DNA of 31,414 nt from a virus, in the IMG/VR virus record IMGVR_UViG_3300032291_000696, positions 1 through 31,414 of that record; one strand, 5' to 3'. The stretch's first letter is position 1. Each line of letters begins with the position of its first letter. The translations under genes were made by a program, and so were the position numbers. The notes under the pieces were generated by a model that saw nothing but the letters and a program-made list of their open reading frames with translations, was not told the DNA's origin and searched no databases. Shown piece by piece: positions 1 to 31,414 of the stretch.

Positions 1-123
1 TAATTAAATGTTCAAACGGGAAATATAGAATTGGTTCAGGTGCGTGCATATACGACACAGAAGAAAAAGCAACCAAAGTTTGGCAGGCAATATTAGCTTC
101 AGGCGCTTATGCAGCCGACGAAA
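1..123. repeat. Terminal direct repeat, left copy
   Basis: Bases 1-123 are identical to 31292-31414. The repeat lies inside a coding region that continues through the join, so it most likely marks a circular or circularly permuted genome that was read past its own start. A true short terminal repeat of the packaged DNA is the alternative and cannot be excluded from sequence alone. Confidence 0.97.
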
Positions 124-743
124 ACAAAGTTTCAATTGATTTTGACGATACATTGGACACAGAACGTGGTCGTGAATTAATGAAACGTTTAATTGCAGAA
201 GGCAAAACGGTTTATATTGTAACAAGACGTCAAAAGTCAGGTCACAATGAAGATATTTTAAAATATGCAAATGCTTTCAATATACCGGATAGCAGAATAA
301 TTTATACAAACGGTTCTTATAAGTGGGAAACAATAAAACACTATGGAATTGGTACACACTACGACAACAATTCCCGTGAAATAGAATTGATTAATTCTAA
401 AACGACCGCAAAGGGGGTAAAATTCGCGTTTCAGGATTCGTACAACGATTATCCCGAAGCAGCGACAAACAACGCTAAAAAAGCTTTAAAATACGCAGAA
501 ACGAACGGTTGGGGGGAATGTGGCACACCTGTTGGCAAAGCAAGGGCAAACCAATTGGCAAACAAAGAGCCAATTTCACGCGACACGATTGCAAGAATGG
601 CGTCCTTTAAAAGACACCAACAAAATAAAAACGTACCTTACGAACAGGGTTGCGGCGGTTTAATGTGGGACGCTTGGGGTGGCGACGAAGGGATTGAATG
701 GGCAATTCGTAAGCTTAAACAAATTGATGAAGAAGCACGTTAA
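1..743 (+). CDS. HAD-like phosphatase fused to two phage modules (5' end at 31285, across the join)
   Basis: When the genome is closed, this gene starts at ATG 31285 and encodes 249 aa. Residues 1-40 form a small phage module (KCSNGKYRIGSGAC, then an A-rich helix). Residues 45-165 look like a HAD-superfamily hydrolase: motif I DFDDTLD (D49, D51), motif II VTRR (T77), a basic residue K110 or K115, and an acidic site near D124. Residues 178-249 match a module that recurs in phage virion-associated proteins (KARANQLA, then TIARMASFKRH, then a WGGD segment). Within the window the 5' end is cut off, and an internal TTG at 153 is not the real start. The HNH gene overlaps its 3' end by 17 bases. HAD enzymes remove phosphate from nucleotides, sugars or proteins; the substrate here is unknown. 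Confidence 0.85.
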   Translation, partial: IKCSNGKYRIGSGACIYDTEEKATKVWQAILASGAYAADENKVSIDFDDTLDTERGRELMKRLIAEGKTVYIVTRRQKSGHNEDILKYANAFNIPDSRIIYTNGSYKWETIKHYGIGTHYDNNSREIELINSKTTAKGVKFAFQDSYNDYPEAATNNAKKALKYAETNGWGECGTPVGKARANQLANKEPISRDTIARMASFKRHQQNKNVPYEQGCGGLMWDAWGGDEGIEWAIRKLKQIDEEAR

Positions 744-984
744 AATTTACCTTGAATACTTTGGGTACGGAATAGAAGATTTTATCCCGTGCGAAGTATG
801 CGGAAAAAAGGCGGTTGACATACACCATATTGACGCGCGGGGAATGGGGGGAACGAAGAACGAAGATACAATTGACAATTTACAGGCATTATGCCGACAA
901 TGTCACGTTGTTATGGGCGATACAAAAATACATTATCAATATTTAAAGGACATTCATAACAAAATATTAAATGGCAAAAGTTAA
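727..984 (+). CDS. HNH endonuclease
   Basis: This 85-aa protein has the zinc-finger form of the HNH nuclease fold: CEVC, then DIHHID, then CRQCH, giving two Cys pairs around the catalytic His pair. An upstream in-frame ATG at 679 exists, but starting there would overlap the HAD gene by 65 bases; ATG 727 gives MKKHVKIYLEYFG and a 17-base overlap typical of this genome. HNH proteins directly before terminase genes are common in tailed phages and can take part in DNA cleavage during packaging, so that role is inferred from position. It is small enough to be just the nuclease domain. Confidence 0.88.
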   Translation: MKKHVKIYLEYFGYGIEDFIPCEVCGKKAVDIHHIDARGMGGTKNEDTIDNLQALCRQCHVVMGDTKIHYQYLKDIHNKILNGKS

Positions 985-1093
985 GTCAGACAGTCGCAAA
1001 GTATCATTCGGAAAAAGAAAATGCGGACACGCAAAAAAGTCTTATAATAAACACAGTCCCAAACCAAAAGCATACAGGGGTCAGGGAAGATAA
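971..1093 (+). CDS. Small basic protein before the terminase genes
   Basis: A 40-aa, Lys/Arg-rich protein (MAKVKSDSRKVSFGKRKCGH at the start, PKPKAYRGQGR at the end). It overlaps the HNH gene by 14 bases and is followed 15 bases later by the small terminase gene. I recall similar tiny proteins ending in YRGQGR beside terminase genes in Bacteroidetes phages, but have no function for them. The strong positive charge would suit nucleic-acid binding. Tight coupling to both neighbours argues that it is translated. Confidence 0.6.
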   Translation: MAKVKSDSRKVSFGKRKCGHAKKSYNKHSPKPKAYRGQGR

Positions 1094-1108
1094 AACAAAG
1101 GTATTACA

Positions 1109-1489
1109 ATGGCAAAGGCAACCAAACAACCACACGGGGGAACTTTAAACATATTGCAGAAAGGCGAAACGGCAAACCCAAACGGAAGACCGCGCAAATA
1201 CGTTTCATTGTTAAAAGAACAGGGTTATAAATTAGCCGAAATAAATGATTCAATTCAGGCGCTTATGTCAATGACACCAAAAGAATTGGAAGCCGTGACA
1301 AAGAACCCTGACGCAACAGTTCTTGAAATGACAGTTGCAAAGGCAATCATTAAGTCAATGAATAACGGAAGTCTTTATTCAATGGACACTTTACTTTCAC
1401 GCGTTTACGGTAAACCAAAAGAACAGGTTGACGTTCAACAGGACACAAAGATTGAAGTTGTATTTGTTGACGGCAAAACCATTTTGTAA
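1109..1489 (+). CDS. terS: Terminase small subunit
   Basis: A 126-aa protein with the NPNGRPRK segment near residue 25, an alpha-helical middle (LLKEQGYKLAEINDSIQALM) and a LLSRVYGKPKEQVDV segment near residue 97. The NGRP-plus-GKP pattern is typical of small terminase subunits in this kind of phage. It would recognise the packaging site and load the large subunit. It ends 23 bases before the large terminase gene, the usual order. I see no strong promoter in that gap; the cistrons are probably co-transcribed from upstream. Confidence 0.8.
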   Translation: MAKATKQPHGGTLNILQKGETANPNGRPRKYVSLLKEQGYKLAEINDSIQALMSMTPKELEAVTKNPDATVLEMTVAKAIIKSMNNGSLYSMDTLLSRVYGKPKEQVDVQQDTKIEVVFVDGKTIL

Positions 1490-1512
1490 TATAAACGGCG
1501 TATCTTTACATT

Positions 1513-2664
1513 ATGCGCATTGAGTTACCAACCCCACATATTAACCAAAGACAAATATTAGAATCGGACAAACGATTTATTGTTGTTATGTGCGGACGTC
1601 GTTTCGGTAAGTCTGAATTGTCGCAAATATTTGGAATTACAGAATCTTTAAAAGGGGGTCAGGTTGCGTACGTTACGCCGACATACGGATTGGCGCAAGT
1701 ATTCTTTGAACGATTGGCGAAAGTGCTTCCATTTAAAAACAATATTTCAAAGCTTAAAATATACTGTCCAAACGAAGGGTCAATTGAATTCTTTACAGGG
1801 GAACGATTAGACAACTTACGCGGACGCAAATTCCATTTGGTTATTATTGACGAAGCTGCATTTATTTCAGACTTAGAAGACGGTTGGAATAATAGCATTC
1901 GCCCAACGCTGACTGACTACGAAGGGCGTGCGGTTTTCCTTTCAACCCCACGCGGGAAGAACTTTTTTTATTCTTTGTTTATGAAGCAGGGCGAAAACGA
2001 TTGGCAAAGCTTCAAATTTAGCACATACGACAACCCACATATAAACCCCCGCGAAATTGACGAAGCACGAATACAATTGCCGGAAGTTGTATTTAATCAG
2101 GAATATTTAGCAGACCCCGCAGAAAATAGCGCCAACCCTTTTGGGAACGCATTTATCAAACGCTGCATAAAACCTATTTCAGCGCAACCAATTGTTTGTT
2201 ATGGAATTGACCTTGCGAAGTCTGTTGACTTTACTGTTATAGTCGGTTTGGATAATGCCGGAAATGTGGCTTATTTTGACCGCTTCCAATTGGATTGGCA
2301 CAATACCAAAGAAACAATCAAAAGATTGCCGCCTGCGCCAATTATAGTGGATTCAACAGGTGTTGGCGACCCGATATTGGAAGACCTGCTTCGTGAAGGG
2401 GTAAATATAGAAGGTTTAAAGTTTACAAGTCAGTCAAAGCAGCAATTAATGGAAGGTTTAGCTTCAGCCATTCAACAGGGACGAATCGGATTCCCTGAAG
2501 GGGTTATTGTGGACGAATTAGACGTATTTGAATATCAGTTTACGGCAAATGGCGTTAGGTATTCAGCGCCGTCAGGATTTCACGACGACTGCGTTATGGC
2601 ATTGGCTTTGGCTTGGCAAAACCATAATATTAAGCGCGGTTCAGGGCGTTACGCCTTCGCTTAA
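1513..2664 (+). CDS. terL: Terminase large subunit
   Basis: A full-length, 383-aa packaging motor. The N-terminal ATPase has Walker A GRRFGKS (residues 28-34), Walker B LVIIDE (109-114) and the coupling motif STPRG (144-148). The C-terminal RNase H-like nuclease has its acidic residues in GIDLAKSVDF (D233), IIVDSTG (D280) and HDDCVMALA (D358/D359). All catalytic positions are present, so it should be active. It drives DNA into the prohead and cuts the concatemer. It directly follows the small subunit and ends at the start of a regulatory gap, so the packaging operon may end here although I see no intrinsic terminator. Confidence 0.97.
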   Translation: MRIELPTPHINQRQILESDKRFIVVMCGRRFGKSELSQIFGITESLKGGQVAYVTPTYGLAQVFFERLAKVLPFKNNISKLKIYCPNEGSIEFFTGERLDNLRGRKFHLVIIDEAAFISDLEDGWNNSIRPTLTDYEGRAVFLSTPRGKNFFYSLFMKQGENDWQSFKFSTYDNPHINPREIDEARIQLPEVVFNQEYLADPAENSANPFGNAFIKRCIKPISAQPIVCYGIDLAKSVDFTVIVGLDNAGNVAYFDRFQLDWHNTKETIKRLPPAPIIVDSTGVGDPILEDLLREGVNIEGLKFTSQSKQQLMEGLASAIQQGRIGFPEGVIVDELDVFEYQFTANGVRYSAPSGFHDDCVMALALAWQNHNIKRGSGRYAFA

Positions 2665-2693
2665 CAATCATAATCGGTTCAATTATCAATAAA

Positions 2694-2770
2694 TTATGAC
2701 CCGTTTATGACCGATATTCGGTTCTTTTATGACCGATATACCGTTTATCCTTATTATTTACCGTTCATCA
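2694..2770. promoter_or_regulatory. Operator-like direct repeats upstream of promoter 1
   Basis: The string TTATGAC occurs at 2694, 2705 and 2727, that is 11 and then 22 bases apart, one and two helical turns. Two of the copies extend to TTTATGACCGATAT (2704-2717 and 2726-2739). A second repeat, CCGTTTAT or CCGTTCAT, occurs at 2701, 2741 and 2761, spaced 40 and 20. The helical phasing suggests cooperative binding of a protein on one face of the DNA. A related ACCGTTTATC/ACCATTTATC pair, also 20 bases apart, lies upstream of promoter 2. Confidence 0.6.
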
Positions 2771-2797
2771 CATTTTATAAAAAAAGTTTAAAAAAGA

Positions 2798-2836
2798 TTT
2801 GGTTGGTAATGTGTACAAGGTGTATATTTGTGTTAA
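2798..2836 (+). promoter_or_regulatory. Promoter 1, Bacteroidetes type
   Basis: TTTG at 2798-2801 and TATATTTG at 2823-2830 are separated by 21 bases, fitting the Bacteroidetes sigma factor pattern TTTG...TAnnTTTG. A second TTG at 2803-2805 gives a 17-base spacing. The -7 box ends 22 bases before the ATG at 2852. The 16 bases TGTATATTTGTGTTAA (2821-2836) recur exactly at promoter 2 (23680-23695). It should drive the small-gene block and the tail chaperone genes up to the terminator at 5073. Confidence 0.8.
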
Positions 2837-2851
2837 CAAAAGCAAATAACA

Positions 2852-3085
2852 ATGACAACTTTAGCAACACAAATGACAATCGGTTTTAAATTCCAAGTAA
2901 ACGGAAAAAACTTCACAAAGTTAGTATGCAACAGAAACAGATTCGTTGACATTACTTTGGTTAACGATTTATACAACGTGAAAGCTTACACCTTGAAAGG
3001 AATTAACGAAACAAAAGTTTCTGAATTAAACGGTATCTTTATTGAAGACTTACAAAAAGCAATCGTAACAACATATAACGCATAA
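2852..3085 (+). CDS. Small protein, first gene after promoter 1
   Basis: A 77-aa protein I do not recognise. It is mixed in charge and predicted mostly beta with a C-terminal helix (VSELNGIFIEDLQKAIVTTYNA); it has no membrane segment and only one Cys. As the first gene behind a strong host-like promoter it is probably made early and abundantly, which is where phages often place host-takeover or regulatory proteins; that is inference from position. The leader between promoter and ATG is short. A GGGG-loop hairpin follows its stop codon. Confidence 0.7.
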   Translation: MTTLATQMTIGFKFQVNGKNFTKLVCNRNRFVDITLVNDLYNVKAYTLKGINETKVSELNGIFIEDLQKAIVTTYNA

Positions 3086-3089
3086 TTTG

Positions 3090-3105
3090 GTCGCAGGGGT
3101 GCGAC
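3090..3105 (+). promoter_or_regulatory. GGGG-tetraloop hairpin
   Basis: GTCGCA-GGGG-TGCGAC forms a perfect 6-bp stem with a four-G loop, in the 50-base gap between two small genes. There is no T-run straight after it, so it is not a standard terminator. A second hairpin with the same CA-GGGG-TG top lies at 3643-3660. The pair could be protein-binding sites on mRNA or RNA-processing signals. Confidence 0.5.
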
Positions 3106-3135
3106 TGCTAAACGCACATTTTAAAACCTTAATTT

Positions 3136-3288
3136 ATGGCAAACAAATTAAAAACACCACAGGAAAAACATTTAGAATTATTAGCTGAACGTCAAAAGCA
3201 ATATGCAAAAGAATCATTGGGTATGGGTTGGTTCTTCGCTATTATTACGGTAGCTTTATTGTTAACCGCTTTAATTGAAAACTTATAA
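3136..3288 (+). CDS. Small single-span membrane protein
   Basis: A 50-aa protein: a charged N-terminal helix (residues 1-28, rich in K, Q and E) followed by one hydrophobic span, GWFFAIITVALLLTALI (about 31-47), and a very short tail. It would sit in the inner membrane with its N-terminus probably in the cytoplasm. It lies three bases before the zinc-ribbon gene. I do not recognise it. Small membrane proteins in such early blocks may alter the host envelope or exclude other phages, but nothing here proves that. Confidence 0.6.
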   Translation: MANKLKTPQEKHLELLAERQKQYAKESLGMGWFFAIITVALLLTALIENL

Positions 3289-3290
3289 TT

Positions 3291-3458
3291 ATGCCATTTT
3301 CAACTTGCTGCGGTGCGCATACCAATTTTCCCGAAATAGACATTTGCCCTGACTGCTTAGAACATTGCGATTGGGAAGAAGAAGACGAAGAAGAATTGGA
3401 AGCTGACCAAGAAACAGAAAACCAAATTGACCAAGCTAAAATTGATTCAAATGAATAA
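3291..3458 (+). CDS. Small zinc-ribbon-like acidic protein
   Basis: A 55-aa protein. The first half carries paired cysteines, STCCGAH (C6, C7) and DICPDCLEHCDW (C19, C22, C26), fitting a small treble-clef or zinc-ribbon fold; the second half is a run of Asp and Glu with no expected fold. I recall similar small CCG-A...CPDC-EHC proteins in many phages, with no assigned job. Its stop codon overlaps the start of the next gene within ATGAATAA. Confidence 0.7.
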   Translation: MPFSTCCGAHTNFPEIDICPDCLEHCDWEEEDEEELEADQETENQIDQAKIDSNE

Positions 3459-3612
3459 ATACTACGAATTAAAACAGACGACTTTAATGGAATTGGAAAT
3501 TGAAGGTTTGATTGAAAAAATTAAAAAACTTGAAATTACAATAGGAATTAAAGAACAGGAAATAAAACAATTAAAAATGCGTATCTTAGCAATGGCAGAC
3601 ATTAACCAATAA
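3451..3612 (+). CDS. Small coiled-coil protein
   Basis: A 53-aa, Lys- and Glu-rich protein that is almost entirely helical; residues 14-45 have the spacing of hydrophobic residues expected for a coiled coil (MELEIEGLIEKIKKLEITIG, continuing to IKQLKMRIL). ATG 3451 is preferred to the in-frame ATG at 3427 because it gives the usual 8-base overlap with the upstream stop. It may form a homodimer or partner with a neighbour. I have no function for it. Confidence 0.6.
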   Translation: MNKYYELKQTTLMELEIEGLIEKIKKLEITIGIKEQEIKQLKMRILAMADINQ

Positions 3613-3617
3613 TATTG

Positions 3618-3679
3618 TCCCCGTCCAATTCAACAATCATTTTTAAACAGGGGTGTTTAAGTTATGTCACGGGCGGGGA
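3618..3679 (+). promoter_or_regulatory. Nested stem-loop leader before the winged-helix gene
   Basis: An inner hairpin, TTAAACA-GGGG-TGTTTAA (3643-3660), is a perfect 7-bp stem with a four-G loop. It is enclosed by an outer 9-pair helix between TCCCCGTCC-side bases (3618-3626) and GGGCGGGGA (3671-3679) with one G-U pair. The structure fills most of the 87-base gap before the gene at 3700, so it could control that gene's translation or RNA stability. No T-run follows. Confidence 0.5.
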
Positions 3680-3699
3680 TATTTTAAAAGCTTATAACA

Positions 3700-4059
3700 A
3701 TGATAACAAACTTTGAATTCTTGACAAGGGAAATGACAGAAGAAGAAAAAAAATTAGTGCCTATCCTAATAAAAGGATTTAACACGAAGACAAAAGACAA
3801 CCCAATTAAAGCGCCTGAAATAGTACAGGCAATAAATGCTAAACGCGAAAGTTTAGGTTTGAAATCTAATTTTTCAGAAGTTAGATTGCGTAAAATTGTT
3901 AACTTTATACGTGCAGAAGGGATTTTGCCATTAATAGCGACTTCAAACGGTTACTATTGCAGCAAAGACAAAGAAGAAATTAAAAGTCAAATTGAAAGTT
4001 TAACGCAACGCGCAGACGCAATAATGTCAAGTGCTAACGGATTAAATAAATTTTTATGA
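3700..4059 (+). CDS. Winged-helix-like regulatory protein
   Basis: A 119-aa protein. Residues 15-90 read like a winged-helix domain: helix EEEKKLVPILIKGF, a helix around PIKAPEIVQAINAKRESLG, a candidate recognition helix SEVRLRKIVNFIRAEG, and a beta wing PLIATSNGYYC. The C-terminal part is a helix that could mediate dimerisation. I recall near-identical-looking small proteins in other Bacteroidetes phages, without a proven role. DNA binding is inferred; the operator-like repeats upstream of promoters 1 and 2 and the dyads at 14315-14367 are candidate targets. Its mRNA leader is highly structured. Confidence 0.65.
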   Translation: MITNFEFLTREMTEEEKKLVPILIKGFNTKTKDNPIKAPEIVQAINAKRESLGLKSNFSEVRLRKIVNFIRAEGILPLIATSNGYYCSKDKEEIKSQIESLTQRADAIMSSANGLNKFL

Positions 4060-4130
4060 TAACTGTTTTAATATCAATAACAAGTTGGGAATTGGCAAAA
4101 TGGCTATTTTATAAAATTGCAAATAAATAA
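4056..4130 (+). CDS. Possible 24-aa membrane peptide
   Basis: An ATG overlapping the previous stop codon (ATGA) opens a 24-codon frame, MITVLISITSWELAKWLFYK followed by IANK. It is hydrophobic enough to lie in or on a membrane. Only the coupled start and the tight fit between genes support it. It could equally be untranslated spacer. Confidence 0.3.
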   Translation: MITVLISITSWELAKWLFYKIANK

Positions 4131-4133
4131 TAT

Positions 4134-4292
4134 ATGAAGGAACTGAACGAACTTCGCGAATGGGTTTGGTCACAATGTTTGACAGGTCAACCTTTTTCCT
4201 GTGCAGACGTTATAAATAAGATTGACGAAATGTTGGAATCTGACACAGATATTGAAGAACTTTTATTAACTTCGGATTATGAAATGGAATAA
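4134..4292 (+). CDS. Small acidic protein before the tail chaperone
   Basis: A 52-aa, acidic, helical protein (MKELNELREWVWSQCLTGQP, then a helix around VINKIDEMLESD). It starts three bases after the preceding short frame and overlaps the tail chaperone start by 14 bases, which supports translation. No metal-binding or membrane motif is visible. I do not recognise it. Confidence 0.55.
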   Translation: MKELNELREWVWSQCLTGQPFSCADVINKIDEMLESDTDIEELLLTSDYEME

Positions 4293-4953
4293 TTTAACCC
4301 TTTGGCAGTATCAACAATTAATGCCTATAATTACCAACCCTAACAAGGATTGGACGGAATTGGACAAAGAAGTAAAATTATTGTCCGTAATTACAGGATT
4401 GACAGAATATCAGATTGACAGTTTAACAATTGAAGATTTAAAAGAACTGCGTAAAGATTTAGCTTTTTTAGACGAACCAATTGAAGGAAAGCCGGTTGAC
4501 TTTATTCTTATCAATGGCAGGCGTTATAGAATGAATTACGACATTAAGAATATGCCTGCGGCGCGTTACATTGAAAGCAAGGTGTTCAGCAAAGATACAT
4601 TGGCAAACCTGCACAAAATAGCTGCGTCAATGGTTATCCCGCAAAAGAAGACTTGGTTTGGCAAATGGGTTGACGATAAGTACGACGCAAGTAAGCACGA
4701 ACAATACGCGCAGGATATGCAGGAAGCGAATTTCATTCACATTTATCATTCGTTGGTTTTTTTTTATCAAGTTTACAGAAATTGGATAGAAGTTTCGCGG
4801 GATTATATGATTCAGGAAATGACGACGGCGGGAATGACGACGGAACAAGCGGAACAGGTGGTTCAGCTTTTATGCGAATCTACGGGTGGCATTATACCGC
4901 CAAACTTGTTGCCGAACACGAAAATATCAGAACTTCAGAAGCTTTTGAAATGA
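4279..4953 (+). CDS. Tail assembly chaperone, G-like
   Basis: A 224-aa helical protein beginning MKWNNLTLWQYQQLMPI, a start typical of tail assembly chaperones in Bacteroidetes phages. It lies upstream of the tape measure gene, where the lambda G/GT pair sits. Codons 160-162 are GTT TTT TTT within nine T residues (4757-4765). The -1 frame is open from here to 5039, well past this gene's stop, so a fraction of ribosomes may make an extended GT-like product. Such proteins bind the tape measure and bring tail tube subunits during assembly and are absent from the virion. The function is assigned from context and the start motif, not from a catalytic signature. Confidence 0.65.
   Translation: MKWNNLTLWQYQQLMPIITNPNKDWTELDKEVKLLSVITGLTEYQIDSLTIEDLKELRKDLAFLDEPIEGKPVDFILINGRRYRMNYDIKNMPAARYIESKVFSKDTLANLHKIAASMVIPQKKTWFGKWVDDKYDASKHEQYAQDMQEANFIHIYHSLVFFYQVYRNWIEVSRDYMIQEMTTAGMTTEQAEQVVQLLCESTGGIIPPNLLPNTKISELQKLLK
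4757..4765 (+). promoter_or_regulatory. Candidate -1 ribosomal frameshift site (T9 run)
   Basis: Nine consecutive T residues include the heptamer T-TTT-TTT in the zero frame (4758-4764). Slippage back one base at Phe-Phe codons leads directly into an open -1 frame. The site fits the tail-chaperone position where -1 frameshifting is widely conserved. No clear downstream pseudoknot was identified. Confidence 0.5.
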
Positions 4954-5039
4954 AGACGATTGAATTCTTGAATGCAATGGCATATATGAAAGCTAAAAAT
5001 TCATACGACCGTGAAGAAGCGAAACGATTAAGGCAGTAG
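4764..5039 (+). CDS. Tail assembly chaperone T-like extension (-1 frame) or separate gene
   Basis: This frame is open from the T9 run to 5039. Read as a -1 extension it adds 91 aa to the first 162 aa of the G-like protein (253 aa in total). The first part is a flexible-looking Gly/Asp/Ser linker (DSGNDDGGNDDGTSGTGG), then comes a compact domain, FMRIYGWHYTAKLVAEHENI to the end, resembling the small second chaperone component in other phages. An independent start at ATG 4872 (MRIYGWHY) would give 55 aa. Either way the domain appears real: it extends 86 bases beyond the upstream stop and ends at the terminator. Confidence 0.55.
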   Translation, partial: LSSLQKLDRSFAGLYDSGNDDGGNDDGTSGTGGSAFMRIYGWHYTAKLVAEHENIRTSEAFEMKTIEFLNAMAYMKAKNSYDREEAKRLRQ

Positions 5040-5072
5040 TTGGTTTTTTATTGTTATAAGCAAAGGAAGAAG

Positions 5073-5097
5073 ACCCCGTTTTTTAGCGGGGTTTTTC
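5073..5097 (+). terminator. Intrinsic terminator after the chaperone genes
   Basis: ACCCCG (5073-5078) pairs perfectly with CGGGGT (5087-5092) across an 8-base loop, and the stem is followed by a T-rich tail (TTTTTCT with the last stem base). It lies 34 bases after the chaperone stop and 40 bases before the next gene. It should end or attenuate transcription from promoter 1. No convincing promoter was found in the short stretch after it. Confidence 0.85.
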
Positions 5098-5136
5098 TAT
5101 TGCCGGTATTTAGACATATTTTAGCTATTTATTGGT

Positions 5137-5865
5137 ATGACTGAAGGGCAAAGACAGGCGCAATTATTAAGGGACGGATTTTTAGAACGTATTGGCGAAC
5201 AGTACGATTTAATTGACCCGACCGAATTTCCTATTGCCGAACAAATGCTTATTTTCTACGGAAAACAGTTCAACGACGAAGTACAAAAGAATTTAGCAAA
5301 AAGCGGTTCAATTGCAACGGGTAAAATTGGGGATTTAGTCGTTCCAAAGGTTACAAAATTTGGCAACGATTACGAAATGTGGTTGGGTTATGACAAAGAC
5401 AATCCCGCTTCGGTTTATTATAAGTATGTGAATAAGGGGGTTCGTGGGGTTGGCGGTACAAATGCGCGCCCGAAACGTGTTGCTTCTGACACACCATTTG
5501 AATACAAAACGCCATATCCTAACAAGAAAATGGCGACTTCAATTTTGCAATGGTACAGATTAGGCAAAGCAAAAACAACTTCAGAAACGCAGACAAAGAA
5601 ACTAAGCAAAACACAACGTAAAAATAAAAAGCTTAAACAGGTTGTAAATAAAGCGGATTCGTTAAAGTCTTTGGCGTATGCTACGGCTGCGGCAATCAAA
5701 AGGGACGGTTTACGCACAACTTCATATTTTGACAATGCAGTAAAAGCGGTATTTAATAAAGAATTCTTCGCTGCAATGGCAACGGCTTTCGGTGGCGACG
5801 TTCAGTTACAAATAAGACAAATTGGAAATAAAATAGAATCAAGTAATGGCAATAACAGTAAATAG
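5137..5865 (+). CDS. Neck or minor tail protein, gp10-like
   Basis: A 242-aa protein. Visible features are an alpha-helical N-terminus, a beta-rich middle with ASVYYKYVNKGVRGVGG (about residues 88-104), a Lys-rich segment (about 155-178), and a C-terminal helix pair beginning SLAYATAAAIKRDGLRTT with FDNAV shortly after. The YY-x-F/Y-V-x-x-G-V-x-G stretch and the AIKRxG...F motif recall HK97 gp10-like head-tail connector or neck proteins in this phage group; the assignment is by resemblance. It lies between the chaperones and the large tail genes, and its last 20 bases overlap the next gene. Confidence 0.5.
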   Translation: MTEGQRQAQLLRDGFLERIGEQYDLIDPTEFPIAEQMLIFYGKQFNDEVQKNLAKSGSIATGKIGDLVVPKVTKFGNDYEMWLGYDKDNPASVYYKYVNKGVRGVGGTNARPKRVASDTPFEYKTPYPNKKMATSILQWYRLGKAKTTSETQTKKLSKTQRKNKKLKQVVNKADSLKSLAYATAAAIKRDGLRTTSYFDNAVKAVFNKEFFAAMATAFGGDVQLQIRQIGNKIESSNGNNSK

Positions 5866-7060
5866 TGTACCGGCAACATATCCAAGTATGCACGAAGACC
5901 TTTGGTTCGTGGCTTCTTCAACAAATGTTGGGGTTACAAACTTTAAATTCGTTTACGACGTTTACATAAACGGCGCACAGGTAAGCAGAAATAAAATATT
6001 CCCTGCACCAAGTGCAGAAGGAAGTTATGGCGTATTTAACGCGTCGCCAATGGTGCGCGCATACGTGACAAACTATTTTGAACCGTCCGGGAATACGGTT
6101 TTAATGGCTTCAAACGACAAAATAAAGGTTGATTATCAAGTGCGTATTGGCGAAGAAGTAAGCGGAACTGTGACGCCTAATTTGGCTTCAGGTTCTTATT
6201 CCGCATATAACTATTACGCGCCATTATTTGGGGATATATTCACAGAAAACGGCGAAGTACCTTTGGTATTGTCAAATTACTACGACAATTTATTGATTGA
6301 AAATTACACGGACGATTGGTTAACTGACCGTGACAATTCGGATATTACGATTGAATACGGCGACCAATTCTTCATAACATTTTTAAAGATTACAGGCGGT
6401 TCGTATAAACTTTGGGTTCAACCAACAAACGAAGACGGAACTTTTGGAACTGCGGTTAGTGGCGCATTGACAATGTCAGGACAATTTAACTTATTTAATT
6501 TTCAGGCGGCTGCAATTAATGCGTGGGCGGGTTCTGAAATAATCACACAAAATACTTACGGTTACAATGTTTATATTACGCTTGGCGCAGCAACCACAAG
6601 GGTATTACGATTCAGGCACGTATGTAACCCTAAGTTTAGACAATATAACCTTCACTTTCTCAACAGACTTGGCGGATACGATTCAATGGCATTCAGATTG
6701 GTCAACAAACGAAGAAGTGAATTTCAACGTTCTTCATACAGACGCAACCCTTATCAATTATCAAATGGTCAAATGACCAATATTGACGCATATAATAAAT
6801 ACAATGAAACGACGTATAACTTCGCTATTCAACATACGGATTATTATATGTTGACTTCAGATTGGGTTAATGACCAAGATTATGCTTGGTTAGCTCAATT
6901 AGTGGCTTCGCCTATTGTTTATATGGAAGTTCAAGGCGCGTTTTTCCCTGTGACAATTAGAAACACAAACTACCAATATAAATACAAGGTATCGGACAAG
7001 CTATTTAATTTTGATTTAGAAGTTGAAGTTGGAAAATATTTAAACAGTCAGTACAGATAA
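5846..7060 (+). CDS. Tail/baseplate structural protein, 404 aa
   Basis: A 404-aa, beta-rich protein without signal peptide. Its C-terminal third (YNLHFLNRLGGYDSMAFRL, a basic patch RRSEFQRSSYRR, then SDWVNDQDYAWLAQLVASP and a final NSQYR) resembles a conserved structural protein placed before the large tail protein in Bacteroidetes phages. It probably belongs to the tail tip or baseplate. It starts inside the previous gene and its stop overlaps the next ATG (TAATG). An internal frame at 6567-6776 is open but looks incidental. Confidence 0.6.
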   Translation: MAITVNSVPATYPSMHEDLWFVASSTNVGVTNFKFVYDVYINGAQVSRNKIFPAPSAEGSYGVFNASPMVRAYVTNYFEPSGNTVLMASNDKIKVDYQVRIGEEVSGTVTPNLASGSYSAYNYYAPLFGDIFTENGEVPLVLSNYYDNLLIENYTDDWLTDRDNSDITIEYGDQFFITFLKITGGSYKLWVQPTNEDGTFGTAVSGALTMSGQFNLFNFQAAAINAWAGSEIITQNTYGYNVYITLGAATTRVLRFRHVCNPKFRQYNLHFLNRLGGYDSMAFRLVNKRRSEFQRSSYRRNPYQLSNGQMTNIDAYNKYNETTYNFAIQHTDYYMLTSDWVNDQDYAWLAQLVASPIVYMEVQGAFFPVTIRNTNYQYKYKVSDKLFNFDLEVEVGKYLNSQYR

Positions 7061-9138
7061 TGATTAGAACCGAAATATATATTGAAAACGAATTGATTGA
7101 CTTATTGAAGGACATTGGAACGGATTTCACGTACACGATTGACGACGTGCGTGACTTCGGTGCTAAAAATACTTCATTTAGCCGTACAATATCAATTCCT
7201 GCGACTGCCCGCAATAACAGAATTTTAGGTTTTGCTTTTGAATTGGGAATGGCGCACGAACACAATATGGATTTACCAAATGTAAATACAAATTTTACAC
7301 CTTCACAGGCGGCGAAATGCGAAGTATATATTGACAAAATACAGATATTTAAGGGGGTTATTAGAATACTTGAAATTATTTCAAATAACGGTACAACAGA
7401 ATATCAATGCGCCGTATTTGGGGAATTAGGCGGTTTTATTACGGAATTAGGAAATAAGCGTTTGGAAGACTTAGATTTTAGCGAATATAACCACACTTGG
7501 AATGCTACTGCTATTACAAACAGTTGGAATACAATAAACGGTTCAGGGTATTATTATCCATTAATTGATTACGGCAACGTTTCAAGTAATAAAGACGATT
7601 TCAGCGTTTATACATTTAGACCGGCTTTATATGTAAAAGAATATATTGAAAAAATATTTGAAGGCACTTCTTATACTTTGAATTGCGACTTTTTCAATAC
7701 TGACTTTTTTAAAAAATTAATTGTACCAAACAATAGTCAGGGAATTCAAGGTACGAATGACAGATTTATTTTAGGCACGATTAATGCAACAAAAACAATA
7801 TTAAACAGTAACACACCAACCGCACGAAACATTGATTTACCATTTGATACTACAACTTTACTTTATTTTACGGAAAACGGAAGTAAAAGCGTATTCACTT
7901 ATACTGACGGTACAAAGACTGTGCGCGCGTTGGCTTCAATAAATGGAGTTTATCAAACCGACGCCGCTTCTTCAATTACTGCAACTTTATATGTTGCAGG
8001 TGTTGCCGTTCAAACATTGTCACAAAATACATTTTCAGCAAATAACCCTTTTACATTTAACTTTGATTGGACAGGAAATATTGCAAATACAAACACGGTT
8101 TATATAAATATAAGCGTTCCGGCAACTGCCAATACTTATATTGTGTCAGTTTCAAGTGCAAACTTTACTTTTACGCAATTAGCTGCGCAATTAGCAACTG
8201 TTGCATATAATGGTACGGTTTCAATGAATAATAATTTGCCAAAGGGTATTTTCCAAAAAGACTTCTTTTTGTCAGTTTGTAAAATGTTTAATTTATACGT
8301 TTATCAGGATAATATAAACGAAAGGCAAATTAACATTGCACCTTATATTGACTTTTATTCTGACGCCGTGACAAATTCTTTGGATTGGTCACAAAAAATA
8401 GATATGTCAGCGACAATGTCAATTAAACCAATGTCACAATTGAATGCGCGTTATTATGCGTATAAATACACGCCTGACACAGATTATTACAATGATAACT
8501 ATTTGAAAAAATACGGTCAATCATACGGCGACTTTATTTATGATTCAGAATTTGATTTTGTAAAAGATACGGCTTCAACACAAATTATATTTGCGCCTTC
8601 TGTATTATTTCAACCACAGAATCACGCACACGTTGATAAATATTATACAACAATTTTTAAATTGTCAAATAATAATTCGCAGGAAGATTCAATGGATTCT
8701 GTTATTCGTATTTTAATGGCTAAAAAATTGAATATTGACCACACTTGGCATATAAAGTCAGGGGAAACGGGCGGCGGTTCAAATTTAGCTAATTTAAACG
8801 TTTACGGATATGCGGGACATTTGGACGACCCAACAAACCCAACTATTGACTTGAATTTTGGCGCACCAAAGGAATTGCAATTTCCTGCGACAACATATCC
8901 AACAAATAACTTATTTAACACATATCATAAACCGTACATTTTAGAAATTACGGATATGGAATCTAAACTTTTGACCTGTCGCGTTTATTTGAATGCACTT
9001 GATATTTACAATTTAGATTTCAGCAAATACATTTGGATAAATGGCGTATTGTTTAGATTGAATAAAATTGAATCTTACGACCCAACGGATTTTAGAACAA
9101 CACAGGTTAATTTATTAAAAGTAATAAACACGAATTAA
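7060..9138 (+). CDS. Large tail/baseplate protein, 692 aa
   Basis: A 692-aa protein. The N-terminus reads ELIDLLKDIGTDFTYTIDDV, then DFGAKNTSFSRTISIPAT, a pattern I associate with tail or baseplate proteins in Bacteroidetes phages. The middle (about 260-385) is Thr/Asn/Ala-rich and probably an inserted beta-sandwich domain; the C-terminal part has mixed alpha/beta composition and ends LDFSKYIWINGVLFRLNKI. Its position directly before the tape measure and its length suit a tail-tip hub or host-recognition scaffold, but no enzymatic motif is visible. Confidence 0.6.
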   Translation: MIRTEIYIENELIDLLKDIGTDFTYTIDDVRDFGAKNTSFSRTISIPATARNNRILGFAFELGMAHEHNMDLPNVNTNFTPSQAAKCEVYIDKIQIFKGVIRILEIISNNGTTEYQCAVFGELGGFITELGNKRLEDLDFSEYNHTWNATAITNSWNTINGSGYYYPLIDYGNVSSNKDDFSVYTFRPALYVKEYIEKIFEGTSYTLNCDFFNTDFFKKLIVPNNSQGIQGTNDRFILGTINATKTILNSNTPTARNIDLPFDTTTLLYFTENGSKSVFTYTDGTKTVRALASINGVYQTDAASSITATLYVAGVAVQTLSQNTFSANNPFTFNFDWTGNIANTNTVYINISVPATANTYIVSVSSANFTFTQLAAQLATVAYNGTVSMNNNLPKGIFQKDFFLSVCKMFNLYVYQDNINERQINIAPYIDFYSDAVTNSLDWSQKIDMSATMSIKPMSQLNARYYAYKYTPDTDYYNDNYLKKYGQSYGDFIYDSEFDFVKDTASTQIIFAPSVLFQPQNHAHVDKYYTTIFKLSNNNSQEDSMDSVIRILMAKKLNIDHTWHIKSGETGGGSNLANLNVYGYAGHLDDPTNPTIDLNFGAPKELQFPATTYPTNNLFNTYHKPYILEITDMESKLLTCRVYLNALDIYNLDFSKYIWINGVLFRLNKIESYDPTDFRTTQVNLLKVINTN

Positions 9139-11426
9139 TGGCAGAAGAAGTAATTGGTATAAAAATAACCACAGACGCCGCGCAGGCAACCAAAGACGTT
9201 CAAAATTTAGACAAAGCTTTTACCGATACTGACAATTCGGTTAAGAGTTTAAGAACGCAATTAAAAGAAGCACAGGCGCAGGTTGGTTTAATGGCTGACA
9301 AATTCGGTGCGACTTCTAAGGAAGCAATTGAAGCGGCTAAACGTGCGGCTGACTTAAAAGACCGTATCGGGGACGCAAAAGCATTGACAGACGCATTTAA
9401 TCCTGACGCAAAATTCAAGGCGGTTGCTTCTTCTTTGGCAGGTGTTGCCGGTGGATTTAGTGCGCTTCAGGGTGCAATGGCTTTGTTTGGAAAAGAAAAT
9501 AAAGACGTTGAAGCTGCATTATTGAAAGTAAACGCTGCAATGGCATTGTCGCAAGGTTTACAGGCAGTCGGCGAAAGCGTGGATTCTTTTAAACAATTAG
9601 GCGCGGTTATTAAAAGTACAACCACCTTCCAAGAATTAAACAATGCAGCAACAAAAACGGCGGCTGCGGTTCAACGTGCATTTGGTGTATCGGTTGAAAC
9701 AACTTCAACAGGGTTTAAGGTTTTAAAAGGTGCTATTGTTGCAACGGGTATCGGTGCATTTGTTGTTTTATTAGGCGAAGTAATTGCAAACTTTGACGCA
9801 ATTTCAGATTGGATTAAAAAAAGTCCGCTTGGTGGATTAGCAAGGGGAATCGGAAGTTTGGTTGAAGGATTTACTGACTTAATCGGTGTAACAAGCGAAG
9901 CAGAACGAAATTTAACTAAATTATCGGCTGCAAATAAGCGCGCAAACGAAGATATTGAAAGCCGTATTAAAATATTAAAAGCGCAAGGCGGTTCAGAAAA
10001 AGAAATTTATGATTTAAGCCAACAAAGGGTTAATAATGAATTAAGCACTTTACGCGAAAGCTTAAAAACAAAAGGAAAATTAACAGAAGAAGAAGCTAAA
10101 CAATTCAGGGATTTAAAAACTGAACAATTAGTTTTAACGGCTGACTATAATAAAAAAGTTGCAGACGATAATGCAAAGGCGGCTGAAGACGCTAAAAAGA
10201 AACGTGACGAAGCTAATAAACAAGCCATTGAAGATAAAAAGACGGCTGATAAAATGCTTTTGGATTTACAAAACGAAAAAGCATTGGCTGAAATTGCTTC
10301 AGAAGACGACAAAGCAAAGAAGCAAGCGGAAATTAATAAAAACGCACGTATTGCTGAAATTGACGCTTTACAGGTTGACATAAAAACAAAGAACCAATTA
10401 AAAAAGGCAACAGAAGAAGCTTATCAATTAGAAGTTAAAGCAATTGACGACAAAATTAAAGCTGAACGCGCTGAAAAAGATAAAAAGTTTGAAGAAGAAT
10501 TACAGTCAACATTATCAGAAGCACGTATTGCTAAATTCAAAGAAGGCAAAGAAAAAGAAGTTGCTGCATTGGACGAAGCGTTAGTTTCTGAAACTAAAAA
10601 GGTTCTTGAAAACGCGGATTATACAGAAAAGCAAAAGCAAGAAATGATTGCTGCGTTAAAAGAAAAACACGGCGCTGAACTTGCGGCAATTGACGCTAAA
10701 TATATAAAAGAATCAGACGACAAAGAAAAAGAACGTTTGGATTCAATCATTAATAGTGAAACGTTATCTTATGCAGCAAGAAAACAAGGTGTTGACGACG
10801 CGTTAGCTTTAAATAAAAAGCTTTACAAAGAAGGGAAAATTGACGCGACTGAATATAATAAAACAGAAAAAGAATTAAGCGACGCAAGGGTTGAAATTAG
10901 CAAAAAAGAAGCGGCTGCACGTGCAGAAAACGCAGCTAAAATTAGTTCAACATTAAAGAACGCAGCGAAAGCCATTGGCGAACATACAGTCGCAGGTAAG
11001 GCGGCGGCAATTGCAGCAACTACAATTGATACTTATATGTCAGCGACTGCGGCATTTAAGTCGTTAGCAGGTATTCCAATTGTCGGCCCTGCATTGGGTG
11101 CGGTTGCAGCTGCTGCGGCTATTGTTGCAGGTTTAAAGAACGTTAAAGCAATATTAGCAGTAAAAGCACCTGAAGTACCTTCGGGAAGTTCTGAACCGGG
11201 ATTTGTAAATATTCCAAGTCCGGGCGCACCGGCAACAGGTGGCGGTGGCGGTTCAATGCCGGATTTAGGCGGCGGTGCATTGCCCGATTTAGGCACAGGT
11301 GGCGGCGGTGCAGGCGCAGGCGGTGGCGGTCAAACACCAACAGTTCGTGCATACGTTGTTGAACGTGACATTTCAGACGCACAAAGTCGTGACGCAGAAA
11401 TTCAAAACCGCGCAAGATTTGAATAA
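9138..11426 (+). CDS. Tail tape measure protein
   Basis: A 762-aa protein with the hallmarks of a tape measure: an Ala/Lys/Gln-rich helical N-terminus, a hydrophobic segment LKGAIVATGIGAFVVLLGEV (196-215), a long charged coiled coil (about 255-610), a second Ala-rich hydrophobic region near 640-675, and a Gly-rich C-terminus. It sets tail length and may help DNA ejection. At roughly 1.5 angstrom per residue the tail would be about 110 nm, so the virion is long-tailed. The start overlaps the previous stop in TAATG. Being at the end of the tail block rather than in its middle is unusual. Confidence 0.85.
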   Translation: MAEEVIGIKITTDAAQATKDVQNLDKAFTDTDNSVKSLRTQLKEAQAQVGLMADKFGATSKEAIEAAKRAADLKDRIGDAKALTDAFNPDAKFKAVASSLAGVAGGFSALQGAMALFGKENKDVEAALLKVNAAMALSQGLQAVGESVDSFKQLGAVIKSTTTFQELNNAATKTAAAVQRAFGVSVETTSTGFKVLKGAIVATGIGAFVVLLGEVIANFDAISDWIKKSPLGGLARGIGSLVEGFTDLIGVTSEAERNLTKLSAANKRANEDIESRIKILKAQGGSEKEIYDLSQQRVNNELSTLRESLKTKGKLTEEEAKQFRDLKTEQLVLTADYNKKVADDNAKAAEDAKKKRDEANKQAIEDKKTADKMLLDLQNEKALAEIASEDDKAKKQAEINKNARIAEIDALQVDIKTKNQLKKATEEAYQLEVKAIDDKIKAERAEKDKKFEEELQSTLSEARIAKFKEGKEKEVAALDEALVSETKKVLENADYTEKQKQEMIAALKEKHGAELAAIDAKYIKESDDKEKERLDSIINSETLSYAARKQGVDDALALNKKLYKEGKIDATEYNKTEKELSDARVEISKKEAAARAENAAKISSTLKNAAKAIGEHTVAGKAAAIAATTIDTYMSATAAFKSLAGIPIVGPALGAVAAAAAIVAGLKNVKAILAVKAPEVPSGSSEPGFVNIPSPGAPATGGGGGSMPDLGGGALPDLGTGGGGAGAGGGGQTPTVRAYVVERDISDAQSRDAEIQNRARFE

Positions 11427-11454
11427 ACGATAAATATTAAAAATTAAACTATTT

Positions 11455-12054
11455 ATGGGTATGAATACAGATTTACCAATATATATGTTGGACATAACAG
11501 AAGACATTGAAGACGATTCGCAAGTTGACTTCATTGCATTAGTTGACCGTCCTGCAATTCAAAAGAATTGGAACGCATTTAATAAAACACAAAAATTTGA
11601 AATTGTTAACGAAGACCGTCGCATTATTTCAGGCGCTATTATGTTGGCTGACACTCCTATTTTTAGGAGTGACGCTACTTACGGCGACTATTACGTTGCA
11701 TTTAGTGCAGACACTATTCTTAAAATTGTCCAAAAGTTTTTTAAAAAAGGATTCCAAAGCAATGTGAATTTAATGCACGATTCAAACGCACAATTTGAAG
11801 GCGTGACTTTATTTGAAAGCTTTATTTCAGACCCTTCACGTGGAATTATGCCAATGAAAGGATTTGAAGACGCACCTGTTGGAAGTTGGTTTGGTTCAAT
11901 GATTGTTGACAATAACGAAGCTTGGTCAAAGGTTAAAAGCGGCGACATTGCAGGATTTAGCGTTGAAGGTTTATTTAACTACAAACCAAAAGAAGTAAAT
12001 AAAGTTGCTTCAATGGTTGACGAAATCAAAAAAATATTATCACAGGTTAAGTGA
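11455..12054 (+). CDS. Prohead protease, XkdF-like
   Basis: A 199-aa protein. The N-terminal IEDDSQVDFIALVDRPAI, followed by IISGAIMLADTPIFR and VNLMHDSNAQFEGVTLFESF, matches the XkdF-like putative serine protease family (Peptidase_S78_2). H102 (MHDS) and a downstream Ser are likely catalytic, by family analogy. The GFSVEGLF segment near residue 180 is also typical. It would cleave the scaffold and capsid N-termini during head maturation and is followed immediately by the scaffold and capsid genes. A second ATG at 11461 is an alternative start. An 8-bp perfect hairpin lies inside the gene at 11652-11671. Confidence 0.82.
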   Translation: MGMNTDLPIYMLDITEDIEDDSQVDFIALVDRPAIQKNWNAFNKTQKFEIVNEDRRIISGAIMLADTPIFRSDATYGDYYVAFSADTILKIVQKFFKKGFQSNVNLMHDSNAQFEGVTLFESFISDPSRGIMPMKGFEDAPVGSWFGSMIVDNNEAWSKVKSGDIAGFSVEGLFNYKPKEVNKVASMVDEIKKILSQVK

Positions 12055-12091
12055 TAAACATTTTATTTTTTAACTATATAATAAAAAAAGT

Positions 12092-12709
12092 ATGAACGCA
12101 CAGGAAGCGATTTTAAAAATCAAAGCTTTGTTTGAAGACAACGCTGCGCCTGTTGAAGAAGTGAAAGCTGAAGAAACACCTGTTGTTGAAGAAACAAAGG
12201 TTGAAATGGCTGAATATTCTTTAATGGACGGAACTAAGGTTGAAATAACTGCCTTAGAAATTGGCGGTTCTGTAACTATGCCTGACGGTACACCTGCACC
12301 TGCGGGCGAACACGAATTGGCTGACGGAACTATGATTCAGTTAGACGAAAACGGTATTATCATTGAAATTTCTTCTAAACAAGAAGAAGTTGTGCCGGAA
12401 GTTGACACAGAAATTGAAGCTAAAAAAGAAGAAGACAAAAAGATTGCAGAAATGCAAGAACAATTTGAAGCACAGATTGCTGAATTAAAAGCAGCAAAAG
12501 AAGTTTCAGACGCAAAAGTATTGGAATTAGAAAATAAAGTTAAGCAAGGATTTGCACAAGTAGCTGAATTGATTGAAGCGCTTTCAAATACACCTGCGGC
12601 TGACCCAATTCAAAAACCAAATTCTTTTAATTCATTTGTGAAAACAAACGATATGAAAGAAGAAAGACTTGCAAAATATAGAAACGCAATTTTAAACACT
12701 AAAAATTAA
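12092..12709 (+). CDS. Capsid scaffolding protein
   Basis: A 205-aa, very acidic protein. Residues 1-40 are Glu/Val/Pro-rich, about 42-92 form a small beta-like domain (SLMDGTKVEITALEIGGSVT, then ADGTMIQLDENG), about 105-165 form a coiled coil, and the tail is basic. Acidic, helical scaffolds between protease and major capsid are standard; the basic C-terminus would contact the capsid. It lies 5 bases before the major capsid gene. The central beta module (xLMDGT...LADGT) is a common insertion in scaffolds of Bacteroidetes phages as I recall. Confidence 0.75.
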   Translation: MNAQEAILKIKALFEDNAAPVEEVKAEETPVVEETKVEMAEYSLMDGTKVEITALEIGGSVTMPDGTPAPAGEHELADGTMIQLDENGIIIEISSKQEEVVPEVDTEIEAKKEEDKKIAEMQEQFEAQIAELKAAKEVSDAKVLELENKVKQGFAQVAELIEALSNTPAADPIQKPNSFNSFVKTNDMKEERLAKYRNAILNTKN

Positions 12710-12714
12710 TAACA

Positions 12715-13668
12715 ATGGCATTTGATGTATCAGCATTAGCCGCATATACTGAACAAAACGCAGCACTTTTAGTGACTTCTTCAGTATTAGGCGCAAAAAC
12801 TGCAAACTTGATTAAGAGTGCAGGCAACGTTATGGTTGGCGTAAAAAGCGCAGAAACTATTAACATTATGGACACAGACGCAATCTTCCAATCAGGGGGT
12901 TCTTGCGGATTTACTGCGTCAGGTTCAACTACATTCACACAAAGAACTGTGACTGTTGGTAAAATTAAAGTAAACGAAGCTTTATGTCCTAAGGATTTAG
13001 AAGCTAAGTATTTACAAAAAGCTTTACCTACCGGTTCAATGTATGATTCTATTCCTTTTGAGCAAGAATTCGCAGACAAGAAAGCGAAAACTATTGCTGC
13101 TCAATTAGAAACTGCAATTTGGCAAGGCGACACTTCAAGTGTTAACGTAAACTTGAACAAATTTGACGGTTTAGTAAAATTAATCGGCGCTGCTTCAGGT
13201 GTTGTTGCTGCTAACGCTTCAACTTACATTTCAGGCGCACCTTTGAGTTCAATTACTGCTGCTAACGTAATCAGCATTTTTGACGGTGTTTACCAAGCTA
13301 TCCCTGCAAAAGTTGTTGCTGCTGACGATATGACTATCTTCTGCGGTCAAGACTTATTCAGAACTTACACAGTAGCTTTAAAGAACGCAAACAGTTTCCA
13401 TTATTCAGTTGACGCGAAAGCTGACGGCGAATTCGTTTTACCGGGAACTATGATTAAGGTAATTGCAGTTGCAGGTTTGAACGGTACTAACAAAGTTTAT
13501 GCTGCACGTTTAAGCAACTTATTCATTGGTACAGACTTATTGAACGAAGAAGAAAAATTTGAAATCTTCTACGCAAAAGAAGCTGACCAAGTACGTTTCG
13601 TTTCAGAATTCAAAATGGGTGTGAATATTGCATTCCCTGATGAAGTTGTGAAATTCATATTGGCTTAA
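12715..13668 (+). CDS. Major capsid protein
   Basis: A 317-aa protein, expected to have the HK97 fold. Recognisable parts are an N-terminal helix (MAFDVSALAAYTEQNAALL), a KVNEALCPKDLEAKYLQ segment near residue 90, an EFADKKAKTIAAQLETAIWQG spine-helix-like stretch (about 122-142), and a C-terminal beta segment VNIAFPDEVVKFILA. Codon choice shifts to GCT, AAC and TTC compared with neighbouring genes, as expected for the most abundant product. An intrinsic terminator follows directly. Confidence 0.85.
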   Translation: MAFDVSALAAYTEQNAALLVTSSVLGAKTANLIKSAGNVMVGVKSAETINIMDTDAIFQSGGSCGFTASGSTTFTQRTVTVGKIKVNEALCPKDLEAKYLQKALPTGSMYDSIPFEQEFADKKAKTIAAQLETAIWQGDTSSVNVNLNKFDGLVKLIGAASGVVAANASTYISGAPLSSITAANVISIFDGVYQAIPAKVVAADDMTIFCGQDLFRTYTVALKNANSFHYSVDAKADGEFVLPGTMIKVIAVAGLNGTNKVYAARLSNLFIGTDLLNEEEKFEIFYAKEADQVRFVSEFKMGVNIAFPDEVVKFILA

Positions 13669-13674
13669 TTATTA

Positions 13675-13702
13675 GGGGGTTGAAATATACCCCCACTTTT
13701 TT
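13675..13702 (+). terminator. Intrinsic terminator after the major capsid gene
   Basis: GGGGGT (13675-13680) pairs with ACCCCC (13689-13694) across an 8-base loop; six T residues (13697-13702) follow. It lies 7 bases after the capsid stop and would partly insulate high capsid expression from downstream genes. Read-through must supply the next gene unless an unrecognised promoter lies in the 22 bases before 13725. Confidence 0.88.
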
Positions 13703-13724
13703 AAAAATATTAAATTAATTAACA

Positions 13725-14243
13725 ATGGCGTGTGCATTAACACAAGGATATACTTTAGATTGTCGCGATAGTTTAGGCGGAATCGTTGAAGTGTATTTTA
13801 CTGAAGCCGCAAACGTAACTTCTTCAACTGAAGCAAGCGGTGTTATTACTGCTTTGACTAAGGCGACAGGAAAGCGTTTTTGGAAATATCAATTAGTAAA
13901 AGATACTTCAATGTTCAACCAAACATTAAACGCTTCTGTTGCAAACGGAACTGTTTTCTACGCGCAAGAACTTCAGATTATCCTTAACAAATTACAAACC
14001 AATACAAGAAATGAATTATTGTTATTGGCACAAAATAGCTTAGTTGCGGTTGTAAAAGATAGCAATGGTAACTATTGGTATTTAGGAAAAACACGCGGTA
14101 TTGACTTAACTGCAAACGCAGCAAGTACAGGTACTGCACAGGGCGACAGAAGCGGATTTACTTTAACTTTCACAGGTTCTGAACCTGCGTTAGCGCCAAG
14201 TGTTGCGTCAAACGTTGCTTCTGCATTAGAAACCGCAGGATAG
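13725..14243 (+). CDS. Virion structural protein, possible tail tube
   Basis: A 172-aa, beta-rich protein (GYTLDCRDSLGGIVEVYFTE at the start; LLLLAQNSLVAVVKDSNGNY and RSGFTLTFTGSEPALAPSV later). I recognise it as a protein widely found right after the major capsid gene in Bacteroidetes phages. Because no other tail tube candidate is visible, and because its size and beta content fit, it may be the tube subunit; a capsid decoration protein is the alternative. It is bounded on both sides by strong intrinsic terminators, which implies separate, tuned expression. Confidence 0.6.
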   Translation: MACALTQGYTLDCRDSLGGIVEVYFTEAANVTSSTEASGVITALTKATGKRFWKYQLVKDTSMFNQTLNASVANGTVFYAQELQIILNKLQTNTRNELLLLAQNSLVAVVKDSNGNYWYLGKTRGIDLTANAASTGTAQGDRSGFTLTFTGSEPALAPSVASNVASALETAG

Positions 14244-14272
14244 GTTTTGTTTTTCATAGGTTTATAGGTTTG

Positions 14273-14306
14273 CCGCCGTTCCTTAATTGGTTCGGCGGTT
14301 TTTTTT
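14273..14306 (+). terminator. Intrinsic terminator after the structural protein
   Basis: CCGCCG (14273-14278) pairs with CGGCGG (14293-14298) across a 14-base loop, followed by eight T residues (14299-14306). It sits 29 bases past the stop codon and separates the capsid group from the portal group. Confidence 0.9.
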
Positions 14307-14314
14307 GTGTTATA

Positions 14315-14367
14315 TAGTAAAGCAAAAACTTTACTAAAAATGGCATAAAGTAAAGGCAAAACTTTAC
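14315..14367. promoter_or_regulatory. Tandem dyads GTAAAG-N6-CTTTAC
   Basis: Dyad 1 is TAGTAAAG-N6-CTTTACTA (14315-14336, perfect 8-bp arms); dyad 2 is GTAAAG-N6-CTTTAC (14350-14367, 6-bp arms). Their centres are 33 bases apart, about three helical turns. This suggests two operators for a dimeric DNA-binding protein; RNA hairpins are the other reading. They lie in the 184-base gap between the terminator and the portal operon. Confidence 0.55.
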
Positions 14368-14391
14368 ATATTAGGCTTATTTGTCCCCTAT

Positions 14392-14429
14392 ATGCAACAA
14401 ATTGCATTTCCTGCTATATATACGTATAT
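14392..14429. promoter_or_regulatory. Hairpin and 12-bp palindrome at the start of the portal operon
   Basis: ATGCAA-CAAA-TTGCAT (14392-14407) can form a 6-bp hairpin, and ATATACGTATAT (14418-14429) is a perfect palindrome that overlaps the ATG at 14428. Together they could hide or expose the start codon, or serve as further operator sites. I see no good TAnnTTTG box close by; TTATTTG near 14377 is a weak match. Confidence 0.4.
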
Positions 14430-14802
14430 GATTAGGTTAACAAAGGGTGCAACCCAAAGCATAATTTTAACACTAACTGAAAAACAGTTATTAACGAACC
14501 CGAATTATTTGTTTATCTTCACAAATAGAAGCGCAAACACAGAAATAAAGTTCGTAAAATTAAACGCAACTGACATAAGCCAATATAAAGACCGTTACAA
14601 TGAATTTAGCATTGTTACGAATACTAATTTTGGGTCAGCGTTAAATGGTCAATATGATTATGAAATTTATGAGCAAACAAGTACGACAAACACCAACCCA
14701 ACAGGTTTAAATATGGTTGAATCAGGGATAATGGAGTTAGTCGGAACGCCTTTTGAATTTACAGAATATCAAACAACAGACACTTACACAATCAGACAAT
14801 AA
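14428..14802 (+). CDS. Conserved small protein before the portal gene
   Basis: A 124-aa protein starting MIRLTKGATQSIILTLTEKQ. I recall this opening from proteins in Flavobacterium-type phages placed near the capsid genes, which supports ATG 14428 over the upstream in-frame ATG at 14392. The sequence is beta-rich (YLFIFTNRSANTEIKFVKL, then YDYEIYEQ) and may be a virion or neck component. Its stop overlaps the portal start (TAATG), so the two are translationally coupled. Expression is likely controlled by the structured leader just upstream. Confidence 0.65.
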   Translation: MIRLTKGATQSIILTLTEKQLLTNPNYLFIFTNRSANTEIKFVKLNATDISQYKDRYNEFSIVTNTNFGSALNGQYDYEIYEQTSTTNTNPTGLNMVESGIMELVGTPFEFTEYQTTDTYTIRQ

Positions 14803-16598
14803 TGGATTTACGCGTATTAACATTTGCAGAAGCACGCCAACCTGAATTCAAGGAAAAAAAGGGCGAAGGATATATTCAATACGGCGACCGCAATGATTAC
14901 CCACTTTATTTGGTTGACTTATTCAATAAGTCGGCTAAACATAATGCCATTGTAAAAAGCAAGGTACATTATATAACCGGTAACGGTTGGAAGGGCAGCG
15001 AAAGCGCTGACACTTTCATACAAAAAGTTAACCGAATGGAATCTTTGGACGATTTAACGCGCAAAGTTTCTTTGGACACCGAATTATTCGGCGGTTATTA
15101 TTTAGAAATCATTTGGTCAGTTACAGGTCAATTGGCTGAAGTTTGGCATTTAGACTATACGAAGATTCGTACAAATAAAGACAATACACAATTTTGGTAT
15201 AAAGAAGATTGGTCAGACAGAAACGAAAAACAAAGAGTTTACGCTGCATTTAATCCAAACCACCCTGAAGGAAAACAAATTCTTTACGTTAAAGAATACC
15301 GCCCAAATATGGGTATTTATAGTTTGCCGGGTTATTTTGGCGCGTTAAACTATATTGAATCAGATATTGAAATTTCAAAACACGTATTAGGTAACGCACA
15401 AACAGGATTCAGCGCAAGTAAATTAATTACTTTACCTAACGGCGAACCTTCTGACGAAGAAAAACGCAATATTGAAAAACGTTTTTCAAATAGATTTAGC
15501 GGTTCAGATGGTAAGAAGTTTATTTTAGCTTTCGTAAATGATAGCGCACGTAAACCAATTATTGACGATTTAGGCGCTTCAGATATTACAAAAGAAGACT
15601 TTAATCGTGTGGATTCTTTGATTCAAACTAATATATTTTCAGGACACCAAATTACAACACCTTCAATATTCGGTATTGCAGAAGCGGGCAAATTGGGTTC
15701 ACGTTCTGAAATGCGTGACGGTTACGAAATATTCAAAAATACTTACGTAAATAGTAAGCAAATGCACCTTGAAAGTGTATTTAATATGTTGGCTAAATAC
15801 AGGGGTGTTGCTGAACCTGAATTAACTATTATTCCAACTGAACCAATAGGATTTGAATTTACTGAAAATTTATTGAAGGAAATTGCACCGAAGGAATGGT
15901 TACTTGAAAAGGCGGGAATTGATATGTCTAAATATGAAGCACCTGAAGACACAGTCCCTGTTGTACAGTCAGCGCAATTTAAAGACGATTTCAGCGCTTT
16001 TTATGAATTCGGCGAAGCAAAGGAAGGGTTTAAAGTTTGGAAGCAAAAAACACGCTTTAACGACGATTCAGAATATCAAATGTTTGCAGACGTTAGCCAA
16101 TTGCAAGCCAATGTATTGGATTTAATGTCAAAGGATAAAAGAATTACGGCTGAAGTATTGGCTGAAACACTTGAACAAAACGTTGATACAATAAATTTGG
16201 TTATTAGTGACTTAATTGACAAAGGATTTATTGAAGTAAACGAATATGCAATAGGCGAAGGAATTGACGAAAACATAATTACAGAACATATTTTAACTAC
16301 GCCTTTACAGGATATTTTAGTTAAGATTCAACCGACAACAAAAGAATTGTTAATTCGTTATTCTTATGAATGGAAGCAAGGTTTTTCAAATAAGGATAAA
16401 AAAACAAGTCGTCCGTTTTGTGTTGCTTTATTAGACGCAAATAAAATGTATTCCCGTTCTGAAATTGAGCAAATAAGCGCAAGACTTGGTTATTCCGTTT
16501 GGGATAGGGCGGGCGGTTGGTACACAGTACCGGGAACTAACGAACACGAACCAAGTTGTCGCCACCAATGGGTTTCAAATATTGTAACAAGAAAATAA
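14802..16598 (+). CDS. Portal protein with extra C-terminal domains
   Basis: A 598-aa protein. Residues 1-385 form the portal body: YGDRNDYPLYLVDLF near 26, a VKSKVHYITGNGW segment near 49, and a mid-protein helix-rich stem. After a linker there is a region that reads like a small winged helix (about 430-485, LQANVLDLMSKDKRITAEVL and a following FIEVNEYAIGEG wing), and then a C-terminal module (about 520-598) with SRPFCVALLDANKMYSRSEI, WDRAGGWYTVPG and CRHQW. That last part resembles a C-terminal domain of Mu gpF-like minor head proteins. The fusion suggests that portal and minor head functions are merged. The portal forms the DNA channel and terminase dock. Confidence 0.85.
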   Translation: MDLRVLTFAEARQPEFKEKKGEGYIQYGDRNDYPLYLVDLFNKSAKHNAIVKSKVHYITGNGWKGSESADTFIQKVNRMESLDDLTRKVSLDTELFGGYYLEIIWSVTGQLAEVWHLDYTKIRTNKDNTQFWYKEDWSDRNEKQRVYAAFNPNHPEGKQILYVKEYRPNMGIYSLPGYFGALNYIESDIEISKHVLGNAQTGFSASKLITLPNGEPSDEEKRNIEKRFSNRFSGSDGKKFILAFVNDSARKPIIDDLGASDITKEDFNRVDSLIQTNIFSGHQITTPSIFGIAEAGKLGSRSEMRDGYEIFKNTYVNSKQMHLESVFNMLAKYRGVAEPELTIIPTEPIGFEFTENLLKEIAPKEWLLEKAGIDMSKYEAPEDTVPVVQSAQFKDDFSAFYEFGEAKEGFKVWKQKTRFNDDSEYQMFADVSQLQANVLDLMSKDKRITAEVLAETLEQNVDTINLVISDLIDKGFIEVNEYAIGEGIDENIITEHILTTPLQDILVKIQPTTKELLIRYSYEWKQGFSNKDKKTSRPFCVALLDANKMYSRSEIEQISARLGYSVWDRAGGWYTVPGTNEHEPSCRHQWVSNIVTRK

Positions 16599-16599
16599 A

Positions 16600-17196
16600 A
16601 TGAGCAAAAACACATTATTCATATCAGTACAGTCAATTAAGGACAGAACCGGCTTACACGCAAACGTGGACGAAAAATTAGTTTTACCTGAAATTAAGAC
16701 GGCGCAGGATATGTACATTTTACCGGCTTTGGGTTCGGCGCTTTACAACGAATTACAAACCGCAGTTGAAGCAAACAGTTTCACGGCTTTACAGACGACA
16801 TTATTGGACGATTACATTGTTGATTGTTTGATTTACTATGTTATGTCTGAATTGCCGCAAGGTTTATCATATCAGTTTTACAATAAGGGATTAATTAGAA
16901 AAACAGGCGAAAATCAAGAAAGTCCTTCAATGCAGGATATGATTGACGTTGCCAATAGATACCGCGCACGTGCGGAGTTTTACAAACAAAGACTTATTAA
17001 ATATTTAAAACAAAACAATGCTTCATATCCAAACTATTTAAACTTTGGTTCGGGCATTGATTCAATCAAACCTGACAACGAAGGATATACTGTTTCAATG
17101 TGGTTGGGCGACAATGGTTGTTGCGGCGAAGATTTTGACGGGAAGCACAGAAAATCGTTTGAAGAACGTTATCAGGGAAATATCGGTTGTTGCTAA
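16600..17196 (+). CDS. Head-tail adaptor-like protein
   Basis: A 198-aa, mostly helical protein. The LFISVQSIKDRTGLHANVDE start, EIKTAQDMYILPALGSALYN and a YYVMSELPQGLSYQFYNKGL segment match a conserved protein found just after the portal in Bacteroidetes phages. Position and helical content suggest a head completion or adaptor role. The C-terminus carries two Cys doublets (NGCCGEDF and the final GCC), which could bind metal or form cross-links. It starts one base after the portal stop codon. Confidence 0.65.
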   Translation: MSKNTLFISVQSIKDRTGLHANVDEKLVLPEIKTAQDMYILPALGSALYNELQTAVEANSFTALQTTLLDDYIVDCLIYYVMSELPQGLSYQFYNKGLIRKTGENQESPSMQDMIDVANRYRARAEFYKQRLIKYLKQNNASYPNYLNFGSGIDSIKPDNEGYTVSMWLGDNGCCGEDFDGKHRKSFEERYQGNIGCC

Positions 17197-17199
17197 AAT

Positions 17200-17328
17200 A
17201 TGAGTAAACAAGTAAACATTAAAAACCAAAATAAGCTTAAAGTTTATTTGGCAAAAGAAAAAAAGAATGACATTAAACCAAATAGTCAAAGAACTAACAA
17301 CGATAGGCAACGCCCACGAACAAATTAA
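17200..17328 (+). CDS. Small basic protein overlapping the tail terminator gene
   Basis: A 42-aa, Lys/Arg/Asn-rich frame (MSKQVNIKNQNKLKVYLAKE at the start) beginning three bases after the adaptor stop. Its last 62 bases overlap the next gene in another frame. The good spacing supports translation, but the sequence is low in complexity and has no recognised relatives, so it may be only a leader that couples translation to the next gene. Confidence 0.35.
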   Translation: MSKQVNIKNQNKLKVYLAKEKKNDIKPNSQRTNNDRQRPRTN

Positions 17329-17716
17329 TTTTGTTTATTTCGGGGACGTTTGGGAACGTTTAAGTAACGGCGAAGTAACATATCCTGCAATGTTTTTTAC
17401 TTTAAACAATGCAAATGTTGCGGCGAAGGAAATCGGGTATTCGTTTAGTTTGTATTTTATGGACAGAATGTTAATGGAAGAAACAAACGAAACAGAAGTT
17501 TTATCAGATATGACACAGGTTGCAGCGGATATTGTGGCGCAATTAAGATATCCAATTGATTATGCAAATGTGACTTGGACATTGAACCAAAATTTGCCTA
17601 TTACTTTTTACACAGAAAGTGACCCCGATTTATTGGCAGGTGTGAAATTAGACGTGACATTGACAGTACCATTTATTAACAACAGGTGTGAAGTACCTTC
17701 AAATTATACTTATTAA
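17267..17716 (+). CDS. Tail terminator-like protein
   Basis: A 149-aa alpha/beta protein starting MTLNQIVKELTTIGNAHEQI, with FGDVWERLSNGEVTYPAMFF near residue 25 and a helix SDMTQVAADIVAQL near 82. The start matches that of similarly placed proteins in Bacteroidetes phages, so ATG 17267 is kept despite the 62-base overlap. The size, fold pattern and position after the adaptor suggest a tail terminator that caps the tube at the head end. Its stop overlaps the fibre start (TAATG). Confidence 0.55.
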   Translation: MTLNQIVKELTTIGNAHEQINFVYFGDVWERLSNGEVTYPAMFFTLNNANVAAKEIGYSFSLYFMDRMLMEETNETEVLSDMTQVAADIVAQLRYPIDYANVTWTLNQNLPITFYTESDPDLLAGVKLDVTLTVPFINNRCEVPSNYTY

Positions 17717-19983
17717 TGGAATCAAAAAAAATTAACCAATTAGCGACAGAACTTGCGCCGGAGTTATCAGATTTAACGATTATTGGCGACCCGACAACAG
17801 GTATAAGTAAGAAAATAACGCTTTCACAAATGGCGTCTTTGTTTACAGGTACAGTTGAAGAATATGCTTCATTGTCGGCATTCCCTTTGGTTGGTACGGC
17901 TGACACAATTTATATTGCCTTAGATACTAACGTTATTTACCGTTGGAATACAGGGACAAGCGCTTACGTTGAATTGTCGCCTAACATTGTGACTTCATTG
18001 GTATTTAGTGACGCAAACGGATTTGACGGAACGATTAGTTTGGTTGGTTCAACCGCAACGCTTACAATTACAACCGCATTAACGCAAGGTTCAGTTCCTT
18101 TTATTGGAACTTCAGGCGCTTTAACGCAAGACAATGCAAACTTATTTTTTGACGATACTAATAACAGATTAGGAATTAATACTAATTCGCCAACAACTGC
18201 ATTGGACGTTTTCGGTTCAGGCATTATTGGAAGAATTAATGGAACTTCAACTAATAATGCATTTTTAGGTTTTGCAAGTGCAGGGACAAACAAATGGTCA
18301 ATTGGTAACGTTCAGTCTGACCATAGATTTCGTATTTATAGCGAAGCAAATACAAGCGAATTAGTTTCTGTTTTACAAACAGGGGAATTTGGTATTGGTA
18401 TTGCAAACCCAACAACAAAACTTCATATTGACGGCGGTTCAAGTGCTTTGATAGCTAACTTAGACGCGAACGTTTCTGTTGCAAAATCAATTAGTTTTCG
18501 TTCTGACAATAGTGCAAGAATTAATATTGAAGTTTCAGGCACAGAATCAGGTTCAAATGCAGGCGCGGATTTATTTATTAGACGATATTCAGACGCGGGT
18601 TCTTTAATTGATACCCCTTTGACAATTACACGTTCAACAGGTAATGCAACTTTTAGTGGTATCTTAACTACACCGCAAGTAAAAGCTGCAACAAGTGCAG
18701 GATTAAGTATAAATGCAAATAGTGGAACACAGGTGGCGGATTTTGGTGCAGGGGGTAGTGCTAATATGACTTTATTTGGAGGTTTAAGTGGTACAAGTGC
18801 AAGTTTTTCAAGTACAATTACCGCAAGTAAACTTACTGCACAGGAATCAAATTCAAGTGGTTCTACTGAAATGATTATTACTAATACAAGTAATGCAAAT
18901 GCAACAACTAAAACTGCACAATTATTATTTAAATTAGCAGATACAAGTGGAACTTTAAAAAATTCAGGTTATGTAAAATCAGTTCCCGAAGGAGTAAATG
19001 TACTTGACGCAGGTTTAGTATTTGGAACAAGGTCAAGTGATGCGACAAATGACAGAATGTTTTTAAATAATGGTGGTGTTTTATCATTAGGTGGTGCAAA
19101 TAATGTTAATTCAACAGATAAGCCACATTTTTTTAGATTAAGTGGTGGTGGTTTAGGTATTTCAGCAAATAATGAAGCTTCAGGAAATCAACCAATAAAT
19201 TTATATACTTCAGGAGTTTTAAGATTACAAATTACAAATTCAGGTAATATACAAATTGATAATGGAGTTTTAAATACGCCAAAAGCATTATATTTCCAAG
19301 CCAATTCAAGTTCAGGTGGAAATTTAGGTTCAATTGATTGGTATAATGTGCAATGGGACGGATTTATTCGCGCGCAAATTAAAGCAGAAACAGACACAGG
19401 TTTAAGTAATGGAAGATTAGTATTTTCAACAGGTGGTGGGGGCATTACAGAAAGAATGCGAATTTTAGCTAATGGTAATGTGTTAGTAGGTACTACAAAT
19501 GAATCTTTTTTTAATGGTAGTGAAACAGGTATTTTATTTTCTGGTAATAACGGATTTATTGCAGCATCAAGAAGTGGAAGTATTTCGGGATTTTTTAATA
19601 GATATAGTTCAACAGGAGAATTAGTACAATTTAGATATGCAGGTTCTTCGGTTGGTAATATTTCAACAAATGGTTCAACTGTTACATTTAGTGGAACTGC
19701 ATTGTCAGATGAAAGATATAAAGAAGACATAAAACCAATTGAAAATGCTTTGAATACAATAAATAAAATTGAATTTAAAACATTTATTTATAAAAATAAC
19801 CAACAATTTAGTGCGGGTGTAACTGCACAACAATTACAAACAATTGAAGAATTATCAAAATATGTAATTGACGGAACTGATGAAGAATCTTATAAAGCGG
19901 TTGATTACAATGCAATAATTGGTTATTTAGGAAAAGCAATTCAAGAATTAAAAGCTGAAATTGATTTATTAAAAACAAAATAA
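17716..19983 (+). CDS. Tail fibre with S74 self-cleaving chaperone domain
   Basis: A 755-aa protein. The N-terminal part (1-130) attaches to the virion (KKINQLATELAPELSDLTII). The middle has repeating beta-strand segments with N-R-L-G-I-N-x-N-x-P-T-T-x-L motifs typical of trimeric fibres. Residues 664-755 form an intramolecular chaperone of the peptidase S74 family: SDERYKEDIKPIENAL with the likely catalytic Ser664, SAGVTAQQL, and a final coiled coil KAVDYNAIIGYLGKAIQEL. By family knowledge this domain trimerises, folds the fibre and cuts itself off before S664. The DNA from about 18640 onwards is poorer in CpG and richer in AT than the front of the gene. Confidence 0.88.
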   Translation: MESKKINQLATELAPELSDLTIIGDPTTGISKKITLSQMASLFTGTVEEYASLSAFPLVGTADTIYIALDTNVIYRWNTGTSAYVELSPNIVTSLVFSDANGFDGTISLVGSTATLTITTALTQGSVPFIGTSGALTQDNANLFFDDTNNRLGINTNSPTTALDVFGSGIIGRINGTSTNNAFLGFASAGTNKWSIGNVQSDHRFRIYSEANTSELVSVLQTGEFGIGIANPTTKLHIDGGSSALIANLDANVSVAKSISFRSDNSARINIEVSGTESGSNAGADLFIRRYSDAGSLIDTPLTITRSTGNATFSGILTTPQVKAATSAGLSINANSGTQVADFGAGGSANMTLFGGLSGTSASFSSTITASKLTAQESNSSGSTEMIITNTSNANATTKTAQLLFKLADTSGTLKNSGYVKSVPEGVNVLDAGLVFGTRSSDATNDRMFLNNGGVLSLGGANNVNSTDKPHFFRLSGGGLGISANNEASGNQPINLYTSGVLRLQITNSGNIQIDNGVLNTPKALYFQANSSSGGNLGSIDWYNVQWDGFIRAQIKAETDTGLSNGRLVFSTGGGGITERMRILANGNVLVGTTNESFFNGSETGILFSGNNGFIAASRSGSISGFFNRYSSTGELVQFRYAGSSVGNISTNGSTVTFSGTALSDERYKEDIKPIENALNTINKIEFKTFIYKNNQQFSAGVTAQQLQTIEELSKYVIDGTDEESYKAVDYNAIIGYLGKAIQELKAEIDLLKTK

Positions 19984-19984
19984 T

Positions 19985-20314
19985 ATGACAGAATATAAAT
20001 GGATTATTAATAGAATGGATTGTGTGCCAAAGGAAAATGAAATGATTGACATTGTTTCAATAGTACATTGGATAAGAATTGCAAATACTTTTTTCGGCGC
20101 TGAACCTTTACAAGTTTCAATATATGGTACTATGAATTGCGGTCAACCAAGTGAAACAGACTTTACTGCTTATCCTGACCTTACTTATGAACAAATATGT
20201 AGTTGGTTAGATGCAGATTTAAATGTTGCTGAATTAGATGCTAATTTAGATTCACAAATTGAAAATATAATAAACCCGCCTATTATTACTTTACCATTAC
20301 CATTTGAGCAATAA
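19985..20314 (+). CDS. Fibre-associated small protein, DUF7936-like
   Basis: A 109-aa acidic protein. MTEYKWIINRMDCVPKENEM, a beta segment with VSIYGTMNC near residue 44, AYPDLTYEQICSWLDADL near 60, and a Pro-rich end INPPIITLPLPFEQ match a small protein family often found beside tail fibres in unrelated phages (DUF7936 as I recall it). It follows the fibre gene by one base and shares its AT-rich composition, so the two may have been acquired together. A fibre cap or adaptor is possible. Confidence 0.6.
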   Translation: MTEYKWIINRMDCVPKENEMIDIVSIVHWIRIANTFFGAEPLQVSIYGTMNCGQPSETDFTAYPDLTYEQICSWLDADLNVAELDANLDSQIENIINPPIITLPLPFEQ

Positions 20315-20721
20315 TGACAATATTTTTAACAATAGTATTTTTAGTTCACTTAATTAGTTGGGTTTTATATCAAAAGCACCAATTTAAAGAACGCGACCTT
20401 TATGCAACACAACCGCAGGAAGCATACGAACAAAACAAGAAATGGCATTTTTGGAAGGGAATAAACCATTTGTCAGTTTATGTTTTGGTTTGGTCGCTTT
20501 ATGGTTTTTGGTCAATGCTATTATTTGCAACTTCTTTTTGGTTTGGCTTTGACATTCTTTGTAATGTTATTGTTCTAAAAAGACCTGCGTTTTATGTCGG
20601 TGTAACGGCTGACACAGATAAATTTATTCACAAGGTTGCAGAATTTATAAAAATTAAACCTGAATATGTTTCGGCATTGATAAAAGTATTAATTTTACTA
20701 ATATTATTCATTCTAAAATAA
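20314..20721 (+). CDS. Membrane protein with three predicted spans
   Basis: A 135-aa protein. Hydrophobic spans are at about 2-18 (TIFLTIVFLVHLISWVL), 52-82 (a Trp/Phe/Leu-rich stretch around WSLYGFWSMLLFATSFWFGF) and 120-135 (SALIKVLILLILFILK). It starts within the previous stop (TAATG) and leads the lysis cluster. It could be a holin, but the span pattern does not decide it. I recall similar proteins in Bacteroidetes phages without experimental function. Confidence 0.6.
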   Translation: MTIFLTIVFLVHLISWVLYQKHQFKERDLYATQPQEAYEQNKKWHFWKGINHLSVYVLVWSLYGFWSMLLFATSFWFGFDILCNVIVLKRPAFYVGVTADTDKFIHKVAEFIKIKPEYVSALIKVLILLILFILK

Positions 20722-20725
20722 AACT

Positions 20726-20869
20726 ATGATTACTTTAAACGAACAACAAGTTGCAGAATTAAACAATTTTATTCAAGACCAATTGCCAACAAAATACGGT
20801 ATTGTCTTATTACAATGGTTTAAGCAAATTCAAGACGAACAAAATAAAACAGAAGAAAAAGAAGATTAA
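20726..20869 (+). CDS. Small acidic protein in the lysis cluster
   Basis: A 47-aa helical protein (MITLNEQQVAELNNFIQDQL at the start and a Glu/Lys tail). Its stop overlaps the start of the next gene by one base (TAATG), which supports translation. It has no membrane segment. The role is unknown. Confidence 0.55.
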   Translation: MITLNEQQVAELNNFIQDQLPTKYGIVLLQWFKQIQDEQNKTEEKED

Positions 20870-21048
20870 TGACACACCATAGCAGTCAAGCCGACATAGG
20901 CACAGGAATAAGCGTTTTAAGCGCAATTGTTAGTATTTCAACAATTCAACCGATAGTCACTTTGATTGCCGGTTTGATTGCTATTGTATCAGGTATAATG
21001 GCTATTCGCTATTATTACAACGCAACCAAAAAAGTAAAAAATGATTAA
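20869..21048 (+). CDS. Holin candidate, 59 aa
   Basis: A 59-aa protein with one long or two short hydrophobic spans between residues 10 and 46 (GTGISVLSAIVSISTIQPIV and TLIAGLIAIVSGIMAI) and a basic tail (KKVKND). Size, span layout and position a few hundred bases before the endolysin fit a small holin. It begins in TAATG with the gene before and overlaps the next gene by 8 bases. Proof would need expression data; the membrane protein at 20314 and that at 21585 compete for the same role. Confidence 0.5.
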   Translation: MTHHSSQADIGTGISVLSAIVSISTIQPIVTLIAGLIAIVSGIMAIRYYYNATKKVKND

Positions 21049-21583
21049 GAATTTAGTAATTGCAGTCTTATTGATTGTCGTTGCTTTATTTCTATTTTCA
21101 GACCCTTCATACAATGGCGGTTCTGTGACCATTGTGCGCGACACAGTTTACCAACAGAAAACTTTTACCAAATACAAAAAAGGAAATGATATACAATCAT
21201 ATATCATTGTAACCGATTCAGTACAGATTCCAATTCACGATACGGTTGAAGTATTAACCGATTATATGCGTAAATATGCGTATTCAGATACGATTCATTT
21301 AGATACGAATAATGTCGTATTTATTCAAGACACAGTTACCCAAAATAAGATTGTCGGACGTTCGGTTGGGTTAAATATCCAAGAAAAAACTATATATATT
21401 ACAAAGACAATAACACCAAAAGATAAAACTGCGGTTTATTTTGGCTTTTTAACCGATTTAAGGCAGGAAAACAAACAATTGGGTGTTGGTGTTGGCGTGG
21501 CAATCAAAACGGCAAAGAAAGGCGTTATAACGCTAAATGCTACGACTAACAATTATTCTTTGGGGTATTATTTAAAATTTTAA
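21041..21583 (+). CDS. Membrane-anchored beta-rich protein, spanin-like position
   Basis: A 180-aa protein. An N-terminal anchor (NLVIAVLLIVVALFLF, residues 4-19) is followed by a periplasmic-type domain of repeated strands such as TVYQQKTFTKYKKG and YSDTIHLDTNNVVFIQDTV, and an end, NATTNNYSLGYYLKF, that looks like an outer-membrane beta strand signature. The last residue is Phe, as in outer-membrane beta-barrel proteins. Between a holin candidate and the endolysin it could link inner and outer membranes like a spanin. That function is inferred. Confidence 0.5.
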   Translation: MIKNLVIAVLLIVVALFLFSDPSYNGGSVTIVRDTVYQQKTFTKYKKGNDIQSYIIVTDSVQIPIHDTVEVLTDYMRKYAYSDTIHLDTNNVVFIQDTVTQNKIVGRSVGLNIQEKTIYITKTITPKDKTAVYFGFLTDLRQENKQLGVGVGVAIKTAKKGVITLNATTNNYSLGYYLKF

Positions 21584-21584
21584 T

Positions 21585-21773
21585 ATGCGTCAATTCTTTA
21601 CAGAAGATAATAACCGCCTAAGTATGAAAAGACTTTGCGGTTTTTTGTGTTCAATTTCCCTTTGTGCTAAGTTAATACATACACCAACAGACGCTTTGGT
21701 TTACACCGTTGGCGGGTTGGCAGGTGCAGCATTTGGGTACACAATGGCTGAAAAGATATTTAAAAAGGATTAA
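21585..21773 (+). CDS. Small membrane protein, holin-like
   Basis: A 62-aa protein with a polar start (MRQFFTEDNNRLSMKRLCGF), two hydrophobic segments (FLCSISLCAKLI and ALVYTVGGLAGAAFGYTMA) and a basic end (KIFKKD). It ends two bases before the endolysin gene. A two-span, basic-tailed protein in this place is a good class II holin candidate, competing with the 59-aa gene upstream. Confidence 0.55.
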   Translation: MRQFFTEDNNRLSMKRLCGFLCSISLCAKLIHTPTDALVYTVGGLAGAAFGYTMAEKIFKKD

Positions 21774-21775
21774 TT

Positions 21776-22240
21776 ATGAAGATTAGCGAACATTTAGATT
21801 TGTCCGAATTAATAAGAAGCGAAAGCGCAAAGCGAAACGGTATTTCAAATATGCCGACCGAAGCGCATATTGCTAATTTAAAATTATTGGCTGAAAAAAT
21901 ATTTGAACCAATAAGAAACAATTTCCGTTGCCCAATTCACGTTTCAAGTGGGTACAGGTCAAAAGAACTGAACGCAAAGGTTGGCGGCGCAACAACTTCA
22001 CAACACAGTTCGGGCGAAGCAATTGACTTGGATATGGACGGAACGCCAAACGGTGTAACAAACAAAATGATTTTTGACTATATTTACAAAAACTTAGACT
22101 TTGACCAATTGATTTGGGAATTCGGGACAAACGAAAACCCCGATTGGGTTCACGTCAGCTACGAAAGTACAGGCAAACAAAGAAAACAAGTTTTAAAAGC
22201 ATATAAAGAAAACGGCAAAACACACTACAAACCATACTAA
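21776..22240 (+). CDS. Endolysin, M15-family peptidase
   Basis: A 154-aa protein matching the D-Ala-D-Ala carboxypeptidase-like M15_3 family. Zinc ligands are visible at H77 and D84 in SQHSSGEAIDLD and H126 in WVHVSY, with SGYRSKELN near 58-66 before them. It would cut peptidoglycan cross-links at the end of infection. It lacks a signal peptide, so it depends on a holin; two candidates lie just upstream. The exonuclease gene starts directly after its stop. Confidence 0.92.
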   Translation: MKISEHLDLSELIRSESAKRNGISNMPTEAHIANLKLLAEKIFEPIRNNFRCPIHVSSGYRSKELNAKVGGATTSQHSSGEAIDLDMDGTPNGVTNKMIFDYIYKNLDFDQLIWEFGTNENPDWVHVSYESTGKQRKQVLKAYKENGKTHYKPY

Positions 22241-22987
22241 ATGACAAATACAAACCTAAAAACAAAACGCCGAAGACTATTTTTTGATATTGAAACTTCG
22301 CCTAACATTGGTTTGTTTTGGGAAGCCGGATATAAAAAGAATATTGATTATTCAAACATAATTCAAGAACGTGCAATTATCTGTATTTGTTATAAGTGGG
22401 AAGACGAAAAAGAAGTTTATGCTTTGCATTGGGACGCTAAACAAAATGACAAAAAAATGCTTCAACAATTTATTGAAGTTGCAAATGTCGCTAACGAATT
22501 GGTGGGTCACAATGGCGACAAATTTGACTTGGCTTGGATTAGAACAAGGTGTTTGTTTCACGGTATTGAAATGTTCCCAAAATATACAACTATTGATACT
22601 TTAAAGGTTGCCCGTCAAAAGTTTAGATTTAATTCTAACAGGTTGAATTACATTGCGGATTATTTGGGATTGGGTCAAAAGATTAAGACCGAATTTAATC
22701 TTTGGAAGGACATTCTTTTACATAAAGACAAGGACGCAATGGAAGCTATGCTTAAATATTGCAAAAAGGACGTTGTTTTACTTGAAAAAGTTTTCAAACA
22801 TTTAAACACACATATTGAACCAAAAACGCATTATGGCGTTATATTTGGCGAAGACAGGGGTTCGTGTCCTGAATGTGGGTCGGACGATTTGATTAAAAAT
22901 AATAAAGTCGTAACGGCAACAGGTTTGACACGTATTCAGTATAAGTGCAAAACTTGTAATAAATATCATTCTAAAACGGACAAATAA
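22241..22987 (+). CDS. DEDD 3'-5' exonuclease with C-terminal zinc ribbon
   Basis: A 248-aa protein with an RNase H-like exonuclease core: ExoI FFDIETS (D16, E18), ExoII HNGDKFDLAW (D96), ExoIII YCKKDVVLL (Y173, D177), the DEDDy arrangement of proofreading exonucleases. Residues 205-248 add a zinc ribbon with CPECGSDD (C209, C212) and CKTC (C236, C239). No polymerase domain follows, so it is a free exonuclease; it could act in repair, recombination or degradation of host DNA. It lies immediately after the endolysin. Confidence 0.88.
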   Translation: MTNTNLKTKRRRLFFDIETSPNIGLFWEAGYKKNIDYSNIIQERAIICICYKWEDEKEVYALHWDAKQNDKKMLQQFIEVANVANELVGHNGDKFDLAWIRTRCLFHGIEMFPKYTTIDTLKVARQKFRFNSNRLNYIADYLGLGQKIKTEFNLWKDILLHKDKDAMEAMLKYCKKDVVLLEKVFKHLNTHIEPKTHYGVIFGEDRGSCPECGSDDLIKNNKVVTATGLTRIQYKCKTCNKYHSKTDK

Positions 22988-22988
22988 A

Positions 22989-23192
22989 ATGAGCAAAATT
23001 CTATATAATATTATTGACGATTTGTTGGCGCGTGAAGACAAAGGAATTAAGGAATACGGTACGACAATGGACAGAACCGATTTGACTGAAATTGATTGGT
23101 TGCAACACGCTTACGAAGAATCTTTGGATTTAAGCATATACTTGAAAAAACTTATAAATATTAAAAAAAATGAAAATGCCAAAAGGTTTTAA
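22989..23192 (+). CDS. Small MazG-like protein
   Basis: A 67-aa helical protein (GIKEYGTTMDRTDLTEIDWL, then AYEESLDLSIYLKKL). The phrase KEYGTTMDRTDL...WLQHAYEE..D resembles small phage proteins that share the EExxD helix of MazG-type nucleotide pyrophosphohydrolases; I rate this as a fold-level hint. If right, it would adjust nucleotide pools. It overlaps the next gene by 23 bases. Confidence 0.5.
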   Translation: MSKILYNIIDDLLAREDKGIKEYGTTMDRTDLTEIDWLQHAYEESLDLSIYLKKLINIKKNENAKRF

Positions 23193-23358
23193 TAAATGGA
23201 CGCTTCAACAACAGGAAGACTTTTTTTCTAAAAAGCTTCAGGAATTATACGCTATTGAACAGGACATAAGAAGAACATTGGCAAAGATTCGCGGCGGCAA
23301 CAGAATGGAGTTTAAAGAAGTTGAACGTCCTGACGAAGCCGAACTAAAAGGTTTATAA
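23170..23358 (+). CDS. Small helical protein
   Basis: A 62-aa, charged, helical protein (WTLQQQEDFFSKKLQELYAI near the middle). The start at 23170 overlaps the upstream gene by 23 bases; ATG 23176 is equally possible. Its stop overlaps the next ATG in TAATG. No function is evident. Confidence 0.55.
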   Translation: MKMPKGFNKWTLQQQEDFFSKKLQELYAIEQDIRRTLAKIRGGNRMEFKEVERPDEAELKGL

Positions 23359-23618
23359 TGGAAGAACAGAAACCACATACAGAACCGGAAATTACCGAAG
23401 AAGGTATTGAGTGGGAAGAAGCCGAAACCACAACGCGCAGCGATTTAATTTCCTGCGCGTATTATGCTTATAGTGCAGTTGAAGATATTGATTTGACTTT
23501 GGTTTCAAAGATTGAAGCCAATAAAATACGTCGTATTAAAAGACAATCCATTGACATTATTGCCGAAGTTATTGGCGAAATGCACGCTGAAATATTTGAC
23601 GTTTCAGACGAAGAATAA
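23358..23618 (+). CDS. Small acidic protein before promoter 2
   Basis: An 86-aa acidic protein. The first 28 residues are Glu/Thr/Pro-rich and probably disordered; the rest (RSDLISCAYYAYSAVEDIDL, then a helix around RQSIDIIAEVIGEMHAEI) is helical. It ends this cistron group; 91 bases with repeats and promoter 2 follow. I do not recognise it. Confidence 0.6.
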   Translation: MEEQKPHTEPEITEEGIEWEEAETTTRSDLISCAYYAYSAVEDIDLTLVSKIEANKIRRIKRQSIDIIAEVIGEMHAEIFDVSDEE

Positions 23619-23651
23619 CCGTTTATCATTTTATTTTACCATTTATCCATA
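23618..23651. promoter_or_regulatory. Operator-like repeats and DnaA-box-like site before promoter 2
   Basis: ACCGTTTATC (23618-23627) and ACCATTTATC (23638-23647) are direct repeats 20 bases apart, the same spacing as ACCGTTTATC (2740) and ACCGTTCATC (2760) before promoter 1. TTATCCATA (23643-23651) differs at one position from the DnaA box TTATCCACA. A phage or host DnaA-type protein may therefore bind here. Confidence 0.5.
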
Positions 23652-23656
23652 TATTT

Positions 23657-23695
23657 TTTGTTTTGTATTGTGTATATTCTGTATATTTGTGTTAA
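23657..23695 (+). promoter_or_regulatory. Promoter 2, Bacteroidetes type
   Basis: TTTG (23657-23660) and TATATTTG (23682-23689) are 21 bases apart, the same spacing as promoter 1. The 16 bases TGTATATTTGTGTTAA (23680-23695) are identical in both promoters and the TATATTTG box ends 21 bases before the ATG at 23710. It should drive the recombination and replication genes. Confidence 0.8.
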
Positions 23696-23709
23696 GAAAA
23701 AACCAAATT

Positions 23710-23919
23710 ATGACAATAACAAACGAAACAATTGGCGAATTGTATTTAAAAAACGCAATAAAAGCCGCAGATTATGCCGGCGCATTGGGATTCAGTCGCG
23801 GTACTTTAAACCTTATTTTAAATTATGTAAGGGAAGGAAATTTGGAACGCATTGAAGAACTAACGCACGAAGCATTGGAAGAAATTGAAAACGTATTTAT
23901 CAAACATCAAATAAATTAA
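23710..23919 (+). CDS. Small protein, first gene after promoter 2
   Basis: A 69-aa protein (MTITNETIGELYLKNAIKAA at the start). Its ADYAGALGFSRGTLNLILNY segment looks like a helix-turn-helix, so DNA binding is possible. ATG 23710 is chosen because it lies at the usual distance from promoter 2; frames opening further upstream run across the promoter. As the first gene it is likely made early. A regulator of its own operon is a reasonable guess only. Confidence 0.65.
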   Translation: MTITNETIGELYLKNAIKAADYAGALGFSRGTLNLILNYVREGNLERIEELTHEALEEIENVFIKHQIN

Positions 23920-23920
23920 A

Positions 23921-24175
23921 ATGAATCAGTTAGCAAAATTAGAAAACTTGCGTGACAATGTTCGTTATTGGGAATGGCTTTTTGATATTAGCGACAAATC
24001 AAACGCACGTCAAAGATTGGAAGGTTTAAAAATTGCACGTCAGCATTTAAAAAACCACAAAGCAAAATATTTTCCGCACCTATTGCAACAACCTAAAAAT
24101 AATTTCCCAAAAGTTCCGTTTATCCCTATGTCAGATTGGACAGAAAGATTTGAAGAATACGGGGATATGTATTAA
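23921..24175 (+). CDS. Small protein upstream of ERF
   Basis: An 84-aa, basic, helical protein (KLENLRDNVRYWEWLFDISD, then a Lys/His-rich segment). The C-terminal part is Pro/aromatic (PKVPFIPMSDWTERFEEYG). It is one base after the upstream stop. I see no known domain; a role in recombination is suggested only by position. Confidence 0.6.
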   Translation: MNQLAKLENLRDNVRYWEWLFDISDKSNARQRLEGLKIARQHLKNHKAKYFPHLLQQPKNNFPKVPFIPMSDWTERFEEYGDMY

Positions 24176-24199
24176 ATTTATAAACCTAAAAAAACCTAT

Positions 24200-24820
24200 A
24201 TGAAATTAGTAAAAATTCAATCAGAATTAAAAGCGCCCAAAGGGCAGGTAAACAAATTCGGCAATTACAGATACCGCAGCGCCGAAGATATTATTGAAGC
24301 TGCAAAACCAATTCTTCACAAATACAATTGTGCTTTGGTTATTAGTGACGAAATCGTGCAAGTTTCTGACCGCGTTTATGTCAAAGCAACTGCAATGTTA
24401 ATTGATGAAGAAAAAGAAGAATTTTCAATTCGTGTTCACGGTTGGGCGCGTGAAGAAGAAGTAAAGAAAGGAATGGACGCCGCACAAATTACGGGTTCAG
24501 CTTCTTCGTATGCCCGCAAATATGCTTTGAATGGTTTGTTTGCAATTGACGATACCAAAGACGCAGACGCAACAAACGAACACAAAGACGAAGTCGGGAA
24601 TGATAAACGTTTATATTTATTAACTTTGTTGGAATCCACAACCTACGACGAACAGGCAAAAGAAAAATTGGCTTTACGTATTGAAGCAATCACAACGCAG
24701 GAATCATACGAAAAAGCTTTGACAAACCTTCAGTCAAACCAAATACAGGACAAAGACCGTATTGCAATGGGTTTGAATTACAACCAAAACGATATTAAGA
24801 AAACAACAAAAAGAAAATAA
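24200..24820 (+). CDS. erf: ERF-family single-strand annealing recombinase
   Basis: A 206-aa protein with ERF family hallmarks: KFGNYRYRSAEDIIEAAKPI (about residues 19-38) and GSASSYARKYALNGLFAIDD (99-118), followed by a DADA linker and a variable helical C-terminus. ERF proteins form rings on single-stranded DNA and anneal complementary strands, used in phage recombination and genome circularisation. The stop overlaps the next start in TAATG. Nuclease partners could be the VRR-NUC protein at 27829 or the exonuclease at 22241. Confidence 0.9.
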   Translation: MKLVKIQSELKAPKGQVNKFGNYRYRSAEDIIEAAKPILHKYNCALVISDEIVQVSDRVYVKATAMLIDEEKEEFSIRVHGWAREEEVKKGMDAAQITGSASSYARKYALNGLFAIDDTKDADATNEHKDEVGNDKRLYLLTLLESTTYDEQAKEKLALRIEAITTQESYEKALTNLQSNQIQDKDRIAMGLNYNQNDIKKTTKRK

Positions 24821-25215
24821 TGCGCGAATATACAATTGAAGAATTAACGAATAAAGCGGAACGAATGTTGGATTTTTTACAGAAACCGCTTCCAAAAAAT
24901 GATACGCCGGATTATCACGATTTATTAATTAAACGTTTAGACACTTTAAACATGGCAATGACACAGTCAGGCGAATATAGAACTGCCGCAGAATATAAGA
25001 TTGAATGCGTAATTGACGGCGAAATAGGCGACAAAATCGGGGAAATAATGGACGGTAAACTTGCAACGTCAACTGTCAATATGTGGATTAAAAGCAAGGC
25101 GCGCGAATGGTCACGTTTACGAAATGCGTTTGACAGAATTAACGCTTCTTCGGTACATCAAATTGACGCCATTCGTTCAATTCTTAGTTGGGAAAAAGCA
25201 AAAATAAACCTATAA
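24820..25215 (+). CDS. Protein coupled to ERF, 131 aa
   Basis: A 131-aa, mostly helical protein (REYTIEELTNKAERMLDFLQ start; a GEIGDKIGEIMDGKLATSTV middle; KSKAREWSRLRNAFDRINAS near residue 90). It is translationally coupled to the ERF gene in TAATG and is likely a partner in recombination. I do not recognise a domain. Confidence 0.6.
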   Translation: MREYTIEELTNKAERMLDFLQKPLPKNDTPDYHDLLIKRLDTLNMAMTQSGEYRTAAEYKIECVIDGEIGDKIGEIMDGKLATSTVNMWIKSKAREWSRLRNAFDRINASSVHQIDAIRSILSWEKAKINL

Positions 25216-25216
25216 T

Positions 25217-25432
25217 ATGAAACAAGAAACCTACCAAGACTTAGAAAACGGAATGCAAAAATTGCTTCCAATGGAACGACAAATGTTATTAGCTGAAGTT
25301 TACCATTATTGTTGGTATTCGCCCGAAGCTTACAACGAATTAAAGGCATTCCTTCAGAAATGGGAAGAAGGTTGTCAGATAAAAGCAGTATTTTTTAAAC
25401 CGGAATCAGAAGATTCCACAAACCAAATATAA
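25217..25432 (+). CDS. Small helical protein, 71 aa
   Basis: A 71-aa protein (GMQKLLPMERQMLLAEVYHY near residue 12; WEEGCQIKAVFF later). No metal site or membrane span is visible. It starts one base after the upstream stop and its own stop overlaps the next ATG. The function is unknown. Confidence 0.55.
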   Translation: MKQETYQDLENGMQKLLPMERQMLLAEVYHYCWYSPEAYNELKAFLQKWEEGCQIKAVFFKPESEDSTNQI

Positions 25433-25665
25433 TGTCAGAAGTAAAAAAAGAATCAATTGGCGCTTGGAAGCGTACAACGCCAAAAGGCGAAGTAATCAAT
25501 TTCACAATTAACGGTCAGCGTTACAATATGTGGGTAAATGCTTATAAAGACAAACCCAACCAACCTGACTTCAAAATTTATGAAGACAATTACGTTGCAC
25601 CAACAGAACCAAAACCACAATCAAAACAAGAATTTAAACCATTGTCAGACGACGATTTATTTTAA
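25432..25665 (+). CDS. Possible DUF736/SSB-like protein with acidic tail
   Basis: A 77-aa protein. Residues 8-50 (IGAWKRTTPKGEVINFTING, then QPDFKIYEDNY) resemble the small beta-barrel DUF736 pattern. The C-terminus is a flexible segment ending SDDDLF, similar to the acidic DDDxxF tip by which bacterial single-strand binding proteins recruit repair and replication enzymes. In this operon, between ERF and the DnaA-like gene, an ssDNA-binding or replisome-recruiting role fits. No full-length SSB is visible elsewhere. Confidence 0.5.
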   Translation: MSEVKKESIGAWKRTTPKGEVINFTINGQRYNMWVNAYKDKPNQPDFKIYEDNYVAPTEPKPQSKQEFKPLSDDDLF

Positions 25666-25667
25666 TT

Positions 25668-26099
25668 ATGAACCAAGAACTACGAAACGAATTAGTGCAA
25701 TGTTATAAGAATAATTTGCAAAATTTACGAATCCTTCACAGGACGTTAGTAAATGCCAAAATTATAACAGAAGATTTTGCAGTTAGTTCAGGAATCACAG
25801 ACATAAAGCCAAACAGATTGGTTGAATTAGTACAGGACGTTTTTGAAACAGACATTGTCGCAAAGAACAGAAAACAGTCAACCATATTTGCCCGTAAAGC
25901 TGCGGCATACATTTTAAGAAAATACACTCAATTATCTTTAAATGAAATTGCGCCTTTAATTGGGGTCGGCGACCATACAACAGTTATTTACAATATTCAA
26001 ACCGCTTCGGATTTAATGGACACCGAAGATTGGTACAGAGAAAAATTAATGCAAATTGAAGAAGATATTGAAAATTATAATAACTTTGTAAAGAAATAA
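25668..26099 (+). CDS. Free-standing DnaA domain IV protein
   Basis: A 143-aa protein. Residues 68-130 match the DNA-binding domain IV of DnaA: ARKAAAYILRKYTQLSLNEI then PLIGVGDHTTVIYNIQTASD, with the signature GDHTTV (101-106). There is no AAA+ ATPase domain; residues 1-65 are helical and unlike DnaA domain I. So it should recognise DnaA-box-like DNA but cannot form the ATP-dependent filament. It could direct host DnaA or helicase to the phage origin, compete with host DnaA, or act as a transcription regulator. It directly precedes the structured RNA and the replication initiator. Confidence 0.85.
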   Translation: MNQELRNELVQCYKNNLQNLRILHRTLVNAKIITEDFAVSSGITDIKPNRLVELVQDVFETDIVAKNRKQSTIFARKAAAYILRKYTQLSLNEIAPLIGVGDHTTVIYNIQTASDLMDTEDWYREKLMQIEEDIENYNNFVKK

Positions 26100-26105
26100 A
26101 TAAAA

Positions 26106-26191
26106 GCGTTATGGTACAACGCAGTTGAAAATATATTGGGTCAACGGATTCACGGCAAGTACCATTTGCCGAAGTCCCGCGACCCTTTTTT
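26106..26191 (+). ncRNA. Candidate kissing-loop RNA leader of the replication initiator
   Basis: Hairpin 1 is GCGTT-ATGGTAC-AACGC (26106-26122); hairpin 2 has arms CGGCAA and TTGCCG around GTACCAT (26153-26171). The two 7-base loops are exact reverse complements, so they can form a loop-loop helix. Hairpin 2 sits on top of further pairing (CGG with CCG, then GGGTC 26138-26142 with GACCC 26181-26185) and six T residues follow (26186-26191), so the 3' half looks like an intrinsic terminator. The initiator's ATG is 5 bases on. The first loop also starts a 5-codon frame, MVQRS, as in attenuation leaders. Structure is seen; function is inferred. Confidence 0.6.
26138..26191 (+). terminator. Possible attenuator stem with U-tract
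   Basis: GGGTC/GACCC closes a long, interrupted stem that ends in the CGGCAA/TTGCCG hairpin, followed directly by TTTTTT. It is less compact than the other terminators in this genome because of a 5-by-5 internal loop, so it may only act conditionally. It precedes the start codon of the initiator gene by 5 bases. Confidence 0.45.
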
Positions 26192-26196
26192 AATTT

Positions 26197-26886
26197 ATGG
26201 CTATATTTAGAAAAATACACGTCAGTTTTTGGAAGGACGAATTCATTGAAAGTCTGACCCCTGAACAGAAGTTTTTTTATCTGTATTTAATGACTAATGA
26301 CCGTACAACACAATGCGGTATTTATGAAATTACAATAAAACAAATGTGCTATGACACAGGTTACAACGAAGACACAATCAAAAAATTAATTGAATTTTTT
26401 ACGAAATGCGGAAAAATTCGTTATTCTTTGGTAACTAAGGAAATGGCAATGAAGAATTGGGCGAAATACAATGATTCAACTTCGCCAAAGGTAAAATCGT
26501 GTATAAATAAAGAACTTTTAAAGGTAAAAGATACAGTATTGATACAGTATATATACAGTATGGATACACATACGCAAGAAGAAGAAGAACAAGAAGAAGA
26601 AGAAGAACAAGAAAAAGAACAAATTGATTTTAAAATTTTGTTTTTAGATAAGATTGAACCATTTAAAAGTTTATTAGGGGAATCATACCAAGAATTTATT
26701 GATTATTGGTGCGAATCGTCAAAAAGTGGTAAATTACGTTATCAATCAGAAAAATTTTTTGAACCGAAGCGTCGCGTTAATACGTGGCTTCAAAACAAAG
26801 TAAAGTATGGAAATACAAAAAATCCTGACGCAACCGCTGCAAGTCGCAAAAGAATGCAAGACTTACAAAATTGGGTTAATAGCTAA
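26197..26886 (+). CDS. Replication initiator / replisome organiser
   Basis: A 229-aa protein. Residues 1-95 form a winged-helix-like DNA-binding domain (FRKIHVSFWKDEFIESLTPE, then YEITIKQMCYDTGYNEDTIK) typical of phage replisome organisers. Codons 112-126 coincide with four 11-base iterons; codons 127-142 encode a Glu/Gln-rich linker; the C-terminal domain (about 143-229, with EPFKSLLGESYQEFIDYWCE and a basic FEPKRRVNTWLQNKV) probably recruits the helicase or its loader. The layout, with repeats inside the gene for the protein that would bind them, matches lambda O and similar phages. It overlaps the next gene by 80 bases. Confidence 0.72.
   Translation: MAIFRKIHVSFWKDEFIESLTPEQKFFYLYLMTNDRTTQCGIYEITIKQMCYDTGYNEDTIKKLIEFFTKCGKIRYSLVTKEMAMKNWAKYNDSTSPKVKSCINKELLKVKDTVLIQYIYSMDTHTQEEEEQEEEEEQEKEQIDFKILFLDKIEPFKSLLGESYQEFIDYWCESSKSGKLRYQSEKFFEPKRRVNTWLQNKVKYGNTKNPDATAASRKRMQDLQNWVNS
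26531..26700. other. Probable replication origin: iterons, purine tract, AT-rich stretch
   Basis: Four copies of ATACAGTAT-like sequence start at 26531, 26542, 26553 and 26564, exactly 11 bases apart; three are perfect and the fourth is ATACACATA. Each perfect copy is a dyad, ATAC-A-GTAT. Next comes a purine-rich tract (26578-26620) and an AT-rich stretch (26620-26670) that could melt. Because 11 is not a multiple of 3, the repeat is kept at DNA level and does not repeat in the protein. Confidence 0.65.
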
Positions 26887-27550
26887 CGAAGACCTTCCAA
26901 TTGTTGAAGCTTTTAAAGGGGAAAAATTAAACTTAGTTTCGCCGGTTACATTAAGGGAAAACTTAGCTTATATTTTTACTTTGATAGGTTTGACCCGTTT
27001 ACCTGACAAAATGGAATTGGAAGTTATTGAAGATTATATTCGTTCAACTTACCATTATTTTACAGTACAGGAAATGCGCATTGCTTTTAAAATGGCAGTT
27101 CAGGGACGTTTAGAATGCAATACTGACCATTATGAAAAATTTTCGCCTAAATATATTTCCCAAATAATGAATGCCTACAAATCAAAAGCAAACGAAATAC
27201 GCCGTAATATACCCCCACCGCCCGAACCGCCTGCAAAACAATTGACAGACGACGAAATTGTTGAATTCACAAAAAATGATTGGTTGACAGGTAAGCGCGA
27301 AGATTTTAACCGTGTTTTCAATGCTGACAAAGTATTTGGAATCCTTTTAAAAAAGGGGAAATTAAAGTTTACCAAAGAACAAATATTAGAAACCATTAAG
27401 GTTGTACGTGAAGACAATTTGTACAGGTTAAACCGATTGAATCCTATTGAAGCAAAAGAGTTTAGCAAAAGGATTAAGAATGAAGACTATATTGAATCAC
27501 AATGTAAAAAATTAGCTTTAGTTAAATACTTTGAAAATTTATCAAATTAA
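26807..27550 (+). CDS. Replication-module protein, possible helicase loader
   Basis: A 247-aa protein. Residues 22-115 contain IGLIANEDLPIVEAFKGEKL, LAYIFTLIGLTRLPDKMELE and YFTVQEMRIAFKMAVQGRLE, a set I recall from conserved proteins following the initiator in Bacteroidetes phages. A Pro-rich linker (RRNIPPPPEPPAK, about 135) leads to a helical C-terminal domain. No Walker motifs are visible, so it is not a DnaC-type ATPase; it could be a DnaB-interacting loader without ATPase activity. The 80-base overlap with the initiator is long for this genome, but conserved-looking residues begin soon after the start. Confidence 0.6.
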   Translation: MEIQKILTQPLQVAKECKTYKIGLIANEDLPIVEAFKGEKLNLVSPVTLRENLAYIFTLIGLTRLPDKMELEVIEDYIRSTYHYFTVQEMRIAFKMAVQGRLECNTDHYEKFSPKYISQIMNAYKSKANEIRRNIPPPPEPPAKQLTDDEIVEFTKNDWLTGKREDFNRVFNADKVFGILLKKGKLKFTKEQILETIKVVREDNLYRLNRLNPIEAKEFSKRIKNEDYIESQCKKLALVKYFENLSN

Positions 27551-27737
27551 ATACAGACATTTTGGAACTTTAAAATATTGCTATACAGACAATTTTATTG
27601 ACTTTTACGCAAACTATCCTGAAGTAGAAACCAAACAAAACAGATTATTATTTAAAAAAGAATTTTATGAAAAAGTGCAACAGGTGCAAACAGAACTTGG
27701 ATTGGGACAAATTCAGGAAGGACAGGCGAAACGCTGA
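27531..27737 (+). CDS. Small protein with TTG start
   Basis: A 68-aa basic protein (KIYQIKYRHFGTLKYCYTDN at the start; FKKEFYEKVQQVQTEL later). The only start in frame is TTG 27531; the upstream frame closes at 27519 and there is no internal ATG. It overlaps the previous gene by 20 bases and the next zinc-ribbon gene by 71. The function is unknown. Confidence 0.5.
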   Translation: MKIYQIKYRHFGTLKYCYTDNFIDFYANYPEVETKQNRLLFKKEFYEKVQQVQTELGLGQIQEGQAKR

Positions 27738-27828
27738 CGGATATTATGGCTATTGCAAAGTATGCAGCAAAGAAAAACAAGACCAATACAAAAACAAAAT
27801 TAAAGAAGGAACTATTAAAGCATTTTAA
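27667..27828 (+). CDS. Small zinc-ribbon protein
   Basis: A 53-aa protein reading MKKCNRCKQNLDWDKFRKDR and then GYYGYCKVCSKEK: a CxxC...CxxC zinc ribbon (C4, C7, C30, C33) with the intervening F-x-K/R-D-x-R-x-x-D-G-Y pattern typical of small phage and HNH-associated zinc proteins. It begins inside the previous gene in another frame and ends exactly before the VRR-NUC start. Its conserved pattern makes it more convincing than the overlap would suggest. It probably binds nucleic acid. Confidence 0.75.
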   Translation: MKKCNRCKQNLDWDKFRKDRRNADGYYGYCKVCSKEKQDQYKNKIKEGTIKAF

Positions 27829-28143
27829 ATGGACATAACCGCAAACGAACTTACAAAATGGGCGAAGAAAAACCTTGAATATGTGGGTTACCGATTAAAC
27901 AGGGTAAACAATATTCCATTTGGAAAACGCAAAGGAACGATTCAAAAAGGGTGGGCAGACTTGCAAGGTTACACAGAAAACGGTGTTTATGTAGCGGTTG
28001 AAGTCAAAAAATTAGGGGACAAACTAAGCGAAGAACAAAAAGAAAGGTTAAAAGATATTTTTGAATGTGGGGGGATTGTTTATATTTGTACAGAAGTGGA
28101 AAACAAACCTGCTTTAATTGAATGGTCAAAAATGAAATTTTAG
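27829..28143 (+). CDS. VRR-NUC family nuclease
   Basis: A 104-aa protein of the PD-(D/E)XK superfamily. KGWADLQGY (D44) and VAVEVKKLGDKLSEEQKERL (E58, K60, Q70) give the D...ExK core and the following helix of stand-alone phage VRR-NUC proteins, which are typically about this size. Phage members are thought to cut DNA junctions or flaps and may act with ERF in recombination. It follows the zinc-ribbon gene without a gap and overlaps the sigma-like gene by 22 bases. Confidence 0.88.
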   Translation: MDITANELTKWAKKNLEYVGYRLNRVNNIPFGKRKGTIQKGWADLQGYTENGVYVAVEVKKLGDKLSEEQKERLKDIFECGGIVYICTEVENKPALIEWSKMKF

Positions 28144-28622
28144 CTGAATTTTGGAACTTAAAAGAAGTTAACGAAGCATTTAGCAAAATGCAGCCGGAAG
28201 AATTGCGCTACGACCTGAAAGCAGAAGTTTTTTTAGTTCTTTGTGAAATGGACGAACAGAAGTTAATCGGATTATATGAAAGGAATGAATTGAAATTTTA
28301 TATTGTGCGTACAATGCTTAATATGATTAAAAGCGACAGAAGTAATTTTTACAAGAATTACCGAAATCATATTGAATTTGTGCCAACAGAAGTAAACAAA
28401 GAAATTCAAAGATTGAACACAGAACCGACGGATTTGATTGACAAACTTGAACAAAACTTGGAAGGGTTACATTGGTACAACAAGGAAATATTAAAACTTT
28501 ATGCAATTGATTTTAAAAAGAATGCAAAAGAATTGAGCCGCAAAACCGGTATTCCTTATATGTCAATTGTACGAACTATAAATAAAACCAAAAAACAAAT
28601 GAAACAAAACATAAGAAAATGA
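28122..28622 (+). CDS. Sigma-70-like regulator
   Basis: A 166-aa protein. Residues 20-85 (LRYDLKAEVFLVLCEMDEQK, then FYIVRTMLNMIKSDRSNFYK) resemble sigma region 2 of ECF-like factors, and residues 115-160 (HWYNKEILKLYAIDFKKNAK, then a helix-turn-helix LSRKTGIPYMSIVRTINKTK) resemble region 4. Similar proteins occur in many Bacteroidetes phages. It might direct RNA polymerase to late promoters, but the promoters I see look host-type. The last four bases overlap the next start (ATGA). Confidence 0.65.
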   Translation: MVKNEILAEFWNLKEVNEAFSKMQPEELRYDLKAEVFLVLCEMDEQKLIGLYERNELKFYIVRTMLNMIKSDRSNFYKNYRNHIEFVPTEVNKEIQRLNTEPTDLIDKLEQNLEGLHWYNKEILKLYAIDFKKNAKELSRKTGIPYMSIVRTINKTKKQMKQNIRK

Positions 28623-28858
28623 TTTTATCAATTTTAACCGCAATATGTGCATCACTATTTTTTATTGATATTCACAACCTACAACATAAATGGCGAATCA
28701 ATTTCAAGCCCTTTAATTGCGGAAGTTGCTTGGCTGCGTGGCTTGCACCAATACACTATTTCGCACCTGAACTAATACAAAATATTACTTCAACAATGTT
28801 TATTGCCGGCTTTGCAGCGCCAATTTTATCAAAATTAATTTGGAACTTATGGAAATAA
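28619..28858 (+). CDS. Small membrane protein with Cys motif
   Basis: A 79-aa protein with an N-terminal span (ILSILTAICASLFFI), a middle segment FKPFNCGSCLAAWLAPIHYF with C-x-x-C, and a C-terminal hydrophobic segment (TMFIAGFAAPILSKLIW). I recall similar small proteins with a KPFxCxxCxxxW motif in Bacteroidetes phages. The function is unknown. Confidence 0.6.
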   Translation: MILSILTAICASLFFIDIHNLQHKWRINFKPFNCGSCLAAWLAPIHYFAPELIQNITSTMFIAGFAAPILSKLIWNLWK

Positions 28859-29154
28859 AACAAGAACACAGGGATTTCTTAGACGCTAATATTGGAAATT
28901 ATGAAAGCGCAAAGAATGGTTATATTAGAAACCTTGAATTGCCTGACCTTCAAATGTACGAACATATTTACCGTACATATTTAGACCCAAATTTTTTATT
29001 GTCTGTTTGGTGTGGCGCTTGTAAGTTTGAAATGATTATGCGTTTGTATAATTGGTATATTCAGCAACCAATTCAAAATATTGAAGTAATTGAAGAACCA
29101 ATTGCACAGACAGAAACAAAAAAACGCGGACGTAAACCCAAAGCAAATGGCTAA
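28849..29154 (+). CDS. Protein with C-terminal AT-hook
   Basis: A 101-aa protein. ATG 28849 (MEIKQEHRDFLDANIGNYES) is preferred to an in-frame TTG at 28840. The first 70 residues are helical with aromatic residues; after a Glu/Ile-rich linker the last residues read KKRGRKPKANG, a clear AT-hook for minor-groove binding in AT-rich DNA. It may help organise phage DNA or act in regulation. It overlaps the genes on either side by 10 and 8 bases. Confidence 0.65.
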   Translation: MEIKQEHRDFLDANIGNYESAKNGYIRNLELPDLQMYEHIYRTYLDPNFLLSVWCGACKFEMIMRLYNWYIQQPIQNIEVIEEPIAQTETKKRGRKPKANG

Positions 29155-29629
29155 TTTTATACACCCGACCGCCATAATTGGCGAAAACGTTATTATGGGC
29201 GACAACAATTACATTGGCGCTTATTGTATTATTGGCGACCCCGCAGAACATAAAAAATATTGGGGTCAACCAAAAGGCAAAGTTTATATTGGTAACGGCA
29301 ATATGATAACAGGTTTAGTTACTATTGACGCCGGAACGGAAGCGCCGACAATTATTGAAGACAATTGTTTCATAATGAAGCACGCGCACATTGGACACGA
29401 TTGCAGGATTATGAATGACGTGACAATAAGTTGCGGCGCAAAGATTGGCGGGCATTCTGTAATTGGCGAACGTTCAAACATTGGATTGAATGCAGTATTA
29501 CACCAATTTAGCATAATCAAAAAGGGTTGTATGATTGGTGCAAGCGCTTTTTTCAAAGGCGAATCAGAACAGGAAATGAAATATGCCGGCGTGCCTGCGC
29601 GCAAGCTTGGTTCAAATATAAGAAAATGA
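29147..29629 (+). CDS. Left-handed beta-helix acyltransferase
   Basis: A 160-aa protein made of hexapeptide repeats (FIHPTAIIGENVIMGDNNYI at the start) with KHAHIGHDCRIMNDVTISCG near residue 79; the His pair in HAHIGH corresponds to the catalytic His of LpxA-type and sugar acyltransferases. A C-terminal AGVPARKLG matches the sugar O-acetyltransferase end motif. ATG 29147 gives the family-typical start. It would form trimers and transfer an acyl group to a sugar or amino sugar. It overlaps the glycosyltransferase start in ATGA. Confidence 0.85.
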   Translation: MANFIHPTAIIGENVIMGDNNYIGAYCIIGDPAEHKKYWGQPKGKVYIGNGNMITGLVTIDAGTEAPTIIEDNCFIMKHAHIGHDCRIMNDVTISCGAKIGGHSVIGERSNIGLNAVLHQFSIIKKGCMIGASAFFKGESEQEMKYAGVPARKLGSNIRK

Positions 29630-30303
29630 ATATAGCCGTAATTTTACTAACCCTAAATAGAAACGACTTAACAAAACGCGTTGTTGACCATAATTTTAAA
29701 AATTCAGGTTATAACGCGGATTGTTTTTTAGTTGACAATGGAAGTGACGAAGTCCCTTACGAAATGTACAATTGGACAAACTGCAATGTTTCTTCAAAAC
29801 AAAGGGGAATTGCAGCCGGTGTTAATGCCGGATTAAAAATGACCAAAGCATACGACGGCGTTTGTATTTTAGCAAATGATATTTTGCTTCCTGAAAATTG
29901 GCTTTTAAAGTGGGTTAATTATTCAAACTTAATACCAAAAACCGGTATTATTGGGATTCATTGCGTTGAACATTTGCCGCCATTAACGGACGGGGTGCAT
30001 AAAGTACACACACCTTTTGGCGACAATTATTTGACAAGGGAATTGATTGATACTATTGGCGGGTACAATGAAGAATATGACCCTTACGGAATGCAAGACC
30101 AAGACTTTGCCGAACGCGCAAATATTGCAGGATTTACAAACTATTATATTCCTGACCTACGTTCTGAACATATTGGACACGACGTCGGAAATGGCACAGA
30201 ATACCGCAGAATGAAGGACGAAAGTTTAGCACGTGCGCAGTCCATTTGGGAAAAATACCAACCTATTTACCATACAGAAAAAAAGATTAAATGCGCATTT
30301 TAG
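29626..30303 (+). CDS. Family 2-like glycosyltransferase
   Basis: A 225-aa protein with a GT-A fold start: NIAVILLTLNRNDLTKRVVD, then FLVDNGSDE and GIAAGVNAGLK, followed by VCILANDILLPENWL where ND replaces the DxD metal motif. A later GGYNEEYDPYGMQDQDFAER segment supplies the acceptor-side acidic residues (QDQDF). It should transfer a sugar from a nucleotide sugar to an acceptor; the acceptor may be virion protein, phage DNA or host surface glycan. It starts in ATGA and overlaps the next gene by 13 bases. Confidence 0.85.
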   Translation: MNIAVILLTLNRNDLTKRVVDHNFKNSGYNADCFLVDNGSDEVPYEMYNWTNCNVSSKQRGIAAGVNAGLKMTKAYDGVCILANDILLPENWLLKWVNYSNLIPKTGIIGIHCVEHLPPLTDGVHKVHTPFGDNYLTRELIDTIGGYNEEYDPYGMQDQDFAERANIAGFTNYYIPDLRSEHIGHDVGNGTEYRRMKDESLARAQSIWEKYQPIYHTEKKIKCAF

Positions 30304-31298
30304 CAATTACAAGTAAAACAAGCGGCGTCGGTTACCATAGAATCATTATGCCAATAGTCAATATGCAAAAAGACTATTGTTTAATGACTGACACGTTAAG
30401 CGAAGAAACATTTGAAGGCAATTATGATATTGTTGTTATGAATCGTATGCTTGCAAATGTAACGCCCGAACAAATGGACGGTTACCGCAAAAAGTACGGC
30501 TTCAAATTGGTTGTTGATAACGACGACTTTTGGCATTTAGACCCTTCGCATTTATTGTACGAACGATATATCCTAAATAATATACCGCAACAGATTATAG
30601 ATTGGATTCGTATTGCTGACCTTTGCACCGTTACGCACGAACGTTTAGCTGAAGAAGTTAAACCTTACAATTCAAATATTGAAATTATCCCAAACGCTAT
30701 TCCATACGGCGAAGAACAATTTAAAGATTTTAAAAAGGATTCAGACCTTGTTCGTTTATTTTGGTCAGGTTCAGGCACACACGGAAAGGATATGGAAATA
30801 TTACGCAATCCAATGAAGCGCGTTAATTTTCCTGTGCGAACAGTAATTGCAGGATATAATGAAGGCGAAAAACCAATTTGGGACGGAATGATTGCCGCAT
30901 TTACTAACGGCTTAAAATTAAACCCGACGATTTACAATTACAACGAAGTAACTTCATATATGGCGGCATATGCGGATTCAGATATTTCATTAATTCCTTT
31001 GGTTAATTCCAAATTCAATTCAATGAAGTCAAATTTAAAGGTATTAGAAACCGCAGCAAAGAAGAACCCGGTAATTATTAGCAACGTACACCCTTACAAG
31101 GGGTTTTATCACGCCTGTTATGTCAATAATCAGAAGGATTGGTATTATTGGATTAAGTTGTTAACCAAAGACCCTGACGCCCGTAAATGTTACGGTAATG
31201 CTTTGTATGACTATTGCAATAGGAACTTTAACTTGCACGAAGTAAACAAACGCCGTTTTGCTATTTACAATAAACTAATTAGCAATGCCGATAATTAA
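30291..31298 (+). CDS. GT-B-type glycosyltransferase
   Basis: A 335-aa protein with two Rossmann-like halves: MRILAITSKTSGVGYHRIIM at the start, LVVDNDDFWHLDPSH near residue 72, IEIIPNAIPYGEEQF near 129, LFWSGSGTHGKDMEILR near 153 and a C-terminal ISLIPLVNSKFNSMKSNLKV segment that carries the nucleotide-sugar binding pattern (family 1/4-like). No signal peptide. The start of the HAD fusion gene lies 14 bases before its stop, so the sugar genes run directly into the packaging operon. Confidence 0.82.
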   Translation: MRILAITSKTSGVGYHRIIMPIVNMQKDYCLMTDTLSEETFEGNYDIVVMNRMLANVTPEQMDGYRKKYGFKLVVDNDDFWHLDPSHLLYERYILNNIPQQIIDWIRIADLCTVTHERLAEEVKPYNSNIEIIPNAIPYGEEQFKDFKKDSDLVRLFWSGSGTHGKDMEILRNPMKRVNFPVRTVIAGYNEGEKPIWDGMIAAFTNGLKLNPTIYNYNEVTSYMAAYADSDISLIPLVNSKFNSMKSNLKVLETAAKKNPVIISNVHPYKGFYHACYVNNQKDWYYWIKLLTKDPDARKCYGNALYDYCNRNFNLHEVNKRRFAIYNKLISNADN

Positions 31299-31414
31299 AT
31301 GTTCAAACGGGAAATATAGAATTGGTTCAGGTGCGTGCATATACGACACAGAAGAAAAAGCAACCAAAGTTTGGCAGGCAATATTAGCTTCAGGCGCTTA
31401 TGCAGCCGACGAAA
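31285..31414 (+). CDS. HAD-like fusion gene, 5' part (continues at position 1)
   Basis: ATG 31285 opens MPIIKCSNGKYRIGSGAC and the frame runs off the window end; on the closed circle it continues in frame from base 3 to the stop at 743. This part encodes the N-terminal module, which I recall as a stand-alone or fused small domain in phage structural proteins (xKCxxGKYRIGxGxC, then a helix rich in Ala). It overlaps the glycosyltransferase by 14 bases. Confidence 0.85.
   Translation, partial: MPIIKCSNGKYRIGSGACIYDTEEKATKVWQAILASGAYAADE
31292..31414. repeat. Terminal direct repeat, right copy
   Basis: Identical to bases 1-123. See the left copy for interpretation. Removing one copy leaves a 31,291-bp circle in which the HAD fusion gene is intact. 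Confidence 0.97.

Follow-up and report, generated by a model that had tools for sequence, protein, structure and literature searches.

Background

The loops of the ColE1 RNAs comprise 7 nt, and in the immunity of phage P4 a short RNA, the CI RNA, together with RNA pairing stops the transcription of replication genes, separate target sites being used in trans. The ColE1 pair RNA I and RNA II as well as RNAI and the rep leader of the I-complex plasmids have complementary loops that form kissing complexes in the leader of an initiator gene, and the repZ switch of the I-complex plasmids represents a pseudoknot (PMC10724649, in part). The corrinoid (cobalamin) riboswitches contain the L5-L13 kissing loop, a loop-loop helix of the 5' leader that joins an upstream hairpin to the hairpin of the expression platform and has a terminator under its control; this contact spans about 4-5 bp, shows a consensus in one of the loops and is gated by a large corrinoid aptamer (PMC10653944, in part). 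The putRNA of phage HK022, about 70 nt in length, consists of two hairpins, with putL located just downstream of an early promoter, and suppresses termination (PMC9378689, in part).

The element described here occupies positions 26106-26191 of a virus record of 31,414 bases (IMG/VR record IMGVR_UViG_3300032291_000696), which in its full length is referred to as the window. By analogy, its mode of action would be most like that of the kissing-loop-controlled expression platform of the corrinoid riboswitches, yet it is not a member of this class. The contact of the element spans a full 7 bp, is variable in sequence and has the terminator hairpin itself as its partner, and whereas the terminator of the riboswitch is under loop-loop control, the corresponding control is presumed here and the loop-loop helix is deduced from sequence comparison. 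No match to the Rfam model of the corrinoid aptamer was detected in the window and 18 relative loci. The ColE1 and I-complex systems differ from the element in that the partner is an antisense RNA transcribed from the other strand, so that complementarity is automatic, whereas both loops of the element are located on one RNA and have to co-evolve, and an antisense -7 box is not enriched. The P4 CI RNA resembles the element as a short RNA that acts by pairing on replication genes, the target sites in trans being a feature of P4. Position and size are common to the element and HK022 putRNA, but in contrast to the suppression of termination by HK022 put, the element ends in a conserved U-tract.

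A comparison with Rfam 15 yielded no match at the gathering threshold in the window or in the 18 relative loci, and in a relaxed search with 301 bases the single match was to a snoRNA, located on the minus strand (E 1.6; 18.5 bits versus a threshold of 50). No paper on the element was found in the openly licensed literature searched. The leader family is new to Rfam and to this literature, in agreement with an earlier reading of the window from its sequence alone (the sequence-only reading), which knew of no described family with this layout.

Anatomy of the element

The features of the element and of its surroundings are compiled in Table 1; the coordinates assigned to the hairpins, loops, stems, T6 and ATG by the sequence-only reading all hold. 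The P2 hairpin is composed of a lower stem (GGGTC 26138-26142 / GACCC 26181-26185), a middle stem (26146-26148/26175-26177) and an upper stem (GGCAA 26154-26158 / TTGCC 26166-26170). The linker reads AAATATATTG in the group of leaders to which the window belongs and AAACTTATTG or AACAATATTG in other groups of the multiple alignment A4 described below.

Table 1. Features of the leader element and its flanking genes in the window
Feature	Position	Strand	Remarks
Upstream gene, DnaA C-terminal helix-turn-helix protein	25668..26099	+	Pfam Bac_DnaA_C, E 7.6e-14
TTG, possible -33 promoter element	26056..26058	+	22 nt before the -7 box; putative
TAACTTTG, Bacteroidetes -7 promoter box (TAnnTTTG)	26081..26088	+	overlaps the end of the DnaA-like gene
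P1, promoter-proximal hairpin	26106..26122	+	stem GCGTT 26106-26110 / AACGC 26118-26122; 5 bp, 7-nt loop
Loop 1, ATGGTAC	26111..26117	+	first partner of the kissing helix; complementary to 26159-26165
Linker between P1 and P2, A/U-rich	26123..26137	+	alignment A4
P2, second hairpin	26138..26185	+	three stem segments with purine-rich internal loops between them
Loop 2, GTACCAT	26159..26165	+	second partner of the kissing helix, tip of P2
U-tract (T6) of the terminator-like P2	26186..26191	+	followed by the ATG of the downstream gene at 26197-26199
Downstream gene, replisome-organiser type	26197..26886	+	PHROG phrog_6251 'replisome organizer DnaA-like', E 3.7e-48

A search for pairs of perfect hairpins with 5-bp stems and 7-nt loops that are perfectly complementary and lie within 120 nt identified the element as the sole case in the window, and no such case was present in 100 first-order Markov windows of equal length. 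The single-strand fold of the element gave a z-score of -2.8, with four of 200 shuffled sequences folding equally well. The observation is correct and not a product of chance, and the comparative evidence given below is far stronger than these single-window statistics from Markov windows and fold z-score.

The predicted energies amount to -19.6 kcal/mol for P2 alone, -3.2 for P1 and -7.6 for the free 7-bp duplex of the loops. Since P2 is stable on its own and P1 less so, the main task of the loop helix may be to keep P1 attached to P2. When the RNA of the window is folded alone, the structure of lowest energy closes two extra pairs (G-U and U-A) inside loop 2, which leaves three bases of the loop unpaired, and forms pairs between linker and U-tract. 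An open 7-nt loop 2 is therefore not the predicted ground state in the absence of the partner loop; the consensus fold of the family contains neither the extra loop 2 pairs nor the pairing of linker and U-tract.

Co-variation of the two loops in related leaders

The two flanking proteins and three alignments served as queries against viral contigs, the alignment searches being evaluated for the best 80 matches each, which provided the loci L002-L362. In the first set of loci, the intergenic region retains both hairpins while both loops change together, as seen in the pairs ATGGTAC/GTACCAT, ATGCAAC/GTTGCAT, ATGCGAC/GTCGCAT, the swapped version GTCGCAT/ATGCGAC, GTCGTAT/ATACGAC and ATTGCAG/CTGCAAT. 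Alignment A4 was generated from 52 selected sequences, of which six were left out (L013, L024, L191, L326 and both L362 copies), and the window was added, giving 47 rows that were all picked for perfectly complementary loops. It supports 22 pairs with 97.0% of the cells paired, and its covariation score of 0.821 compares with 0.180 for shuffled alignments and with at most 0.171 for slid controls. The number of cells changed on both sides was 325 versus 90.9 in the shuffles; the number of further pair types was unremarkable, with 97 of 500 shuffles reaching as high a value. Two-sided changes occur at all five pairs of the P1 stem, the outermost of which is open in six of the 47 rows, and at five of the seven pairs of the loop-loop helix, whose pairing in 100% of cells reflects the selection of the rows for complementarity. 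A consensus fold predicted without a supplied structure recovered both P1 and P2, with two-sided changes at 16 of 17 pairs, and a G-C pair of the middle helix of P2 is invariant in 47 of 47 rows.

A covariance model (R1) that contains P1 and P2 only and leaves the loops unpaired was used to lessen this circularity, although it was itself trained on leaders whose loops are complementary and is thus biased towards their loop sequences. R1 was run on the window and on all loci but L001, which duplicates the window region (361 of 362), and gave 113 distinct matches with E values up to 0.1, comprising 105 full-length copies on the plus strand, seven minus-strand matches that overlap the same elements and one incomplete match (L274). 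Perfect complementarity of the 7-nt loops was found in 105 of the 105 full plus-strand copies, 100 of them as modelled and five with the complementary 7 bases inside a 9-nt stretch (L145, L326, L320, L321 and L336). Three loop pairs, GTAGAAG/CTTCTAC, GTGAGAG/CTCTCAC and GTCGCAG/CTGCGAC, were first met through weak loop-blind matches (five distinct matches, E 0.005-0.07). In total, 15 types of loop 1 are present among the 105 copies, with one pair occurring in both orders, and the loop-to-loop distance is 38-44 nt throughout; as the loci overlap and are related, all counts refer to distinct sequences and not to independent events. The sequence comparison indicates that the element is a member of a real family of phage leader RNAs with co-varying loops.

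These data bear out the kissing complex that had been proposed from the window alone, since complementarity is kept through double changes, and the suggested covariance search over related phage genomes did reveal paired changes in the stems and in both loops. An uncompensated loss of loop complementarity in homologous leaders, named beforehand as the finding that would speak against a kissing complex, occurs in none of the 105 viral copies; one copy from a metagenome-assembled genome (MAG) is devoid of P1 and is discussed below.

The occurrence of the element next to related genes is not uniform. Among the upstream regions of MAIFRK-type genes, 17 of 37 (L035-L045 and L047-L052) contained no element directly before the gene when read by eye, and in three of these (L042-L044) it is located at a greater distance upstream. 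When named phages were searched at the DNA level with the element and its surroundings (201 bases), 13 uninformative partial matches covering 14-23% of the query were obtained (E 0.05-0.6). In Riemerella phage CRP5 and Bacteroides phage BF1-TP2, inspection by eye of the bases upstream of the related genes showed no such element. The P1 hairpin of the leaders L187-L194 and L042 apparently has an extra outer helix with an asymmetric bulge (TAAGT/ACTTA in L191) that is absent from the subfamily of the window.

Three further readings of the motifs were considered and set aside. The sequence-only reading had pointed to a 5-codon frame (MVQRS) starting in loop 1; this frame exists, with its ATG at 26111 and a TGA at 26126-26128, but translational control by it is unsupported. 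An ATG is located in P1 or loop 1 of 68 of the 105 copies, and the frame comprises five codons in 11 of the 105; in the others it has anything from a single codon to an open frame over all 20 codons read, and a conserved leader peptide was rejected. Mimicry of a tRNA anticodon was considered because positions 1, 2 and 6 of loop 1 are R, U and A in 105 of 105 copies, as in an anticodon loop, but no amino acid is matched by the three bases in the middle, and distant leaders, e.g. GTTCAGG and GTAGCCG, depart from the pattern. A box C/D-like kink-turn, which we take the internal loop of P2 to resemble in the letters of some rows, does not fit in its spacing.

Wobble pairs and the plus-strand RNA

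The distribution of mismatches in the stems was used to determine the strand on which the structure is maintained. The nine inner stem pairs of the 105 copies provide 945 cells, of which 898 are Watson-Crick, 31 G-U, none A-C and 16 other; all 15 modelled pairs yield 1460 Watson-Crick, 42 G-U, nine A-C and 56 other cells along with eight gaps. Seven of the A-C cells belong to the outermost P1 pair (versus two G-U), which probably does not form where they are located, and two to the inner end of the lower P2 stem (versus seven G-U). As wobble pairs are found mostly on the plus strand, the plus-strand RNA is the likely working molecule.

An element acting at the DNA level, either a single-stranded origin or an inverted repeat recognised by the DnaA-like or the initiator protein, would be consistent with the setting in the window, where the genes for a DnaA-domain protein and an initiator-type protein flank the element. 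It is regarded as extremely improbable, as G-U cells prevail over A-C cells both in the inner stems and among all pairs, other genes also follow the element, and the U-tract and the promoter box are conserved. Moreover, the loci L074 and L076 encode DnaA-like proteins that are 100% identical to that of the window, yet their loop pairs differ, and a protein-bound DNA inverted repeat was rejected on these grounds.

Promoter box, U-tract and transcription setting

The consensus of the Bacteroidetes -7 box and its position, with the G at -5, have been described (PMC6847099, in part). Of 123 distinct upstream regions, 120 contain the motif TAnnTT[TC]G no more than 60 nt ahead of P1, versus a background of 5.6%, and a spacing of 22 nt between TTG and the box is the commonest one (38 counts in the 120 upstream regions with a box). 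Taken alone, the conservation of the box in the window is weaker evidence because it overlaps coding sequence. The box lies 3-5 nt before P1 in 56 of these 120 regions, which makes P1 the 5'-terminal hairpin of the RNA; the predicted transcription start of the window is near 26093. A sigma-70 promoter scan was uninformative. On the minus strand, the -7 box, the only box type scored, was detected in 23 of 105 copies versus a background of 22.4% per 200 nt. It is not enriched, so that an antisense RNA from a Bacteroidetes-type promoter was rejected, and with it, for such a promoter, the antisense-like copy-control device that the sequence-only reading had considered.

Downstream of the upper P2 stem, all 105 copies contain an 8-nt stretch with at least six T residues (100 in the first measurement; five were re-measured, an ATG inside P2 having shortened the count). 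The earlier description of the second hairpin as terminator-like and located before the initiator is supported, and a hairpin that is directly followed by a U-tract and has a covarying lower stem corresponds to the layout of an intrinsic terminator or attenuator. A simple terminator scan did not flag P2, which is interrupted by internal loops.

Two hairpins near the transcript start, the arrangement of HK022 put, are likewise found here according to the anatomy and the promoter box, the start itself being predicted. A put-like antitermination RNA would remain on RNA polymerase as a folded leader and carry it past later terminators downstream, and besides the resemblance to the anatomy and near-start location of putRNA, the leader is retained while the downstream genes vary. 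The U-tract after P2 in 105 of 105 copies nevertheless fits a terminator and not an antiterminator, and 'kissing' is not a word of the putRNA paper in the sections considered (PMC9378689, in part); the put-like function is thus held to be rather doubtful.

Genes behind the leader and apparent exchange of the cassette

The genes that follow the leader were tallied for the first locus of each distinct leader and sorted by the first residues of the next open reading frame, and one representative of each gene type was checked against Pfam or PHROGs. This tally assigned 91 of the 105 copies to one of three initiator-type genes, namely 22 to the MAIFRK type, 21 to the DUF1376-like type and 48 to the Lin1244_N type. 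The Pfam score of the DUF1376-like type is 24.6 and lies under the cut-off of 30.1; its presumed role as initiator is suggested by its position and the shared C-terminus. The downstream gene of the window gave no Pfam match at E 0.01. The remaining 14 copies precede an HNH endonuclease gene (identified by Pfam in L090), genes judged by eye to be methyltransferase-like, GIY-YIG-like or otherwise endonuclease-like, and genes of unknown function. The position before a replication initiator, which the sequence-only reading had noted, is true for the window, but the element is not tied to one initiator and precedes several kinds of genes, and a DnaA-domain gene is not always present upstream of the element in the relatives.

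Concerning the replisome organiser, a comparison of the window (26197-26886) with L091, L098, L123 and L126 showed that its N-terminal part, right behind the leader, is of three types, and that the C-terminal part (KFFD.KRR.NTW) is conserved. The open reading frame 26807-27550 of the window, which overlaps the end of the replisome-organiser gene by 80 nt, is also present in L098, L123, L126 and L090; it has no Pfam match and only a PHROG match of unknown function.

Alternatively, the leader might be a ligand-binding riboswitch in which the internal loops of P2 and the linker constitute the aptamer, P2 also serving as expression platform. The purine-rich internal loops, the invariant G-C pair of the middle helix and the recurring linker are in line with this view, and the corrinoid riboswitches control a terminator through a kissing loop (PMC10653944, in part). 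The genes behind the leader, however, have no metabolic pathway in common, the sequences of the internal loops vary between subfamilies and distant leaders keep little beyond the layout, so that such a riboswitch is considered improbable.

The leader was compared with its flanks in 12 pairs of loci. The window and L076 are 97.2% identical upstream, 71.2% in the leader and 91.7% downstream, whereas the window and L080 share 82.2%, 97.5% and 89.3% identity, respectively; other compared pairs, such as the window and L075, are without a contrast between leader and flanks. With respect to these data, the leader seems to be an exchangeable and fast-changing cassette that is changed or swapped as a unit. 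Moreover, 27 phage records chosen for holding such leaders were searched in full length with the model, which detected one copy in 25 of them, one of these having an additional minus-strand match that overlaps its copy, and two copies in the record of L360; none was found in the record of L376, though its leader contains the pair GTCGGAT/ATCCGAC.

Endonuclease- or methyltransferase-like genes are located directly behind the leader in L090 (4133-4630), L284 (from 1773), L358 (from 3937), L362 (1766 and 4621), L141, L145 and L150; the HNH gene of L090 was identified by Pfam, and the HNH-like, GIY-YIG-like and methyltransferase-like genes were assigned by eye. A second leader is present in L358, L360, L361 and L362 and precedes an endonuclease-like gene in L358 and L362. 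Homing by the adjacent endonuclease genes of L090, L358 and L362 may move or convert the leader.

The apparent exchange of the leader bears on the possibility of self-recognition in trans, according to which the terminated RNA of ~95-100 nt would accumulate and its loops would pair with the leader from a second genome copy or from a co-infecting phage of the same loop type, thereby limiting expression of the initiator in copy control or superinfection exclusion, with the variable loops acting as specificity tags. Both the 15 loop types in 105 copies and the divergence or convergence of the leader apart from its flanks in L076 and L080, as if it was exchanged as a unit, are compatible with this proposal. 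Its probability is nevertheless rated as low, as the near-constant loop-to-loop distance is expected for pairing in cis, the antisense -7 box remains at background, a single model-detected copy is present in 25 of the 27 records searched whole, and recombination or homing endonucleases could equally account for the variability. It is likewise doubtful, and put forward as a speculation, that the kissing loops represent a variable RNA identity code. The leaders of Bacteroidetes phages would then share one architecture and carry exchangeable loop pairs, and a terminated leader RNA would recognise its own loop type alone and silence the replication genes of competitors of this type or of surplus copies.

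Distant leaders with a similar layout

The gene behind the most distant copies was used as a query and provided the best 80 further loci. The sequences of the corresponding leaders are mostly unlike A4, and the layout is repeated in many of them. In these leaders the terminator hairpin was located first, followed by a search for complementarity of the 5' part to the inside of this hairpin; five of 68 leaders were dropped since they contained no terminator-like hairpin according to this rule. Perfect complementarity of at least 7 nt was found in 56 of the remaining 63 leaders versus 7.9% of dinucleotide shuffles of the 5' part, with seven of the 63 having less than 7 nt, and complementarity of at least 8 nt in 27 of 63 versus 2.0%. 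The distant leaders are not independent, as several are near-identical and at least three (L371, L372 and L379) derive from contigs already included in the 105, and part of their matches is probably due to chance. A looser test yielded 79% versus 17% in shuffles and 14 of 68 coding stretches, part of its matches being stems of P2. As judged from sequence and pairing, the two-hairpin layout recurs loosely in the distant leaders.

Two leaders of this wider class belong to named phages, the placing of their hairpins having been done by eye. Tenacibaculum phage JQ contains the pair GCATCCTAC/GTAGGATGC, and the leader of Cellulophaga phage Nekkels_1 (L451, 1359-1456) has two 7-nt pairs, GTCTAAC/GTTAGAC and ATTGGAA/TTCCAAT, and is possibly a double kissing version. 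In part of the leaders of L391-L450 (e.g. L420, L422 and L425, just before 2001), a tiny inverted repeat ends in the start codon, ATACGGAATGTATG or AATAACGGAATGTTATG, the halves of which seem by eye to change together.

Copies in bacterial genomes

Bacterial genomes were searched with R1 under stricter filters, scoring 10-14 candidates per genome in overlapping samples of the phylum and the family. One of 395 genomes of the phylum and one of 294 of the family gave matches, each time the same Chitinophagaceae MAG, the copies of which are located on two contigs, have complementary loops and are directly followed by a relative of the phage gene. In all, two MAGs gave three R1 matches. The second is a Sphingomonadaceae MAG with a 3.2-kb contig (L365, 1256-1356; R1 match with E 1e-7), in which P1 is absent between the box and the linker, while the box, the linker, P2 with the loop CTGCAAC, a U-run and a Lin1244-type gene are retained. 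This exception (L365/L369) is not counted among the 105 copies. The missing P1 may reflect either a natural loss, in which case the clamp would be dispensable there, or an assembly fault.

The copy without P1 agrees with the view that the leader is a structural 5' end only, which would protect the transcript, insulate the genes from upstream transcription or expose the start codon, all without regulation. In 56 of 120 cases, 3-5 nt separate the -7 box from the start of P1, and mRNA structure tunes translation initiation in Flavobacterium johnsoniae (PMC6847099, in part). A plain stable hairpin would suffice for these tasks without exact complementarity over 15 loop types, and the structural explanation is considered distinctly improbable.

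A proposed transcription attenuator with a clamped terminator

The order of promoter box, P1, linker, P2 with U-tract and gene corresponds to the layout of a transcription attenuator. On the basis of the hairpins, the complementarity and co-variation of their loops, the plus-strand signature, the U-tract, the promoter box and the position before a gene, all of which are directly visible in the compared sequences, it is moderately probable that the element is a cis-acting promoter-proximal leader RNA that works as a transcription attenuator, its terminator hairpin being clamped by the kissing loop. The clamped terminator is the new part in comparison with an ordinary attenuator.

According to this proposal, the Bacteroidetes-type promoter would drive an RNA that starts shortly before P1, passes through the A/U-rich linker and then forms P2, a hairpin of the intrinsic terminator type with its U-tract before the next gene. 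The 7-nt loop of P1 would pair over its full length with the 7-nt loop of P2 and thereby clamp the 5' end of the transcript and the terminator hairpin together. This clamped structure and the conserved purine-rich internal loops of P2 would set the balance between a stop after about 95-100 nt and read-through into the replication genes, and a phage or host factor or a metabolite might shift this balance. The effect of loop pairing on termination, and termination and regulation as such, are what we infer from this arrangement.

Several observations run counter to the attenuator. As P2 folds well alone, the terminator has no obvious need for loop pairing, and the internal loops of P2 might weaken termination. 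A purely structural clamp does not account for the rapid divergence of the loops between close relatives, L365 has P2, the U-tract and the gene but no P1, and no alternative antiterminator fold was found.

Implications for Bacteroidetes phages

The leader probably controls the amount of the next gene that is made. Little is known of gene control in these viruses, to which the family contributes a class of structured leader RNA with many members, and its exceptionally clean loop co-variation offers a test case for a loop-loop contact that governs termination. At least one leader of the wider class belongs to a named phage with a named host and is open to direct testing. If it is true that the identity of the loops matters between genomes, this would be a new route of recognition between phages, and the identity code, if correct, would constitute an RNA-only incompatibility or superinfection system that is built from a single self-complementary transcript.
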